Shown here: one piece after another, positions 1 through 64,000 of the stretch
How positions within the stretch are numbered: position 1 is the first letter of the stretch
How the letters are laid out: each line of letters starts with the position of its first letter
Assembly: GCF_013375535.1 (NCBI RefSeq)
Contig: NZ_JABXJG010000002.1
Location: 1,240,001-1,304,000 of the forward strand
DNA: 64,000 nucleotides
Origin: Sphingobium sp. 15-1
GTDB taxonomy: Bacteria > Pseudomonadota > Alphaproteobacteria > Sphingomonadales > Sphingomonadaceae
Reading direction: 5' to 3'
Program-made: the position numbers and the translations under genes
The notes under the pieces: model-generated
Seen by the model: the letters and a program-made list of their open reading frames with translations, nothing else
What the model was told of the DNA's origin: nothing
The model's database searches: none

Positions 1-1970
1 GCGGCCTAGGGCAAAATCTGTCGATCAGGGGCATCGGTCCTGCGAACAACTATAATCTCAACGTGCTCGTCCCCGTAGGCCTGTATCAGGACGAAATATA
101 CCAGACGTTCACGACTTATCCGGGATCGCAGATGTTCGATCTCAGCCGCGTGGAAGTCCTCAAAGGTCCGCAGGGGACATTATATGGACGCAACACGACC
201 GGCGGCGCGATAAACTTCATTTCCAACCAGCCAGGACTGCAAGGTGGACAGTATCATGGAAATATCAGTGTCGGATATGGAAATTACGACCGGTTGGAAC
301 TGCGCGGCGCGTCCGACCTGACGCTGATCGACGATGTTCTGGGGATCAGGGTGGCGTTTCTCCAGACCCAGAGAAACGGCTATGTCAAAAATGTGGGGGC
401 GACCGGACCGGACACATTCGGATCCGACAACACAACCGCGGGCAGGTTCCTTCTGGCCTATAAACCCACTTCCAATTTCAAGGCCACATTGGGTCTCTAC
501 TATACGGATTTCAAAGGATCGATCCCAGCGGCCATTCCCGTTGGCGTGGCTCCGGGCGATGATGTGGGCTATTATTCCAGGGCTGGGCTTTCGAAATATG
601 AAGCGGAACTGGATTTCTTCGCCCCGCATAGCGCCAGAAACTATTATGGCGGCCTGACCCTCAACTGGGACATGGGCGATGTGTCGCTGACGTCGATCAG
701 TTCCTATGGAAAGGCCAAGGGACGGGTGTCGAACGATTGCGATTCAACCCCGGTCCAAATTTGCCGGTCGGACATTTTCCCGCGCACCGACCAGGCCAGT
801 CAGGATCTTCGCATCTTCTATGACGCCGGGCCGCTTCAACTGACCACCGGCGTCAATTATGGATGGGACAAGTTCAAACAGATATTCAATGTCGGCTTCG
901 GCACCACCTATTTGCGTAACAGTTATACGCAGATCCGTGATACCTATGGCATATTCGCCGACGTGACCTACGCGCTTTCCGATGCATTGGAACTGACCGG
1001 CGGCCTGCGCTACACGAAGGACAGCATCCAATTCAAGGATGCGCAGACGGAATTGGTGACCGGTTCTGTCAGCGGACCACCGACAGGATTCTTCACGATG
1101 CCGCTTCAGCCCACGGCGAAGCGCAAGACGGACGGCGTTACAGGCCGTTTCATCGTCACCTATGAATTCCTGCCGGACGTCCGCTTTTACGCCAGCTACA
1201 GCAAGGGCTATCGCGGCGGCGCATTCAACGGCGTGCAGCTTCTCAGCCCGATCGAGCTGAATTTCGTGGGTCCCGAAAAAACCCAGAATATCGAGGCGGG
1301 CATCAAGGGATCGCCCAATCCCATGATCCAGTTCGCGTTTGACGTCTTCTACATGAAATTGAAGAACCAGCAGGTGCAGAGCCTGATCAACATTCCGGCC
1401 TGTCCGACCTGCAACCCACCCACATCCGCAGCTGCCTATGCTGCGTTGGCGGGACTGAAGGGACGCAATTACGGGGCGGAGCTGGACCTTTCTATCAGGC
1501 CTTCGGACCGGTTGAAGCTCAGTCTTCAGGGAACATATTTGAATACGCGCTATGCGTCGGGGATCGACCAGCAGGTGTCCAATTTCAACGTGGGCGGAAA
1601 CAGGTTCCCCTTCGCACCCAAATTGTCGATCCGCAGCGGCATCGACATTGTCGCGCTGGACGATAGCGATTCCAAGCTGACGCTGACCGCAAATGCCAGT
1701 TATACCAGCCGTTACTGGTTTGATCCGGCGAATGGGAAGAATTCATTCCCCGGATTCTTCGCGTCGCGCGATGGGCAGAAGCAATATACGACTGTCGATG
1801 CGCGCATCCTCTACGAAATAGGCGATTTTGAAATTTCTCTCTGGGCGAATAATATTTTCGACAAATTCTATCTCATCGGCGGAGCCAATACCCAGGCGTC
1901 GTTCGGATCGGACCAGGTTTCGCTTGGTGCACCAAGAACATTCGGCGGTTCGATCGGCATGAAGTTCTGA
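1..1970 (+). CDS. TonB-dependent outer-membrane receptor, 5' end cut by window
   Basis: The reading frame is already open at base 3 and gives about 655 residues ending at TGA, so only the N-terminal signal peptide and the start of the plug are missing. The visible plug carries the family block LKGPQGTLYGRNTTGG, followed by a long run of amphipathic beta strands and a C-terminal ...SIGMKF ending in Phe, the usual beta-barrel signal. Such receptors bind a substrate outside the cell and pass it to the periplasm using TonB energy. Many sphingomonad receptors of this type serve organic catabolic substrates, not only iron chelates; which applies here cannot be read. A terminator at 2060-2102 separates it from the next receptor. 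Confidence 0.93.
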   Translation, partial: GLGQNLSIRGIGPANNYNLNVLVPVGLYQDEIYQTFTTYPGSQMFDLSRVEVLKGPQGTLYGRNTTGGAINFISNQPGLQGGQYHGNISVGYGNYDRLELRGASDLTLIDDVLGIRVAFLQTQRNGYVKNVGATGPDTFGSDNTTAGRFLLAYKPTSNFKATLGLYYTDFKGSIPAAIPVGVAPGDDVGYYSRAGLSKYEAELDFFAPHSARNYYGGLTLNWDMGDVSLTSISSYGKAKGRVSNDCDSTPVQICRSDIFPRTDQASQDLRIFYDAGPLQLTTGVNYGWDKFKQIFNVGFGTTYLRNSYTQIRDTYGIFADVTYALSDALELTGGLRYTKDSIQFKDAQTELVTGSVSGPPTGFFTMPLQPTAKRKTDGVTGRFIVTYEFLPDVRFYASYSKGYRGGAFNGVQLLSPIELNFVGPEKTQNIEAGIKGSPNPMIQFAFDVFYMKLKNQQVQSLINIPACPTCNPPTSAAAYAALAGLKGRNYGAELDLSIRPSDRLKLSLQGTYLNTRYASGIDQQVSNFNVGGNRFPFAPKLSIRSGIDIVALDDSDSKLTLTANASYTSRYWFDPANGKNSFPGFFASRDGQKQYTTVDARILYEIGDFEISLWANNIFDKFYLIGGANTQASFGSDQVSLGAPRTFGGSIGMKF

Positions 1971-2059
1971 AGACTTCGTCATCGGACATGGGCAGTCGAA
2001 ACGAAGAAAGTCGAAACCGATTGCGGTAGGAAGTCACGCCAGATTGACTATCACATGAG

Positions 2060-2102
2060 AAATGCAGCCGACAGGACATCCTGTCAGCTGCATTTGCCTT
2101 TT
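2060..2102 (+). terminator. Rho-independent terminator after first receptor
   Basis: Long stem: AAATGCAGC (2060-2068) pairs with GCTGCATTT (2087-2095), and GACAGG (2070-2075) pairs with CCTGTC (2080-2085) across a four-base loop, with one C/A mismatch between the two stem segments. It is followed by TTTT at 2099-2102. It lies about 90 bases after the stop codon of the first receptor and should end that transcript. Confidence 0.85.
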
Positions 2103-2148
2103 CACTGGTTCAATTTCACAAGATTGATTCAAGACAAAACCAAACGCA

Positions 2149-2162
2149 ATTACGGATGTAAT
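2149..2162. promoter_or_regulatory. ATTAC-N4-GTAAT palindrome, exact copy
   Basis: ATTAC GGAT GTAAT. Perfect five-base inverted arms, 93 bases before the start codon of the second receptor (2256) and downstream of the terminator. One of about ten sites of this kind in the window; proposed operator for a shared regulator. Confidence 0.6.
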
Positions 2163-2255
2163 AACAGGATAGTCATGTGGCGAAGACGATTTGAAGATGC
2201 TGCAGATAATATATGCCTTCGCCAAGAACCAAACGGTCTTCAGGGGAGGACAGAC

Positions 2256-4642
2256 ATGTCGGCATTTCGAAACGCAATTCTTTTGGCCAGCGCGGCCTGG
2301 ATCGTGCCATTTTCATCAGCGCAGGCTCAGGATAAGGTCGCTTCACCGGGGGAGATGGAAGCGGACATCATCGTCACCGCCCAACGCAAGGACACTAGCC
2401 TGTCCCGGACCCCGGTAACCGTGGCGGTGTTGTCGGCGGACAGGCTGGCCGATGCGCAGATTGTTTCCGAGGCGGATCTGCGTGTTTCCGTTCCGGGCCT
2501 GTCGGTGCGCGCCGGAACCAATTCCAACCAGCTCAACTATTCGATCCGCGGCAATTCGCAGGATGCCTTCAGCGGCACCCGGCCCGGCGTGCTGCCCTAT
2601 ATCAACGAAGTCCAGATCGGTGGATCGGGGGATCGACGGCATTTTATGACCTGGAATCGATTCAGGTGCTCAAAGGCCCGCAGGGCACGCTTTTCGGCCG
2701 AAGCGCGACGGGCGGAGCGGTCCTGTTCAGCACGGCCAAGCCGACCAATGCGTTCGAGGGATATGGCAGTGCGCTGGTGGGGGACCATGGGGCGCTGAAG
2801 TTCGAGGGGGCGGTGAACACGCCGCTGGTCTCGGACCAGTTGCTGCTGCGGGTTGCGGGCTTTTATGCCGAACGTCACGGCTTCCAGCATAATCTGTTGG
2901 ATGGAGAGAGAGAAGGCGACGGCAAGCGTTATGGCCTTCGCGGCAGCCTGACGACGCAGTTCGGTCCGGCCGTTCGCAACGAATTGATGGTGGATTATTA
3001 TAACGCACGGGGCGCTAGCATGCTGGGCGTTCTGAGCGGGCTGCTGCCGCTCGGCGCACCCGGTACGCCCCCCTTTATTCCGTCGACGCTGCTCTATGCG
3101 GGCGCCTCGACGCCGGCCGACCGGGCAACCGGCATCGCGACCCTGGCTGCGTTTACCGGTCAGTCGGAAGCGGTCGCCGCGCAATTTTACGATGCCTATT
3201 TCGCCGATCCCCGGCATCCCGATACGGGGCTTCAGGGCGAATTCGCGGCACAACGGGCCAGGGGGCCGTTCGTCGTCAATTCGGACGCCGCAAATGTGTA
3301 CAATACCGACAATGTCATCCTGACCAACGCGACGACCATCGACGTGGCGCCGGACACTATCATCAAGAATATCTTCGGCTTTACGCGCCTGAAAGAAGTT
3401 TTCAGCCTTGAATCCGATGGCGTCCCTTATGCCCTGGGTGAAACCGGCCGCACTGTCGACGAAGCCTATCATACGCTGACGCAGCAATTGTCCGAAGAAT
3501 TACAGCTTCAGGGGAAGGCAGTCGACGGGCGGTTGGACTATGTGCTGGGCTTCTATTATTCCCACGAACGCTATACCAGCCTCTCGAAGTCCGCCTTTTT
3601 CGACATATTGTTCGGCGGGGCGTTGTCGGTCGATCATTATCGCCTGACCAACCGTACCTATGCGGGCTATGGCCAGATTACCTATAAGCTGACGGACACT
3701 GGCCTCTCGGCGATGGTCGGTGCGCGCTATACGAGCGAGAAGGTCCGCAAGCAGAAATTGGCGGGCGACGACGACATCGTCATGCCCAACCCGGCCTTCG
3801 ATCTCGATCAATCGGTAAAATATAATCGGCTGAGCTGGAATTTCGGCCTGCAATATCAGGCGTCGAACGAACTGTTCCTCTATGCGGCGACGCGCCGCGC
3901 CTACAAGAGCGGTGGCTTTGTCGGGACATCGCCATCGATCGTCGGCTTCGGCGACGTGGGCGGCGACCAGTTCCGGGCGGAAAAGGTGGACGACGTGGAA
4001 GTGGGCGCAAAATTCTTCGGCAATATGGCGGGCATGAGGACGCGCCTGAACGTTGCCGGCTATTATCAGTGGATATCGAACAGTCAGCGCACGGCCTATA
4101 CGCTGCTGGCTTCCGGTGGCCCTGCGGCCGTCACCGTCAATGTTCCGAAGGGACGGGCGTTCGGGTTCGAACTGGATGGATCGATCGAACCGGCCTCCTG
4201 GCTTACACTGGGCGGCAGCGCCAATTATATCAATTCGAAATTCGGTTCGGAACCGGCCTCCGCCAATGGACAGAACCAGGTGTTCGACCAGGTTCCCGAT
4301 ACGCCGAAATGGACGGGCATCCTTTATGCTGACATCGCCATGCCCCTGTCCGGTTCGCTGACGGGGATTCTGCACGGCGACATCTATGCGCAGACCAAAT
4401 CCTTTATCTCCCCCCGGTCGCAAAATAATGTCGGAACGGTCATAAGTGGCTATTCAGTCGCGAATTTCCGCGCGGGTATCGAGCATAAGGCCAGCGGCTG
4501 GTCCCTGATGGCCAATGTCAAGAACGCCTTTAACCGCACTTATTTCGTCGGCGGCCTGCCTGCTGGCGAGATCTATCAGATCAACGTGCAGATTCCGGGA
4601 GAGCCCCGCACGTTCACAGTCGAAGCCCGTCTCAAATTTTAG
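2256..4642 (+). pseudogene. TonB-dependent receptor with a one-base frameshift
   Basis: ATG at 2256 follows the Shine-Dalgarno GGGGAGGA (2243-2250) and starts a signal peptide ending S-A-Q-A-Q, then EADIIVTAQRKD and the plug domain. Frame is lost near 2627-2631, a run of five G. Upstream the frame reads ...PYINEVQIGGSG; one base off, it continues ..STAFYDLESIQ, VLKGPQGTLFGRSATGG and a full barrel to ...FTVEARLKF. Adding one G to the run restores a single 795-residue receptor, a normal length. As given, translation would run off into about 55 wrong residues and stop at 2798. This is either a real inactivating or phase-variable deletion or a homopolymer error in the assembly. It leads a unit with the alcohol dehydrogenase and nitronate monooxygenase-like genes. 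Confidence 0.85.
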
Positions 4643-4663
4643 GGGCTCCAGGAAGGATTGAAG

Positions 4664-5758
4664 ATGAAGACCCGCGCCGCGATATGTGTCGAACCCGGCA
4701 GGCCTCTGGTGGTGGATGAGGTGGATGTTCGCGGCCCGGGCCCTGGCGAAGTCCTGATAGAAATCCGCGCCACCGGGCTTTGCCATTCCGACTGGCACCA
4801 GATCAGCGGCGACCTTCCACTATTTCCCTATCCTACCATTGCGGGCCATGAAGGCGCGGGGGTGGTGCTGGAGGTCGGGCCGGGCGTGGACAGTGTCGCG
4901 CCCGGCGATCATGTCATGCCTGTCGCGGTGCCCGAATGCCGCCAGTGCGTAAACTGCAATTCAGGCCGCACCAATTTGTGCTCTGAAATGTACGCGAATT
5001 TCGAGCGGACTGACACGCCCTTCACCTGGCGTGGCAAGCCGGTATACATGCAATCGGGCACCAGCTCATTCGCCAACCATACGGTCGTGCGTGACATCGC
5101 GGTGGTCAAGATCCGCAAGGACGCGCCCTTCGACAGCATATGCTATGCCGCATGCGGGTACATGACCGGGGTGGGCGCGGTCTTCAAGACCGCCCAGGTC
5201 AGGCCGCAATCGAGCGTCATCATCTTCGGTCTGGGCGGCGTCGGGCTGAATGTGGTTCAGGCGGCGCGCATGGCTGGGGCGCGGCAGATTGTCGCCGTCG
5301 ACATCAACGACAGGCGCGAAGCACTTGCGCGACAGTTCGGCGCGACGGATTTCGTCATGCCCCAGAATGCCGAAGGGGACCTTGTCGAATATCTACGAGC
5401 CATGACGGGCGGCGGCGCGGACTACAGCTTCGAATGTATCGGCAATCCGAAGGTCGGCGTGCAGGCGCTGGAAAGCGTCCGTCCCGGATGGGGGGTGAGC
5501 GTCGCGATCGGGGCCGGGGCTGCCGACGAGGCGCTGAGCATTCCGGCGATCACCATCCTGAACGGCCGGACATGGAAAGGGTCGATGCTTGGCGACGTCC
5601 GCCCGCGCAGCGAATTGCCGGGCCTTGTCGACCTTGTGATGGAAGGGCGATTGCAGCTCGAGCCGCTCATCACCCAGCGGCTGCCGCTGGAACGGATCAA
5701 TGAAGGATTCGATGCGATGTTGCGGGGGGAATCCATCCGCACCGTCATCATTTTCTGA
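4664..5758 (+). CDS. Zinc-dependent alcohol dehydrogenase (MDR, class III-like)
   Basis: A 364-residue medium-chain dehydrogenase that should oxidise an alcohol to an aldehyde with NAD(P). Visible: the catalytic zinc site GLCHSD (Cys40, His41) and GHEGAG (His62), the complete structural-zinc loop of four cysteines at 92, 95, 98 and 106, and the Rossmann motif GLGGVG with an acidic residue at the end of the second strand (AVDIND), which points to NAD. A TTG six bases upstream is possible, but GGAAGGA at 4651-4657 is correctly spaced for the ATG at 4664. It starts 21 bases after the receptor stop and is probably co-transcribed with it. The fold is close to the formaldehyde/NDMA-dependent dehydrogenases, but the substrate is unknown. 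Confidence 0.9.
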   Translation: MKTRAAICVEPGRPLVVDEVDVRGPGPGEVLIEIRATGLCHSDWHQISGDLPLFPYPTIAGHEGAGVVLEVGPGVDSVAPGDHVMPVAVPECRQCVNCNSGRTNLCSEMYANFERTDTPFTWRGKPVYMQSGTSSFANHTVVRDIAVVKIRKDAPFDSICYAACGYMTGVGAVFKTAQVRPQSSVIIFGLGGVGLNVVQAARMAGARQIVAVDINDRREALARQFGATDFVMPQNAEGDLVEYLRAMTGGGADYSFECIGNPKVGVQALESVRPGWGVSVAIGAGAADEALSIPAITILNGRTWKGSMLGDVRPRSELPGLVDLVMEGRLQLEPLITQRLPLERINEGFDAMLRGESIRTVIIF

Positions 5759-5801
5759 AAGCGCATGCCAGCGCCGGGCCAAAACTGAACAAAGGTGAAC
5801 T

Positions 5802-6755
5802 GTGTCAATCGAAAATATCAAAAGCCGCCTTTCCCTGCCTGTCATCGCATCGCCCATGTTCATCGTGTCGCAGTTGGACTTGGTGCTCGCGCAGTGCAGG
5901 GCGGGTATTGTGGGTTCGTTCCCAACGCTGAACGCGCGTCCGGCCGGCGTGCTGGAACAATGGTTTGCGCGTCTCAAATCCGAAGTGGGTCCCGATGATG
6001 CACCTTTTGCCGCCAATCTGATCGTCCACCGCACGAACGAACGACTGGATGAGGATCTGGCCCTCTGCGTCAAATATGAAGTGCCGCTCGTCATCACCTC
6101 GCTGGGCGCCCGCTCGGACGTCAATGAGGCCATTCACAGCTATGGCGGACTGGTCCTGCACGACGTCACGACCAACGCTTTCGCGCGCAAGGCGATCGAG
6201 AAGGGGGCTGACGGTCTCATCGCGGTCGCCGCCGGCGCGGGTGGTCATGCGGGCGTCACGTCGCCCTTTGCTCTGGTCAGCGAGATACGACGCTGGTTTT
6301 CCGGGCCTTTGGCGCTGTCGGGATCGATCTCCAACGGCGCCTCCATATTGGCGGCGCGTGCTCTGGGCGCGGATTTCGCCTATATGGGTTCGGCGTTCAT
6401 CGCCACGCACGAAGCTATCGCGGTAGACGACTATAAGCAGATGATCGTCGATTGCGATGCGACGGACATCGTCTATTCGAATCTCTTTACCGGTGTGCAT
6501 GGCAATTATCTGAAGCCAAGCATCGTCCGTGCTGGCCTCGACCTTGAAGACCTGCCGCAATCAGATCCCTCCAAGATGGATTTTGCGGCTCTTGCAGACG
6601 GCCGCAAGGCCTGGAAGGATATCTGGGGATGTGGGCAGGGCATCGGGGCGATTGACGCCGTGCAACCGACCGCAGCGTTGATCGCCCAGCTGAAGCGAGA
6701 ATATGATGCGGGGCTGGCGGCTTTGCTGCCAGCTGGTGGGCATAACGGCAGATGA
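5802..6755 (+). CDS. Nitronate monooxygenase / 2-nitropropane dioxygenase-like FMN protein
   Basis: A 317-residue TIM-barrel flavoprotein. Family features include an N-terminal LSLPVIASPMF strand, the FMN phosphate loop AGAGGHAG (residues 144-151), the GALALSGSIS-like strand and the GADFAYMGSAF motif near residue 190. Relatives oxidise alkyl nitronates, but many members in CoA catabolic clusters have unproven roles, and some act as enoyl-ACP/CoA reductase-like enzymes. Start is GTG at 5802, preceded by AAAGGTG; an upstream ATG in frame is lacking. It follows the alcohol dehydrogenase by 43 bases and closes that unit; the next gene has its own operator-like site. Confidence 0.82.
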   Translation: MSIENIKSRLSLPVIASPMFIVSQLDLVLAQCRAGIVGSFPTLNARPAGVLEQWFARLKSEVGPDDAPFAANLIVHRTNERLDEDLALCVKYEVPLVITSLGARSDVNEAIHSYGGLVLHDVTTNAFARKAIEKGADGLIAVAAGAGGHAGVTSPFALVSEIRRWFSGPLALSGSISNGASILAARALGADFAYMGSAFIATHEAIAVDDYKQMIVDCDATDIVYSNLFTGVHGNYLKPSIVRAGLDLEDLPQSDPSKMDFAALADGRKAWKDIWGCGQGIGAIDAVQPTAALIAQLKREYDAGLAALLPAGGHNGR

Positions 6756-6801
6756 ACTGATTTTCTCTATATAGTTCGTGCTGTTATATGTTTCTTGCTG
6801 C

Positions 6802-6815
6802 AATACATGTGTAAT
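6802..6815. promoter_or_regulatory. ATTAC-N4-GTAAT palindrome, one mismatch
   Basis: AATAC ATGT GTAAT; one change in the left arm. It lies 116 bases before the GTG start of the first MaoC gene, in a 176-base gap with no other gene. Confidence 0.5.
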
Positions 6816-6931
6816 GTCGGGAGCGTCAGATTCTTGGTGCTGGCAAGTCCGTCATGCCGATGTCTAGATGCAATCTGGGTCCGAAAGCCGCGCTGTTTCG
6901 GACGTACATCTGGTAGATTTGGGAGTAAAAG

Positions 6932-7429
6932 GTGAGCGACGATATCAGACAGCGGGCAAAGCTCTGGCCGAAGGGAAGATTGTTCGAAGATTTTGCCGTC
7001 GGTCAGCAATTCGACCATCATTGGGGGCGTACCGTCACCGAAACGGAAGCCACGACCTTCGCCAGCCTCACGCTTGCCTATAATCCGCTCTATTTCAATC
7101 GGGCGTTCGCACAGGCGGAGGGGCATCCCGAACTGGTTGTCTGTCCTCAGCTTGTCTTCAACATCGTGCTGGGGTTGAGCGTCGAGGATTGCAGCGAGAT
7201 CGGCGGACCCTTTCTTGGCGTCTATGACCTGACCTATCATCGGGCGGTTTATCCTGGCACCACCATCCTGGCCCGGAGCGAAACGGTCGAGGCGCGACTG
7301 TCCGACAGCAATCCGGAAAATGGCATCGTCACATGGAAGACCGAAGGCTTCACCCCGGACGGCGAGACGCTGGTCACATTCCGTCGTTCCAACCTTATTC
7401 GACTGCGCAACCCGGGGAGCAAGATCTGA
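6932..7429 (+). CDS. MaoC-like hotdog-fold hydratase, mesaconyl-CoA hydratase-like
   Basis: A 165-residue single hotdog domain. The N-terminus GRLFEDFAVGQ and the RTVTE, HRAVYPGTT and ENGIVTWKTEG stretches recall the mesaconyl-CoA/beta-methylmalyl-CoA hydratase group. The hydratase motif D-x-N-P-x-H is degenerate here (AYNPLY: Asp and His both replaced), so this chain may be the non-catalytic partner of a heterodimer. Start GTG at 6932 has GGGAG at 6921-6925. Its TGA overlaps the ATG of the second MaoC gene, which strongly suggests a two-subunit enzyme that hydrates or dehydrates an enoyl-CoA. Confidence 0.85.
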   Translation: MSDDIRQRAKLWPKGRLFEDFAVGQQFDHHWGRTVTETEATTFASLTLAYNPLYFNRAFAQAEGHPELVVCPQLVFNIVLGLSVEDCSEIGGPFLGVYDLTYHRAVYPGTTILARSETVEARLSDSNPENGIVTWKTEGFTPDGETLVTFRRSNLIRLRNPGSKI

Positions 7430-7896
7430 TGGATATGAACAAGCTGACGGGGTCGAACAATTATTTCGAGGATTTCGAACCGGGCATGGTCATCCAGCAT
7501 GCGCGCGGCAAGACCGTGACGGCGCTGGACAATGTGCTGATCACCAACATGGTGATGAACACCGCCGAAGGACATTTCAACGAAGACCTGATGGCGAAGC
7601 ATCCGTTCGGCAAGATCGTTGTCTATGGCGGTGTCAATTTCTCCATGGTCTGCGGGCTCGCTTCGCAGGATTGTTGCGAAAATGCGGTGGCCGAACTGGG
7701 GCTGGACAATGTCAAGCTGACACGCCCGGTGACGCATGGCGACACGATCTACGCCTATTCGGAGGTGCTGGAGAAAAGGGATGCCGATCGTCCCGATGCC
7801 GGGCTCGTCATCTTCCGCCACTATGGCTACAACCAGCGCGACGAGTTGATAGCCAAGGTGGATCGCACGATATTGCTGAAGCGCCGGCCGGCCTGA
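7429..7896 (+). CDS. MaoC-like hydratase, second subunit
   Basis: A 155-residue hotdog domain beginning with ATG at 7429, within the TGATG overlap with the previous stop. NNYFEDFEPGMVI, KTVTALDNVL and VTHGDTIYAYSEVLEK are typical of the MaoC dehydratase family. In the motif region it reads NTAEGH: the His is kept while the Asp position is Asn. Together with its neighbour it would make a double-hotdog unit of about 320 residues, the size of single-chain itaconyl/mesaconyl-CoA hydratases. It ends just before a terminator hairpin at 7931-7963, so the two MaoC genes appear to form their own transcript. Confidence 0.87.
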   Translation: MDMNKLTGSNNYFEDFEPGMVIQHARGKTVTALDNVLITNMVMNTAEGHFNEDLMAKHPFGKIVVYGGVNFSMVCGLASQDCCENAVAELGLDNVKLTRPVTHGDTIYAYSEVLEKRDADRPDAGLVIFRHYGYNQRDELIAKVDRTILLKRRPA

Positions 7897-7930
7897 ACCG
7901 CCGCTATTTTATCCGCGGTTTCGGGAAAAG

Positions 7931-7963
7931 TCCCGGCAGGCTTCATGCCTTGCCGGGATTTTT
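7931..7963 (+). terminator. Terminator after the MaoC pair
   Basis: TCCCGGCA-GGC pairs with GCC-TTGCCGGGA around a TTCAT loop (one bulge), followed by TTTTT at 7959-7963. It overlaps the 3' end of the convergent MFS gene and may serve both strands. Confidence 0.75.
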
Positions 7964-9259
7964 CATGACCGTTTCATTCTCCTCGCCGAGCCGGACGCCG
8001 AGGCGCCAGAAGAAGACGGAGGCGATCAGGGAACCGGACAGCGCGAGGATGAGCGCCAGGCGCAGGGAAAGTTCCGCATTCCCAGTGATTGCGACGAACA
8101 GGTCGCTGCAACCGCCGGTCAGGAGCGGTCCGAGGCCAAGGCCGATCCCGGTGGGAAAGACGAGAAGAATGGCTGATGTCAGTCCGCGCAGGTTCGCCTG
8201 GACCATGGACTGGGCCAGCGCGTTGACCGGCGCGATGAAAAAGCTTGCCGCGATGAGGCTGAAAAAGCCCGCCGCCAGTGTGATGGACAGGGATGAAGCG
8301 AGATATTGCACGCCCGCGAAGGGCACCAGGATGAAGGTGGCGATGCCGGGCGCCCAAGCATAGGAGCGAATATCCCTTGTCACGAGGCGGTCGATGAGCT
8401 GGCCACCAGCGAGTGCTCCGATCCCTCCGCCCAGTCCCACCATGATCGCGCTCCATATGGCGATCTGCGTCATTGACAGATCGTGGCTGCGGGCCAGAAA
8501 TGGCGGCATCCAGATCATGACCGCCTGGTAGGAATAGGAATGAAGCGTCGCCGCGATCACCAGCAGGCGAAAGGATTTCCTGTTCCAGAGATAGCGGCAG
8601 CCTGCCCGGAAGCTGATCGACAGCGGCGGTTCCGATCCGGCTTGACGTTCGAAGCGACCCCGCTGCGGTTCACGCAGGAACAGCAGCAGGGGAACCATGG
8701 CGAAGCCGGCTAGCCCGATGAACAGAAAGCTTTCGCGCCATTCCAGATGGTCTGAAAGCCAACCGCCTAATGCAATGCCGGCCGTGACCCCGACCGGGCT
8801 GGCCAGCGCCCAGATGGAAAACGCCCTGCCGCGCCGCTCGAACGGGAATTTGTCGGACAGCAGGGAATGGGTCGCGGGCACGCTCACCGCTTCGCCCAGC
8901 GCCACGCCCATGCGCAATATGGCCAGGCTGATAAAGCCGCCGGCAAGGCCGGTCAGTGCCGTCATGGTCGTCCATAGCGTTAGCCCGCCCGCCATCAGAA
9001 AGGTTCTTTTCTTCCGGTCGACCAGCATGGCGATTGGCACGGCGGCGCCCGCATAGAGAATGGCGAAGGAAAAGCCGGTCAACGCGCCCAGTTGCGTGTC
9101 GCTCAGACCCAGTTTCTGCTTGATCGGAATCTGGAGAATCGAGAGCAGCGACCGGTCGAGATAGTTGAAAAGCGCGACGATGAAGAGAATGGTCAGGGCG
9201 ACATTAGGACTGTCGCGCAAACCGGCCAGGCCATGATGGCGGCTAACGTCCTGCTTCAT
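7943..9259 (-). CDS. MFS transporter
   Basis: A 438-residue inner-membrane protein with about twelve hydrophobic segments. NYLDRSLLSIL in the first helix and DRKKRTFLMAGG after the second are the usual MFS helix 1 and loop 2-3 signatures, and the style matches organic-acid/anion transporters common in sphingomonad catabolic clusters. The ATG at 9259 has AGAGAGGA seven bases upstream; an in-frame ATG at 9277 would include that site, so 9259 is preferred. It lies between the MaoC pair and the CoA-transferase and is divergent from the latter. The palindrome at 9349-9362 sits 89 bases upstream. Likely imports a pathway acid; substrate unknown. Confidence 0.88.
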   Translation of the reverse strand: MKQDVSRHHGLAGLRDSPNVALTILFIVALFNYLDRSLLSILQIPIKQKLGLSDTQLGALTGFSFAILYAGAAVPIAMLVDRKKRTFLMAGGLTLWTTMTALTGLAGGFISLAILRMGVALGEAVSVPATHSLLSDKFPFERRGRAFSIWALASPVGVTAGIALGGWLSDHLEWRESFLFIGLAGFAMVPLLLFLREPQRGRFERQAGSEPPLSISFRAGCRYLWNRKSFRLLVIAATLHSYSYQAVMIWMPPFLARSHDLSMTQIAIWSAIMVGLGGGIGALAGGQLIDRLVTRDIRSYAWAPGIATFILVPFAGVQYLASSLSITLAAGFFSLIAASFFIAPVNALAQSMVQANLRGLTSAILLVFPTGIGLGLGPLLTGGCSDLFVAITGNAELSLRLALILALSGSLIASVFFWRLGVRLGEENETVMKNPGKA

Positions 9260-9348
9260 CCGGCAATCCTCTCTCATAATTATTGTAAATTGCTATTTTA
9301 TGCTTTCGATTCTGTTTGCGCTGGAGATAAAGGCGATCTCGCAGTGGA

Positions 9349-9362
9349 ATTACAGGTGTAAT
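9349..9362. promoter_or_regulatory. ATTAC-N4-GTAAT palindrome, exact copy
   Basis: ATTAC AGGT GTAAT, identical in all 14 bases to the site at 47559-47572. It lies in the divergent gap between the MFS gene (89 bases away) and the CoA-transferase (111 bases away), so one bound protein could control both. Confidence 0.62.
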
Positions 9363-9473
9363 ACCGCGCCGCTGAATGGCGCTATTGGTTGCGATAAGCG
9401 ATGGCGGCTTTCAATCAGGGTACAGGATCGAACGCATAGGGCTTCGGTCATGCGACTGGCTGGTTGAAAGATC

Positions 9474-10730
9474 ATGGATACCATATCGAGCTTTGGTGCA
9501 CTGTCGGATTTGCGGATCATCGATCTCACGCAAATGCTCGCGGGCCCCTATGCCACGATGATGCTTGCCGACCATGGGGCAACCGTTATCAAGATTGAAG
9601 GGCCGGAAGGGGACATGACCCGTGCTGGCGGCCCGTTTCGGAAGGATGATGAGGAAAAGCTGCTTGGCGGCTATTTCCAGAGCATCGACCGGAACAAGGA
9701 AAGCGTTTGCCTGGATCTCAAGAGCGAGGAAGGCAAAGCCGCCTTTAAGGCGCTCGTTCTCGACGCGGATGCCGTGGTGGAGAATTTCCGGTCTGGCGTG
9801 ATGGAACGTCTGGGCCTGGGCTATGAGGTGCTGCAGGAGATCAATCCACGCTTGGTTTACGGGACGTTGCGCGGGTTTGGCGATGCGCGCACCGGCAAGT
9901 CGCCCTATAATGACTGGCCAGCTTTCGATGTAGTTGCGCAGGCGATGGGCGGGATCATGGCGATCACGGGGCCGGATCCCAACACACCTACGAAGGTCGG
10001 TCCCGGCGTTGGCGACATCATTCCCGGAATGATGTTGGGTTTCGGCGTCCTGTCAGCTATCCATCACGCCCGGCGAACGGGGCAGGGGCAGTTTGTCGAT
10101 ATTTCCATGGTCGATGCGGTTCTGGCCGTGTGCGAAAGGACGGTGTGGCAGAATTCCGTGCTGGGCCTGGTGCCCGGGCCGGAGGGTAACCATCATCCCT
10201 TCCTGTGCCCTTTCGGCATGTATCCCGCTGCGGATGGTTTCGTCACCATTGCGGCGCATCAGGATCGATTCTTCGAATTTCTGTGCCAGACCCTTGATGC
10301 TCCGGAATTGCCGCACGACCCGCGCTTTCTCGACCATGCCAAGAGAGGCGCGAACAAGGGCGCGCTGATCGAAGCATTGAGCGCGCGGACATGCGCTTTC
10401 ACCAAGGATGAACTTTCGCGGATGCTGGGAGGCAAGATTCCGTTCGGTCCCGTTCTCAACATAAGCGAGATATTCGACGATCCGCACTTCGCTGCCCGCG
10501 AAATGCTGGTCGATGTCGAACAGCCGGGATTGGAACCCGTCAAGATTGTTGGCGTACCGATCAAGATGACTCGCACGCCCGGAAAGGTTGTCCGGCGCGG
10601 GCCTTATCTTGGCGAGCATACGGAATTGCGCCTGCGGGAGGCGGGACTGGATGAAGATGTCGTAGCCAGGGTGATGAGCGCGCTCGCGCAGCCCTGGAAA
10701 AAGGAAGAGAAGGGAATGGTTGAATCATGA
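9474..10730 (+). CDS. Family III CoA-transferase (CaiB/BaiF)
   Basis: A 418-residue enzyme that moves CoA between carboxylic acids. Visible are the N-terminal LRIIDLTQMLAGPYATMMLADHGA and KIEGPEGD blocks, SVCLDLKSEEGK, and the SMVDAVL segment (residues 211-217) containing the Asp that carries the catalytic acyl-anhydride in this family. It overlaps the next gene by four bases (ATGA), so the two are coupled. With the neighbouring MaoC pair and CoA lyase this copies the logic of mesaconate/itaconate routes: load CoA on a dicarboxylate, hydrate, cleave. The CoA donor and acceptor cannot be read from sequence. Confidence 0.92.
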   Translation: MDTISSFGALSDLRIIDLTQMLAGPYATMMLADHGATVIKIEGPEGDMTRAGGPFRKDDEEKLLGGYFQSIDRNKESVCLDLKSEEGKAAFKALVLDADAVVENFRSGVMERLGLGYEVLQEINPRLVYGTLRGFGDARTGKSPYNDWPAFDVVAQAMGGIMAITGPDPNTPTKVGPGVGDIIPGMMLGFGVLSAIHHARRTGQGQFVDISMVDAVLAVCERTVWQNSVLGLVPGPEGNHHPFLCPFGMYPAADGFVTIAAHQDRFFEFLCQTLDAPELPHDPRFLDHAKRGANKGALIEALSARTCAFTKDELSRMLGGKIPFGPVLNISEIFDDPHFAAREMLVDVEQPGLEPVKIVGVPIKMTRTPGKVVRRGPYLGEHTELRLREAGLDEDVVARVMSALAQPWKKEEKGMVES

Positions 10731-11638
10731 GCAAACGTCCAGTTCGTCTGCGTCGCGTGCAGTTGTCCGTTCCGGGCAGCAGCGAGAAGATGTTGCAGAA
10801 GGCTGCCGCGTCCGCCGCGGATCATGTCTTCTGCGATCTTGAGGACGCAGTGGCGCCGGCGGCAAAGGTCGGTGCGCGCGACCTGATCGCCGATGCGCTC
10901 AATAACCTGGATTGGGGCAAGAAGACCCGTTGCGTGCGGATCAACGACGTCACCACCCAATATTGCCACGATGACATCATCACCATCGTGGAAAAGGCCG
11001 GTGAGAATGTCGACACGATCATGCTGACCAAGCCGTACAAAGCAGCGGACGTGATCTTTCTGGACCATATGCTGACCCAGCTTGAAAAGAAGCTGGGCCT
11101 CAAGAACCGGATCGGTATCGAAGTGCTGATCGAGGAAGTGCAGGCCTTGCAGAATGTCGAGGAAATCGCCCGTTCTTCCGACCGGCTCGAAGCCCTGATC
11201 TTCGGCATGGGCGACTATGCCGGTTCGCAGGGCATTGACACGGACGATATCGGCGCGACCGGCAGCTATCCGGGCGACATATTCCATTATGCGCGCTTCC
11301 GTATCGCCATGGCGGCCCGTTCGGTCGGCATTGACGCCGTCGATGGTCCCTTCGCCAATTTCAAGGATGAAACGGCCTATCGATCGGAAGCCATGCGCGC
11401 ACGTTCGCTCGGCATGGTTGGAAAATGGGCCATCCATCCGTCGCAGATCGAACCGGCACTCGATGTGTTTTCGCCGTCCCAGGCCGATGTCGACCGCGCC
11501 CGGAGGATGGAGGCCGCCTATCGCGAGGCGGAGGCCAAGGGCTTGGGCGCCGCTCAGGTGGACGGCATCATGATCGACGTCGCGGTAGTGCGACTGGTGC
11601 AGAATACGCTGCGCAAGGCCGACCTGATCGGCATGTGA
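10727..11638 (+). CDS. HpcH/HpaI-family CoA lyase, malyl/beta-methylmalyl-CoA lyase-like
   Basis: A 303-residue TIM-barrel lyase. LSVPGSSEKMLQKAA, FCDLEDAVAP (metal/acid Glu-Asp pair near residue 39), VRINDV, GIEVLIEE and WAIHPSQIE are the conserved blocks of the L-malyl-CoA/beta-methylmalyl-CoA and citramalyl-CoA lyases. The expected reaction splits a 3-hydroxydicarboxyl-CoA into an acyl-CoA plus glyoxylate or pyruvate, with Mg2+. It is translationally coupled to the CoA-transferase. A second, shorter lyase of the same family is at 18567, so the two may act on different intermediates. Confidence 0.9.
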   Translation: MSKRPVRLRRVQLSVPGSSEKMLQKAAASAADHVFCDLEDAVAPAAKVGARDLIADALNNLDWGKKTRCVRINDVTTQYCHDDIITIVEKAGENVDTIMLTKPYKAADVIFLDHMLTQLEKKLGLKNRIGIEVLIEEVQALQNVEEIARSSDRLEALIFGMGDYAGSQGIDTDDIGATGSYPGDIFHYARFRIAMAARSVGIDAVDGPFANFKDETAYRSEAMRARSLGMVGKWAIHPSQIEPALDVFSPSQADVDRARRMEAAYREAEAKGLGAAQVDGIMIDVAVVRLVQNTLRKADLIGM

Positions 11639-11676
11639 CTATGACCGGGCAGTCCTCCTGATGGACCCGCCTTGTC

Positions 11677-11716
11677 TCGCGACGCATCCATCATCCATGG
11701 GATGAATGCGTCGCGA
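11677..11716. terminator. Near-perfect 16-bp hairpin after the CoA lyase
   Basis: TCGCGACGCATCCATC (11677-11692) pairs with GATGAATGCGTCGCGA (11701-11716) with a single mismatch and an eight-base loop. No T-run follows on either strand, so it may be a Rho-type or processing hairpin, or an operator, rather than a classic intrinsic terminator. It lies 38 bases past the stop of the CoA lyase. Confidence 0.5.
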
Positions 11717-11774
11717 GGCGTAAAACCATTGGCCAGTCCGGCCGATCTCTGCTGCCTTTTCATTTCAGGTCAGG

Positions 11775-12569
11775 ATGAAGGCAGCTAGGATGGGATCAAC
11801 GCGAAGGGCAGTCATCACGGGTTCCGCTTCCGGAATAGGCAAGGCGACGGCCGAACGGCTGACTGATGCGGGATGGAGGGTGATCGGGATAGATCTCCGT
11901 GATGCGGAGGTGGTGGCTGATCTGTCCACAGCCGAAGGGCGCTCTGGCGCTTTGCGGTCGGTGTCCACCATCTGCCCGGACGGCATCGATACCCTCGTCA
12001 CATGTGCGGGAATATACCGACCGATCGACTCGCCGGGCATCGTTTCCATCAATTATTTTGGCACTGTGGACATCATTCGGGGCCTACGGTCGCTGTTGCT
12101 GAAATCGGCGTCGCCGCGCGTTGCAGCGGTGTCGTCCATGGCGACGATCCTTGATGTGGATGAGGAGGTTGTTACGGCCTGCACAGCCGGCGACGAAGTG
12201 CATGCCTGTAGAGCCGCCGTCGCCGCGGCAGCGCGATGCCCGGAAGAGCCGATCATCTATTCCTCGACCAAGCGCGCCATCACGAACTGGATCAGGTCGC
12301 AATCGGTGGCCGACGACTGGGGTGGCTCGGGCATATTGCTCAATTGCGTGTGTCCCGGCGTCATACGGACACCTCTGACGCGGGACGACCTATCCGATCC
12401 CGCGCGCATGGAATGGCTGCTCAATTACAATCCGGCGGTCATCAAGGACATTCCCGGCCCGGATGTTGTGGCGAGTCTGCTCGCCTATCTCGTGAGCGCC
12501 GAAAACGCCTATATGGTGGGACAGGCGATTTTCGTCGATGGCGGCACCGAAGTCAGGCAGCGCATCTGA
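11775..12569 (+). CDS. SDR family oxidoreductase, 3-alpha-hydroxysteroid dehydrogenase-like
   Basis: A 264-residue short-chain dehydrogenase: TGSASGIG (residues 15-22), VTCAGIY in place of NNAG, VSSMAT with the catalytic Ser and YSSTK with the Tyr/Lys pair. The segment GIDLRDAEVVADLSTAEGR is, from memory, nearly the same as in the 3-alpha-hydroxysteroid dehydrogenase/carbonyl reductase of Comamonas testosteroni, including the shortened central region. That suggests oxidation of a ring hydroxyl or reduction of a ketone, possibly on a cyclic substrate, but the family is broad. CAGGTCAGG directly precedes ATG 11775; a second ATG at 11790 has AGCTAGG. It ends 12 bases before the convergent GMC gene. 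Confidence 0.85.
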   Translation: MKAARMGSTRRAVITGSASGIGKATAERLTDAGWRVIGIDLRDAEVVADLSTAEGRSGALRSVSTICPDGIDTLVTCAGIYRPIDSPGIVSINYFGTVDIIRGLRSLLLKSASPRVAAVSSMATILDVDEEVVTACTAGDEVHACRAAVAAAARCPEEPIIYSSTKRAITNWIRSQSVADDWGGSGILLNCVCPGVIRTPLTRDDLSDPARMEWLLNYNPAVIKDIPGPDVVASLLAYLVSAENAYMVGQAIFVDGGTEVRQRI

Positions 12570-12581
12570 CGCCCTCAAAGC

Positions 12582-14195
12582 CTAAACTTTGAGCGACCGC
12601 AGGATCAGTTCGGCGCCCCTTTCCCCGATCATCATCGACGGCGCATTGGTATTGCCGGACGTGATGCGCGGCATGATCGACGCGTCGATCACCCGCAAGC
12701 CGTCAATGCCCCGAACGCGGAGCTGGGGATCCAATACGGATTCGCCTTCCCGGCCCATGCGGCATGTTCCCACCGGATGGTAGCCAATGCCGACACGCTG
12801 GCGCAGATAGTCCAGCCAGCCCTCGTCCGACATGATCGGTTGGGGCGGCTCATTGCGCGCTTCGACGAAAGGCGCGAATGCCGGCGCGGCGAAGATCTGC
12901 TCGGCCAGGCGGCCGACCTTGGTCAAGGTGCGGATGTCCTCCGCATCCTCCAGCATGTTCAGCGCGATTTTCGGTGGGGCCAGATGATCGCGGCTCTGTA
13001 ATGTGATCTTGCCCCGTGCGTTCGGGCGGCAAATCTGCCCCCCGATGGTCACGCCTGACCTGGCATGCAATTTGGGCTGGCCTGAAAGGTCCATCGCCAG
13101 AGGAATGAAGCTGAAACAGACATCGGGATCGGCCAGATGGGCCTCGGTTCTGGCATAGGCCATGGCCTGAACGGCGGGCGAGGTGAGCGGTCCTTTGCGG
13201 AACAACAGATAGTTCGCCACATGTCGGGGCAGGTTCGACAGCTTCGGCGCCATGTTGTAAGTGGGCATCGTCACGAGCTTGCTGACGGCCAGCACCGCAT
13301 GTTCCTGAAGATTCTCGCCGACGGGAAGATCGGCGAGAATGTCGATGCCCAGTTCGCGCAAATGCGCCGCTGGCCCGATTCCCGACCGCATCAATATAGC
13401 CGGCGATCCGATCGTGCCTGCGCTGATGACGATCTCGCGCCGGGCGGCGGCGCAATAGGGTTCGCCATTGCGGCTTCCAACGACGCGAACCGCTCGGCCG
13501 TCTTCACATTCGATCCTGTCGATCGTGACGCCCGTGACGACGGCAAGATTGGGTCGATCAAGAAGCGGCGAGACAAAGGCGCTGAATGTGTTCGAACGCT
13601 GGCCCCCCGCCGTTGTCGTCCAGATGTGGAACGAACCGAATTCATGTCCGTCGCAATAATCGTCCCGGCGCGGTAGCCCGACCTCGTCGCAGGCGCTGAC
13701 GAAATTTTCGGTCAGGGGATGTTGCGACCGGACCGGGGCAACGCCCAGCGGACCGGACGTCCCGTGATCCTGCGATGGCGGCCCGTGGAATTTTTCGGAC
13801 TTCAGGAAAAGCGGCCATATGTCGTTAGCGGCCCAGCCGGTGCAGCCCATTGCCACCCAGTCGTCAAAATCCCGCTTTTCGCCCCGGCAATACACCATCC
13901 CGTTGATCGAACTCGACCCGCCCAGCATCTTTCCGCCCGACCAGACCTGCTCGATGTCGCCTCGCGTGGTGTCGGCCTCCACATGGTACATCCAGTCGGA
14001 CGTGGCGTTCGCCATCAGCTTGAGCGTGCCCGCCGGCATGTCGACCAGCATGCGTCTGTTCGATCCGCCCGCTTCGATCAACAGCACGTTGATCGCGGGA
14101 TTTTCCGCAAGCCTGGCGGCTACCACGGCCCCCGCGCTGCCGCTGCCGACTATGATATAATCGGCAGCGGTTTCGGTCTCGTTTCTCATGTTCAT
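12582..14195 (-). CDS. GMC-family FAD alcohol dehydrogenase/oxidase
   Basis: A 537-residue flavoprotein of the choline dehydrogenase type. It has the FAD-binding VGSGSAGAVVAARLAE block, the GMC signature GGKMLGGSSSINGMVY, the second signature SAGTIGSPAILMRSGIGP, and the C-terminal active-site region GYHPVGTCRMG with the catalytic His and SGNTNAPSMMIGE with the partner Asn. It would oxidise a primary or secondary alcohol and pass electrons to the quinone pool or oxygen. The frame is open far upstream into the ALDH gene; the start at 14195 (or ATG 14189) is chosen because the homologous region begins there. Last gene of the amidohydrolase/ALDH/GMC operon: alcohol made or freed upstream goes to aldehyde here, then to acid by the ALDH. 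Confidence 0.92.
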   Translation of the reverse strand: MNMRNETETAADYIIVGSGSAGAVVAARLAENPAINVLLIEAGGSNRRMLVDMPAGTLKLMANATSDWMYHVEADTTRGDIEQVWSGGKMLGGSSSINGMVYCRGEKRDFDDWVAMGCTGWAANDIWPLFLKSEKFHGPPSQDHGTSGPLGVAPVRSQHPLTENFVSACDEVGLPRRDDYCDGHEFGSFHIWTTTAGGQRSNTFSAFVSPLLDRPNLAVVTGVTIDRIECEDGRAVRVVGSRNGEPYCAAARREIVISAGTIGSPAILMRSGIGPAAHLRELGIDILADLPVGENLQEHAVLAVSKLVTMPTYNMAPKLSNLPRHVANYLLFRKGPLTSPAVQAMAYARTEAHLADPDVCFSFIPLAMDLSGQPKLHARSGVTIGGQICRPNARGKITLQSRDHLAPPKIALNMLEDAEDIRTLTKVGRLAEQIFAAPAFAPFVEARNEPPQPIMSDEGWLDYLRQRVGIGYHPVGTCRMGREGESVLDPQLRVRGIDGLRVIDASIMPRITSGNTNAPSMMIGERGAELILRSLKV

Positions 14196-14238
14196 GAAGA
14201 AGCAGAATTCCAGAAGAGCAACAGGGACGGCGCTGGCC

Positions 14239-15726
14239 TCAGCGCAATTGTACGAACACCGATTTGGTCTCGAGGAAATTGTCGAGCGCCTCATCGCCGA
14301 GTTCGCGGCCCCAGCCGGATTCCTTGTATCCGCCAAAGGGCATGGTGATGTGGTTGACCCCGAAGCAGTTGACCCAGACGGTGCCGGCGCGGATGCGCGA
14401 TGCGATCTGGTGCGTCCGGTTGACGTCCGACGTGAACAGACAGGCGGCCAGGCCATAATTGGTGTCGTTGGCGATGCGGATCATCTCGTCCACATCGTCG
14501 ACGGGCGTCGCCGAAATGACGGGGCCGAAAATTTCCTCCCGCATGACGCGTGCATTGGCGTTGACGTTCGCCAGGACGGTCGGCTTGACGAAAAAGCCCT
14601 TTTCCAGATCGCTGGGGCCGCCCGCGACAATCTCCGCCCCTTCTTCCTGCCCGATCTCCATATAGCGGACGACCCGGTCCCTCTGCTTGGCCGAAATCAG
14701 GGGGCCAAGATTGGTCGACGGGTCGAAGCCATTGCCGACCTTCAAATTATTGGCGAAATCCGTGATGCCAGCGAGCACCTTGTCATAGGCCTTCTTCTCG
14801 ATCAGCAGCCGTGAACCCGCCCAGCAGACCTGCCCGGAATTGAGAAAGGTGCTCATCGCCGCGCCGGGGATGGCCACGTCCATGTCGGCGTCACCGAACA
14901 GCAGGCATGGTGATTTCCCGCCCAGTTCCAGCGTGATGCGCTTCAGATTGCCGCTGGCGCTGTCGACGATCCGCTTGCCGACATCGGTCGATCCGGTGAA
15001 GGAAATCTTGTCCACCAGCGGGTGATCGACCAGCGCCTGCCCGGCGTCGCCATAGCCGGTGACGATGTTGATCACGCCATCGGGAACGCCGGCCTCGACC
15101 GCCAGCTGTCCCAGCCGCAATGCCGACAGCGGGGTGTTCTCGGCCGGTTTGACGACGACCGAACAGCCCGCCGCGAGCGCCGGCGCCACCTTGACCACGA
15201 AGACGCCGACAGGTCCGTTCCATGGCAGGATGAGGCCCGCGACGCCAATCGGCTCGCGCATGGTATAGGCGTGCATCTGCTGCCCGCCGCCGGAAATCGC
15301 GCCGCTCGCGTCCCGGCCGAATATCCGGGTTGCCGAACCTGCATAGAAGCGCATCCAGTTCGCCGACGCCTTCACCATGCCGTCCGCCATGTAGCGGGGC
15401 ATGCCGTTGTTGAGAATGTCGAGATCCGCGAGTTCGGTCGCATTCTTTTCGATCAGGTCGGCGAAACGCCACATGATCGCGGCGCGATCCTCCGCCTTCA
15501 GGCCACGCCACGAGGCGGTTTCGAAGCTCCGCCGGGCGGCCTTCACTGCGCGGTCGATGTCCTTCGCGGCGCCGCGTGGGACGATGGCGATGCGTTCCTC
15601 GGTCGCCGGATCGAACACGTCGATCGTTTCACCGCCCTCCGCCTCGACCCAGTGGCCGTCGATCAGGAGCTTGTGGGATGAAGCGGCAAAGGTCCGCACG
15701 CTGTTGACGGGCTGATGCGCGTTCAA
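14239..15726 (-). CDS. NAD(P)-dependent aldehyde dehydrogenase
   Basis: A 495-residue ALDH-superfamily enzyme that oxidises an aldehyde to a carboxylic acid. [36 protein letters not shown] (general-base Glu) and NSGQVCWAGSR (nucleophile Cys) are all intact, as is the C-terminal FGGYKESGWGRE. The frame opens at GTG 15774, but AAAGAGGA is correctly spaced before TTG at 15726, and that start gives the usual ALDH length. It is sandwiched between the amidohydrolase and the GMC oxidoreductase on the same strand, consistent with an alcohol-to-acid pair. Confidence 0.92.
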   Translation of the reverse strand: MNAHQPVNSVRTFAASSHKLLIDGHWVEAEGGETIDVFDPATEERIAIVPRGAAKDIDRAVKAARRSFETASWRGLKAEDRAAIMWRFADLIEKNATELADLDILNNGMPRYMADGMVKASANWMRFYAGSATRIFGRDASGAISGGGQQMHAYTMREPIGVAGLILPWNGPVGVFVVKVAPALAAGCSVVVKPAENTPLSALRLGQLAVEAGVPDGVINIVTGYGDAGQALVDHPLVDKISFTGSTDVGKRIVDSASGNLKRITLELGGKSPCLLFGDADMDVAIPGAAMSTFLNSGQVCWAGSRLLIEKKAYDKVLAGITDFANNLKVGNGFDPSTNLGPLISAKQRDRVVRYMEIGQEEGAEIVAGGPSDLEKGFFVKPTVLANVNANARVMREEIFGPVISATPVDDVDEMIRIANDTNYGLAACLFTSDVNRTHQIASRIRAGTVWVNCFGVNHITMPFGGYKESGWGRELGDEALDNFLETKSVFVQLR

Positions 15727-15784
15727 GCTATATTCCTCTTTATCGATTTTATTGACGATTCCGTTGCGGGACACGGCAACGAAA

Positions 15785-17527
15785 TTATTGAGCGGCTTCC
15801 ATTTTTGCGTCGGCGCGCTGGTTCATGACGATCTCGCCGGGGGTGGCGCCCGTTTCCTTGCCGTTGGTGAAGGTTTCGACGCCGTTGACGAGGATGTGGC
15901 GGATGCCGATCGCGCGAGTGACTTTGCGCCAGTCGCCGCCCGGAAGATCGTGGACAACTTCATAGTGGCCACGGGGCTGATAATCCAGCTTGTCGGCGTC
16001 GTAGATCATGAGATCGGCCGCATAGCCGGGCTGCAGAAGGCCACGATCGGTCAGTCCGAAGGCGCGCGCATTGCGGTAGCTGAGCAGGGAATGAACCTGC
16101 TCCCGGCTGATCCGCGTACCTTCCTGCGTCAGCCACAGGATGAGGTCGGTCGACCAGTAGCCGCCATTGCCATGTTTCGAATGTGCGCCGCCGTCCGAAA
16201 TGCCCGCCAGCACTCGCGGATGGCTGAGAATCTCTTCGATCGTCTCCACATTGCGCGTGCCATTGTCATTGTTGGAGAACATGACATGCATGTTGGATTC
16301 GATGAGCGTATCGAGGAACAGTTCCGCGACCGGCTTGCCCAGGTCGCGGGCGATGTCACCCAGCAATTGCCCTTCGCGCCCTTCCAGTGAGGCGGAGCCG
16401 GCTGGATCGACGATCATATAGGCTTCCAGTCGGCCACCTGCGGTCGACATTTCGCGCGGATCATAATTGTCGATGAAGGTCTTCCGATAGGCCGGGTCCT
16501 GCACCAGCGTCATCTTGGCCTCTGCCGTGGTCGCCATGGAAAGGCGGCGGAACGCGGCGACGGAATCCCAGACATTATAATGCAGCGGCGTGATTTCGAG
16601 CGGCTTGCGGAAGGAGAAGCATTGCGACCAGATGTCGAGCTTCTCTTCCTGCATCCGGTCCAGCCAGCGCATGATGCCGCGATGTTGTTCGGGATCGGTG
16701 TCGCTGCCCAGCAGGATATTGTGCAGAACCGGACGGCCGCTGATGCGGGCCAGTTCTTCCGCTGCATAACGGCGCGGTTCGTCCATGCCGGGCAGTTCGC
16801 ACAGGATCTGGATCGTGCCTTCGCCGCGCTCGGCAAGGACCCGCGCCAGATTATAGGCTTCCTCCGCATCCATGGCGTCGGTCGGCATGGGCGACTGGTC
16901 GTGATCGAGATGATTGTTGCCGCCTTCGCCCATGAAGGATAGGGCAAAGCCGCTGGCGCCCGCGTCCATCGCCTCATGCAGCAGGTCGCGCATCTGCTTG
17001 CGTTCCTCGACCGTGCAGGGGCGCTTCTTCGCCTCGTCGGGGCCCACGACATAGGACAATAGCGGGTTCATGGGCAGATAGGTGGCGACATTCAGCCCCT
17101 TGGGCAGCGACTTGAGATGCGCGATCCAGTCGGGAAAGCTTTCCCAGGTCCAGTCCATGGTCGACGCCATAGCCTCGAAGGGAACTTGCTCGGTGTTTTC
17201 CATCATGCGCATGTAGCGCTCGCTCATGCCCTTCCGGACGGGAGCGAAGCTGAAGCCGCAATTGCCGATAACGACCGTCGTTGTGCCGTGCCACCCCGAC
17301 GTTGTGCAATAGGGGTCCCAATGCAACTGGGCGTCATAATGGGTGTGAAGATCGATGATGCCGGGCGCGACGATCAGGCCCCGTGCGTCGATTTCCTTGG
17401 CGCCCTGGCCGGGAATCGCGCCGATCTCGACGACCTTTCCGTCGCGGATGCCGATATCTGCCAGTCGTGCGGGTTCGCCGGTTCCGTCGATTACAGTTCC
17501 GCCACGCACTACAACGTCAATATTCAT
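15785..17527 (-). CDS. Amidohydrolase, N-acyl-D-amino-acid deacylase-like
   Basis: A 580-residue metal-dependent hydrolase. The N-terminal beta sandwich (GGTVIDGTGEPA) is followed by the metal motif His61-Thr-His63 (DLHTHYD), TVVIGNCGFSFAP with Cys90 as in D-aminoacylases, and the late catalytic Asp in ISDGGAHS. Family members cleave N-acyl-D-amino acids, but distant ones act on other amides or cyclic substrates. No amino-acid gene lies nearby; the partners are ALDH and GMC enzymes, so a non-peptide substrate is likely. A paralogue of about the same length sits at 50325-52091. First gene of its operon: GGAGAGG precedes ATG 17527, and the palindrome at 17608 is 80 bases upstream. Confidence 0.88.
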   Translation of the reverse strand: MNIDVVVRGGTVIDGTGEPARLADIGIRDGKVVEIGAIPGQGAKEIDARGLIVAPGIIDLHTHYDAQLHWDPYCTTSGWHGTTTVVIGNCGFSFAPVRKGMSERYMRMMENTEQVPFEAMASTMDWTWESFPDWIAHLKSLPKGLNVATYLPMNPLLSYVVGPDEAKKRPCTVEERKQMRDLLHEAMDAGASGFALSFMGEGGNNHLDHDQSPMPTDAMDAEEAYNLARVLAERGEGTIQILCELPGMDEPRRYAAEELARISGRPVLHNILLGSDTDPEQHRGIMRWLDRMQEEKLDIWSQCFSFRKPLEITPLHYNVWDSVAAFRRLSMATTAEAKMTLVQDPAYRKTFIDNYDPREMSTAGGRLEAYMIVDPAGSASLEGREGQLLGDIARDLGKPVAELFLDTLIESNMHVMFSNNDNGTRNVETIEEILSHPRVLAGISDGGAHSKHGNGGYWSTDLILWLTQEGTRISREQVHSLLSYRNARAFGLTDRGLLQPGYAADLMIYDADKLDYQPRGHYEVVHDLPGGDWRKVTRAIGIRHILVNGVETFTNGKETGATPGEIVMNQRADAKMEAAQ

Positions 17528-17607
17528 CTAACCTCTCCGATCGCGATTGCCTATCGCTACCATCAAATGGGGTTTGGTGCGGGCTTGTTCGAGCTGTTTC
17601 GGGTATT

Positions 17608-17621
17608 ATTACATGGGTAAT
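17608..17621. promoter_or_regulatory. ATTAC-N4-GTAAT palindrome, exact copy, IclR/amidohydrolase divergent promoter
   Basis: ATTAC ATGG GTAAT in the 161-base gap between the divergent amidohydrolase (80 bases) and the IclR regulator (67 bases). A site this close to the only regulator gene in the window fits autoregulation. Confidence 0.65.
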
Positions 17622-17688
17622 GTGGGGTCCGCGCGAATTGCGGAAAATGGCTACCCGGCAGTAAGGTTCGAAAAGGAACACACAGATC

Positions 17689-18534
17689 ATGTCCGATACC
17701 GCATCCGATATGGCGGAAGACCGCCTGAGCGACATCAGTCCATGGACTGTGGACAAGGCGAATTCGCAATGGCGATCCGTGAAATCCGCGGAGCGCACGC
17801 TGGCGCTTTTCGAACTATTTTCGCTTCATCAGCAGCCCATGTCGATCGGCGAAATGGCGCAGCGGTTGAACATTCCGCAGCCCAGCGTGAGCATGCTGGT
17901 GCGCAATCTCGTCCAGCTGGGCTATCTGGAGCATGATCGCACGAGCCGTAATTATCTGCCCACCATCCGCATCATGCTACTGGGCAGCTGGATTCATCGG
18001 CAGTATCGCCACCAGGGCGATGTGGAGACGCATCTGGACGACCTGATGAGTCAGGTGCAGGAAACCGTGTTCTTGGGCATTCAGAACGGGATATATTCGC
18101 AATATGTGAGCGCCCAGCTACCGGACGTGTCGCAACGGCTGGAGGTCCAGTCCGGTCTGTTGCGTCCCATCACTCGCACTGCGCTCGGCCGCGTCCTGCT
18201 ATCGCTCAAGTCCAAAGAAGAGGTCGCGCTGATCGTCCGGCGTTCCAATGCTGAAACTCAGGATGAGGCCGAGCGGGTCGATCCCAGGGAGTTCGAGGCG
18301 CTTCTGGCGAACGTCCGTGAGAAGGGCTATGCTGAGACGAGCGGCGACATGTCGAAGAATTACAGCGCCTTCGCGGTGGCGATCAAGCCAACCATCGGCC
18401 AGATTCCCATGGCGATCGGCGTCGGTGGGCGTACCGACCGCATCATGGACAAGCGGGATTTGGTGATTGCCGCGCTTTTCGCGGCGAAAGCGAAGCTGGA
18501 GCCCAATATATCTGGGGATGACGGCCCGGACTGA
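17689..18534 (+). CDS. IclR-family transcriptional regulator
   Basis: A 281-residue regulator. A winged helix-turn-helix lies at about residues 30-95 (SAERTLALFELF, MSIGEMAQRLNIPQPSVSMLVRNLV), and an IclR effector-binding domain from about 105 to 270 (GRVLLSLKSKEEVALIVRR, FAVAIKP). IclR proteins usually bind 14-15 bp palindromes as dimers of dimers and answer to a pathway acid or CoA ester. It is the only DNA-binding regulator I find in these 64 kb, and its own promoter carries the repeated ATTAC-N4-GTAAT site, making it the best candidate to control the whole set. AAGGAA precedes ATG 17689. A CoA lyase follows 32 bases downstream. Confidence 0.93.
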   Translation: MSDTASDMAEDRLSDISPWTVDKANSQWRSVKSAERTLALFELFSLHQQPMSIGEMAQRLNIPQPSVSMLVRNLVQLGYLEHDRTSRNYLPTIRIMLLGSWIHRQYRHQGDVETHLDDLMSQVQETVFLGIQNGIYSQYVSAQLPDVSQRLEVQSGLLRPITRTALGRVLLSLKSKEEVALIVRRSNAETQDEAERVDPREFEALLANVREKGYAETSGDMSKNYSAFAVAIKPTIGQIPMAIGVGGRTDRIMDKRDLVIAALFAAKAKLEPNISGDDGPD

Positions 18535-18566
18535 TTCTCATCACATCAATAGCAAGGAATTTGAAT

Positions 18567-19415
18567 ATGCGACCATTCCGCAGCGTCCTCTATCTGCCCG
18601 GCAACAAGGAAAGGGTTTTGGAAAAGGCCGCCAGCTTGCCCTGCGACGTCCTGATCATCGATCTGGAGGACGCCGTCGCGCCGGATGCGAAGGATGCTGC
18701 CCGCGACCTTGCGATCCACGCGATCAGGAATATCGACTATGGTGATCGTCTGGCGATGTTGCGCGTCAATGGGCCGGAAACGCCCTGGCATGAGGCGGAC
18801 ATGGCCGCCGCCGGGCATGCGCCGGCGATCCTGCTGCCCAAGGTTTCCGACGCGGGCATGCTCGCCGCCGCCCGCGCGCGCCTTGGGCCGGGCAAGCCGC
18901 TCTGGGCGATGATCGAGACCTGCCAAGCGATCCTGCGCATGGACTCCATCGCCGGCGCGGCGGACGAAACAGGGCTGGAGGGTCTGGTCGTGGGCACCAA
19001 CGATCTGGCGAAGGAGTTGCGGTGCCAGGTCGATGACAATCGCACCGCATTGCAGAGCGCGCTCTTCACGGTGGTCGCCGCCGCCCGGGCCTATGGGCTG
19101 GTTGCGGTGGACGGGGTATGCAACCGGCTGAAGGATGAGGATTTTCTTGCGGCGGAATGCCGTCAGGGGGCCATGCTTGGCTTTGACGGGAAGAGCCTGA
19201 TCCATCCCGAGCAGATTGATGTCGCGAACCGGATCTTCTCACCGGCGGAAGCGGACATCGTGCACGCCCGCGCCGTGGTCGAGGCCTTCGAGGACCCGGC
19301 GAATGCGGGCAAGGGCGTCCTGACCGTGAACGGCAAGATGGCCGAACTGCTTCATCTGGAGGAAGCCAGGAGGATCATCGCGGTGAAGGCGCGGATTGAC
19401 GCACTGGCCGCTTGA
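18567..19415 (+). CDS. HpcH/HpaI-family CoA lyase, citrate-lyase-beta-like
   Basis: A 282-residue CitE-like lyase: FRSVLYLPGNKERVLEKAA, IIDLEDAVAPDAK (acidic metal pair), MLRVNGPETP, WAMIETCQAIL and GKSLIHPEQI. Stand-alone members cleave citramalyl-CoA, malyl-CoA or related beta-hydroxyacyl-CoA esters. It is shorter and clearly different from the lyase at 10727. AAGGA at 18554-18558 points to ATG 18567 rather than the TTG at 18561. Sharing a transcript with the IclR regulator suggests that its substrate or product is close to the regulatory signal. Confidence 0.88.
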   Translation: MRPFRSVLYLPGNKERVLEKAASLPCDVLIIDLEDAVAPDAKDAARDLAIHAIRNIDYGDRLAMLRVNGPETPWHEADMAAAGHAPAILLPKVSDAGMLAAARARLGPGKPLWAMIETCQAILRMDSIAGAADETGLEGLVVGTNDLAKELRCQVDDNRTALQSALFTVVAAARAYGLVAVDGVCNRLKDEDFLAAECRQGAMLGFDGKSLIHPEQIDVANRIFSPAEADIVHARAVVEAFEDPANAGKGVLTVNGKMAELLHLEEARRIIAVKARIDALAA

Positions 19416-19444
19416 CCGATCATGCGCCGGAACGGGTCGCAGCT

Positions 19445-21712
19445 TCAGTGGGCTGTGGTCCATTCCGGCGCCTGCGCCGTGCGGGACAGACGCACCCGCA
19501 GCCCGTTGAACACCGCGTTGCCCGACGGCATGTCCAGCAGGGCTGCATCGGACAGAAGATTATAGTTGCTGCCGGGGCGCTGATGCGCCACCTCCATGCG
19601 GGTTCCCGCTTCGTGATGGCCCCAGCCATGCGGTAGGTTGAGATGCCCGCGCTGCACATCGGCGTTGCGCTCGACCGTCACGGTCACCTGACGGCCCCCG
19701 GCGTCCAGCGCCACGGTGTCACCATCCGCCAGACCCAGCAGGTCCGCATCGTCAGGGTGGACGTGGAGATGGCTGCGAGCCGGACCTTTCGCCAGATTCG
19801 GCAGATTATGGAGCCAGCTGTTCATGGAACGCAGATCCCTGCGCCCGGACAGGATGAAATAGCCCTTTGCTGGTTCCAGCTCTCCGAGCTTTCCGGCCGC
19901 GATCCATTGGTCGAGCCGCTCAAGGTCGGCCATGATGGGTGCGGGGGCGAGGTTCACCTTTCCATCCGGCGTGCGGATGAGGTCCATGAGCCTGCCCGAC
20001 GGCGCATATCCGCGATCCACGCCATGGTCCGCGGCGCGCAGGTCAGTCAGGGTGATGCCGGCGGCCTGACCGAAGCCATCGCCGAAAGGCCCGGTGCGAA
20101 TGAAGAAATCGCACAGCTTTTCGACGCCTGTTTCTCCGGTCAGCTGTTGCATGATGGCTTCGTGCGGCGGGTCTGTCATGCAGGCGCGCTGCATGCTCCA
20201 CCCGACCAGCCCGGCGACATAGTGCCGGTCGTAGCACTCGGCATCCCGTCCCGTGAGCGCCGCGCCGAGACGCAGAAGGATCTCCCAATCCGCCAGACCG
20301 GGATCGGCAGCCGGCAGGGCCGGGGAAAAGCGGGCGTAGGAGCGGGGAGAGAAAGCCCCGAACATCAGCGTGCAATTGGGTTCGCCCAGAGGATCGCCCG
20401 GCGGAAGGATCAGGTCGGCGTGACGGCTCGTTTCATTGAGATACATGTCGATGGAGATCAGGAAATCGAGCTTTTCGACCGCCGCCTCTATGGCCCGGCT
20501 GTCGGGGAAGGAGCGTATAGGGTTTCCGGCCAGCGTGATCAGCGCCCGCACGCGGCCTTCGCCGGGCGTCGCGATTTCTTCCGCCAGTGCGGCGGCGGGC
20601 AGGCGGCCGCCCAGCTCGGGCAATTTGCGCACGCGCGTGTGAAAGCGGCCATAGGGCGCCTGGCCCTTGGAATAGGGGCTGGAAAAGAGGGCGGTGGACA
20701 CGATAGGCATCGGGATCAGCATGCCTCCCTCGCGGTCCAGATTGCCCGTCAGCGCATTGATGGCTTCGATCAGCCATGACGCGATGGAACCGAAGGGCTG
20801 GCAACAGGTGCCTACCCGCCCATAGACGGCTGCCCTTGGTGCCGCCGCGAGGAATCGGGCCAGCGATCGGATCTTGTCCGCGTGGACCCCAATGATGGCG
20901 GCGACCTTTTCCGCCGGGTAGCGTGCGGCGACCTGTCGAAGCTGGTCGATGCCGGAAAAGCGCGTTTCCAGGTCCGGGCGGTCCGCCACGCCATCGCTGA
21001 ACAGGCTCTCCACCAGGGCCAGCAGTAGCAGCGCGTCGGTCGATGGCTGTATCGCGAGATGATCGTCCGCCATTTCCGCCGTGCGCGTGCGGCGTGGATC
21101 GACAACGACGATCCGCCCGCCTCTTTCGCGCATCTGCGCAAGCTTTTTAGGCAGGCCCGGCAGGGTCAGCATGCTGCCGTTGCTGACCGCTGGGTTCGCG
21201 CCCAGGATCAGCAGGAAATCGCACCGTTCTATGTCGGGCACCGGATTGATCCCGATGTCGCCGAACATCAGGGCGTTGGCGAGCATGCGCGGATAGGCGT
21301 CGATGGATGCGGCCGTGTAGATCTGCCGGGACCCGATCGCCTGGGTGAGCGCGCCGGTGTAAAGGACGCTCCCGACATTGCCCGCCACCGGATTGCCGAC
21401 ATAGGTGGCGATGGCGTCGGGGCCGTGTTCCTGCCGGATCGCGCTCAGCTTTTCCGCGGCGAGCGCGAAGGCTTCGTCCCAGCCTATCGGTTCGAATCCG
21501 TCCTGCGTGCGCCGCAGCGGCTGACGAAGCCGATCGGGATCGCGCCCGATGCCGGCCATCGCCTGCGACTTCGGGCACACGAAGCCCTGGCTGACAGGGT
21601 CGTCCGCGTCACCCTTGATCGACCGCACCTGCCCGTTGGATGCGGTCTCGATCACCAGGCCGCAGCCGGCCTCGCAAATCGTGCAGGAACGATAGTGGCG
21701 ATCGTGCGACAT
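19445..21712 (-). CDS. Molybdopterin oxidoreductase (bis-MGD, 4Fe-4S), DMSO-reductase family
   Basis: About 755 residues from ATG 21712 (760 from a GTG at 21727 that overlaps the previous stop). It has the N-terminal 4Fe-4S motif C-x2-C-x3-C-x28-C (CTICEAGC...GFVC), then GYVCPK-like KSQAM, LILGANPAVSNG, VVVDPRRTRTAEMADDHL and the C-terminal dinucleotide-binding region (SGRRDLRSMNSWLHN, LNLPHGWGHHE). No Cys or Sec is seen at the usual molybdenum-ligand place; TAASID offers a Ser. There is no Tat signal, so it is probably cytoplasmic. Last gene of the seven-gene operon. A paralogue is at 37809. Reaction unknown: oxidation, reduction or water-based hydroxylation are all possible. Confidence 0.9.
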   Translation of the reverse strand: MSHDRHYRSCTICEAGCGLVIETASNGQVRSIKGDADDPVSQGFVCPKSQAMAGIGRDPDRLRQPLRRTQDGFEPIGWDEAFALAAEKLSAIRQEHGPDAIATYVGNPVAGNVGSVLYTGALTQAIGSRQIYTAASIDAYPRMLANALMFGDIGINPVPDIERCDFLLILGANPAVSNGSMLTLPGLPKKLAQMRERGGRIVVVDPRRTRTAEMADDHLAIQPSTDALLLLALVESLFSDGVADRPDLETRFSGIDQLRQVAARYPAEKVAAIIGVHADKIRSLARFLAAAPRAAVYGRVGTCCQPFGSIASWLIEAINALTGNLDREGGMLIPMPIVSTALFSSPYSKGQAPYGRFHTRVRKLPELGGRLPAAALAEEIATPGEGRVRALITLAGNPIRSFPDSRAIEAAVEKLDFLISIDMYLNETSRHADLILPPGDPLGEPNCTLMFGAFSPRSYARFSPALPAADPGLADWEILLRLGAALTGRDAECYDRHYVAGLVGWSMQRACMTDPPHEAIMQQLTGETGVEKLCDFFIRTGPFGDGFGQAAGITLTDLRAADHGVDRGYAPSGRLMDLIRTPDGKVNLAPAPIMADLERLDQWIAAGKLGELEPAKGYFILSGRRDLRSMNSWLHNLPNLAKGPARSHLHVHPDDADLLGLADGDTVALDAGGRQVTVTVERNADVQRGHLNLPHGWGHHEAGTRMEVAHQRPGSNYNLLSDAALLDMPSGNAVFNGLRVRLSRTAQAPEWTTAH

Positions 21713-21723
21713 ATTGTCTTCCG

Positions 21724-22491
21724 TCACGCCCCCATGATCGTCGCGCCGCCATCGACGACGATCGTCTGCCCGGTCACGAAGCTGGACGCGTCGGACGCAA
21801 GGAAAAGGGCTGCGCCCGCGATTTCGCGGGGTTGCCCCACGCGGCGCAGGGGCACCGGATCGACGAAGCGGGCCAGCGCCTTTTCATTGTTCATGATCGC
21901 GGAGGCGAAGTCCGTCTCGATTAGGCCCGGCGCGATGGCGTTCACCCGCACGCCGGAGGGGCCATATTCCGCCGCCAGATTGCGCGCCATCTGAAGGTCG
22001 GCGGCCTTGGACATGTTGTAGGCGCCGATCGACGTCGAGGAAAGCAGTCCACCGATGGAGGAGATCAAGATGATGGACCCGGCCTTGCGCTCGATCATCT
22101 CCGGTGCGACCATGCCGATCAGGGTCAGCGGCGAAAGGACGTTGTTGTCGAATATCTTTCGGAACATCTCCTCCGAAATCGACGTGAGTGGGCCGTAATG
22201 CGGATTGCTGGCCGCGTTGCAGACCAGGATGTCGATCCGGCCGAAGGCTTCGCGCGTGCGCTGGACCAGACGAGTCAGATCGTCCCTGGAACTCACATTG
22301 GCGGGAACGGAGACCGCCCGCCCGGGACCATGGCGCGCTTCGATTTCCGCCGTCGCCGCCTGACAGGCGTCCTCTTTCCGGCTGGAAATGACGACGCGCC
22401 CGCCATGTTCCACAATGGCCTCTGCGATCGCGCGCCCGATGCCGCGCGACGAACCCGTGACAATGGCGGTTTTCCCTGCCAGATCGAACAT
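21724..22491 (-). CDS. SDR family oxidoreductase
   Basis: A 255-residue short-chain dehydrogenase with TGSSRGIG (residues 12-19), LVCNAAS as the NNAG variant, ISSIGG (Ser) and YNMSK (Tyr, Lys), and a standard C-terminal [12 protein letters not shown]. The frame is open further upstream, but AGGAGAGGAGAAGG in front of ATG 22491 fixes the start. It overlaps or abuts the molybdopterin oxidoreductase and follows the ALDH by 58 bases in the same operon. Probably an NAD(P) alcohol/ketone enzyme of the pathway. Confidence 0.9.
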
Positions 22492-22549
22492 GCCTTCTCC
22501 TCTCCTCTCCTGTTTCTCCGTCAGTTGTCCGGCGACGATCCGCCGGCTG

Positions 22550-23983
22550 TCATAATTTGATCGTGACGCATTTGAGCTGCGTATAATGATGCAGCGCCTC
22601 AATCCCTTTTTCCCGGCCGTAGCCGCTGTTCTTGTAGCCCCCCAGCGGCGTTTCGACGCCGCCCGCCATATATTCGTTCACATAGATCTGACCTGCCTGG
22701 ATGGCCGCCGAAACCCTGTGGGCGCGGGACAGAGACTGGGTCCAGATACCGGCGGCCAGGCCATATTCGGTATCGTTGGCGATGGCGATGGCCTCATCCT
22801 CGTCCTCGAACGGGATCACGACGAGCACGGGGCCGAAAATCTCCTCCCGCGCCAGTCGGCTGTTATTGCTGACATCGCCATAGACGGTCGGCGGCAGGAA
22901 CCAGCCGCCGCCCCATCCTTCGCGGGTGACGGCGCTGCCGCCTGTCGCGGGTTCCAGCCCTTCGCTCCGGGCGATGTCGAAGAAGGATGCGACGCGGTCA
23001 TATTGCGCCTTCGTCGTCAACGGACCCATCAGCGCGTCGACGTCCGGCCCGACCTTGAGTTGACCCACTGCCGCCGCCAGCTTTTCGACGAAGGCGGCAT
23101 GGATGGACCGCTGTACGAGCAGGCGGCTGCCGGCCAGGCAGACTTGCCCGGCATTGCCGGCAAAGGCGCGGATCGCGCCCGGAATGGCGGCGGAGAGATC
23201 GGCGTCCTCAAAGACGATGTTGGGGGATTTGCCGCCCAGTTCCAGGGTCAGCGGGATGATGCGATCCGCCGCGATATGGGCGATGGCGCGGCCCGCACGC
23301 ACGCTGCCGGTAAAGGCGATTTTGCGGATGTCGGGATGCGAGACCAGCGCGCTGCCCGCTTCGGTCCCTGACCCCAGCACTACGTTGAAGACCCCGGCGG
23401 GCATGCCGCATTCGACGGCGATCCGCGCCAGCAGCACTGTTGAACCGGACGTGAATTCGCTCGGCTTCGAAACGACGCAGTTGCCCGCTGCAAGGGCAGG
23501 GGCAATGCCGCGGGCGGCCTGGTTCAGCGGCGCGTTCCAAGGCGTGATGACCCCGACCACGCCAAAGGGTTCGCGCAGTGTGTAGCTGTGATATCCCTCG
23601 CCCAACCCGATGACCTCGCCATGGAACAGGTTGGTGAGGCCGCCGTAAAATTCGAAATATTGCGCCGCGACCTCGGTTTCAAAAGGCAGCTGCCATCCCG
23701 GCTTGCCGGTTTCGGCGCGTTCGATCGCGCCGAATTCATCCCGGCGGTCGCGGATGGCGCGGCCGATGTCGGTCAATATCCGGCCTCGGTCGAGCGGCCG
23801 CATCGCCTTCCATTGCGCGAATGCGGACGAACATGAGCGAACGGCCCGGTCCACATCCTCGCCTCTGCTGTCGGCCACCTTGGCGAAGGGCGCACCGATG
23901 GTCGGATCGAAGGAGTCCGTATAGGTGCCCGAGGCCGGCTCGGCATCGGCGCCAGCGATGAAATTGTTCCAGACGCGATCCAT
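22550..23983 (-). CDS. Aldehyde dehydrogenase
   Basis: A 477-residue ALDH-superfamily protein: [44 protein letters not shown] (Glu base), [12 protein letters not shown] (Cys nucleophile) and [13 protein letters not shown]. It is closest in style to the plant-type/betaine-aldehyde branch acting on varied aldehydes. ATG 23983 with AGGAAAAG upstream is preferred over the long open frame that overlaps the FAD oxidoreductase gene; the gap to that gene's stop is 16 bases. Within the operon it would turn an aldehyde into the acid that is then activated to CoA. Confidence 0.91.
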
Positions 23984-23999
23984 CGTTCTTTTCCTGTGA

Positions 24000-25448
24000 T
24001 CAGTGGGGGAGGTCGAGCATCGCGTGAATGTCGGCGCGCGATGGGTTGGTTGATCCGGCCATGATATCGCCATGCCGTTTTCGGACAACCGCGCAGAGCG
24101 CGGCAAGCAGGGCCATCGGACCTGACCGCCAGCGATCCGGGCCGTCCAGCATGTGGACATTGCACAGGAATCCGCGCATCAGCCGGGGGGAATGAGGCAA
24201 CGCGCGCTGTATCAGTGACAGCCGCCAATGTGCGGGCGAGGGGCGAGGGTCGGCCAATTCCGTGCCCGCCAGTGCCGCCGCCCGACGGGTCGCGGCGTCG
24301 TCCATGCGGCGCATGTCGTCGAAATAGGCTCTCAATTCCCGCTCAATGCCGCGTTCATAGGCATGGGCCGCCGCGCCGAAGCTGTCATGCGCGTCGATGG
24401 CATCCGCAAGGCGGCAGGCGGCGATGAGTGCGAATGTCAGGCCACGGCCATAAAGAGGGTTGGACGTCACCAGCGCATCGCCCACTGGCAGGAGATTGTC
24501 CACGACCGGCCGCCCATCCGCCATGTAGCTGCGCCATCGGCTCTTGAGATCAGCCATGCCAGCGACGCGCCCCAGCGGCCGGGAGATGGCTGGATCGACG
24601 AACGGCGCCAGCCCGGGCAAGCGCCGGCAGATGTCGGTAAAGCCCACATCGGTCGATGCCAGCCCACGCAGCGCCTTTTCCCGTTCAGGCAGGGCGAGCG
24701 TGATCGAAAAGCAGCGATTGTCCGCCGGGATCACGCCGAATTTGAGATAGCCAAGATCGCCGGTGCGTCCCTGCGGTGGTTCAGGTTCGGTCACGTCTTC
24801 CGCAAGGTTGTAGAAGCGGCTGTGATAGGTCAGGTCGCACGGCGCAATATCTTCGTGGGGCCCGACGCCCGCTTGCGCCAGCCAGCCGGGAATGGGTGAA
24901 CGTCTGCCGCCGGCATCGATGATGAGGTCGGCATGGATCGCTTGCCCATCGACCGTCAGCCCCGTGGCGCGGGGCGGCTGTCCGGGCCGCTGGTCCAGCA
25001 GCAGGGCGCTGGCCTTCGATCCGTAGGCGACGGTCACGCCCGGCAATGTCGCGACATGATCGCGCAGCACCGCCTCGAACGTCGTGCGGCGCATGGCGAT
25101 GGTGCGGAGCGCATCCTCACCGCTTCTCTCGCGCACCCTGGCGCGCAGGGTAGGGGAGAGGTTGTCGGCAAAGGACAGCTCGCGCGCACCGGCGGCCATC
25201 ATGCGATCCAGCAAGGCGGGGTGACGCTGTTCGACGATCTGCTTGAAGCGCGCCCGAAAGGCGTGGGTATGGCGGATCTGGGCGACGCCCAGGCGCCGCC
25301 AGTCGTTGAACAGACGATCGGGATGGCCGGGCTCAGGCGAACGGTCGCGTTCGATCACGGTGACGCGATGCCCCGCATCCGCCAGCGCCAGCGCGCTGAG
25401 CAGGCCCGACACGCCCCCTCCCATGATCAATATGGTCAACTGTTCCAA
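24000..25448 (-). CDS. FAD-dependent oxidoreductase (monooxygenase/geranylgeranyl-reductase-like)
   Basis: A 482-residue flavoprotein. The dinucleotide fold LIMGGGVSGLLSALALADAGHRVTVIERD is at the N-terminus (GGGVSG at 10-15, acidic Glu33), and the second FAD motif appears as LPVGDALVTSNPLYGRGLTFA. The order and length fit the group I flavin monooxygenase/squalene-epoxidase-like superfamily. It may hydroxylate, epoxidise or reduce a double bond; no transmembrane segment is obvious. The start is TTG at 25448 with GAAGG just upstream. It lies between acyl-CoA dehydrogenase and ALDH genes in the thiolase-to-molybdoenzyme operon. Confidence 0.82.
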   Translation of the reverse strand: MEQLTILIMGGGVSGLLSALALADAGHRVTVIERDRSPEPGHPDRLFNDWRRLGVAQIRHTHAFRARFKQIVEQRHPALLDRMMAAGARELSFADNLSPTLRARVRERSGEDALRTIAMRRTTFEAVLRDHVATLPGVTVAYGSKASALLLDQRPGQPPRATGLTVDGQAIHADLIIDAGGRRSPIPGWLAQAGVGPHEDIAPCDLTYHSRFYNLAEDVTEPEPPQGRTGDLGYLKFGVIPADNRCFSITLALPEREKALRGLASTDVGFTDICRRLPGLAPFVDPAISRPLGRVAGMADLKSRWRSYMADGRPVVDNLLPVGDALVTSNPLYGRGLTFALIAACRLADAIDAHDSFGAAAHAYERGIERELRAYFDDMRRMDDAATRRAAALAGTELADPRPSPAHWRLSLIQRALPHSPRLMRGFLCNVHMLDGPDRWRSGPMALLAALCAVVRKRHGDIMAGSTNPSRADIHAMLDLPH

Positions 25449-25477
25449 ACGCCTTCGCCCAACTCATCCTCGTTCTG

Positions 25478-27262
25478 CTAAAATGCCGCCTCCGCCAGCG
25501 TCATGAGCGGTGCGGGGCCGCTCTCTATCTGAGCAAGAAGCCCGCTGGCGCGGGGCAGCAGACGACGCATGTAAAAGTCCGCCGTTGTCAGTTTCGCCTG
25601 GCCGAAGGCTTCGCCATGCGCGCCCTTTTCCACCTGGCCGGGCACGGCCTTCGCCATTTTGAGCCAGAGCCAGCCGAGCATGGCGTAGCCCGTAAGCTCC
25701 AGGAAGGGATAGGCCGCCGCGCCGATCGCGTCGGGATCCTTCCTGGCATTCTTCATCATCCAGGCGATGGCGGCCTCCAGATCGTCCAGAACCGGACCAA
25801 TCGGCCGGGCGAGGTGGGACAGGGCCTCGGGCGTTTCAGCGATCTCACGGCGCATCTGCGCCATCAGCGTGGCGAAGCCGCGCCCATCGTCCTGCCACAA
25901 TTTCCGGCCGACCAGATCCATGGCCTGAACGCCATTAGCGCCTTCGTAGATCATGGTGATGCGCGCATCGCGGACAAGCTGCTCCACGCCGGTTTCGCGG
26001 ATATAACCATGGCCGCCGAACACTTGCTGCGCCGTGACCGCGCATTCATGGCCGCGGTCGGTGACAAAGGCCTTCACGACCGGCGTGGCGATGCTTAGCA
26101 GGTCGGTTGCCTGCTGCCGCGCGTCGGCGTCGGGCGCATGGCGTGCCAGATCGGACTGGGCGGTGGCCCACAGGCACAGCGCCCGGCATCCTTGCACGAG
26201 CGAGCGGCATTCCATCAGCATGCGGCGCACGTCGGGATGGACGGTCAGGGGGTCAGCCGCCTGCTCGGGATCGGCGGCGCCAGTAAGCGCGCGGCCCTGC
26301 CGCCGTTCGCGCGCATAGGCGACAGCGGCCTGATAGGCGGCTTCCGCAACCGCCACGCCCTGAATGCCGACATGCAGCCTGGCGTCGTTCATCATCACGA
26401 ACATGGCGTTGAGACCCTTGGTCTCCTCGCCGATCAGCCAGCCGGTGGCGCCATCATAATTCATCACGCAGGTCGCATTGCCGTGCAGACCCATCTTTTC
26501 CTCGATCGCGCCGCATGACAGGGCGTTGCGCTGGCCGGGGGTGCTTGGGCCGTCAGGCAGGAATTTGGGCACGATGAAGAGGGACAGTCCCTTCACATTG
26601 TCGGGCGCGCCCTCGGTCTTCGCCAGCACGAGATGGACGATGTTGTCGGACAGGTCATGTTCGCCGGCCGAGATGAAGATCTTGGTGCCGGTGATGGAGT
26701 AGGTTCCATCGCCCACCGGCCTTGCCCGCGTGCGGATGAGGTTGAGGTCGGTGCCGCATTGCGGTTCCGTCAGGTTCATCGTGCCCGTCCATGTGCCGGA
26801 CACCATGGGCGGCAGATAAAGCGCCTTCTGCGCTTCATTGCCATGCGCCAGGATCGCGCTGACCGCGCCGGAGGTCAGTCCGGTATAGGCGCCAAAGCTC
26901 AGATTGGCCGAAAGCACGAATTCTTCCGTCGCCAGCCAGGCAAGATGGGGCAAGGCCTGCCCGCCATAGGCTTCCGGCGGGAACAGCGCCGTCCATCCCG
27001 CCTCCCGATATCGGGCATAGGCTTCACGGAAGCCATCGGGGGCGCGGACATTACCGTCCGCGTCCCTTCGGCAACCTTGCTTGTCGCCATTGGCGTTGAG
27101 CGGCGCGATCACCTCTGCCGCGAAGCGGCCGCTTTCCGACAGGATCGCGGAAAGCGTTTCGGTCTCCATATGGGAAAAGGCGGGCAGCGCAGCGATTGCG
27201 GGCAGCGCCGCCACCGTGTCGAGAACGAACAGGCTGTCTTCTACTGGAGCGGTATAGTTCAT
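25478..27262 (-). CDS. Long-form acyl-CoA dehydrogenase (DmdC/FadE-like)
   Basis: A 594-residue FAD enzyme, longer than the usual 380-400 because of extra N- and C-terminal segments, as in the 3-methylmercaptopropionyl-CoA dehydrogenase-like group. LTEPQCGTDLNLIRTRA, GTKIFISAGEHD, GLSLFIVPKFL, FGGHGYIRETGVEQLVRDARI and MIYEGANGVQAMDLVGRK are visible; the Glu in Y-E-G is the catalytic base. It makes the 2-enoyl-CoA used by the FadB-like protein encoded ten bases upstream. The C-terminal extension likely contributes to dimer contacts, as in relatives. Confidence 0.92.
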   Translation of the reverse strand: MNYTAPVEDSLFVLDTVAALPAIAALPAFSHMETETLSAILSESGRFAAEVIAPLNANGDKQGCRRDADGNVRAPDGFREAYARYREAGWTALFPPEAYGGQALPHLAWLATEEFVLSANLSFGAYTGLTSGAVSAILAHGNEAQKALYLPPMVSGTWTGTMNLTEPQCGTDLNLIRTRARPVGDGTYSITGTKIFISAGEHDLSDNIVHLVLAKTEGAPDNVKGLSLFIVPKFLPDGPSTPGQRNALSCGAIEEKMGLHGNATCVMNYDGATGWLIGEETKGLNAMFVMMNDARLHVGIQGVAVAEAAYQAAVAYARERRQGRALTGAADPEQAADPLTVHPDVRRMLMECRSLVQGCRALCLWATAQSDLARHAPDADARQQATDLLSIATPVVKAFVTDRGHECAVTAQQVFGGHGYIRETGVEQLVRDARITMIYEGANGVQAMDLVGRKLWQDDGRGFATLMAQMRREIAETPEALSHLARPIGPVLDDLEAAIAWMMKNARKDPDAIGAAAYPFLELTGYAMLGWLWLKMAKAVPGQVEKGAHGEAFGQAKLTTADFYMRRLLPRASGLLAQIESGPAPLMTLAEAAF

Positions 27263-27272
27263 GGCCGTTGCT

Positions 27273-29420
27273 TCACGCTGCCCTGGTCATTTCGCTGGCG
27301 ACCATCGCCGCCATGGCGTCGGTCACGCGGAAGCGTTCGCCATAGCGGTCGGCCAATGCGGCCGCCCGATTCAGGAACGCGGCGCGGCCGTACCAGTCGA
27401 TGAACTGAAGCGCCCCGCCGGTGTGTGCGGGAAAGCCGAAAGCGAAGATGGAGCCGATATTGGCTTCGGCCTCGCTGCGCAGGACGCCTTCCTGGTAGCA
27501 GCGCAGCGTTTCGATGGACTGCCTGAAGAGCAGCCGGTCCCGAATATCCTGGCCCGGCACCGATCCGTCGCCCGATGCATAGGCGGACAGGCCTTCCCAC
27601 AGCGATTTCGAGCCATCGTCATGATAGGTGTAGAAACCGCCGCCATATTGGCGCCCGCCACGGCCTTGCGCCAGAATGTCGAATGACACGGCGCGGGTCG
27701 CGTCCATGTCCGCCGGATAGCCGTTGGCGACGCCCAGCATCTCGTCGATACGGCCGTGGGTGCTCAACACCTTGCTCATCAGCAGGATGCTCGTTTCGTC
27801 GGCTACCGCGAGCGGGCCGACGGGCATGCCGGCTTTCCAGGCTTCACGCTCGATCTGAACAGGGGCAACGCCGTCGCGGATCAGCGCCGCGCCCTCGTCC
27901 GTGAAGGTGCCGAAGACGCGTGAGGTGAAGAAGCCGCGGCTGTCGTTGACGACGATCGGGATCTTGCCGATCTGCTTGACATAGTCATAGGCTGCGGCGG
28001 CGGTTGCGTCCGATGTCTGTTCGCCCCGGATGATCTCCACCAGCTGCATCTTGTCGACGGGCGAGAAGAAATGGATGCCGATGAAACGGCTGGGGTCCGG
28101 CACCGCCTTCGCCAGCAGTCCGACGGGGATGGTCGAAGTGTTCGTGCCGTAGATGCCGCGATCCGACAGGCTGCCGAAGGTTTCGGCGATGATCTTTTCC
28201 TTGAGCGCGATGTCCTCGAACACGGCCTCGATCACGATGTCGACACCCTGCATGTCGGCATAGTCGCCCGTGGGCGTGATCCGGCCGAGCAGGGCGCCCT
28301 TGTCGGCCTCGCTCATGCGTCCCTTGCGGATGCGGCCATCCGCGATCTTCGCCGAATAAGCCTTGCCCTTTTCAGCGGCCTCGACCGACAGGTCCTTGAG
28401 CGCCACGGGCAGATTGCGCGAAGCGTGCGCCCAGGCGATGCCCTGGCCCATCATGCCGGCGCCCAGAACGGCGGAGCTGGCGAATGTCGCCTGTTCGCCC
28501 TGCGGCCGGTTCGCGCCGTTCTTGATGCCGTTCATGTTCAAGAAGAAGGCGGTGATCTGCGCGCGCGCCTCCGGGCTGCGCACCAGCTTAACAAAGGCGC
28601 GGCTCTCCGTCTTGAGCGCGCTGTCGAAACCCATGCGCATCGAATTCACGGCGACGTCCAGGATGGCGGCAGGCGCGGGCATCAGCCCCCGCGTCTTCGC
28701 GATCAGCATCGTCGGCGCGATTGCGGCGATCTGGCGCACGGCATTGCTGTCGGCATTGCCGCCGGGATAGGCAAAACCCCTCCGGTCCCAGGGCTGGGTC
28801 GCGGCTTCGGGATTGGCCTTGATCCACTGCTTCGCGGCAGGGATCAATTCTTCGGCCGTGTCGACCAGCGCATCGACGATGCCGATCTTGTAAGCCTTGG
28901 CCGCCGGCATGGTGGTACCTTCGAGAAGCAGCGGCAGCGCCTTTTCAAGGCCCAGCAACGCCACCATGCGCACAACGCCGCCCGCGCCGGGAATAAGGCC
29001 GAGCGTGACTTCGGGCAGACCGACAAGCGTTTTGGGGCTGTTCAGCGCCACCCGATAATTGCAGGCGAGCGCGATTTCGAAGCCGCCGCCCAGCGCTGCG
29101 CCGTTGATCGCGGCGGCGACCGGCACGGGGAGCCGTTCCAGCCTGCGCAGGAAGGACTTTGCGGTCTGGACCTTTTCGAATTCCTGTTCCGGCGTCTTGC
29201 CGCCTTTCAGCATTTCCTTGAGGTCGCCGCCGGCGAAAAAGGTCTTCTTTGCGGACGCGAAAATGACGCCGGACAGTCCTGCCTCGCGCTCCAGCCGGTC
29301 GAGCGTCTCGGTCATGCCGACATTATAGGCCGCGCCCATCGTGTTGGCCGACTGGTCGAACATATCCATGGTGACGGTCACGATGCCGTCGGCGTCCTTT
29401 TCGTAGATAAAACCGTTCAT
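27273..29420 (-). CDS. FadB/FadJ-like enoyl-CoA hydratase / 3-hydroxyacyl-CoA dehydrogenase
   Basis: A 715-residue bifunctional beta-oxidation protein. An enoyl-CoA hydratase domain fills about residues 1-200 (FFAGGDLKEM; GGGFEIALACNYRVAL with the catalytic Glu; GLPEVTLGLIPGAGG). The 3-hydroxyacyl-CoA dehydrogenase domain starts near residue 325 with GAGMMGQGIA, continues with VIEAVFED and GIHFFSPVDKM (catalytic His), and ends in a C-terminal dimer domain. ATG 29420 is chosen because GAAGGA lies nine bases upstream; ATG 29429 would be too close. It sits 17 bases after the thiolase gene. A second enzyme of the same design, but different sequence, is at 33123. Confidence 0.94.
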   Translation of the reverse strand: MNGFIYEKDADGIVTVTMDMFDQSANTMGAAYNVGMTETLDRLEREAGLSGVIFASAKKTFFAGGDLKEMLKGGKTPEQEFEKVQTAKSFLRRLERLPVPVAAAINGAALGGGFEIALACNYRVALNSPKTLVGLPEVTLGLIPGAGGVVRMVALLGLEKALPLLLEGTTMPAAKAYKIGIVDALVDTAEELIPAAKQWIKANPEAATQPWDRRGFAYPGGNADSNAVRQIAAIAPTMLIAKTRGLMPAPAAILDVAVNSMRMGFDSALKTESRAFVKLVRSPEARAQITAFFLNMNGIKNGANRPQGEQATFASSAVLGAGMMGQGIAWAHASRNLPVALKDLSVEAAEKGKAYSAKIADGRIRKGRMSEADKGALLGRITPTGDYADMQGVDIVIEAVFEDIALKEKIIAETFGSLSDRGIYGTNTSTIPVGLLAKAVPDPSRFIGIHFFSPVDKMQLVEIIRGEQTSDATAAAAYDYVKQIGKIPIVVNDSRGFFTSRVFGTFTDEGAALIRDGVAPVQIEREAWKAGMPVGPLAVADETSILLMSKVLSTHGRIDEMLGVANGYPADMDATRAVSFDILAQGRGGRQYGGGFYTYHDDGSKSLWEGLSAYASGDGSVPGQDIRDRLLFRQSIETLRCYQEGVLRSEAEANIGSIFAFGFPAHTGGALQFIDWYGRAAFLNRAAALADRYGERFRVTDAMAAMVASEMTRAA

Positions 29421-29437
29421 TGTCGTCATTCCTTCGA

Positions 29438-30643
29438 TCAGACGCGCTCGATGATGGAGGCGATGCCCATGCCGCCGCCCACGCACATGCACAGCAGGCC
29501 GCGCTTCAGCGAGCGCCGCTCAAGTTCGTCGAGAACGGTCGAGACCAGGCAGCCCCCCGTCGCGCCGAGCGGGTGACCCAATGCGATGGCGCCGCCGACG
29601 ACGTTCAGCTTTTCGTCGGGAACATCCAGATCCTTCTGAAGCAGCAGCGCGACCGAGGCGAAGGCTTCGTTGATCTCGACCAGATCGATGTCGTTCATGG
29701 TGAGCCCGGCCTTTTCCAGCGCCTTTTTGGAAGCCGGACCCGGTCCGGTCAGCATGATGACGGGATCGGTCGCCAGCACGGCGGTCGAAACAACGCGACC
29801 GCGCGGGGTCAGGCCGATGTCCCTGCCGGCCTTCTCGCTGCCGAGCAGGACGAGGGAGGCGCCATCGACGATGCCCGAACTATTGCCGGGCGTATGCACA
29901 TGGTTGACGCGTTCCAGCCCGACATATTTGGACAGGGCGATATCGTCATAGCCCATCTTGCCCATGCCGGCGAAGCTGGCCTTGAGTGCGCCCAGCGTCT
30001 GCATGTCCGTATGGGGCTTGATGAAATCGTCGCGTTCCAAAATGGTCAGGCCGCTTTCGTCGCGCACGGGCACCACCGAACGGTCGAACCAGCCATTGTC
30101 GCGGGCATAGGCGGCCTTGCGCTGGGAACCCACCGCGAACGCGTCGCAATCGTCGCGGGAAAAGCCGTTCATCGTGGCGATCAGATCGGCGCCTATGCCC
30201 TGCGGCACGAATCCGGTGGCGATGTTGGTGGCAGGGTCCTCGAACGCGCCGCCGTCGGCGCCCATAGGCGCCCGGCTCATGCTTTCAAAGCCGCCCGCGC
30301 AGACAAGATCTTCCCAGCCCGACGCGATCTTGGCCGCCGCCGTGTTGAAAGTGTCGAGACCCGATGCGCAAAATCTGTTGACCTGCGCGCCCGGCACGCT
30401 TTCGTCCCAGCCCGCCTTCATCAGCGCCAGCTTGGGTAGCACGGCACCCTGCTCCAGCGTGGGGGTGACGCATCCCAGAATAACGTCGTCGACCCGGGCG
30501 GTGTCCAGGTCGTGGCGTTGCTGCATTTCGTTCAACAGCGTCGTTACCAGGTCGATCGGCTTGCACTCGTTGAGCGAACCATCGCTCTTGCCCTTTGACC
30601 GGGGCGTGCGGATCGCGTCGTAGATGTAGGCGGTGTTGGCCAT
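29438..30643 (-). CDS. Acetyl-CoA acyltransferase (thiolase)
   Basis: A 401-residue thiolase completing beta-oxidation by cleaving 3-oxoacyl-CoA. [12 protein letters not shown] holds the nucleophilic Cys92; [15 protein letters not shown] holds the His; [10 protein letters not shown] holds the second Cys near the C-terminus. The frame is open 72 bases upstream, but GGAGAG in front of ATG 30643 and the family start ([14 protein letters not shown]) decide for 30643. First gene of the long (-) operon; the palindrome at 30722-30735 is 78 bases upstream. Confidence 0.95.
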
Positions 30644-30721
30644 TTTCTCTCCGAGTGTAAGATAGTCTCTACGCGTCTTCTTCCGTTGGCAGGCAGTGTC
30701 ATGCAAGACAGGCAAGGCGAC

Positions 30722-30735
30722 ATTACATACGCAAT
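30722..30735. promoter_or_regulatory. ATTAC-N4-GTAAT palindrome, one mismatch
   Basis: ATTAC ATAC GCAAT in the 256-base divergent gap between thiolase (78 bases) and the IS-split SDR (164 bases). The left arm is exact; the right arm has one change. It could control the whole beta-oxidation operon. Confidence 0.5.
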
Positions 30736-31198
30736 GGCTTTTCAGCCTCGCCGATGCGGATCAGGGTCGTGATGGATGATGGCAAGGTCATGATTTCGAT
30801 TTTCGCTGGCATGGATCGAGGCCAGACTGAACTGGTTTCCGATCCTTCGGAATCGGTAAACATCAGAGCCATAGAGCCGGCAAGCGAGAGGAAAAACCGA
30901 TGGGACGTGTTCAGGACAAGGTCGTCATCGTCACTGGCGCAGGCGGCGGATTGGGCGAAGCAAGCGCGCGTCTGCTCGCCCGGGAGGGGGGCAAAGTCAT
31001 CCTCACGGATATCGATGAGGGCAGGGGAGCGCAGGTCGCCCGCGACATCGGCGAGCCGGCGCTGTTCCTGAAGCGCGACGTGCGCGATGAGGCCGGCTGG
31101 GAATCGTTGGTCGACGAAGTATGTGGTCGTTTCGGAAAACTGGACCTGCTGGTCAACAATGCCGGCGTCACGCGAATGGGCTTTCCCGACGACACATA

Positions 31199-31209
31199 TG
31201 TGGACGGCC
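31199..31209 (+). repeat. Sub-terminal inverted repeat of the IS, transposase-distal end
   Basis: TGTGGACGGCC, exact reverse complement of 32576-32586; it begins one or two bases inside the inferred element boundary. Confidence 0.85.
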
Positions 31210-31472
31210 CCCGCCTGACAATAGATTTAGCAGAGTATGACCGATCGCTTGCGTTCATATGTCCGGCCTCAAAGGTGCAGCCGCAAATGACCGCGGGCCA
31301 AGATGGTTTCCGCCACATGAGTTCCAAACAAGTTTCCGGCATGTAGTAGCCATTGCATCGTACGGAGTGTCTCACGCCCGGAATGATCGATCCCATCTGC
31401 GCATTCTATTGCAAGTTCAGGCCTCAGCTCAACACGAGTGCTTGCACATCAGCACCCCCTGTTCGCCAAGCT
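31210..31472 (-). ncRNA. Non-coding 3' region of the IS, candidate bridge RNA
   Basis: About 263 bases after the transposase stop with no convincing gene. In IS1111-type elements the bridge RNA that pairs with donor and target DNA is encoded downstream of the recombinase, which is this position. On the + strand, CACATG (31314-31319) and TCCAAACA (31323-31330) lie close together; the first matches, and the second is the reverse complement of, parts of the rebuilt target (CACATG-TTTGGA). This could reflect target-guide segments, but short matches can be chance. RNA ends cannot be placed by eye. Confidence 0.4.
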
Positions 31473-32513
31473 CTATGCCGCTACCTCGCGTAGCGGAATA
31501 CTGTTTGCCCGGTAGCGCTCGCCGGTCACCATGAGCTTCCAGGCAATGCGCGCAATCTTGTTCGCAACCGCCACGGCAACGAGCTTTGGCGGCTTGCGCT
31601 TGAGCAGTTCAAGTAGCCAGGCGTTTGCATTGTTGCCCTTTCCTGCTCGAACATGCCGTAGAAGCGCGGTGGCACCGGCCACCAGCACACTTCGCAGCAG
31701 TTCGTCACCGGCGCGTGTTATAATGCCAAGCCGGACCTTGCCGCCGGTAGAATGGTCCTTTGGTGTCAGGCCCATCCAGGCGGCAAATTGTCGCCCTGAG
31801 GCAAACAGCTCGGGCGCTGGCGTTTTCATCATGAGGAGTGACGCTCCGATTGGACCGACACCGGGGATTTCCGCCAGGCGTCGGCTGCATTCGTTGGCGC
31901 GGTGCCATGCCGCCAACTCCGCTTCGACCTCTTCGATTTGGTCCTGAAGCCGAGAATATTCCTTCGCCTGCGCGGCAAACAGGGTTCGCGCAAGCGCCGG
32001 CACAGTAGGGTCGACCGCGATACGGTCGAGCAGCGGAACGATCCGGCACTTGCCCTGGGCAGCAATCAGCCCGAACTCTGCAGCATAACCACGGATCGCG
32101 TTGACCAACTGCGTACGGGTGCGGATCAACCGATCGCGTACGCCGACCAGCATGAGCGCTGCCTGCTGCTCAGAAGTCTTGATGGGCACAAAGCGCATCG
32201 TGGGTCGGCTCATTGCTTCGCACAGGGCTTCGGCATCAGCCGCATCGTTCTTCCCGCGCTTTACATAGGGCTTCACCAACTGCGGCGCGATCAGCTTCAC
32301 TTCATGGCCGTACGACGTCAGGAGCCGCGCCAAATGGTGAGACGCCCCACACGCCTCGATAGCAATCACCGTTGGCGGCAGCTTCTCGAAAAACGCCATC
32401 ATCTCGGTACGGCGCAGCTTTTTGCGCAGGATGGGCTTCTCGGCGGCGTTGACGCCATGAAGCTGGTAAACGTGCTTTGACGTGTCGATGCCAACTCGGA
32501 TAAGATGTTCCAC
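31473..32513 (-). CDS. IS110/IS1111-family transposase (DEDD recombinase with serine domain)
   Basis: A 346-residue recombinase. The N-terminal RuvC-like DEDD domain begins RVGIDTSKHVYQLHG and includes VIAIEACGASHH and KRGKNDAADAEALCEA, giving the acidic residues. The C-terminal Transposase_20 domain contains IPGVGPIGASLL, FASGRQFAAWMGLTPKDHSTGGK and GDELLRSVLVAGATALLRH, which holds the conserved Ser. AAGGAGGA eight bases before GTG 32513 fixes the start; the longer open frame would extend out of the element into the SDR. The gene looks intact, so the element may still be mobile. Confidence 0.95.
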   Translation of the reverse strand: MEHLIRVGIDTSKHVYQLHGVNAAEKPILRKKLRRTEMMAFFEKLPPTVIAIEACGASHHLARLLTSYGHEVKLIAPQLVKPYVKRGKNDAADAEALCEAMSRPTMRFVPIKTSEQQAALMLVGVRDRLIRTRTQLVNAIRGYAAEFGLIAAQGKCRIVPLLDRIAVDPTVPALARTLFAAQAKEYSRLQDQIEEVEAELAAWHRANECSRRLAEIPGVGPIGASLLMMKTPAPELFASGRQFAAWMGLTPKDHSTGGKVRLGIITRAGDELLRSVLVAGATALLRHVRAGKGNNANAWLLELLKRKPPKLVAVAVANKIARIAWKLMVTGERYRANSIPLREVAA

Positions 32514-32575
32514 GGACGGTCTCCTCCTTGAGATTTGCAACAACCTCAACCTGGCACATTGTGATGCCGTTTGGA

Positions 32576-32586
32576 GGCCGTCCACA
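32576..32586 (-). repeat. Sub-terminal inverted repeat of the IS, transposase-proximal end
   Basis: GGCCGTCCACA, partner of 31199-31209. It lies seven bases inside the inferred element end, so the two ends are asymmetric. Confidence 0.85.
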
Positions 32587-33079
32587 CCAACATGTTTGGA
32601 GGATTTTCGCTTCATCTACGCGGTCAATGTCGAGGGAACATTCCTCGGTTGCAAGCATGCGATCAGGGCGATGGCGCGATCTGAAGGAGGATCGATCATT
32701 AACATATCGTCCATCGGCGGATTGACCGGGACGTTCGGCACCACCGCCTACAGCGCCGCGAAAGGGGCCGTGCGCGCCCTTTCCAGATCTGTAGCCGCCC
32801 ATTGCGCGCAGGCGCGGCGCGGTATCCGCTGCAATTCCATCTATCCCGCCGCGATGGACACGGACATGGTTCGGCGGGGGGCGCAGGAACTGGAGGAAAG
32901 GGGCATCGCCATGCCGCCCACCATCGCCACGACCCTGGGTACGCCCAACGACATCGGCCATGCCGTCGTCTATCTGGCTTCGGACGAATCCCGTTTCATG
33001 AACGGGGCGGAACTGGTCATCGACAATGGCATAACCTCGACGCCCGGGCAGGTGCCATAAACAACCAGCGAAGGGCGTC

Positions 33080-33110
33080 GGGATAGGCCGGGCGCTGCCG
33101 GGCCTATCCC
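33080..33110. terminator. Bidirectional hairpin between convergent genes
   Basis: GGGATAGGCC (33080-33089) pairs with GGCCTATCCC (33101-33110), with further GGC/GCC pairing inside the loop. It sits between the SDR 3' part (+) and the FadB-like gene (-). No clear T-run follows. Confidence 0.6.
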
Positions 33111-33122
33111 GTGCATAGCCCG

Positions 33123-35189
33123 TCAGGATCGGGTGAAGCTTCCGCCGTTGCTCGCCTTTTCCCGCAGCAGGGCGGCCGGGGCAAAGGCTTCGCCATAGCG
33201 TTCGGCCATCTTGTCGAGTGCAGCGACGATCTTCGGCAAACCGACCATGTCGGCCCAGAACATGGGGCCCCCGGTGTAGACCGGCCAATTATATCCCAGG
33301 ATGCAGGCGACATCGATGTCCGACGCGCGGATCGCGACGCCTTCTTCCAGGATGCGGGCGCCTTCGTTGACGACGGGATAGAGAAGGCGAGCGACGATCT
33401 CGTCCGCATCCAGCGGATCGGACTGTTCGATGCCCTTTGCCGCAGCCAGATCGGCAATGACCTTCGCCGCGACCGGGGATGGCGTCGGCCGACGCTTTTC
33501 GTCATAGTCGTAGAAGCCGCCATTCTTCTTTTGGCCGAGGCGATCGAGCGCCACCAGATCGCCCATCAAGGTCCGTTCCGACGAGCCGCGGCCCAGCACG
33601 TCCAGCCCGATCAGGTCGAGCATGGCGAAGGGCCCCATGGCAAAGCCATAGTCATAGATCGCCTTGTCCACGGCTTCGGGTGATGTGCCCTCAAGGATTA
33701 CTGCGTCGGCCTGCCGTCCACGCGGCTCCATGATCCGGTTGGCGATGAAGCCATGGCATACCTTGCTGACGACCGGAACCTTGCCGATCGTCCTGGCCAT
33801 CTTGACGGCGGTCGCCAGAATGACGTCGCGCGTCTGCTTGCCCCGCACGATTTCCAGCAGGCGCATCACATTGGCGGGCGAGAAGAAATGCAGGCCGATC
33901 ACATCGCCCGGACGGGACGTCGCGGCGGCGATTTCGTCCAGATCCAGGAAGGACGTGTTGGAAGCGAGAATGGCGCCTTTTTTCGCGACCTGATCGAGCT
34001 TGGCAAAAATCTCCTTCTTGACGTCCATGCGCTCAAACACGGCTTCGATGACCAGATCCACGTCCGCCAGCGCGGCGATGTCGGTGGACGGCTGGATCAG
34101 GGCCATGCGCTGTTCGACCTGTTCCTGGGTCAGGCGGCCCTTCTTCGCGGTGTTTTCATAGTTGCGGCGAATGACGGAAATACCCCGGTCCAGCGCCTCC
34201 TGCGACATTTCCACCAGCGTCACCGGGATGCCGGCGTTGAGAAAATTCATCGAAATCCCGCCGCCCATCGTGCCGGCCCCGATCACGCCTACGCTCTTTA
34301 TCGGGAGGGTAGCGATGTCATTGGCAAGATCGGGAATTTTCGACGTCTGCCGTTCCGCGAAGAAATAATAGCGTTGCGCGGCGCTTTCGGACGAATCGTG
34401 CAATTCGCGGAACAGCTCCCTTTCGCGCTTCAGCCCTTCCTCGAACGGCAGGTCTACCGCCGCCTGCACCGCGCGGACAATGTTGCCCGGCGCCTTGAAA
34501 CCCCTGAAACCACGTGCATTCGCCTTGAGATAGTCGTCGAACAGTTCTGGCTTGCCCTTGAAGGGGTCGATCTTGTCCTGCCGGTCGCGAACGCGAGCGA
34601 TGGCTTCGCCGCGCGCCAGGACGGTCCTTGCAAAGGCGACGGCGTCGGCGCGCAGTTCACCCTCCTGCGCCAGCGCATCGATCACGCCCAGCTCAAGGGC
34701 CTTTTTCGCATTGATCTGTCGGCCATTGGCGATCAGGTCGAGGGCGAGTTCGGGCCCCACGATCCGGGGAAGGCGCTGCGTCCCGCCTGCACCCGGCAGA
34801 AGGCCAAGATGCACCTCCGGCAAGCCAACCTTGGCGCTGGGCAAGGCAATGCGATAATTGCAGGTCAAGGCCACTTCCAGCCCGCCACCAAGCGCCGTGC
34901 CATGAATGGCGGCGAATACCGGCTTTCCGGCATCTTCTATGAGATGCAGAATATCGTGCAGGTCCGGCTTTTCCGGCGCCTTGCCGAATTCGGAAATGTC
35001 GGCACCGGCAAAGAAGGTGCGTCCGCCGCAGATTAGGACGATCGCGCGAATGTCGGCATCCGTTGAGAAACGGTCAAATCCCTCCGCAATCGCGCGGCGG
35101 ACCGCAATCCCAAGGGCATTGACGGGCTTGGAATCGATCGTGACGATTCCGATTTCTCCGTCGCGATCATAGCTTGCGATCTCAGTCAT
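33123..35189 (-). CDS. Second FadB-like enoyl-CoA hydratase / 3-hydroxyacyl-CoA dehydrogenase
   Basis: A 688-residue bifunctional enzyme. The hydratase part has [12 protein letters not shown] and [16 protein letters not shown] with the catalytic Glu, plus [14 protein letters not shown]. The dehydrogenase part begins near residue 295 with [13 protein letters not shown], then [35 protein letters not shown] and [19 protein letters not shown]. This is the fatty-acid oxidation/peroxisomal-type arrangement. GGAGG precedes ATG 35189. It is transcribed alone, away from the TonB receptor at 35474, and differs enough from the copy at 27273 to suggest a different chain length or branching of substrate. 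Confidence 0.94.
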
Positions 35190-35333
35190 TCATCCTCCAA
35201 CAGCATCTTTGGCCCTGCGATGGGCGCAATATTCGGGTCGACGCCCGCATGGGCGCAATCGAGCCAAGGGAGTGGCGAGGGACGGCCGACCTGACAAGCG
35301 ATTTGCCACAAGCCCCTGCGTCCCGCTCCATAA

Positions 35334-35347
35334 ATTGCAGATGTGAT
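35334..35347. promoter_or_regulatory. ATTAC-N4-GTAAT-like palindrome, two mismatches
   Basis: ATTGC AGAT GTGAT, between the divergent FadB-like gene (144 bases) and TonB receptor (126 bases). Weaker than the exact copies; kept because position and spacing match them. Confidence 0.35.
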
Positions 35348-35473
35348 GAATAGGTACTGGCATGCCCGTCGGCTCTGGCGACATCACGAGCATGATCTTT
35401 GGCGCAGGGCCATCAATAAAATTGGATTGTCGATGTATGACCAAAGAAAGCCATAAGTACAGGGGAGGTGGAA

Positions 35474-37741
35474 TTGTCGATTTTCAAGGTCGGAACGAGC
35501 GTTATTGCCTTTGCAGCCATATTTTCTCCCGCGCTTTGTGGGACTGCACTGGCGGAGACCTCATCCGGTAATCCGAACGAAACGCCGCAGCGCGCCGACG
35601 GCGGGGCAGGGTTGGGGGATATCGTCGTCACCGCGCGGCGGCGCGCGGAACGGCTTCAGGATGTGCCGGTCGCCGTGTCGGCCATCAGTGAGCAGAGACT
35701 TGCGGCGCTGCATGTCGTGCAGGCCGACCAGCTTCCCCAACTGGTGCCCAATTTGCAGGTCGGTTCCTTCGCGGGGCAAAGCCAGCCGAACTTCACTCTG
35801 CGCGGCGTGGGCACCGCCAACCAGTTCAACGTGAATACCGCCCAGCCCATAGGCATTTATGTGGATGAGGTCTATCAGACCTTCCGCCCAACGCAGGGTG
35901 CGCAGATTTTCGACCTGGAGCGGCTGGAGGTCGTGCGCGGCCCTCAGGGCACATTGTTCGGCCGCAATACGACTGCAGGCGCGATCAGTTATATTACGCG
36001 CAAGCCGACGCTTGACGGCAATCCGGACGCTTATGTGAAGGCCGGCATAGGGCGGTTCAGCCGCTTCGCGTTTGAAGCGGCGAGCGATTTCGAACTTGGC
36101 AGCGACATGGCGGCGCGCGCGGCCGTCATCTACCGCAAGGGGAAGGGGTCGGTCGAAAATGTGGGTGATGGCCCCGATTTCGCATCCGTCGACAGTTTCG
36201 GTGGGCGCTTGACGCTGCGCTGGCAACCCTCTGCCGATGTCGATGTCAATCTCACCGGCTTTTACAATCGTGACAATCCCGTACCGCCTGCATCCTTCTC
36301 TGTCGGGCTAGGGCCTGGCGGCACCAATCCCTACGGCTATTCCCGCAATGGCCTAGGCGACTTTCAGGCGGAATCGGATCACACCGGCCGTGTGAAGACC
36401 CACGCTGGGGGCGTGACCCTCAACGTCAATGTCAAGCTTGACGACGCCCTGTCGCTGGTTTCGGTAACATCCTACAGCAAGGCGAAGTTGCGGCAGCGTT
36501 CCGATCCTGATGGGTCGCCCTCCTTCATCCTGGGTTTCCATGGCAATGTCGATGGCGATCAGATGAGCGAGGATCTGCGCCTGAACTATGAATCGCCGGG
36601 GTTCAATCTGGTCGCGGGCGTCTATTATGGCCGGGACTATCAGAAGATCCGCAATCAGGTCGAATTCTATCCCTACACGCCGGCTGGCGGGATATTCCGG
36701 TATAATTTCGACCAGAGAAGGCAATCCTACGCCCTATATTCCGAGGCCAGCTATGAACTGGTTCCGCGCCTGACATTGGCGTTGGGCGGTCGATATACGC
36801 GTGACCGCAATCAGTTTTTCGATGCGCAGGCCTATCTGGTGGACAAGGATGTCGGCGGAACGCCGATCGTCATGACCATTCCGGCGAGCCTCACATTCGA
36901 TCCCAATCTGTACGCCAAGCCCCTTGACAAGAAGGACGGATATTTTTCCGGCCGCGCGATTCTCAGTTACAAGGTTACGAACGATATTCTGCTTTTCGGC
37001 AGCTATTCGCGCGGCTGGCGTAGCGGAAACTTCAACGGACAGCCGCTCTTTTCCGAAGCGGAAATCCTCTACATCAAACCGGAGCGGGTCGATGATTTCG
37101 AACTGGGCCTGAAATCTTCCCTTTTCGACAGACGGCTGACCTTCAACCTAACGGCCTTCTACATGAAATATAAGCGGCAGCAGGTTCAGGACCAGATCGC
37201 CGTTGGATCGTCGCTGCTGACTACACTGCGCGGCTTTGACGGCACCATCAAGGGGCTGGAGGTGGAGAGCAATCTCAGGATTTCCGATGGGTTGAGCGCT
37301 TACGCCAATCTTGGCCTGCTCGACAGCAAATATGATGACGGTCAGGCGACTTTCGCGGGGCCGATTGGCGGAAATCCGTTCCCCTATGCGCCCGACATCA
37401 CCGTGCAGGGCGGGTTCGATGCGCGGCTTTATGCGCGCGACGAGAGCGAAATCCATCTCTACGGCAATGCGTTCCATTCCGGCAAGTTCGCCTATACGCC
37501 CGAAGGCGCCGGCGTCCTGGTCGGCAATACCGTCTATTCGCATGGCGGGCGGCCTTATTGGCTGTTCGACGCGCGTCTGGCGTTCACGGTTCAGCGCAAT
37601 TTCGAATTTTCGCTATGGGGCAAGAATCTGTCCAACGAACGCTATTTCCCCTTCTTCAGCAACACGCAGGCGCTGGGTTTCGACTTCGGCATCATCGGGG
37701 AGCGGCGGACCTGGGGAGCGGAGGTGAAATATTCCTTCTAG
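35474..37741 (+). CDS. TonB-dependent outer-membrane receptor
   Basis: About 755 residues. The signal peptide ends ...CGTALA, followed by DIVVTARRRAERLQDVPVAVSA, the plug motif VVRGPQGTLFGRNTTAG, a 22-strand-type barrel and C-terminal GAEVKYSF. AGGGGAGG at 35461-35468 is placed for a TTG start at 35474; a GTG at 35468 would overlap that ribosome-binding site. Closest in pattern to the receptor at the window's left edge (both have YQTF after the plug's Y-D-E/Q-D-E segment), so these two may share a substrate class. It stands alone, facing the second molybdopterin oxidoreductase. Confidence 0.94.
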   Translation: MSIFKVGTSVIAFAAIFSPALCGTALAETSSGNPNETPQRADGGAGLGDIVVTARRRAERLQDVPVAVSAISEQRLAALHVVQADQLPQLVPNLQVGSFAGQSQPNFTLRGVGTANQFNVNTAQPIGIYVDEVYQTFRPTQGAQIFDLERLEVVRGPQGTLFGRNTTAGAISYITRKPTLDGNPDAYVKAGIGRFSRFAFEAASDFELGSDMAARAAVIYRKGKGSVENVGDGPDFASVDSFGGRLTLRWQPSADVDVNLTGFYNRDNPVPPASFSVGLGPGGTNPYGYSRNGLGDFQAESDHTGRVKTHAGGVTLNVNVKLDDALSLVSVTSYSKAKLRQRSDPDGSPSFILGFHGNVDGDQMSEDLRLNYESPGFNLVAGVYYGRDYQKIRNQVEFYPYTPAGGIFRYNFDQRRQSYALYSEASYELVPRLTLALGGRYTRDRNQFFDAQAYLVDKDVGGTPIVMTIPASLTFDPNLYAKPLDKKDGYFSGRAILSYKVTNDILLFGSYSRGWRSGNFNGQPLFSEAEILYIKPERVDDFELGLKSSLFDRRLTFNLTAFYMKYKRQQVQDQIAVGSSLLTTLRGFDGTIKGLEVESNLRISDGLSAYANLGLLDSKYDDGQATFAGPIGGNPFPYAPDITVQGGFDARLYARDESEIHLYGNAFHSGKFAYTPEGAGVLVGNTVYSHGGRPYWLFDARLAFTVQRNFEFSLWGKNLSNERYFPFFSNTQALGFDFGIIGERRTWGAEVKYSF

Positions 37742-37756
37742 GCTTTCTGGGCAATG

Positions 37757-37794
37757 AAAGCGGCGAACGGTTCAGTTAGGGCGTTCGCCGCTTT
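37757..37794. terminator. Hairpin between convergent receptor and molybdoenzyme
   Basis: AAAGCGGCGAACG (37757-37769) and CGTTCGCCGCTTT (37782-37794) form a perfect 13-bp stem with a 12-base loop. It lies 15 bases past one stop and 15 before the other, so it can serve both transcripts. Confidence 0.78.
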
Positions 37795-37808
37795 GAAATC
37801 CGTCCGGA

Positions 37809-40100
37809 TCAGGCGGGGGCGACCGCGTTTCCGCTGGCTTCCCGAACCCCTGCGTCCGCCGCGACCGGCCGGATGGTCACGGCAATGCCGTTATACACGG
37901 CATTGCCGCTTGGCGCGTCCAGTTCGCCCTCATCGGTCAATATGTTGAAATTCGGGCCGGGACGGCTGCTGGCGACCTGCGTGCGGCTGCGCTCGGCATA
38001 ATGACCCCATCCGTGAGGCAGGCTGACCGATCCGCTACGCACGGTATCGGACAGCTGGACCGATACCGTGATGCTGTTGCCGGCCGTCGACATGTCCGCG
38101 CGGTCCCCATCCCGGATGCCCAACACTGCCGCATCATCCGGGTGCATCAGCAACTGGAACCGCTCCGGTCCCTTGGCCAGCGTCTCCACATTATGGAGCC
38201 AGCTGTTCATCGACCGGCGATCGCGCCGTCCGAACAGCAGGAAACGTCCGGCCTGTGGCATGGGTGGCGCGAAACGTCCTTCACGGCGCCAGTCGTTCAA
38301 ACGGCGCAGGTCGTCGGCGATGGCGGCGGGCGCGAGGTCGATCATCCTGTCCGGCGTGCGGATCAGGCCGGGCAGTCGGCCCGCGGGCGCCGCGCCCAGC
38401 ATGATGCCATCGGGTTCCTGGCGCACCTTTGCCAGGGACAGTCCCTCAGGCCTCATGCCGAAACGGTCACCGAAATCACCCAGTCGCACGAGCAGGTCGA
38501 AAATCTTCTCGCTGCCCGTTGCACCGTCAAGCCGCGCAAAAATGACGTCGGGCGTCAATTCCCCATCATAGTCGAACATGGCCATAGCCTGCGTCACAAG
38601 CGCCATCAGATGCGCCTGTTCGACTTCGGCCCTCGGTTTGTCGAGCAGCCTTGCGGCCAGTTCGATCGCGATGTCGCCGTCGGACGGGCGGTCGTGGGGC
38701 TTGGGCAGCACGGGCTGCGCGTAACGGACGAAGCTGTGCGGCATGAAGGCGCTGAACAGGAAGGTGAAGCTTGGCTTGCACAGGGTGTCGAGCGGCGGAA
38801 TGATGATGTCGGCGTGGCTGCTGGTTTCATTGAGATAGGGATCGATCGCGACCATGAAATCGAGCGAGGCCAGGGCGCCTTCAATGCGCGGGCTGTTGGG
38901 AAAGGAGCGGGCGGGATTGCCCGCGATGCAGATGAGCGCGCGAATGCGGCCTGTTTCATCCCCCTCTATCTCTTCCGCCAGGGCGGCGGCAGGAAGCTGG
39001 CCCCCGATCTCTTGAAGCTTGCGGACACGCGTGTGGTAGCGGCCATAGGGCGGCTGATCGCCGACGAAAGGCGCGGAATAGAAGAGGTTGGGCACCACTG
39101 GCTTGGAAAATATCAGCCCCCCTTCGCGGTCGAGATTGCCCGACAGAATGTTGAGACAGCCGATCAGCCAGGCGCAGACCGATCCGAAAGGCTGGCATGA
39201 TGCGCCGATGCGGCCATAGACTGCGGCGCCCTGGGCGGTTGCGATCTCGCGGGCCAATTGCCTGATGCGGGCCGACTCTATCCCCGTCTCGACAGCGATG
39301 GATTCGGGGGGATAGCCGTTCGCCAACCGCTGAAGAGCATCAAGGTTCCTGACCATGGGCGTCAGGCGGCCGAGGGAGACGAGCCCCTCGTCGAAGAAAG
39401 TGTGGATGAGGGCCAGCAAAAGCAGCGCGTCGCTTGCCGGATGGATAGCGATATGCTCGTCCGCCTGCTCGGCCGTTTCTGTCTTGCGCGGATCGACCAC
39501 AATCATGCGCCCGCCGCGCGCGCGCATCTTGCCCAGCACCTTGGGCAGCCCGGGGACGCTCCACAGGCTGCCGTTCGACACCATCGGATTGGCGCCGATG
39601 ACGAGAAGGAAGGAAAGCCGGTCGATATCCGGAAGGGGATTGAGCCCGATGTCGCCCAGCATCGAGGCGTTGGCGAGCAGGCTTGGAAAGGCGTCGATGG
39701 AAGCGGCGGTGTAGAATTGCGTCGAACCGACGGCTGAGGCCAGAAGGCCGCCGAATATCAGCAGGTCGGGGCTGTGGCCGCCGGGATTGCCGAGATAGGT
39801 GGCGATCGCTTCGGCGCCGTGCTGGTTGCGAATACCGAGTAGTGCCTGACCGGCGATGTCGAACGCTTCCTGCCAGCTGATTTCCTCGAAGCGCGAGCCC
39901 GTACGCTTCAAAGGCATGCGCAGGACGTCGGGATCGCGGTTCAGGCCCAGCATCGCCTGTGACTTGGCGCAGACATAGCCGTGGCTATATTTGTCATCGC
40001 CATTGCCTTTTATGGCGATGACTTGATTGTCTTCGATCGTCGCCACGACGCCGCAATTCGCCTCGCAATATGGGCATGTCTTCTTGGCAAAGCTGATCAA
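37809..40100 (-). CDS. Second molybdopterin oxidoreductase (bis-MGD, 4Fe-4S)
   Basis: A 763-residue paralogue of the enzyme at 19445, with the same architecture: C9-x2-C12-x3-C16-x27-C44 for the iron-sulphur cluster, YVCAKSQAMLGLNRDPD, VIGANPMVSNGS, VVDPRKTETAEQADEHI and the C-terminal GRRDRRSMNSWLHN and SLPHGWGHYAER. The candidate molybdenum ligand is again Ser in TAASID. There is no Tat signal. The start is TTG at 40100 with CAGGAGAG upstream. It is transcribed alone, divergent from the third ALDH across a 196-base gap. Having two such enzymes in one catabolic region is unusual; redox partner and substrate are unknown. Confidence 0.9.
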   Translation of the reverse strand: MISFAKKTCPYCEANCGVVATIEDNQVIAIKGNGDDKYSHGYVCAKSQAMLGLNRDPDVLRMPLKRTGSRFEEISWQEAFDIAGQALLGIRNQHGAEAIATYLGNPGGHSPDLLIFGGLLASAVGSTQFYTAASIDAFPSLLANASMLGDIGLNPLPDIDRLSFLLVIGANPMVSNGSLWSVPGLPKVLGKMRARGGRMIVVDPRKTETAEQADEHIAIHPASDALLLLALIHTFFDEGLVSLGRLTPMVRNLDALQRLANGYPPESIAVETGIESARIRQLAREIATAQGAAVYGRIGASCQPFGSVCAWLIGCLNILSGNLDREGGLIFSKPVVPNLFYSAPFVGDQPPYGRYHTRVRKLQEIGGQLPAAALAEEIEGDETGRIRALICIAGNPARSFPNSPRIEGALASLDFMVAIDPYLNETSSHADIIIPPLDTLCKPSFTFLFSAFMPHSFVRYAQPVLPKPHDRPSDGDIAIELAARLLDKPRAEVEQAHLMALVTQAMAMFDYDGELTPDVIFARLDGATGSEKIFDLLVRLGDFGDRFGMRPEGLSLAKVRQEPDGIMLGAAPAGRLPGLIRTPDRMIDLAPAAIADDLRRLNDWRREGRFAPPMPQAGRFLLFGRRDRRSMNSWLHNVETLAKGPERFQLLMHPDDAAVLGIRDGDRADMSTAGNSITVSVQLSDTVRSGSVSLPHGWGHYAERSRTQVASSRPGPNFNILTDEGELDAPSGNAVYNGIAVTIRPVAADAGVREASGNAVAPA

Positions 40101-40207
40101 AGCCGCTCTCCTGCGCAGAAGGGGCTGCCTTATGTCCCCTGTTTTGGACGGATGGTATCATTGCTATCGGTCAATGGCTGCGCGGACGACCTCTTGGTGT
40201 AAAAGCA

Positions 40208-40222
40208 TCATCCATATGATGA
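40208..40222. promoter_or_regulatory. Inverted repeat TCATC-N5-GATGA in a divergent promoter
   Basis: TCATC CATAT GATGA, a perfect 15-base palindrome around a central base, in the gap between the molybdoenzyme (-) and ALDH (+). Its arms differ from the ATTAC/GTAAT site, which is missing from this gap. Possible operator for another regulator. Confidence 0.4.
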
Positions 40223-40296
40223 AAGTCGTACCGATGGTCGATACGCCTTCGACTGCGCTATTCAGGCCTTAAGCTATATTTGAGATAGGAGATGTT

Positions 40297-41718
40297 ATGC
40301 CCGACTATTTGAAATTCTACATCGACGGAGCCTGGGTCGATCCGGCCGAACCCAGAAAGCTGGATGTAATCAATCCGGCGACCGAAGAGCCGGTCGCAAG
40401 CATCTCCATAGGATCGGCGGCCGATGTCGATCGCGCCGCCGTCGCCGCCCGGCGTGCCTTCGGCGTCTTTTCGCAAAGCAGCATCGAAAGCCGTGTCGCG
40501 CTGCTGGGCCGGATTGTTGAGGAGTATGAAAAGCGGAAGGAAGAGATGGCCAAGGCGATCACGTCCGAAATGGGCGCGCCTTCCTGGCTGTCCAGCCAGT
40601 ATCAGGTCGCATTGGGGCTGGCCCATATCAAGACCGCCCATGCGATGCTCCAGAATTTCGCGTTCGAGGAACTTCGCGGCACGACCATGATCGTCAAGGA
40701 ACCCATTGGCGTTTGCGGTCTGATCACGCCATGGAACTGGCCCATCAACCAGATCACGTGCAAGGTCGCGCCGGCACTGGCAGTGGGCTGCACGATGGTG
40801 CTCAAGCCGTCCGAAGTCGCGCCGCTCTCCGCCATGATCTTCGCCGAGATCTGCGATGCCGCCGGTGTCCCGGCGGGCGTGTTCAACCTGGTTAACGGCG
40901 ACGGACCAGGTGTCGGAACGGCGATTGCTGGCCATCCGGAAATCGACATGGTGTCGTTTACGGGGTCCACCCGCGCCGGCATTCAGGTCGCTCAGACGGC
41001 TGCGCAGACCGTCAAGCGGGTTGCGCAGGAACTGGGGGGCAAGTCGCCCAATATCCTGCTTGACGACGCGAATTTCGAGGAAGCGGTGGCGGGCGGGATC
41101 GTCCGTATGATGTTGAATTCCGGTCAGTCCTGCAATGCTCCGACGCGAATGCTGGTGCCGGCGAGCCGGCTCGACGAGGTAAAGGCCATCGCGAAGAAGA
41201 CGGCGGAATCGCTGACCGTCGGAAATCCCGAAGAGGAGGTCCGGCTCGGCCCCGTCGTGTCCGAAGTGCAATGGAATCGTATCCAGCAACTCATCGAAAA
41301 GGGTGTCGAGGAAGGCGCGACGGTCGTGGCGGGCGGGCCCGGACGGCCGGACGGACTGAAGCGCGGCTATTTCGTGAAACCGACCATCTTTGCCGATGTG
41401 ACGCCCGACATGACGGTGGTTCGGGAGGAGATTTTCGGGCCGGTGCTGGTGATCCAGGCCTATGTGGATGAAGCCGACGCCATCGCGCTGGCGAACGATA
41501 CGCCCTATGGGCTGGCCGCCTATATCCAGAGCGGCGATCCCGCCCGCGCCAATCGGGTGGCGCGGCAATTGCGCGCCGGTCAGGTGACGCTCAATGCGGC
41601 GGGCCTGGACTTCACGGCGCCCTTTGGCGGCTATAAGCAGTCCGGCAATGGACGCGAATGGGGCGACCATGGCTTTGCCGAATATCTGGAAACCAAGGCC
41701 ATGCTGGGCCACGGATAA
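40297..41718 (+). CDS. Aldehyde dehydrogenase
   Basis: A 473-residue ALDH with [44 protein letters not shown] (Glu base), NSGQSCNAPTRML (Cys nucleophile) and FGGYKQSGNGREWG near the end. GATAGGA precedes ATG 40297. It is the third ALDH of the window and not especially close to the other two, so separate aldehydes are likely. It is divergent from the molybdoenzyme and ends at a hairpin shared with the next, convergent SDR. Confidence 0.93.
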   Translation: MPDYLKFYIDGAWVDPAEPRKLDVINPATEEPVASISIGSAADVDRAAVAARRAFGVFSQSSIESRVALLGRIVEEYEKRKEEMAKAITSEMGAPSWLSSQYQVALGLAHIKTAHAMLQNFAFEELRGTTMIVKEPIGVCGLITPWNWPINQITCKVAPALAVGCTMVLKPSEVAPLSAMIFAEICDAAGVPAGVFNLVNGDGPGVGTAIAGHPEIDMVSFTGSTRAGIQVAQTAAQTVKRVAQELGGKSPNILLDDANFEEAVAGGIVRMMLNSGQSCNAPTRMLVPASRLDEVKAIAKKTAESLTVGNPEEEVRLGPVVSEVQWNRIQQLIEKGVEEGATVVAGGPGRPDGLKRGYFVKPTIFADVTPDMTVVREEIFGPVLVIQAYVDEADAIALANDTPYGLAAYIQSGDPARANRVARQLRAGQVTLNAAGLDFTAPFGGYKQSGNGREWGDHGFAEYLETKAMLGHG

Positions 41719-41727
41719 AGGGGGCGC

Positions 41728-41753
41728 GGGGCAGGGCCAGCCGGTCCTGCCCC
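41728..41753. terminator. Hairpin between convergent ALDH and SDR
   Basis: GGGGCAGG (41728-41735) pairs with CCTGCCCC (41746-41753), with inner CC/GG pairing. It lies between the stops at 41718 and 41767; no T-run. Confidence 0.55.
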
Positions 41754-41766
41754 GATGCAGTGGGGA

Positions 41767-42447
41767 TCAGCCGCCGCGTGTCACGGGAATGAGGGCGCCG
41801 CTGATCGCGCCCGCCTCTGCCGAGCACAGGAAGGCGATGACATCGGCAATCGCCCTGGGCTTCACCCATGTGCTGGTGTCGGCGTCCGGCATGTCGCGCC
41901 GATTGGTCGGCGTATCGATGATGCTGGGCAGGACGGCGTTGACGGTGATGTCGCGGTCGGCAAATTCGGCGGCAAGCGTCTCAGTCAACCGATGGACCGC
42001 CGATTTCGATGCGGCATAGGCGCCCATGCCGGTGTCCGCTCGAAGTGCGGCGAATGCGCCGACATTGACGATCCGCGCGGCCGATTGGTTCAGCAGGAAG
42101 GGAAGGGCGGCTTTGATCGCATTCGCCGTCGTCTGAAGGTTCAATGCGTAGAGTTTCAGCCAGCTGGCAGGATCGCCATCCTCGAACTTCTGCCAGACAA
42201 AGCCGCCGGCGACATTGATAAGGGCGTCGATCCCGCCAAGCCGCTCCGCGGCTTCGCGAAGCGCCTGTTCCGCGGATGAAGGATCGGCCAGGTCGACATC
42301 GCCTATCGCCACGCCGCCTTCGGGCCATCCGGCAGGAACCGGCGCATAATCGATGCACGCGACTTGCACCCCGAACGATTGGAAACAGGCTGTTACTGCC
42401 TGACCCAGTGCACCAAATGCGCCTGTCACGACTGCCGACTTCACCAT
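41767..42447 (-). CDS. SDR family oxidoreductase, short form
   Basis: A 226-residue short-chain dehydrogenase: TGAFGALG (residues 8-15), INVAGG in place of NNAG, VNVGAFA (the usual catalytic Ser position reads Gly/Ala) and YAASK. GGAGG four to five bases before ATG 42447 decides against the ATG at 42462. It is transcribed alone from a 165-base gap that carries the palindrome at 42551-42564, 103 bases upstream. The weak Ser position makes enzymatic activity less certain. Confidence 0.87.
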   Translation of the reverse strand: MVKSAVVTGAFGALGQAVTACFQSFGVQVACIDYAPVPAGWPEGGVAIGDVDLADPSSAEQALREAAERLGGIDALINVAGGFVWQKFEDGDPASWLKLYALNLQTTANAIKAALPFLLNQSAARIVNVGAFAALRADTGMGAYAASKSAVHRLTETLAAEFADRDITVNAVLPSIIDTPTNRRDMPDADTSTWVKPRAIADVIAFLCSAEAGAISGALIPVTRGG

Positions 42448-42550
42448 AAAACCTCCATTCAAACGCGAAACAATATTACACTGCTCCGCTACAATTCCGG
42501 GCAGGGGATTTGCCAGTCATCCGATGGATAGTGGATCGTCGCAGCAGGAA

Positions 42551-42564
42551 ATTGCGGATGCAAT
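42551..42564. promoter_or_regulatory. ATTGC-N4-GCAAT palindrome, symmetric variant
   Basis: ATTGC GGAT GCAAT: each arm differs from ATTAC/GTAAT by the same compensating base, so the palindrome stays perfect. 103 bases before the SDR start at 42447. The paired change argues that symmetry is under selection. Confidence 0.5.
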
Positions 42565-42612
42565 ATTGCAATGTCGGACGGTGCGGGCCGAATGGCGCCG
42601 ACGACCCGATAT

Positions 42613-42900
42613 TCAGACCCCCTGGATGATGAAGGCGCGATAATCGGCGCCCAGATGCCGGTGCCGCTTCGCTTCCTGATATGCCGGGCTGTCATACCAG
42701 GCCCTGGCCGCTTCCACCGTCTTGAACTCTACGATGACCGCGCTGTCCGTCGGCGGGCCTTCCAGTGTTTCCGTCGCTCCATAGACGGCGCGGGGGATCG
42801 CTTCATGTCCGGCGAAGGTGGGGCCGGCCATCCTCGAATAGATTTTCATCTCCTCCTCGTCGCGGATATTTTCACGCATGAAGACAATATAGGCCGGCAT
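42613..42900 (-). CDS. DUF1330 domain protein
   Basis: A 95-residue protein of the ferredoxin-like dimeric alpha/beta-barrel group: MPAYIVFMRENIRDEEEMKIYS, then VIVEFKTVEAARAWYDSPAYQEAKRHR and a closing FIIQGV. GAAGGGA lies seven bases before ATG 42900. Relatives often occur beside catabolic genes, but no biochemical role is established. It is divergent from the acetoacetyl-CoA synthetase and sits upstream of the SDR on the same strand, with 165 bases between. Confidence 0.88.
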   Translation of the reverse strand: MPAYIVFMRENIRDEEEMKIYSRMAGPTFAGHEAIPRAVYGATETLEGPPTDSAVIVEFKTVEAARAWYDSPAYQEAKRHRHLGADYRAFIIQGV

Positions 42901-43110
42901 GTAACACTCCCTTCTTTGACATGCTGAGAGGCGGTGATGCACGGCGGCGCGTGCGCAGTCCAGTGTCGGGCAGGCATGGATCGCGCCTGCCGCACGGCTT
43001 CACATTCCTGATGGATTGGCAGGCAATGACGGATTGCTCTTCGCTCGGCCTGCGGTTCATTCCATTCTTCCATCGATTGCGGGGCGGATGTGAGAGGATG
43101 GAAAGAAGGC

Positions 43111-45108
43111 ATGACAGTCGAAGGAGAATTGCTGTGGCGTCCGTCGCAGGATTTTGCGTCCGGATCCAACCTTGCGCAATATATGGAATGGCTAAGGCCG
43201 CGGGGGCATGATTTCACAGACTATCCCGCCCTGTGGCGCTGGTCGGTTGACGAACCCGATGCGTTCTGGGCGTCCTTGTGGGACTATTTCCAGATATGGT
43301 CCGACCGGCCATATGAAGAGGTCTGCACCAAGGGGGCCATGATCGATGCGCGCTGGTTTACCGGATCGCGCGTCAATTATGCCGAACATGTGCTGCGAAA
43401 CCTGGATTCCAGGGGCGGGGACGCAGTGGCCATCCACTATCGGTCCGAAATGCGGCCCGGCGGCACGGTCAGCTGGCAGGAACTCGAGGAGAAGGTCCGC
43501 CGGCTGGCGACCGCGATGCGCGATCTGGGGGTTGTGCCCGGCGATCGGGTCGTATCCTATATGCCCAATATTCCCGAAACGGCCATAGCGATGCTGGCGA
43601 CCGTGGCGATTGGCGCCATCTGGTCGTCCGCGGCGCCGGAATTCGGGGTCGGCACCGTGACGGACCGTTTCGCGCAGATCGAGCCCAAGCTGATCTTTGC
43701 CGCCGATGGTTATCGGTTCGCGGGCAGGGATTTCGACCGGCGCGCGGATATCGCCGCCATCGTCGGGAAACTGCCCACGCTCGAACATCTGGTCTGGCTG
43801 GATTATGCCCATCCATCCGGCGCGCCGGTGGCCCATCGGGGCCTCCGCAAATGGGACGATCTGGTGGCGGGCGACGCGCCGCCGCGCGAGCAGTTCCGCT
43901 ACGAACGGGTGCCGCACGATCATCCGCTCTGGATATTGTTCTCGTCGGGCACCACGGGTCTGCCCAAGCCCATTGTGCAGGGCCATGTCGGCGTGCTGAT
44001 CCAGCATATGAAGGGCATGAGCTTTCATGTGAACATCCGGCCCGGAACCGTGCTGTTCATCTACAGCACGACCGGGTGGATGATGTGGAACTCAACTATG
44101 TCCGCGCTGTGCGTGGGCGGCGGCACCGTCCTGTACGACGGCAGCCCCTTCGCCGATGGCGTGGGAACGCTGTTCGCCGTCGCGCAGGATACCGGCGCGC
44201 ATGTCCTGGGCGCCAGTCCGACGCTGGTGCAGGCCGCGGCCAAGGCCGGTTTCCGGCCGCGCGACCATTTCGCCCTCGATGCGCTGGAGGCGATCATATT
44301 GGGCGGCGCGCCCTCGACGCCCGAAACTTTCGCCTGGTTCTACGACGCTGTGAAACCCGATCTGTGGGTCACATCGCAATGCGGCGGCACGGAACTATGT
44401 TCGGGCATTGTCGGTGGCGTTCCCATCCAGCCCATATATGCGGGCGAGATACAGGGGCCGATGCTGGGCATCGACGTGGCCGCCTTTGACGATCAGGGCC
44501 GTCCCGTGATCGACGAGGTCGGCGAGATGGTCATCACAAAGCCCGTTCCGTCAATGCCGCTCTATTTCTGGAACGACCCCGACAAGTCCCGCTATCGGGC
44601 CAGCTATTTCGAGACCTTTCCGGAGGTCTGGCAGCAGGGCGACCTGTTCAAGATGAACGACAGGCTTGGCTGCTATGTCTACGGAAGGTCGGACGCGACG
44701 CTCAACCGTTTCGGCGTCCGCATCGGCACGGCTGAAATTTACCGCACGCTCGAAAAGGTGGACGGGGTTCAGGACGGGCTGGTGCTGTGCTGCAATCTTG
44801 CGGGCGGCGATTATTACATGCCCTTGTTCGTCAAGCTGAAGGAGGGCGTCGCGCCGGACGATGCGGTCAGGGCAGCAATTATTCGCCGATTGCGCGACGA
44901 GAACAGCCCGCGCCATGTGCCGGATGAAATCCTGTTCGTGCCGGATATTCCCTATACCATGACGGGCAAGCGGTTGGAAATTCCCGTACGCAAGATATTG
45001 CTGGGCGCGGAGGTCGCAAAGGTCGCGAGTAGGGAAACCATGGCCAATCCGGCGAGCCTGGACTGGTTCACCGACTTCGCCGCGTGCAAGGGGCTGGTCG
45101 GGCTGTGA
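43111..45108 (+). CDS. Acetoacetyl-CoA synthetase
   Basis: A 665-residue adenylate-forming ligase. The N-terminal ACS domain (RWFTGSRVNYAEHVLRN) is followed by the P-loop-like LFSSGTTGLPKPIVQGH, then YSTTGWMMWN, TSQCGGTELCSGIVGG, the hinge GRSDATLNRFGVRIGTAEIYR and TGKRLEIPVRKILLG. Length and the GWMMWN block match acetoacetyl-CoA synthetases, which make acetoacetyl-CoA from acetoacetate, ATP and CoA. That would link a released 3-oxoacid to thiolase. A GTG at 43090 is an alternative start; neither has an ideal ribosome-binding site. It stands alone between divergent and convergent neighbours. Confidence 0.92.
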   Translation: MTVEGELLWRPSQDFASGSNLAQYMEWLRPRGHDFTDYPALWRWSVDEPDAFWASLWDYFQIWSDRPYEEVCTKGAMIDARWFTGSRVNYAEHVLRNLDSRGGDAVAIHYRSEMRPGGTVSWQELEEKVRRLATAMRDLGVVPGDRVVSYMPNIPETAIAMLATVAIGAIWSSAAPEFGVGTVTDRFAQIEPKLIFAADGYRFAGRDFDRRADIAAIVGKLPTLEHLVWLDYAHPSGAPVAHRGLRKWDDLVAGDAPPREQFRYERVPHDHPLWILFSSGTTGLPKPIVQGHVGVLIQHMKGMSFHVNIRPGTVLFIYSTTGWMMWNSTMSALCVGGGTVLYDGSPFADGVGTLFAVAQDTGAHVLGASPTLVQAAAKAGFRPRDHFALDALEAIILGGAPSTPETFAWFYDAVKPDLWVTSQCGGTELCSGIVGGVPIQPIYAGEIQGPMLGIDVAAFDDQGRPVIDEVGEMVITKPVPSMPLYFWNDPDKSRYRASYFETFPEVWQQGDLFKMNDRLGCYVYGRSDATLNRFGVRIGTAEIYRTLEKVDGVQDGLVLCCNLAGGDYYMPLFVKLKEGVAPDDAVRAAIIRRLRDENSPRHVPDEILFVPDIPYTMTGKRLEIPVRKILLGAEVAKVASRETMANPASLDWFTDFAACKGLVGL

Positions 45109-45138
45109 CATTCAGGCCCCACCCGGCGGAGGTTTGTA

Positions 45139-46140
45139 TCAGAAGTCGATGGCGATCTTGCCGAAATGCGCGCCTTTTTCCTGAAGCAGAAATGCGGATT
45201 GCAGTTCTTCCAGAGGAAATTGATTGCCGATGACGGGGCGGATGCCCGTTGTCTCCAGCGCGCGGACGGTGTCGAGTTGGTGGCGGCGGCTGCCCACCGT
45301 GATGCCTGCTATCGTCAATTGCTTGCCGAATATCCGCGCGGTCGGCACCGGCCCCTGGATGCCGGCCAGCACGCCGACCAGTGAGATCGTTCCGCCATAG
45401 CGCGTCGCGGCGATGGATTGCTCCAGGGTCGCGGCGCCCCCCGTCTCGACGACGATATCGACGCCTTTGCCGGAAAGCCGGTTCGCAGTCGCGCCCCAAG
45501 CCGGATCGCTGCGATAGTTGATGACCTCGTCCGCGCCGAGCGCGCGTAGCCGCTCCAGCTTTTCGTCGGATGAGGATGTCGCGATGACGCGGGCGCCCAT
45601 CGCCTTGGCCAGTTGCAGGGCGTAGACCGATACGCCGCCGCTGCCCATGACGAGGACCGTGTTGCCCGCCTTCAGTTGGCCCTTGGGGACAAGCGCGCGC
45701 CATGCGGTGACGCCAGCGCAGGTGATCGTGGCGGCTTCCCTGTGGCTGAAGCCGCGTGGCGCATGGGTGAAGGCGTGCCATGGCGCGCAAACCATGTCCC
45801 TGGCGAAACCGTCGATCCCGTCTCCGGGCACGTTGGACGGGCGCGCATCGGGTTCGCGCCCGTCGATCCAGTCAGGAAAGAAGGTGGAAACGACATGATC
45901 GCCAACGGCAAATTCCGTGACATCCGCGCCGACGGCAACGACCGTTCCCGCGCCGTCGGACAGGGGGACAATGCCGGAAACGGTCGGAATCCGGCCGGAT
46001 ACCACACCATAATCATGATAGTTTAGCGAGCTTGCGCTGATCCGGACAACGATTTCGCCTGTCGCCGGAGCCGGGGGTTCCGCCTCTTGGACCAACGCAA
46101 GGTTTCCGATTCCTGGTGCGGGCAAGCGAACGGCTCTCAC
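45139..46140 (-). CDS. Zinc-independent MDR oxidoreductase (quinone reductase-like)
   Basis: A 333-residue medium-chain dehydrogenase/reductase without the cysteine and histidine zinc sites: NYHDYGVVSGRIP, PLSDGAGTVVAVG, ITCAGVTAWRAL and the Rossmann motif VMGSGGVSVYALQLAKAMGA; ATSSS after the second strand favours NADPH. Likely reduces an activated double bond or quinone. GGGAGAG before GTG 46140 sets the start; the open frame reaches 46263 inside the acyl-CoA dehydrogenase. Downstream of that gene by 77 bases on the same strand. Confidence 0.89.
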   Translation of the reverse strand: MRAVRLPAPGIGNLALVQEAEPPAPATGEIVVRISASSLNYHDYGVVSGRIPTVSGIVPLSDGAGTVVAVGADVTEFAVGDHVVSTFFPDWIDGREPDARPSNVPGDGIDGFARDMVCAPWHAFTHAPRGFSHREAATITCAGVTAWRALVPKGQLKAGNTVLVMGSGGVSVYALQLAKAMGARVIATSSSDEKLERLRALGADEVINYRSDPAWGATANRLSGKGVDIVVETGGAATLEQSIAATRYGGTISLVGVLAGIQGPVPTARIFGKQLTIAGITVGSRRHQLDTVRALETTGIRPVIGNQFPLEELQSAFLLQEKGAHFGKIAIDF

Positions 46141-46217
46141 ATTTCTCTCCCTGTCGGTTTTTCGCTTTGGCCGCCTGGCGACGGTCAAGCGGCGTTTCTC
46201 CCTGTTTCCCCTGTCTT

Positions 46218-47432
46218 TCAGCCAACAATTTCGCGACCGAGGAAATGTCGCGCAATGATCCATTTCTGAATTTCGTTGGCGCCCTCGTATATCTCACCGA
46301 TCTTGGAATCGCGATAGATCGCTTCCAAAGCTTTTTGCTCTCCCGTCGCTCCCATTTCCTTGACGAAACCATAGGCGCCGCTGACCTGAATGGCGTCGCG
46401 TGCGACATCGACTGCCGCCCGCGACCCAACGATCTTGGCCATGGCGGCTTCGACTTCGCACGATTCTCCCGCATCATAGATGGCGCCGGCCTTGTGGAAC
46501 AGGGCGCGCGCCTGTTCGATGGCGATGGCATGGTCCGCGAAGGTCATCTGCCAATGCTGGAACCGGCCCAGTTCCTGGCCGAAGACCTTGCGCCGGCTCA
46601 TATGATCGCTCGCTATGTCGAAGGCGGCCTGAGCCATGCCCACACCGACCGCGCCGATGCCCATGCGCCCGATCGTCAACGCACCCAGCGCGCCGCGCAG
46701 TCCCGCCCCCACTTCGCCGACGACATGGTCGTCTGCAACGAAGCTGTCCTCGAACAGTACGTCGGATGTCAGCTGCGGATGATTGCCCATTTTCCGGTCA
46801 GGGTCCGCGACGCTGACGCCATTGTCGCGCATGTTGACGAGCAGCAATGTCTGTGCCTTGTCGCCGGTGCGGCACAGCACCAGCATATGGTCGGCCGCCA
46901 CGGCGTTGGTGATCCATCGCTTGCGCCCCGAAATGCGCCAGCCGCCCTCGACCTTGACCGCTCTGGTCTGCATGCGCGCCGGCGACAGGTCGGTGCTGGC
47001 GTCCGGCTCGCTGGTCGCGAAACTGCACACGATTTCGCCCCTGATGAGCCGGGGGAGATAGGATTGGCGCAGATGCGGCGCTGCCCGGTCGAGCGTCTGG
47101 CCCACAAGGATAAGCTGTGCGTCGAGAAGCGCGGACGCCACGCCCGATGAATAATAGGCGATCTCTTCCAGCGCCACGAGCAGCGAGAGCGTTGGATGCT
47201 TGAGGCCTCGCCCGCCCACATCGGCCGCGAAGGGGATCCCCAATATGCCCGCGGCGGCCATCTGTCCAAGCATGGCCCGAGGAAAGCTGTCTCGCGTTTC
47301 CGCGCGATTGTTCAGTTCATGCGCAACCAGGCGGAGATGGGTGTCGGCAAAATGCCTGACCTCCGCGCGGATGCCCTTCACTTCGTCGGGCAGATAATGA
47401 TCCGACCACAATCGCGTGTCGCGCCTCTCCAT
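46218..47432 (-). CDS. Acyl-CoA dehydrogenase
   Basis: A 404-residue flavin enzyme of ordinary length. FATSEPDASTDLS, RKRWITNAVAADHMLVL, GQELGRFQHWQMTFADHAIAIEQ, VSGAYGFVKE and EIYEGANEIQKWIIARHFLG, with the catalytic Glu in Y-E-G. It introduces a 2,3 double bond in an acyl-CoA. AAGAGG five bases before ATG 47432 is preferred over upstream in-frame ATGs. It is divergent from the TonB receptor at 47707, with an exact operator-like palindrome between them. Confidence 0.93.
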   Translation of the reverse strand: MERRDTRLWSDHYLPDEVKGIRAEVRHFADTHLRLVAHELNNRAETRDSFPRAMLGQMAAAGILGIPFAADVGGRGLKHPTLSLLVALEEIAYYSSGVASALLDAQLILVGQTLDRAAPHLRQSYLPRLIRGEIVCSFATSEPDASTDLSPARMQTRAVKVEGGWRISGRKRWITNAVAADHMLVLCRTGDKAQTLLLVNMRDNGVSVADPDRKMGNHPQLTSDVLFEDSFVADDHVVGEVGAGLRGALGALTIGRMGIGAVGVGMAQAAFDIASDHMSRRKVFGQELGRFQHWQMTFADHAIAIEQARALFHKAGAIYDAGESCEVEAAMAKIVGSRAAVDVARDAIQVSGAYGFVKEMGATGEQKALEAIYRDSKIGEIYEGANEIQKWIIARHFLGREIVG

Positions 47433-47558
47433 GATAGCCTCTTGTCCCATATCATATTTGCCGTTTGAGCCGGTTTCGACCCATCCTGATGGTTTGGATA
47501 TGCTCAAGTATCACGACATGGGCGCAAATCGCGGACAGACGACAGCTTTGCCAGGATG

Positions 47559-47572
47559 ATTACAGGTGTAAT
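47559..47572. promoter_or_regulatory. ATTAC-N4-GTAAT palindrome, exact copy
   Basis: ATTAC AGGT GTAAT, identical to 9349-9362. It lies centrally in the 274-base divergent gap: 126 bases from the acyl-CoA dehydrogenase start and 134 from the receptor start. Confidence 0.62.
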
Positions 47573-47706
47573 AAGCCAGTTCGGACCAGCGGACTGACTT
47601 GAGAACTTCAGCATCGTCAACCAAAAACGTAGACCACAAGAGACATTCGCATTCACGTTTAAGCCGGGGAGCCAAAGGTGGCGTAATACCGGCCGGGGAG
47701 GATTTT

Positions 47707-50148
47707 ATGAAATATCGGTTTTTGCTGGCTGCAAGCGTCGCCGCCCTCTCGCTCTCGCCTGCATATGCGCAGGAGTCGGCGGAAGCTCCGGCGGATCAGG
47801 GGGCGACCTCGCCACAGGCGGCCGTCGACGGCGGCGATATCATCGTCACGGCGCGGCGGCGCGCGGAAACCCTTCAGACCGTGCCCGTCGCCGTTACCGC
47901 GGTGAGCGGCGAAAATCTGAGGTCCTTGGGGGTGGTCAATGCCCTGGATCTTGCGCGCGTGACGCCGTCATTGACGCCGACCAGCGTTTTTTCTTCAAAT
48001 CACCTCAATTTCACCATTCGCGGCCAGGCGCCGGAGAATAATAACTTCGGCAACAATCCGACCGTCGAGATCTATTTTGCAGATGTCGTTCAAATATATC
48101 CATCGCTGGCGGGTATTTATGACATGGATTCCGTCCAGGTCCTGCGCGGGCCCCAGGGTACGTTGTTCGGGCGTGCCGCAAATGGCGGCGCCGTTCTTTA
48201 TTCTCCAAAGGCGCCGGGCAATGAATTCGAGGGATATATTTCTGGCCAGATCGGAAATTATAATGATCGAGAAGTCGAAGGCGCGCTGACCATTCCGGTC
48301 GTGCCTGATGTCTTGAGCATTCGCGTTACGGGCAATGTTGTCCGGCGTGACGGTTATACGAAGATCTTGAACCAGGATAATTTTGACCTGGACAACAAGC
48401 ATTCTGACGCGTTTCGCATCACCGCGAAATTGACGCCGAATGAATGGCTGACCAATACGACCATATTCGATTATTCCAATGTGGATTCGCACCAGAGCTC
48501 ATGGTATCTGCTGGCGGCACGGCCGAACGGATTGGCGTCGACCATTTTCTCGCCTACGTCGCCCTACCCCTTCTTCAACGCGTTCCTTGCTGCCAATCCG
48601 GATCTGGCGGCTATCCCGGGGGTCAGTCAGGGACTTCAGGGCTATCTGAACACGGTGCAACAACTGGGGCCGCGCAAGGTCTATTACAACACGCCGTCGG
48701 ATTTGCTGATATACAAGAACAAGGTACAGAATTTCATCAACAAGCTTGAACTGGACTTTGATGCGGTCAAACTGAAATATGTGCTGGGCTACCAGCGCAT
48801 GTATGTCGCGCTCGGCTATTCCGCGGACGCCTCACCCTTTCCGATACTTGACGGTTATCAGCCGACATTCGCTCCTACCGCGCGTGCGTCGCAGAAAAAG
48901 CAGTTCTCGCACGAGTTGCAGCTGTCCGGAATGGTCGGCAACAACCTCGACTGGATGGTCGGTGGATATTATGAAGAACGTGACGACATAGTTCCTGGCA
49001 ACACGCTCTTTGGCCAGGCGTTTGGTGGCTTTTTTACTGGCTCTACGACCACTGTGCTCAATGGCATCGATACGCGAAGCAAGGCGATTTTCGGTCAGGC
49101 GACATATAAAGTCACGAACAAGCTGCGCGTCACGGGAGGTATTCGCTACACCTGGGATAACATCCATGCACAGAGTTATTCCGCTTTGACGCCCACGGGC
49201 CTTCCCAACGGTCAGGCAAGCGGCATCACTGTATGCCCGGGAACCAACACGCCTTTTTCAGTGTATGAGGCTGCTTGCCGAGGCGTTTTGACCAGGCAGT
49301 CTCCGAACGATGCAAACTGGACCGGCAGCATCGACTGGCGGCCGACGGACAATATGATGTTCTATGCGTCGGCAAAGCATGGCTACCGTCCAGGTGGTGT
49401 TTCGACGACTGTCGTTGTACCTGCACTTCGCGAATATAAGCCCGAATCCATCACCGAATATGAATTGGGCGCCAAACTGAACGGCTATATCGGAACGGTG
49501 CGGGGGCGGCTTGCGCTTTCGCTGTTCCAGCAGGAAATCCGCGACGCGCAACGCGGCGTCATCATCTTCAATCCTCTGACTTCGCAGGCGCAGGGCTTCA
49601 CGACCAATGCCGCCAAGGCGCAGGTTCGTGGTGTCGAGGTTGAAGGCGAACTGATCTTCAACAAATGGTTCCGCATCTCGGGCTTTGCCGATTATACCGA
49701 TGCCAAGTACAAGGCCTTTGACATTCCGGTCATCGGCCTGACCGGGGGCGAACTGGCGATCGTGGGCCATGATGAGGCCACCGCTAATCCCTTTCCCAAT
49801 GTTCCCAAATATCACGCCAGCGTCAACGCGACGGTGACGCTGCCCGTGCCGGACGACTGGGGCAAGATCAGCGTCAACGCCAATTATCTCTACCAGTCGC
49901 GATTTGTCTTTGCCGTGCAGAGCGATCTTGAACCTGAGGCGGTTGCGCCGGGCTACGGGCTGGTGAACGGACGCATTGCGTGGAACGATGTGCTGGGCGC
50001 GCCGGTCGATGCGAGCTTCTTCGTGAACAACCTGACGAACAAGACCTATTTCCGTGGCGGTATCGGCCTTCAGACGCTGCTGGGCATCACGCACGCGTCG
50101 GTCGGCGAGCCGCGGACCTATGGGATGCAGTTGCGCTTTCGCTTCTGA
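47707..50148 (+). CDS. TonB-dependent outer-membrane receptor
   Basis: An 813-residue receptor. Signal peptide MKYRFLLAASVAALSLSPAYAQ, then DIIVTARRRAETLQTVPVAVTA, plug motif VLRGPQGTLFGRAANGG, a long barrel and C-terminal YGMQLRFRF. GGGGAGG five bases upstream fixes ATG 47707, although the frame is open to 47599. Like the frameshifted receptor it has the gapped FGRxAxGGAVL pattern, so these two are related. It heads a run of receptor, amidohydrolase, SDR and receptor on one strand, although the 176-base gap after it holds its own palindrome. Confidence 0.95.
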   Translation: MKYRFLLAASVAALSLSPAYAQESAEAPADQGATSPQAAVDGGDIIVTARRRAETLQTVPVAVTAVSGENLRSLGVVNALDLARVTPSLTPTSVFSSNHLNFTIRGQAPENNNFGNNPTVEIYFADVVQIYPSLAGIYDMDSVQVLRGPQGTLFGRAANGGAVLYSPKAPGNEFEGYISGQIGNYNDREVEGALTIPVVPDVLSIRVTGNVVRRDGYTKILNQDNFDLDNKHSDAFRITAKLTPNEWLTNTTIFDYSNVDSHQSSWYLLAARPNGLASTIFSPTSPYPFFNAFLAANPDLAAIPGVSQGLQGYLNTVQQLGPRKVYYNTPSDLLIYKNKVQNFINKLELDFDAVKLKYVLGYQRMYVALGYSADASPFPILDGYQPTFAPTARASQKKQFSHELQLSGMVGNNLDWMVGGYYEERDDIVPGNTLFGQAFGGFFTGSTTTVLNGIDTRSKAIFGQATYKVTNKLRVTGGIRYTWDNIHAQSYSALTPTGLPNGQASGITVCPGTNTPFSVYEAACRGVLTRQSPNDANWTGSIDWRPTDNMMFYASAKHGYRPGGVSTTVVVPALREYKPESITEYELGAKLNGYIGTVRGRLALSLFQQEIRDAQRGVIIFNPLTSQAQGFTTNAAKAQVRGVEVEGELIFNKWFRISGFADYTDAKYKAFDIPVIGLTGGELAIVGHDEATANPFPNVPKYHASVNATVTLPVPDDWGKISVNANYLYQSRFVFAVQSDLEPEAVAPGYGLVNGRIAWNDVLGAPVDASFFVNNLTNKTYFRGGIGLQTLLGITHASVGEPRTYGMQLRFRF

Positions 50149-50176
50149 CCGTTCGCAATGGGCCGCCGGGCCGCCC

Positions 50177-50190
50177 TTTACATCTGTAAT
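50177..50190. promoter_or_regulatory. ATTAC-N4-GTAAT palindrome, one mismatch
   Basis: TTTAC ATCT GTAAT, 134 bases before the amidohydrolase start and 28 after the receptor stop. It suggests a separate promoter for the amidohydrolase/SDR/receptor part. Confidence 0.48.
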
Positions 50191-50324
50191 GGATGGTCCG
50201 GCGGGCGTGACCTTTGGTCCCCGATATACGATCATGGATGTGGAACAGGATGCGTCTGCATGTAGCGCGCGCCTTGTCATAAAGGGCGGCGGGTAAATCC
50301 GCCATCCGACCATAGGAGACAAGA

Positions 50325-52091
50325 ATGACATACGATCTCATCGTCCGTAACGGTACCATTGTGGATGGGACGGGCGCCGGGCGCGTCGTTGCCGACCTCG
50401 CAGTGTCGGACGGCAGGATCGTGCGGATTGGCGACCTGGGGCAGCAAAAGGCGCTGAAGGAGATCGACGCCATGGGCCGGATCGTTGCTCCGGGGGTGAT
50501 CGACCTGCACACCCATTATGACGCCCCGCTGCATTGGGATCCCTACGCCACGAGCTCTTCGTGGCATGGCACGACTTCCGTGGTGATGGGCAATTGCGGT
50601 TTTGGCTATGCGCCGTGCCGGCCGGAACATCGCGAACGCTACATGATGATGATGGTCAACACCGAACAGGTGCCCTATGAAGCGCAGCAGCAGGCCATCA
50701 ACTGGGAATGGGAAAGCTTCCCTGAATGGCTGGCGCATCTTCGCGCCATGAAGAAGGGGATCAATGTCGGCATGTTCCTGCCGCTCAATCCCCTTCTGGT
50801 TTACGTCAAGGGCGACGAGGTGAAGTCGCGGCCGACGACCGACGCCGAGCGGGCGCGCATGAAACAATTGCTGAACGAAGCGATGGATGCAGGCGCGAGC
50901 GGCTTTAGCCTTTCGTTGCTCGGGAACGGCAATGGCCATGTCGATTTCGATGGCACGCCGGTGCCCACCGACGTCATGGACCCGGAAGACGCCTATTGCC
51001 TGGCGGAACTATTGCGGGAACGCGGCGACGGCATCATCCAGTCGCTGGTTCAGCTGCGGATGGAGTCGCGGCCGGACATTTCGGAAAAGCTTGCTCGCAT
51101 TTCGGGGCGGCCCGTGATCCATAACGTCATCATGGCGGTGGAAGGCTCCGACAATCCGACGCCGGCGCAGCTGGAACTGATAAATCGCTGGAAGAACACG
51201 CTGGACTGGGTCGACCGGATGGAGAAGGAGGGTCTCGAAATCTACCTTCAGTCCGTTACTTTTCGCGGCTGGGCGGAGTTCAAGATCGAGGAATCGACCT
51301 TGTTCAACGCGGTGCCGGTGTTCGAGGAATTTTCCCGCTGCAAGACGACCAGCGAGCGCATGGCGCTGGCCCAGAATGCGGAGTGGCGCAAGGCTGCGCG
51401 GGAATCCTATCGCTACGAATATTTCATTCCCACAGGCGGCGGCTTCGAGAAATATATTCTGGGCTCGGCCATCGGAAGCGAAACCTATCAGCCCTATGAA
51501 GGCATGAAGGTCGGCGACATTGCCGCGAAGCTGGACCGGCATGTTGTGGACGTATTCTTCGATATCCTGGTCGACACGCATATGCAGGTCGATTTTGTTC
51601 TTGCGGAGGCGCAGTCGCGCGACGGCAACAAGATCGAGCAGATATTGCGCCATCCGCGCGTGATCGCCGGGACATCCGATGGGGGTGCGCATGTGAAGAT
51701 GTTCGTGGGCGGGCAATATTCCACCGACCTCATCAACTGGATGGTCAAGGAAGACAAGCGCCTGACGCTGGAGGAAATGCACAATATCCTGAGTGCGCGC
51801 CCGGCGCGGATGTTTGGTTTCCATGACCGTGGCACGCTGGAGGAAGGCAAGGCGGCCGACATCGTGATCTACGATTTGGACACGCTTGGTTTCGAACGCA
51901 AATATGTCGTGGCGAATGATTTGCCCGGCGGAGATTGGCGCCGGACCGTACCAGCGCGCGGCGTCGATTATGTCATCGTCAACGGTCAGGTCGTCATGGA
52001 CCATGGCAAGCCGAGCGGGCTGTTTCCCGGCCAGTACATGACTGGCGGCGATGTCGCTGTGGTCACGGATTTCGCAAACGCGGCGGAATGA
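50325..52091 (+). CDS. Amidohydrolase, N-acyl-D-amino-acid deacylase-like
   Basis: A 588-residue paralogue of the enzyme at 15785. The metal motif is His62-Thr-His64 (DLHTHYD), the family Cys is Cys91 in VVMGNCGFGYAP, and the catalytic Asp is in GTSDGGAHV. AGGAGACAAGA precedes ATG 50325. The two copies share the N-terminal third closely (LHWDPY.TS..WHGTT.VV.GNCGF) but differ further on (KFGVI-type loops and PTDxMDxExAY positions aside), pointing to different substrates of a similar class. Flanked by receptors and an SDR, it may hydrolyse the imported compound or a cyclic intermediate in the cytoplasm. Confidence 0.88.
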   Translation: MTYDLIVRNGTIVDGTGAGRVVADLAVSDGRIVRIGDLGQQKALKEIDAMGRIVAPGVIDLHTHYDAPLHWDPYATSSSWHGTTSVVMGNCGFGYAPCRPEHRERYMMMMVNTEQVPYEAQQQAINWEWESFPEWLAHLRAMKKGINVGMFLPLNPLLVYVKGDEVKSRPTTDAERARMKQLLNEAMDAGASGFSLSLLGNGNGHVDFDGTPVPTDVMDPEDAYCLAELLRERGDGIIQSLVQLRMESRPDISEKLARISGRPVIHNVIMAVEGSDNPTPAQLELINRWKNTLDWVDRMEKEGLEIYLQSVTFRGWAEFKIEESTLFNAVPVFEEFSRCKTTSERMALAQNAEWRKAARESYRYEYFIPTGGGFEKYILGSAIGSETYQPYEGMKVGDIAAKLDRHVVDVFFDILVDTHMQVDFVLAEAQSRDGNKIEQILRHPRVIAGTSDGGAHVKMFVGGQYSTDLINWMVKEDKRLTLEEMHNILSARPARMFGFHDRGTLEEGKAADIVIYDLDTLGFERKYVVANDLPGGDWRRTVPARGVDYVIVNGQVVMDHGKPSGLFPGQYMTGGDVAVVTDFANAAE

Positions 52092-52162
52092 CGACGGCAG
52101 GAAGCCGAACGGTTCCATCCATCGGCTGATGTCGCTGCATCAGGCGACATCGGGAGGTTCTT

Positions 52163-52987
52163 ATGGATTTCGACGAGACACCTGTTCCTGACTTCAGCGG
52201 TCTGGGCCGACTGGATGACCAGGTTTTCGTGGTTCTGGGGGCGGGCCAAGGCATAGGTCGTCAGGCGGCCCATGCCCTCGCCCAGGCGGGCGCGCATGTG
52301 GTTTGCGTCGGCCGGCGGGATGCTGCGACACAACATGTTGCTGACGAGGTCAAGGGCAGCGCCTTCATTGGCGATGCGCAGGACCGGCCGACAATGGTGC
52401 GGCTGTTCGCCGAGATCGAAGCGCGTCATGGAAAGCTGAACGGCATTGTCGACATTATCGCGATCGGCATTGCCGGCGGTATCCTGACCATGGGCGACGA
52501 GGATCTCCAGTGGCAGTTCGACAATGTGCTGCGCCATGCCTATCTGGCGTTGCAGATCGGCGCGCCATTGATGGCGAAATCCGGCGGCGGGAGCATCGTT
52601 CTCGTCAGTTCTGTAGCCGGGCACAGAGTGTGGACCAATCCGGCGTTCGGCTATGGCATCGCAAAGGCGGCGCTCAATCACATGGTCGCCACGGCGGCTG
52701 TCGAACTGGGGCCGCTCAACATCCGGGTCAATGCCGTCGCGCCGGGCCTTGTCACGACGCCGCGCTGGCAGAACCAGACCAGCGAATGGTATGAAGCGGT
52801 CGCGGAAAAATATCCGTTGCGGCGCATCGGCGCGCCGTCCGACATCGGCAGCGTCATCCTGTTTCTCGCGACGGATCTGTCGCGCAATATGACCGGGCAA
52901 AATCTGGTCGCCGATGGCGGGCTCACACTGCTCTCGCCAAAGCCGGTCTCCGACGATGCGTCGGGCTGGTCGAAGGACATGGCGTAG
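52163..52987 (+). CDS. SDR family oxidoreductase
   Basis: A 274-residue short-chain dehydrogenase with an altered cofactor loop, LGAGQGIG (residues 25-32), where Leu replaces the usual Thr, and IIAIGIAGG where NNAG is normal. VSSVAG (Ser) and YGIAK (Tyr, Lys) are intact, and MTGQNLVADGG ends the fold. GGGAGG precedes ATG 52163. It lies 71 bases after the amidohydrolase and 48 before the next receptor, so the three are probably one transcript. Confidence 0.89.
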   Translation: MDFDETPVPDFSGLGRLDDQVFVVLGAGQGIGRQAAHALAQAGAHVVCVGRRDAATQHVADEVKGSAFIGDAQDRPTMVRLFAEIEARHGKLNGIVDIIAIGIAGGILTMGDEDLQWQFDNVLRHAYLALQIGAPLMAKSGGGSIVLVSSVAGHRVWTNPAFGYGIAKAALNHMVATAAVELGPLNIRVNAVAPGLVTTPRWQNQTSEWYEAVAEKYPLRRIGAPSDIGSVILFLATDLSRNMTGQNLVADGGLTLLSPKPVSDDASGWSKDMA

Positions 52988-53035
52988 CCGCCGCTCCGCA
53001 AGCGAGCAGAATAATTACATAAGGGGAGGACAGAC

Positions 53036-55276
53036 ATGAATCAGTTTCACCTATTGCGCACCGCATTACTCTGCGCCTCGGCTCTGGCGAGCATTCCCGC
53101 CATGGCGCAGGCGGACTCACCGGAACCAGCGTCGTCTCAGTCCAACCCGGACGGCGCTTCCCGCGGCGGTGTGGACGACATCATCGTGACGGCGCAGCGT
53201 CGCGAGCAATCGCTCCAGAAGGTACCGGTCGCGGTCACCGCGCTGGACGCCACGGCACTGGCCGAACGCGGCATCGCCACAAGCGAGGACTTGCAGATAT
53301 CGACGCCGAATCTGCTGCAAACCACCGTCAACGGTACCACCCAGACGTTCATTCGCGGCGTTGGGGCACAGTCGGCCATTATCGGCAATGAAAGCTCCAT
53401 CGCCACCTATGTCGACGGCGTCTACATCGCATCGCTGACGGGCGCGGCGTTCGGATTGAACAATGTCGAACGGGTGGAGGTCCTGCGCGGGCCGCAGGGC
53501 ACATTGTTCGGCCGCAATGCGACTGGCGGTGTCGTCCAGATCATCACGAAAACGCCGACGCAGAAGTCCGAATATGCTTTCGACCTGTCCTATGCCAATT
53601 ATGAGACCGTGACCGCAATGGCTTATGCCGCAGGCGGGCTGAGCGACAAGGTCGCGGCCAGCGTGGCGCTGTACAGCACTTCGCAGGGCAAGGGGTTTGG
53701 CCATAACATCGCGACAGGCAGCGAGATCAACAAGCGGGACGAGCAGTCCATTCGCGTTAAGCTCGCCATCGATCTCACGGACAACCTCAATATTCTTTTG
53801 GCGGGCGATTATGATCGCCAGAAGAACGACCTTGGCACCAATCGCAACACTTATGAGGATAGTCGAACCGTGCTGGGCGGCCACCGGGTCGGTGGCGCTT
53901 TCGACGGCAATTACAGTTTCGACCCTCGCGCGAAAAGCAGCCAGTTCGGGTTCAGCCAGAATGCGACGCTCGATCTGGGCGATGTCACCTTGCGCAGCAT
54001 AACGGCCTATCGCGAGTATAAATGGTACAATCATTACGACCAGGACGCCACGCCGGTCCCTATCGTCGGCGTGGTTCGTGACGAGAAGAACAAGACGTTC
54101 CAACAGGAATTCCTGCTGGAGGCGAAACTGGGTCCCGCAGATCTTACCACCGGGCTTTTCTATCTGAATTCAAAGGCGTCCATCAATCCGGTCTCGACGC
54201 AAAGCGTGAGCCTTGCCAGCTTCAACCTGAGCCGTATATCGGACCAGGATGTCAATTCCTACGCCGCCTTCGGGCAGGCCAATGTGGAGGTGCTGGACGG
54301 CCTCAACCTGACCGCCGGTTTGCGCTATACCTATGAAAAGGCGAAATTGAACGGCGAACTGATCGCCCTGCCCGGCAATAGCGCACCGGCCGGAACCGTG
54401 CTCGTTACCATCAATGACAAGCAGATTTCCGCACGCAAGCTGACATGGCGCTTTGGCGCCGACTATCAGGTCGCGCCCGATATCCTGCTCTATGCGTCCG
54501 GCAGCCGGGGTTTCAAGACCGGCGGTTTCAACCTGACATCGATCACGCAGTTGCCGACCCGTCCGGAAACGCTGGACGCCTATGAAATCGGATTGAAGAC
54601 CGACCTTTTTGATCGCCAGTTACGCTTCAACGCCACGGCCTTCCATTACGACTATTCGGATATCCAATTGTCGACCGTGCTGCCGGGGGGCATCCAGACG
54701 CTCAACGCAGCCAGCGCGAAGTCCGATGGCCTGGAGTTCGAAGTCGTGGCGGCGCCGCGAATGCCGCTGGGGAATTTGCAGATTGGCGCGAATCTGACGG
54801 TGCTTGACGGGAAATACAATTCCTTCCCCAATGCGCCTTATTATCTTCCGCAGCCCTATAGCTCGGTTCCCGCGGGCCTGACCTGCCCTGCGTCTTCCTC
54901 CACATCGCCGGGCGGAAACGCCGCATGCACCTTCGATGCGAAGGGCAACAAGATGATCCATGCGCCCGATTGGACGGCCAATGTGAATATCTCCTATGTC
55001 GTGCCGGTGGGAATGGGCGACCTGGAACTGTCGGCCAATTATTTCCACAATGACGGTTTTTACTGGGAGCCGACCAACCGCATCAAGCAGGACGCCTATG
55101 ATGTCGTGAATGCGCAGATCGCGTACAAGTTCGCCAATGATCTTCGCATCCGCCTGTTTGGACGCAATCTGACGAACAAGCTCTATTATTCGTCCGTGTC
55201 CGAACAATCGCTGGGCGATCTTGGAACGGCGGCGGCGCCCCGAACCTATGGCGCCGGCATCGATTTCCGGTTCTGA
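53036..55276 (+). CDS. TonB-dependent outer-membrane receptor
   Basis: A 746-residue receptor with signal peptide MNQFHLLRTALLCASALASI plus PAMAQA, then DIIVTAQRREQSLQKVPVAVTA, plug motif VLRGPQGTLFGRNATGG and C-terminal GAGIDFRF. GGGGAGGA six bases before ATG 53036. Its barrel includes a Cys pair (LTCPASS...NAACTF) that may form an extracellular disulphide. Last gene of its unit; the intrinsic terminator at 55291 follows 14 bases after the stop. Confidence 0.95.
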   Translation: MNQFHLLRTALLCASALASIPAMAQADSPEPASSQSNPDGASRGGVDDIIVTAQRREQSLQKVPVAVTALDATALAERGIATSEDLQISTPNLLQTTVNGTTQTFIRGVGAQSAIIGNESSIATYVDGVYIASLTGAAFGLNNVERVEVLRGPQGTLFGRNATGGVVQIITKTPTQKSEYAFDLSYANYETVTAMAYAAGGLSDKVAASVALYSTSQGKGFGHNIATGSEINKRDEQSIRVKLAIDLTDNLNILLAGDYDRQKNDLGTNRNTYEDSRTVLGGHRVGGAFDGNYSFDPRAKSSQFGFSQNATLDLGDVTLRSITAYREYKWYNHYDQDATPVPIVGVVRDEKNKTFQQEFLLEAKLGPADLTTGLFYLNSKASINPVSTQSVSLASFNLSRISDQDVNSYAAFGQANVEVLDGLNLTAGLRYTYEKAKLNGELIALPGNSAPAGTVLVTINDKQISARKLTWRFGADYQVAPDILLYASGSRGFKTGGFNLTSITQLPTRPETLDAYEIGLKTDLFDRQLRFNATAFHYDYSDIQLSTVLPGGIQTLNAASAKSDGLEFEVVAAPRMPLGNLQIGANLTVLDGKYNSFPNAPYYLPQPYSSVPAGLTCPASSSTSPGGNAACTFDAKGNKMIHAPDWTANVNISYVVPVGMGDLELSANYFHNDGFYWEPTNRIKQDAYDVVNAQIAYKFANDLRIRLFGRNLTNKLYYSSVSEQSLGDLGTAAAPRTYGAGIDFRF

Positions 55277-55290
55277 TGATCTTAAAGGAG

Positions 55291-55329
55291 AGTGTTCGCG
55301 TTCCCAGGAACGCGAACACTTTATTTTTT
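55291..55329 (+). terminator. Intrinsic terminator after the fifth receptor
   Basis: AGTGTTCGCGTTC (55291-55303) and GAACGCGAACACT (55308-55320) form a perfect 13-bp stem with a CCAG loop, followed by TTATTTTTT. The clearest terminator in the window. Confidence 0.92.
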
Positions 55330-55332
55330 CGT

Positions 55333-56073
55333 TCAGCCGCCGCCGTCGACGCGGATAAGCGTGCCCGTGGTGAAGCTGGAACAGGGGCTGGCCAGATAGA
55401 GGGCGGTCGTCACGATCTCTTCCGGCCTGCCCGGGCGTCCGAGGGCATTGTTCGCCGTCATCTGCCGATCGGCGGGCCAGGCCTTGGCAATGTCGGTCAG
55501 GAAAGGACCGGCGGCAATGGTGTTCACGCGAACCCGGGGCGCAAATTCATGGGCCAGCGAAAGCGACATGGCGTTGAGCGCCGCCTTGGCCCCGGAATAT
55601 GCTACGGCGCCCGGCACTGCCTTCAGCGATCCGGTCGAGGATATGTTGATGATCGCGCCGCCGTCGCCCTTCGCCATGCGATGCCCGATCTGGCTGGCAA
55701 GTCGAAACGGCCCCTTGAAATTCAGGGACAGGATCTTGTCGAACAGCTCTTCGCCCATTTCCGCGCTTGGGATGGCCGGGGACATGCCCGCATTGTTGAC
55801 GAGGACGTCGATGGCGCCGAAATGGTCATAGGCAGCCTCGATCAGCCCATCGATCTCGTTCCATTTCCCGACATGCGCCGCCACAGGGAGCGCGCGCATG
55901 CCCATTGCGCGGATGTCGGCGGCCACGGCTTCGCACGCTTCCAGCTTGCGGCTCGCTACGATGACATCGGCGCCATGGCGGGCGAAGGCGAGCGCCATTT
56001 CGCGCCCCAGACCCCTGCTGCCGCCCGTGACGAGAGCGACCTTGCCGTCGAGGCGGAAAAGGGGGTCCGTCAT
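55333..56073 (-). CDS. SDR family oxidoreductase
   Basis: A 246-residue classical short-chain dehydrogenase: TGGSRGLG (residues 16-23), NNAGMSPA, ISSTGS (Ser), YSGAK (Tyr, Lys) and TTGTLIRVDGGG at the C-terminus. ATG 56073 overlaps the TGA of the kinase gene and has GGAG eight bases upstream. It is the last gene of an acyl-CoA dehydrogenase/kinase/SDR operon. In the Pseudomonas levulinate (lva) pathway an SDR accompanies the same kinase/dehydrogenase pair, so this one may handle the hydroxy or keto form of that substrate. Confidence 0.91.
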   Translation of the reverse strand: MTDPLFRLDGKVALVTGGSRGLGREMALAFARHGADVIVASRKLEACEAVAADIRAMGMRALPVAAHVGKWNEIDGLIEAAYDHFGAIDVLVNNAGMSPAIPSAEMGEELFDKILSLNFKGPFRLASQIGHRMAKGDGGAIINISSTGSLKAVPGAVAYSGAKAALNAMSLSLAHEFAPRVRVNTIAAGPFLTDIAKAWPADRQMTANNALGRPGRPEEIVTTALYLASPCSSFTTGTLIRVDGGG

Positions 56074-57125
56074 ATGGATTGCTCCGATAAGAGTGGGCCG
56101 CCGGACCATCGCGCGAGCTGTAGCGCGCGTTCCAGCATGCGGGGAACGCCATATTCCATGCTGGCATGGCGTTCCAGCGTGGACTGGCCAGCGAGATATC
56201 GCTGATACCAGCCCTCAAGAATCACCGCGAGCTTGAACGAGGCCAGCGCCATATAATAGGGCAGGGCGCCCACATCGAGACCGGAAGCCTGCGCATAGCG
56301 GGCTGCCATGTCCGCGCGCGGCGGGAAACCGTTCCAGTCGAGATAGGGAGCGAAACTCTCCGGCTCGCCCTCGTCCCGCCAGCTGGCGAGAAGCCAGCCC
56401 AGATCGAGCATCGGATCGCCGATCGTCGCCAGTTCCCAATCGACGATCGCGCTCAAACGCGGCGGCGTCGCGGGCGCGAACATGACGTTCACGAACTGAT
56501 AGTCCCCATGGATCAGGCTGATCTGACGGCTTTTGGGCATTTCATCGCGCAGCAGCCGTGCGAGGCGGACGAAACCGTCCAGCTTGCGGCCGCCGCTGCG
56601 GGCCAGCTGCTTTTCCCAGCGGTCGACCTGTCGCTCAAGGAAATTGTCGGGCCGCCCGAAATCCGACAGGCCAATGGCGCGCCAGTCGACAGCGTGCAGC
56701 ATCGCCAGCGCATCGACGATCTCCTCGCCCATCCGCGTCTTGGCATCGTCGTCGCGAAAGGCAGGGGGCAGGGGACTCCTCGGCGCGAATCCATCCACCC
56801 ATTCGAGCAGCGCGAAAGGCGCGCCGATCACCGAGCCGGTTTCCTCCGACGCAAGCAGACGGGCATGAGGCACGCTGGTCCGCCCCAATGCCTTGAGAAG
56901 GCGGATTTCCCGGCTGATGTCGTTGGAAGATGCGTCGACCGGGGTCATCGGTGGCCGCCTCAACGCAAGCCGCCGCGCACCATGATCGACCCGGAACAGC
57001 AGGTTGCTGAGGCCGCCACTGACCGGCGCGATGCCCAGTTCCGTCTCCCGCTCTTCAAAGACATCGTTCAGGAATGTCAGAAGGCGTGCCGGGTCGACTT
57101 TCGTGGCGGTGTCCGGGTCGATCAT
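56070..57125 (-). CDS. APH-fold phosphotransferase, ACAD10/11- and LvaA-like
   Basis: A 351-residue kinase of the aminoglycoside-phosphotransferase/choline-kinase superfamily. The N-lobe has GGLSNLLFRVD, the catalytic loop is LIHGDYQFVNVMF (H-G-D...N) and the metal motif is AIVDWELATIGDPMLDLGW. This subgroup is fused or linked to acyl-CoA dehydrogenases: in mammals in ACAD10/11, in Pseudomonas as LvaA, where it phosphorylates 4-hydroxyacyl-CoA. Here its ATG overlaps the acyl-CoA dehydrogenase stop (ATGA), so the two are coupled. Antibiotic resistance is unlikely given the context. Confidence is high on the family, moderate on the substrate. Confidence 0.88.
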   Translation of the reverse strand: MIDPDTATKVDPARLLTFLNDVFEERETELGIAPVSGGLSNLLFRVDHGARRLALRRPPMTPVDASSNDISREIRLLKALGRTSVPHARLLASEETGSVIGAPFALLEWVDGFAPRSPLPPAFRDDDAKTRMGEEIVDALAMLHAVDWRAIGLSDFGRPDNFLERQVDRWEKQLARSGGRKLDGFVRLARLLRDEMPKSRQISLIHGDYQFVNVMFAPATPPRLSAIVDWELATIGDPMLDLGWLLASWRDEGEPESFAPYLDWNGFPPRADMAARYAQASGLDVGALPYYMALASFKLAVILEGWYQRYLAGQSTLERHASMEYGVPRMLERALQLARWSGGPLLSEQSI

Positions 57126-58405
57126 GGCACACCCGCTTCGGCTTCGAGACCGAATTTGGCGATCGCTCGCGCCTTTGCATGGCTACGCAGATAGTCGGGG
57201 AACATCGTCGCGCAGGGTTCGACGCCCTTCAATATCTCCCGCGCGACGGTGACTTTGTGCACCTCTGTAGGTCCGTCCGCCAGGCCCAGCGTGTAGGAGT
57301 GGATCAGCGCGTCCGCAAAGGGCGCCTCGTCGGTGACGCCCAGCGATCCGTGCAGATGCAGCGCCCGTTCGGCGATGTCGTGCAGGACCTTGGGCATCAG
57401 CACCTTCACCGCCGCGACATTCTTGCGCAACCTGCTCCAGTCGCTTTCCCTGTCGTGGAGCCAAGCGGTCTCCAGAATGAGAAGGCGAAACTGACGAAGC
57501 TGAATCCAGCTGTCGGCGAGCTTTTCCTGTACCATCTGCTTGCGGGCAAGCAGTTCGCCCTTCGTACTGCGGGATAGGACGCGCTCGCACATCTGTTCGA
57601 AACAGTGGGTGGCCTGCGCCAGCGCGCGCATGGCGTGATGCATGCGCCCGCCCGAAAGCCGGACCTGCGCAACCTCGAAAGCCTTTCCCCGGCCGCCGAG
57701 CATGGCGTCGGCAGGAACCCGGACATCGGTCCAGCGCAGATGGGCATGGGCCTTGTCCGGTTCGCCCAGATAGCCATAATCCTTGACGATCTCGATGCCG
57801 GGCGTGTCTGCCGGTACGATGAACATCGACATTTGCGCATGCGGCGCGGCGTCGGGATCAGTCACCGCCATGACGATGTAGAAGCTTGCGAAACGGGCGT
57901 TGGACGCGAACCATTTTTCGCCATTGATGACCCACTGGTCGCCATCCAGCATAGCGGATGTCGTCATGCCCAGAGGGTCCGCGCCGCCTTGCGGCTCGGT
58001 CATGGTGAAGCAGGATACGATCCGGTTGGCCAGCAGCGGTTCCAGATAGCTTTTCTTCTGTTCCTCCGTGCCGTAATGGGCGAGAATCTCGCTATTGCCC
58101 GTGTCGGGCGCCTGCGCGCCGAAGACGATCGGGCCGAAGCGCGCTCGTCCGAATTTTTCACTCATCAGCGCCAGCTTGAGCTGGCCCATGCCTGGACCAC
58201 CCAGCTTGGGCGAAAGGTGACAGGCCCACAGGCCCCGTTGCTTCACCTCGGCCTGAAGTGGACGGACCAGCCGCTCGAACAACGGATGGGCAAGATCGTA
58301 GGGATTGTCGAGAACCAGCTCCAGCGGTTCCACCTCTTCCCTGACGAAACAGTCGATCCAGTCGAGCGTTTTCTGGAACTCCGGGTCCGTCTCAAATTGC
58401 CACAT
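57122..58405 (-). CDS. ACAD10/11-like acyl-CoA dehydrogenase-fold protein
   Basis: A 427-residue acyl-CoA dehydrogenase homologue. FTMTEPQGGADPLGMTTSA, VINGEKWFASNARFASFYIVM and FEVAQVRLSGGRMHHAMRALA are present, but the C-terminal block reads YTLGLADGPTEVHKVTVARE. The Y-E-G with the usual catalytic Glu is replaced by L-A-D-G-P. That signature marks the ACAD10/11/LvaC subgroup, which works on phosphorylated 4-hydroxyacyl-CoA rather than doing plain dehydrogenation. GGAGAGGA before ATG 58405; longer upstream reading is rejected. First gene of the operon, overlapping the kinase gene. Confidence 0.9.
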   Translation of the reverse strand: MWQFETDPEFQKTLDWIDCFVREEVEPLELVLDNPYDLAHPLFERLVRPLQAEVKQRGLWACHLSPKLGGPGMGQLKLALMSEKFGRARFGPIVFGAQAPDTGNSEILAHYGTEEQKKSYLEPLLANRIVSCFTMTEPQGGADPLGMTTSAMLDGDQWVINGEKWFASNARFASFYIVMAVTDPDAAPHAQMSMFIVPADTPGIEIVKDYGYLGEPDKAHAHLRWTDVRVPADAMLGGRGKAFEVAQVRLSGGRMHHAMRALAQATHCFEQMCERVLSRSTKGELLARKQMVQEKLADSWIQLRQFRLLILETAWLHDRESDWSRLRKNVAAVKVLMPKVLHDIAERALHLHGSLGVTDEAPFADALIHSYTLGLADGPTEVHKVTVAREILKGVEPCATMFPDYLRSHAKARAIAKFGLEAEAGVP

Positions 58406-58549
58406 TGTCTGTCCTCTCCTGGCGCGGGCATGGGGAGATATCGGCCGGGACCGGGTTGCAGGCCTTGCCGGGAACATGCTCGCTTTTGGCGTGTCGCGGG
58501 CAAGCTTCTTCCGGTGGCCCGGCTTGTCAACGGCTTTGGCCATGCGCGT

Positions 58550-58566
58550 GCATGTTCAACACATGC
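58550..58566. promoter_or_regulatory. Inverted repeat GCATGT-N5-ACATGC
   Basis: Perfect six-base arms in the 283-base divergent gap between the ACAD10/11-like gene (-) and the enoyl-CoA hydratase (+). I see no ATTAC-N4-GTAAT copy in this gap, so this pair of units may have its own regulator. Confidence 0.4.
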
Positions 58567-58688
58567 TCGATATTTGTCGCCCGGCTCTGGCGATTGGAAG
58601 GTCGGCCGGTACAGTTGATGGGCTGTAAGGCCTGTTGGACAGACCGGCTGCGGCATGGGGGGAATGGGCGCCACGGGGAGTGTGGGCA

Positions 58689-59564
58689 ATGCAGAAGCCA
58701 TTTCAGACGATAGACTATCAATGCCCCGCTCCGCATGTCGTGCGGATCGTGCTGGATCGTCCCGCGCACCGCAATGCGCAGGACACGCGGATGCTCTACG
58801 AACTCAACGAGGCATTCGACCGTGCCGCGCAGGATGACGAGATCAAGGTCATCATCCTGGCTGCGACCAGTCCGCATTTTTCCGCCGGGCACGATCTGCG
58901 CGAACCGGACAAGGAGGAGGCGATCGGGCGTCACCGGACTGTCGGAACCTGGTGCGGCTTCGCCTGCGACGGTGCGGAAGGGCAGATGGCGCGTGAAAAG
59001 GAAATGTATCAGGGGCTGTCCGAACGATGGCGCAACATCGCGAAGCCGACGATCGCGGCCGTCCAGGGCCGCTGTATTTCCGGGGGACTCATGCTGGTCT
59101 GGCCATGCGACATCATCGTCGCGGCGCAGGATGCGCAGTTCATGGACAATACTGTCGCCATGGGCCTGAACGGCGCGGAATATTTCGCGCATCCATGGGA
59201 ACTGGGATTCCGCAAGGCGAAGGAGATGCTGTTCACAGCCGATTTCCTCAGCGCCGACGATGCCCATCGGCTGGGAATGGTGAACCATGTCGTTCCCGTG
59301 GGGGAACTGGGAGGCTTCACGCTGAACCTGGCGCAAAGGATTGCCCGCAAGCCGCTATTCGCACTGAAGCTCGCCAAGGAAAGCGTCAACAATGCTCAGG
59401 ATGCACAAGGCCGCAATGGTGTCATGAATGCGGCGTTCGGCCTACATCAGCTGGCGCACAGCCACAACAAGCTGAAATTCGGCGTGTCGATAGATCCTTC
59501 GGGAATCGATCCGGCCATGCGGGGAAAGGTGGTGCTGCCCGGTCTGGCGGATGTGCCGGACTGA
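58689..59564 (+). CDS. Enoyl-CoA hydratase/isomerase family protein
   Basis: A 291-residue crotonase-fold protein. VLDRPAHRNAQDTRML, the oxyanion motif FSAGHDL, AVQGRCISGGLMLVWPCDIIVAAQDA and GFRKAKEMLFTADFLSADDAHRLGMVNHV. The insert with EAIGRHRTVGTWCGFACDGAEGQ near residues 75-98 is typical of a larger-pocket subgroup. GGGGAG eight bases before ATG 58689 sets the start. It could hydrate a 2-enoyl-CoA or act on a ring substrate. First of three genes with an OYE-type reductase and an SDR. Confidence 0.9.
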   Translation: MQKPFQTIDYQCPAPHVVRIVLDRPAHRNAQDTRMLYELNEAFDRAAQDDEIKVIILAATSPHFSAGHDLREPDKEEAIGRHRTVGTWCGFACDGAEGQMAREKEMYQGLSERWRNIAKPTIAAVQGRCISGGLMLVWPCDIIVAAQDAQFMDNTVAMGLNGAEYFAHPWELGFRKAKEMLFTADFLSADDAHRLGMVNHVVPVGELGGFTLNLAQRIARKPLFALKLAKESVNNAQDAQGRNGVMNAAFGLHQLAHSHNKLKFGVSIDPSGIDPAMRGKVVLPGLADVPD

Positions 59565-59583
59565 TCGTGGCCGTCGCGTTTTC

Positions 59584-59597
59584 ATTATCTATGTGAT
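59584..59597. promoter_or_regulatory. Weak ATTAC-N4-GTAAT-like site
   Basis: ATTAT CTAT GTGAT, two changes, 115 bases before the flavin oxidoreductase start. Listed mainly because the distance matches the other sites. Confidence 0.25.
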
Positions 59598-59712
59598 GAA
59601 GATGCGCCAAGACGCCGGGAAGGGCTTAGTGGTCTTTCCTCGGGCGTCCAGGCGTGAAAAACTCCTCACAATTTCAACCGGCCTGGCAAAAGCCGCAATG
59701 AATGGGAAGCGG

Positions 59713-60819
59713 ATGTCACTTGAGAAGCTGTTTGCGCCCTGTACGATCAAGGGGCTCGATCTGAAGAACCGCATCGTCATGGCGCCCATGACCCGGTACA
59801 AATCGCCCGGCGGCATATTGAGCGACGAGATGAAGGCCTATTATGGCCGCCGCGCGCGCGCCGATGTCGGCATGATCATATCCGAAGCCACCGGGATCGA
59901 CCGCGCCTGTTCGCTCAATCATCCCGACGTGCCCCGATTTCATGGCGATGCGGCGCTGGCCGCCTGGGCCGATGCGGGCAGAGACGTTGCATTGGCGGGA
60001 TGCGTGATGGCGCCTCAACTATGGCATGTCGGTGCGGTCAATGCGGGACAGCCCAAGGGATGGGCGCCCGAACGGCCCTATGAAAGCCCTTCCGGTTATC
60101 TGGACGCAAAGCACAAAAATGGCGTGGCGATGAGCGAGGAGGATATAGCGGACGCCGTGGCGGCTTATTCGCAGGCCGCCGTCGCCGCCCGGGATGCAGG
60201 CTTTCCGTGCCTGGAACTGCACGGCGCCCACGGCTATCTGATCGATCAGTTTTTCTGGGACGTCACCAATCGCCGGGAAGACGCCTATGGATCGAAGGAC
60301 CTGCCCGGTCGGGCCCGTTTCGCTGCGGAGGTGTTGAAGGCGGTTCGCCAGGTCGTGGGTCCGGACTATCCGATCATCCTGCGCCTGTCGCAATGGAAGC
60401 AGCAGGATTATGGGGCCAAGCTTGCCGCCACGCCGGAGGCTTTGGACAAATGGCTCACGGTGCTGATGGATGCCGGCGCCGATATCTTCCATTGTTCCCA
60501 GCGCCGCTTCTGGGAGGCGGAATTCGAAGGGTCTCCGCTCAACTTCGCGGGCTGGGCGAAGAAGCTGACCGGCGCACCTTCCATCACCGTGGGCTCGATC
60601 GGCCTGCACGGCGACATGATCGCCACCATAACCCGTTTCGAGAGCGCTGCCTTGGCGTCGCTGGACGAACTGCTGGAACGTCTGGACCGGGACGAGTTCG
60701 ACCTCGTGGCGGTCGGGCGGGCGCTGATCCAGGACCCGCTCTGGGCGACCAAGGTCAGGGAAGGGCGCGATTCGGAACTGCAACCGTTCGACGCCGCATC
60801 GCTCGCGTCGATATATTGA
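59713..60819 (+). CDS. NADH:flavin oxidoreductase, Old Yellow Enzyme family
   Basis: A 368-residue FMN TIM-barrel enzyme: KNRIVMAPMTRYKSPGG, the active-site block ELHGAHGYLIDQFFWDVTN with RREDAYG, VGSIGLHGD and DLVAVGRALIQDP. It is expected to reduce the C=C bond of an alpha,beta-unsaturated ketone, aldehyde or CoA ester with NAD(P)H. The frame is open to 59551; ATG 59713 is chosen because family similarity begins there, with ATG 59698 as the alternative. Between an enoyl-CoA hydratase and an SDR, it fits processing of an unsaturated cyclic or branched intermediate. Confidence 0.9.
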   Translation: MSLEKLFAPCTIKGLDLKNRIVMAPMTRYKSPGGILSDEMKAYYGRRARADVGMIISEATGIDRACSLNHPDVPRFHGDAALAAWADAGRDVALAGCVMAPQLWHVGAVNAGQPKGWAPERPYESPSGYLDAKHKNGVAMSEEDIADAVAAYSQAAVAARDAGFPCLELHGAHGYLIDQFFWDVTNRREDAYGSKDLPGRARFAAEVLKAVRQVVGPDYPIILRLSQWKQQDYGAKLAATPEALDKWLTVLMDAGADIFHCSQRRFWEAEFEGSPLNFAGWAKKLTGAPSITVGSIGLHGDMIATITRFESAALASLDELLERLDRDEFDLVAVGRALIQDPLWATKVREGRDSELQPFDAASLASIY

Positions 60820-60834
60820 AGGCGTAGAACGGCG

Positions 60835-61551
60835 ATGCTCGCGCAGGATTTGGCAGGCAAGACGATACTGGTGACGGGCGGCACGTCCGGCATCGGGCTT
60901 GCCATTGCCGCCCGGTTCGCCGATGCTGGCGCGCACGTGCATGTCACCGGCACACGCGCCGCCACCAGCGATTATGATGTCGACCTCAGCCGTTTCCGCT
61001 TCCATAGCTGCCGGCTGGAACGGCCGGAGGACCGGGAGGCGCTGTTCGACGGCGTCGGGTCGCTCGACGTGCTGGTCAACAATGCGGGAGGTTCATCGCC
61101 GGACGAATATCAGCTTGAAAATTTCGCGGCGACCCTGAACCTCAATCTGGTTGCCGTGATGGATCTGTGCGTTCGCGCGCATGCCGTTCTGACAAAGCCT
61201 GGTGGCGCCATCGTCAACATCGGTTCCATCGTGTCCTTTCTGGCGAATGACCGTTCGCCCGGTTACACCGCCGCGAAATCGGGATTGCTGGGGCTGACGA
61301 GGGCGGTGGGCGCGCGGTGGGCGCGCGATGGCGTGCGGGTCAATATGATTGCGCCCGGCTTCATCGCGACGGACCTGTTCGCGGCGCATTTCAAGGGGCA
61401 GCGTGCCGAGAAGGCGATGCAGCGCATCCCCTTCGGCCGTTGGGGCGAACCGCGCGAGATCGCCAGTGCGGTACTGTTCCTTGCCTCGGACGCAGCTTCC
61501 TATATTACCGGAACATCGCTGACGATCGATGGCGGGGCCATGTTGCGCTGA
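60835..61551 (+). CDS. SDR family oxidoreductase
   Basis: A 238-residue short-chain dehydrogenase with TGGTSGIG (residues 14-21), NNAGGS, IGSIVS (Ser) and YTAAK (Tyr, Lys), ending YITGTSLTIDGG. It starts 15 bases after the OYE stop, so it is co-transcribed. Together the two could reduce or oxidise an enone/alcohol pair. It ends 16 bases from the convergent kinase gene, with no clear terminator. Confidence 0.91.
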   Translation: MLAQDLAGKTILVTGGTSGIGLAIAARFADAGAHVHVTGTRAATSDYDVDLSRFRFHSCRLERPEDREALFDGVGSLDVLVNNAGGSSPDEYQLENFAATLNLNLVAVMDLCVRAHAVLTKPGGAIVNIGSIVSFLANDRSPGYTAAKSGLLGLTRAVGARWARDGVRVNMIAPGFIATDLFAAHFKGQRAEKAMQRIPFGRWGEPREIASAVLFLASDAASYITGTSLTIDGGAMLR

Positions 61552-61567
61552 CCTGGGGCGCGAAGCG

Positions 61568-62608
61568 TCAACGCGTGGCAGTCGCCCGCCCCAGCGCCGC
61601 GAAGCTGGCCAGCGTGTCCTGAATGCCATGCGCGCTGGCCGAAGCGGCATTGCCGCGGCGGAATCGGCCCAGCACCCCATGTGCAATGGCCGCGAACCGA
61701 AACATGTTGACGACAAGATAGGGCGTCAGGTCGGGGATCGCGGGACGACCCGTGGCGGCGCAATAGGCTTCCACATACTCCTCCTCGCGCATCAGGCCCA
61801 TCGCCGCGAGGTCCTGCCCGGCAAGCCCCCAATGCACGGTCGGCGGCGCGCGGAACATCATGACGTGATTGGCGAGGTCCACCAGCGGATCGCCAAGCGT
61901 GGACAGTTCCCAGTCCAGAACGGCGCTGATGCGTGGTTCCACCGGGTCGAAGATCATATTGTCGCACCGATAGTCGCCATGGACGATTCGGGCCGGGCCG
62001 CCTTCGGGGATATTGTCGTGCAGCCAGTCGGCCAGATAATCCATGTCGACCAGACGCCCGGTTTCGGGATCGGCTCTGTATTGTTTTGACCAGAGCGCGA
62101 CCTGCCGCTCGAAATAGCCGGTCGGGCGGCCATAGTCACCCAGCCCCACTGTTTCGGGATCGATCAGGTGCAGGCGCGCCAGCGTGTCGTTCATGGCCAG
62201 CATGTGATTGGCGCGGGCGGATCGACCGACATCGCGGAACATTCCGTCCCAGAAGATGCGGCCTTCCACCAGGTCCATCACATAGAACCAGCTGCCGATG
62301 ACGGCGTCGTCGGTGCAAAGGGCGCGGACAGTGGGCACCGGGAAGTCGATGGCGCCCAATGCGCGCATCACTCGCGCCTCGCGATCCACGGCATGCGCGC
62401 CCTTGAGCAATGCTCCGGCTGGTTTCCGGCGCATGACGTAGCGGGCGGACGGCGTTTCCAGCCGGAAGGTCGGGTTGGATTGGCCGCCTGCAAATTGCGT
62501 GACGGTCAAAGGGCCCTGAAATTCCGGAACATGCGCGCCGAGCCAATGCGCCAGCGCCGCCTCGTCGAAACGGGCATTGCCGCGCACAGGGACGACGGGC
62601 GTGTTCAT
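61568..62608 (-). CDS. Second APH-fold phosphotransferase, ACAD10/11-like
   Basis: A 346-residue kinase: GGQSNPTFRLETPS, YVMRRKPAG (ATP-binding Lys region), RIVHGDYRCDNMIFDP (catalytic H-G-D...N) and AVLDWELSTLGDPLVDLANHV (metal Asp). This is the canonical bacterial form of the ACAD10/11 kinase domain, and is nearer to it than the copy at 56070. Its ATG overlaps the stop of the enoyl-CoA hydratase (ATGA). No acyl-CoA dehydrogenase partner lies next to it inside the window; it may use the one at 57122 or one beyond the right edge. Confidence 0.9.
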   Translation of the reverse strand: MNTPVVPVRGNARFDEAALAHWLGAHVPEFQGPLTVTQFAGGQSNPTFRLETPSARYVMRRKPAGALLKGAHAVDREARVMRALGAIDFPVPTVRALCTDDAVIGSWFYVMDLVEGRIFWDGMFRDVGRSARANHMLAMNDTLARLHLIDPETVGLGDYGRPTGYFERQVALWSKQYRADPETGRLVDMDYLADWLHDNIPEGGPARIVHGDYRCDNMIFDPVEPRISAVLDWELSTLGDPLVDLANHVMMFRAPPTVHWGLAGQDLAAMGLMREEEYVEAYCAATGRPAIPDLTPYLVVNMFRFAAIAHGVLGRFRRGNAASASAHGIQDTLASFAALGRATATR

Positions 62609-63525
62609 GACGGATCGTTGCCGGACTGTTCGGGGCTTTCGAGCGCGAAAGGCGGATCACGCCACCATGGATAGAAATCCGGCATGTCGCTCGACACCCG
62701 CATCGGGAAGTCGGCCGGCCGCTTTTCCATGAAGGATGCGACGCCCTCCCGCGCATTCGCGCTCTGGCTGAGATAGAGGGTCGCCCGGCTGTCTATCCGA
62801 TGCGCCTCCATGGGATGCGCCATGCCCAGCCCGCGCCAGAGCATCTGGCGTGTGAGCGAGACAGAGACCGCCGCCGTGTTGTCGGCAATTTCGCGCGCGA
62901 TCTTGCGCGCGGCGTCGAGCAGCTGCTCATCCGGGTGGATGCTCTGCACGAGGCCGCCTTCGAGCGCCTCCTGCGGGCCGAATATGCGGCCGCTATAGCA
63001 CCATTGCAGCGCGCGGGAGATGCCGACTACGCGGGGGAGGAACCAGGAGGAGGCAGCCTCCGGCACGATGCCGCGCCGCGCGAAGACAAAGCCGAACCGC
63101 GCGCTCTCGCTCGCCAGGCGGATGTCCATGGGCAGGGTCATGGTGGACCCGATGCCGACAGCAGCGCCGTTGATGGCGGCGATGATCGGCTTTTGCAGGG
63201 CGAAGATGCGCAGGGTCAGCCGGCCGCCGCCGTCGCGCGCCGCCTCGCTGTCATAGTTGAAACTGCCATCGGCATGCCGCGCTTCACTCTTGCCGGAGGC
63301 CATGAAGCCATCAGCCCCTCCGGACAGGTCGGCGCCCGCGCAAAAAGCCTTGCCCGCGCCAGTGACGATCACCGCCCGCACGGCGTCGTCGGCATCGATC
63401 CGGTCGAACACCTCGATCATTTCCGACATCATCTGGCCGGTAAAGGCATTCATCCTGTCGGGCCGAGACAAGGTGATGATGGCGATGCCATCGGCGAGCG
63501 CATAACCTATCGTTTCGAACTGCAT
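62605..63525 (-). CDS. Enoyl-CoA hydratase/isomerase
   Basis: A 306-residue crotonase: ITLSRPDRMNAFTGQM, FCAGADLSGGADGF (oxyanion), AAINGAAVGIGSTMTLPMDIRLASESARFGFVFARRGIVPE (split over the classic second helix and Glu region) and GRIFGPQEALEGGLV. GGGAGAGGA precedes ATG 63525. It is coupled to the kinase gene and follows another crotonase by 47 bases, suggesting hydration or isomerisation steps around the phosphorylated acyl-CoA. Confidence 0.92.
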   Translation of the reverse strand: MQFETIGYALADGIAIITLSRPDRMNAFTGQMMSEMIEVFDRIDADDAVRAVIVTGAGKAFCAGADLSGGADGFMASGKSEARHADGSFNYDSEAARDGGGRLTLRIFALQKPIIAAINGAAVGIGSTMTLPMDIRLASESARFGFVFARRGIVPEAASSWFLPRVVGISRALQWCYSGRIFGPQEALEGGLVQSIHPDEQLLDAARKIAREIADNTAAVSVSLTRQMLWRGLGMAHPMEAHRIDSRATLYLSQSANAREGVASFMEKRPADFPMRVSSDMPDFYPWWRDPPFALESPEQSGNDPS

Positions 63526-63572
63526 ATCCTCTCCCATCGCTTCCCGGCGCCGTGACCGCGCGGCCCGGCCGT

Positions 63573-64000
63573 TCAGTCTTCGAATATCGGCATGCGCCCC
63601 GCCATTCCCGCCGCGACCGCCTCGCGATGGTGCGCACCCTCCAGCAACGCGATCTGTTCCGTTGTTTCCCGGCGCAGGACCCTTGCCGGATCGGAGCCAG
63701 TGCCAGGGGCTAGCAGCCGCTTGGCGGCGCGAACGGCGCTGGGGCTCATGCCTGCAATCTGCCCGGCCAGCGCCAGGGCGGCGTCGAGCGGATCGATCTC
63801 GCGGCGGGTGCAGATACCCAAACGCACGGCTTCATCGCCGTCGAATTCGCGCGCGCTGAACAGAAGCTCGGCAAGCCGGTCCCGTCCCGACATGGCCGGC
63901 AGCAGCAGCATGCCCGCCATGTCGGGCACCAGACCCCATTGTAGTTCCCTGATCGACAGTCGCGCCGCAGGCGCGACGAGGCGGATATCCGCACCCAGGG
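63573..64000 (-). CDS. Enoyl-CoA hydratase/isomerase family protein, N-terminus beyond window
   Basis: About 142 C-terminal residues. The frame stays open to the window edge and reads LGADIRLVAPAARLSIRELQ, then WGLVPDMAGML, which aligns with the crotonase central region, followed by FSAREFDGDEAVRLGICTR and EAVAAGMAGRMPIFED. The methionine at 63929 is internal, not the start. Upstream member of the crotonase/crotonase/kinase operon. Confidence 0.88.
   Translation of the reverse strand, partial: LGADIRLVAPAARLSIRELQWGLVPDMAGMLLLPAMSGRDRLAELLFSAREFDGDEAVRLGICTRREIDPLDAALALAGQIAGMSPSAVRAAKRLLAPGTGSDPARVLRRETTEQIALLEGAHHREAVAAGMAGRMPIFED

Follow-up and report, generated by a model that had tools for sequence, protein, structure and literature searches.

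Organization of the operon

The window, i.e. the whole stretch of DNA analysed, comprises 64,000 nucleotides from Sphingobium sp. 15-1 (contig NZ_JABXJG010000002.1). Its minus strand carries a dehydrogenase, a kinase and an SDR gene, in that order and joined by two successive ATGA overlaps. The relevant features are the following.

57122..58405, minus strand: acyl-CoA dehydrogenase P0001, ACAD10/11-type, 427 aa (ORF, Pfam, alignment, tree, fold match)
58106..58108, minus strand: Pro100 of APDTGN in P0001, equivalent to Pro463 of human ACAD11 (alignment, model)
57626..57661, minus strand: putative phosphate-clamp helix of P0001 with R249/R254/H257/R260 (RLSGGRMHHAMR), equivalent to mouse ACAD11 R626/R631/H634/R637
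57275..57277, minus strand: predicted catalytic Asp377 (LADGP) of P0001, equivalent to mouse ACAD11 D753 (alignment)
56070..57125, minus strand: APH-fold kinase P0002, 351 aa, overlapping the dehydrogenase gene (ORF, Pfam, tree, fold match)
56487..56504, minus strand: predicted catalytic loop of P0002 (HGDYQFVN), in which D208 and N213 match D220 and N225 of mouse ACAD11 (alignment)
55333..56073, minus strand: SDR oxidoreductase P0003, 246 aa, from a start ATG at 56073 to a stop ending at 55333, overlapping the kinase gene (ORF, Pfam)

The three genes lie where a preliminary description of this DNA had placed them, and both the kinase/dehydrogenase overlap and the SDR coupled behind, which it had also reported, take the form of an ATGA. 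A Shine-Dalgarno-like AGGAGAGGA precedes the ATGTGG start of the dehydrogenase. Pfam assigned P0001 to Acyl-CoA_dh_N/M/1, P0002 to APH (1.5e-43) and P0003 to adh_short, while in an NCBIfam search P0001, P0002 and P0004 all remained below the cut-off of every model. P0003 contains TGxxxGxG, NNAG and YxxxK, which we take to be the SDR motifs; two SDRs of its type are encoded in the genome (E<=1e-60), both within kinase-dehydrogenase operons. A divergent enoyl-CoA hydratase gene is found upstream of the operon. The convergent gene downstream codes for a putative TonB receptor.

The dehydrogenase P0001

The residues published as ACAD10/11-specific are, in the portions of the literature available, a catalytic Asp, an Arg/His/Arg phosphate clamp and a helix-breaking Pro. 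The clamp residues of mouse ACAD11 are borne by one helix, and replacing them with Ala or Leu disrupted phosphate removal the most (PMC12440821, available text); Pro463 of human ACAD11 is described as helix-breaking (PMC11342911, available text). Equivalents of the catalytic Asp, of the four clamp-helix residues and of the Pro of mammalian ACAD11 and ACAD10 (8v3u, 8v3v, 2wbi) are all present in P0001. The active-site block LADGPTEVH singled out by the preliminary description was confirmed, Asp377 occupying the position that is Glu in the ordinary ACADs aligned with it. All six ACAD10/11 sites are kept in P0001 and in 105/105 rows fetched for the alignment, among them the copy from the window itself and an identical one from another genome (G059). 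The RLGPGR of ACAD11 reads RLSGGR in P0001 and RLGGGR in 102/105 rows. Among 163 scored dehydrogenase ORFs the full set was found in 109, which scored at least 437 bits, and was incomplete in the remaining 54, which scored at most 251 bits, with none between.

In the structure model, the clamp residues of P0001 lie within a single predicted helix (242-278), and a helix break is predicted at 95-100, at Pro100. The closest solved structures are 4hr3 (Z 44.9), human ACAD11 (43.7) and mouse ACAD11 (43.4), with rmsd of 2.5-2.8 over 381-383 residues, compared with a Z of 36.2 for the best ordinary ACAD. The first of these, from Mycobacterium abscessus, is titled a 'putative' acyl-CoA dehydrogenase; it is also the best sequence match (41%) and shares HHAMR with P0001. 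Judged from its sequence, P0001 is a member of the wide ACAD10/11-type family, with Asp base, clamp and Pro all in place.

Identity between P0001 and mouse ACAD11 is nevertheless 38%. In the dehydrogenase tree, built without LvaC, the clade of P0001 (30 rows, SH-aLRT 99) is distinct from the adjoining ACAD11 clade (10 rows, 99), in which 4hr3, unlike P0001, is grouped. According to alignment and tree, the phosphate clamp is common to three dehydrogenase clades. The third may hold LvaC, as suggested by the 56-62% identity of LvaC to ACAD10/11 given in the available part of PMC11342911. In the genus of Pseudomonas sp. GM21, 57 of 59 genomes encode an ACAD11-like dehydrogenase, with best matches of 58-61% to that of locus L004; a kinase was found near it in 0/16 distinct loci, 12 of them with a flank of about 1.5 kb and one viewed again with a wider flank. 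To our knowledge, no member of two of the three dehydrogenase clades has a tested activity, and we know of none in the P0001 clade or in the P0002 kinase clade described below. Among the papers listed by a literature search thin on subscription papers, we saw no described bacterial relative of the P0001 clade and no reported activity.

The kinase P0002

The aligned kinases all (31/31) retain the catalytic Asp and Asn, the Asp of the DWE motif, the Arg/Glu of alphaC and the residue corresponding to R176, R86 of the published kinase being equated with the Arg before the alphaC Glu, counted here as residue 84. P0002 thus has equivalents of D220, N225 and R176 of mammalian ACAD11 and, by its catalytic and acyl-CoA-contact residues, qualifies as an ACAD10/11-type kinase. 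In a tree built without the kinases of L105, L122 and L125, its clade (18 rows, support 100) lies outside the ACAD11 kinase-domain clade, and its identity to mouse ACAD11 is 30%. The sequence of P0002 matches 9o56 (5.3e-54), 3dxp (1.2e-42) and ACAD11 (3.4e-33). Despite this last match, the 50 fold matches listed for the P0002 model do not include the kinase chain of ACAD11.

The fold is common to aminoglycoside phosphotransferases (Pfam APH, structural matches), as would be expected if an ordinary acyl-CoA dehydrogenase merely stood beside an unrelated kinase acting on a small molecule, e.g. an antibiotic. This is hardly credible, given the two ATGA overlaps, the recurrent pairing reported below and the replacement of the ordinary Glu base by Asp in the dehydrogenase. 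Moreover, no NCBIfam resistance model came near its cut-off with P0002 (capreomycin, 28.6 bits vs 390; APH(3'), 26.9 vs 205).

Recurrence of the gene set

Neighbours were counted at 100 loci of this dehydrogenase type. Since a GC3-GC2 gene-calling rule missed the kinases of L105, L122 and L125, the counts rest on open frames of at least 150 aa that were hit by a profile or by BLAST. At 22/100 loci the dehydrogenase has a kinase no more than 1.5 kb away, always on the same strand (22/22); such a neighbour is more frequent in related genomes (13/20 loci) than elsewhere (9/80). Both a kinase and a P0003-like SDR are near the dehydrogenase at 10/100 loci, one of which (L135) is a near-identical copy of the studied operon in another genome. 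A second operon with the order dehydrogenase-kinase-SDR (L001) is present in the same genome. Together with the two translational overlaps, these recurrences indicate that the arrangement is more than chance. In Pararhodobacter the operon order is kinase, SDR, dehydrogenase, acyl-CoA ligase, thiolase and a FadJ-type gene. At three of five plasmid loci (L177, L178, L179) a P0002-like kinase is directly downstream; in L180 it is divergent, on the other strand, and in L176 no annotated kinase is found within 12 kb.

P0002-like kinases (E<=1e-45) occur in 13/13 genomes with this dehydrogenase type versus 25/87 without it, an association that includes the genome studied, is uncorrected for kinship and partly restates the adjacency. 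APH-fold kinases are common, with 27 ORFs above the Pfam cut-off in the genome studied. The link between dehydrogenase and kinase is not a strict one, since 78/100 loci (23 of them with short flanks) have none within 1.5 kb; in genomes lacking an adjoining kinase, a more distant one was found in 13/13 searched. These solitary dehydrogenases would fit an Arg/His/Arg pocket that binds a carboxylate, as in a dicarboxyl-CoA dehydrogenase, the kinase serving another step, and glutaryl-CoA dehydrogenase has an analogous Arg (PMC12440821, available text). We give this reading little credence: Arg/His/Arg with an Asp base is the ACAD10/11 pattern, the full six-site set being found in 0/54 other ACAD ORFs, and neighbouring kinases are co-directional save for the one divergent plasmid locus.

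Comparison with known systems and proposed chemistry

Descriptions of the ATP-driven loss of a 4-hydroxyl date from 2017 for Pseudomonas and from 2024-2025 for mammals (PMC6692424, PMC12440821, PMC11342911, as far as their text is available). The lva operon of Pseudomonas runs from the kinase gene lvaA through lvaB and the dehydrogenase gene lvaC to the SDR gene lvaD (PMC6692424, available text). The preliminary description had matched the present genes to it in families and order. The match holds for the families and the gene set, the three gene types being the same, and fails for the order, here dehydrogenase-kinase-SDR. The operon is also devoid of a CoA ligase gene such as lvaE and of any LvaB-sized gene, lva being compared by its published description. 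In ACAD11 and ACAD10 the two activities are combined, whereas here kinase and dehydrogenase are two polypeptides, each in a separate clade, and the HAD domain of ACAD10 is absent. Both trees thus argue against orthology to ACAD11, for either enzyme. The operon belongs to a separate branch of an enzyme family whose chemistry is itself known from Pseudomonas and mammals.

The phosphorylation and phosphate loss foreseen by the preliminary description are well supported by inference, because the ACAD10/11 residues are kept in the dehydrogenase and the catalytic and acyl-CoA-contact residues in the kinase; the ligase, thiolase and FadJ-type genes of Pararhodobacter point the same way. Taking the observed genes, overlaps, residue conservation and recurring gene set together, the operon probably encodes a module for the dehydroxylation of 4-hydroxyacyl- or 4-oxoacyl-CoAs of unspecified carbon skeleton. 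Every catalytic step, as well as the hydroxyl position, is predicted. The SDR would optionally interconvert 4-oxo- and 4-hydroxyacyl-CoA, like LvaD, and the kinase would transfer a phosphate from ATP onto the 4-hydroxyl of the CoA ester. The dehydrogenase would then grip this phosphate via R249, H257 and R260, and Asp377 would remove the alpha proton with transient use of the FAD. Expulsion of the phosphate and return of the electrons would yield a 2-enoyl-CoA, which could enter beta-oxidation without net oxidation.

Should this hold, bacterial phosphate-mediated dehydroxylation would be broader than the lva operon, and genes annotated merely as 'phosphotransferase family protein' or 'acyl-CoA dehydrogenase family protein' would gain a function. 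A simple assay could then match each kinase-dehydrogenase pair to its hydroxyacyl-CoA.

Genomic island and candidate substrates

The operon is part of a 161-kb stretch that a second genome of the genus shares almost unchanged. The island encodes a P450, a Rieske oxygenase, a CoA ligase, a thiolase, a luciferase-like monooxygenase, a beta-lactamase-fold protein, a CoA-transferase and 17 ACAD-family ORFs, a content too mixed for a substrate to be named from it. A lactone-derived substrate is a guess.

The same logic of phosphorylation and elimination could act on a hydroxyl elsewhere than at C4 of a simple acyl-CoA, e.g. one that is tertiary or on a ring in a breakdown product of a terpenoid or steroid. 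Among the matches listed, the second-best fold match of the P0002 model is the 25-hydroxy steroid kinase of Sterolibacterium denitrificans (9ft5/9fsg, Z 26.9/26.7, rmsd 3.5-3.6, 18-19% identity). This kinase phosphorylates a tertiary alcohol before the phosphate is eliminated, by a lyase unknown in the available part of PMC8449060; the available part of PMC11061730, consulted for the 25-phosphosteroid lyase, gives no link to the present dehydrogenase/kinase family. The P450, the Rieske oxygenase and the many ACADs of the island would suit such a substrate, as would two P450 genes within 7 kb of a relative on a Massilia plasmid. We nonetheless hold a hydroxyl other than C4 to be rather unlikely: the ACAD11 clamp suits a 4-phosphate on a CoA ester, and P0002 matches 9o56, 3dxp and ACAD11 far more strongly in sequence than 9fsg (3.1e-6).

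The Massilia relative adjoins P450 and indolepyruvate-ferredoxin-oxidoreductase genes, which led us to consider the estrogen (edc) clusters. The link was dropped because neither 'phosphotransferase' nor 'kinase' occurs in the main text of PMC12507874, a review.

For the module proposed above for 4-hydroxyacyl-CoAs, a more specific role can be put forward tentatively. The P0001 and kinase clades might form a separate, undescribed branch of phosphate-mediated dehydroxylation for branched or ring-derived gamma-hydroxyacyl-CoAs, not fatty acids, and the genome might hold a toolkit of such kinase-dehydrogenase pairs for breaking down complex hydroxylated compounds. It encodes ten ACAD10/11-type dehydrogenases, the highest count among 100 related and 150 phylum genomes sampled. 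These ten span three clades, and eight of them adjoin kinases.

Organization of the operon

The preliminary description had proposed an operon of a kinase, an ACAD10/11-like dehydrogenase and an SDR, and these three genes were indeed found, consecutive on the minus strand and joined by two ATGA overlaps of 4 bases each.

Genes of the operon (window coordinates)
58405..57122, minus strand, acyl-CoA dehydrogenase P0001 (Pfam, three ACAD domains)
57125..56070, minus strand, kinase P0002 (Pfam APH)
56073 (ATG) to 55333 (end of the stop codon), minus strand, SDR P0003 (Pfam adh_short)

According to Pfam, the divergent gene upstream codes for an enoyl-CoA hydratase, and genes for an Oxidored_FMN protein and an SDR come next. 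The convergent gene downstream is, judging by sequence, a putative TonB receptor gene. The window lies at G000:C2:1240001-1304000 in the Sphingobium sp. 15-1 genome (5.8 Mb, three contigs).

The dehydrogenase P0001

In mouse ACAD11, Asp753 is catalytic and the phosphate is held by R626, H634 and R637, whose replacement by Ala or Leu caused the worst damage to phosphate removal (PMC12440821). PMC11342911 also points to a helix-breaking proline. Equivalents of all these residues were identified in P0001 by alignment (D377, R249, H257, R260 and P100). Together with R254 they make six sites kept in 105/105 fetched rows, including P0001 itself and the identical protein of G059, a second genome from this genus. 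As a control, 163 ACAD-family ORFs were scored with a model built on 13 members; they came from 99 loci of relatives and, in the own genome, from 242 kb plus eleven further loci (L001-L010, L159). All six sites were present in 109 ORFs, each scoring at least 437 bits, 99 of which come from loci picked for resemblance to P0001; the 54 ORFs with an incomplete set scored at most 251 bits. In the predicted structure (mean pLDDT 86) the clamp residues share one helix, and the nearest folds are 4hr3, a putative acyl-CoA dehydrogenase of Mycobacterium abscessus (Z 44.9), human ACAD11 (43.7) and mouse ACAD11 (43.4), ordinary ACADs reaching at most 36.2.

A 54-row tree (quick search, SH-aLRT only, ordinary ACADs on long branches) placed the clamp-bearing rows in three clades, with ordinary ACADs outside. 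The first (support 99) unites four Pseudomonas rows and own paralogs L001-L004 (motif RLGPGR) with mouse ACAD11 and 4hr3. The second (support 99) contains P0001 and 29 relatives; the P0001-type motif is RLGGGR in 102/105 fetched rows and RLSGGR in P0001, its copy and locus L013. The third (support 100) comprises own paralogs L005-L009 (RLSPAR or RLAPAR, and IYDGP). The first two join at support 84. Identity to mouse ACAD11 is 38% for P0001 but 57% for own paralogs L003 and L004. Judged by its residue set, P0001 thus resembles an ACAD10/11 enzyme, although it is no ortholog of ACAD11.

The kinase P0002

The catalytic Asp208, Asn213, the Asp of DWE and two Arg equivalents are conserved in 31/31 kinases examined. 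The best fold match of P0002 is 3dxp (Z 32.5, rmsd 2.6, 320 residues), followed by a 25-hydroxy steroid kinase (Z 26.9). Twenty of the kinases in the tree, counting P0002 and the copy identical to it, adjoin P0001-type dehydrogenases; three more adjacent kinases, found separately, are absent from the tree. Seventeen of the twenty form one clade, joined by the kinase of own locus L002, whereas the ACAD11 kinase domain and the other own kinases of the tree belong to a different clade; the remaining three of the twenty, all actinobacterial, cluster with 9o56, another kinase match. Kinases thus sort largely by dehydrogenase type, with L002 as an exception.

Neighbourhoods and linkage

The surroundings of 100 P0001-type loci were compared, 80 from named contigs and 20 from related genomes (including the near-identical G059 copy). 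A kinase lies within 1.5 kb of the dehydrogenase at 9/80 and 13/20 loci, respectively, always on the same strand (22/22), so that it frequently does not adjoin the dehydrogenase; among the 78 loci with no kinase in this range, 23 have a short flank. A P0003-like SDR (at least 45% identity, within 2.5 kb) occurs at 20/80 and 8/20 loci, on the same strand in 27/28 cases, and both partners are found together at 10/100. All 13 searched genomes without an adjacent kinase encode a P0002-like kinase elsewhere (best match 34-44%). Across the own genome and its relatives (100 genomes in all), a kinase of this kind at E<=1e-45 is present in 13/13 with the P0001 type versus 25/87 without it (Fisher p 8e-7, a statistic that ignores kinship and counts adjacent pairs too).

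In the own genome, the P0003 type occurs twice at E<=1e-60 (150 scored of 180 first-look candidates); the second match (56%) stands third in the L001 operon, whose gene order equals that of the operon described here. The SDR link to kinase-dehydrogenase operons is specific in this genome.

Five plasmid loci were viewed. A 'phosphotransferase family protein' directly follows the dehydrogenase in Caulobacter sp. FWC26 (38% to P0002) and Massilia putida (41%), as does a kinase (41%) in an unannotated Variovorax record; in Novosphingobium resinovorum the P0002-like kinase (41%) is divergent, on the other strand, and in the Rhodococcus sp. 008 locus no such gene is annotated within the stretch viewed. 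Downstream of kinase, SDR and dehydrogenase, the Pararhodobacter aggregans locus (L052) continues with genes for an acyl-CoA synthetase, a thiolase and a FadJ/FadB-type protein. A Sulfuricaulis MAG (L048) carries ligase, SDR, dehydrogenase, kinase, regulator, SDR, thiolase and FadJ-type genes (same BLAST clusters). The ligase, thiolase and FadJ-type neighbours are consistent with a pathway that feeds beta-oxidation of CoA thioesters.

Proposed reaction

In the Pseudomonas levulinate pathway, levulinyl-CoA is reduced by LvaD, the resulting 4-hydroxyvaleryl-CoA is phosphorylated by LvaA/B, and LvaC takes the phosphate off (PMC6692424, citing 2017 work). PMC11342911 and PMC12440821 propose that the phosphate leaves by way of a transient redox step on FAD. 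By analogy, P0003 would act on a 4-oxo/4-hydroxy pair, P0002 would phosphorylate the hydroxyl, and P0001 would eliminate the phosphate through such a redox step, the hydroxyl position being taken from the ACAD11 clamp. The 4-hydroxyacyl-CoA chemistry predicted from the lva match is retained as the best available reading, which we infer by analogy and which the residue-level tests back; the operon itself is a divergent branch rather than an lva copy.

Paralogs and orphan dehydrogenases

Ten dehydrogenases of the own genome carry every residue of the set, and eight of them (P0001, L001-L004, L006-L008) have a kinase gene adjoining or one SDR gene away. By profile search, the next highest count among 100 genomes (own and relatives) is at least 6, and among 150 genomes of the phylum it is at least 5; these are lower bounds, since only the best 18 or 12 first-look candidates per genome were scored, with a profile built in part on the own ten and biased towards the own genome.

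L005 and L009, of the same dehydrogenase clade as L006-L008, are without an adjoining kinase. A second APH kinase of the window, P0004 (61568-62608), is 41% identical to the kinase domain of ACAD11. Its gene and one for an enoyl-CoA hydratase overlap, and no ACAD10/11-type dehydrogenase was seen in its neighbourhood. The own kinases nearest to P0004 (53-55%) are those paired with the L006-L008 dehydrogenases.

In the genus that includes Pseudomonas sp. GM21, 57/59 genomes encode an ACAD11-like dehydrogenase (three checked copies are 59-61% identical to mouse ACAD11). It is an orphan, no kinase being found beside it in 16 distinct loci inspected (L136-L152).

The surrounding probable island

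Over a stretch of about 161 kb containing the whole window (G000:C2:1182125-1343019), identity to G059 is mostly 98.4-99.9%, the exceptions being a few insertions and a weaker piece at 93%, whereas pieces outside the stretch are 80-92% identical; from this difference the stretch looks like a catabolic island shared recently with G059. Two insertions of about 1.39 kb, missing from the G059 copy (window 31197-32589 and G000:C2:1204728-1206121), each carry most of one of two related ORFs of 370-380 aa, which we take to resemble an IS110-type transposase. Besides P0001, the island holds 16 more ACAD-family ORFs and, besides P0002 and P0004, three further small-molecule kinase ORFs, one of which matches the ecdysteroid kinase-like family.

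Further small-molecule kinase ORFs of the island
G000:C2:1185988-1187202
G000:C2:1191045-1192634
G000:C2:1341789-1342808
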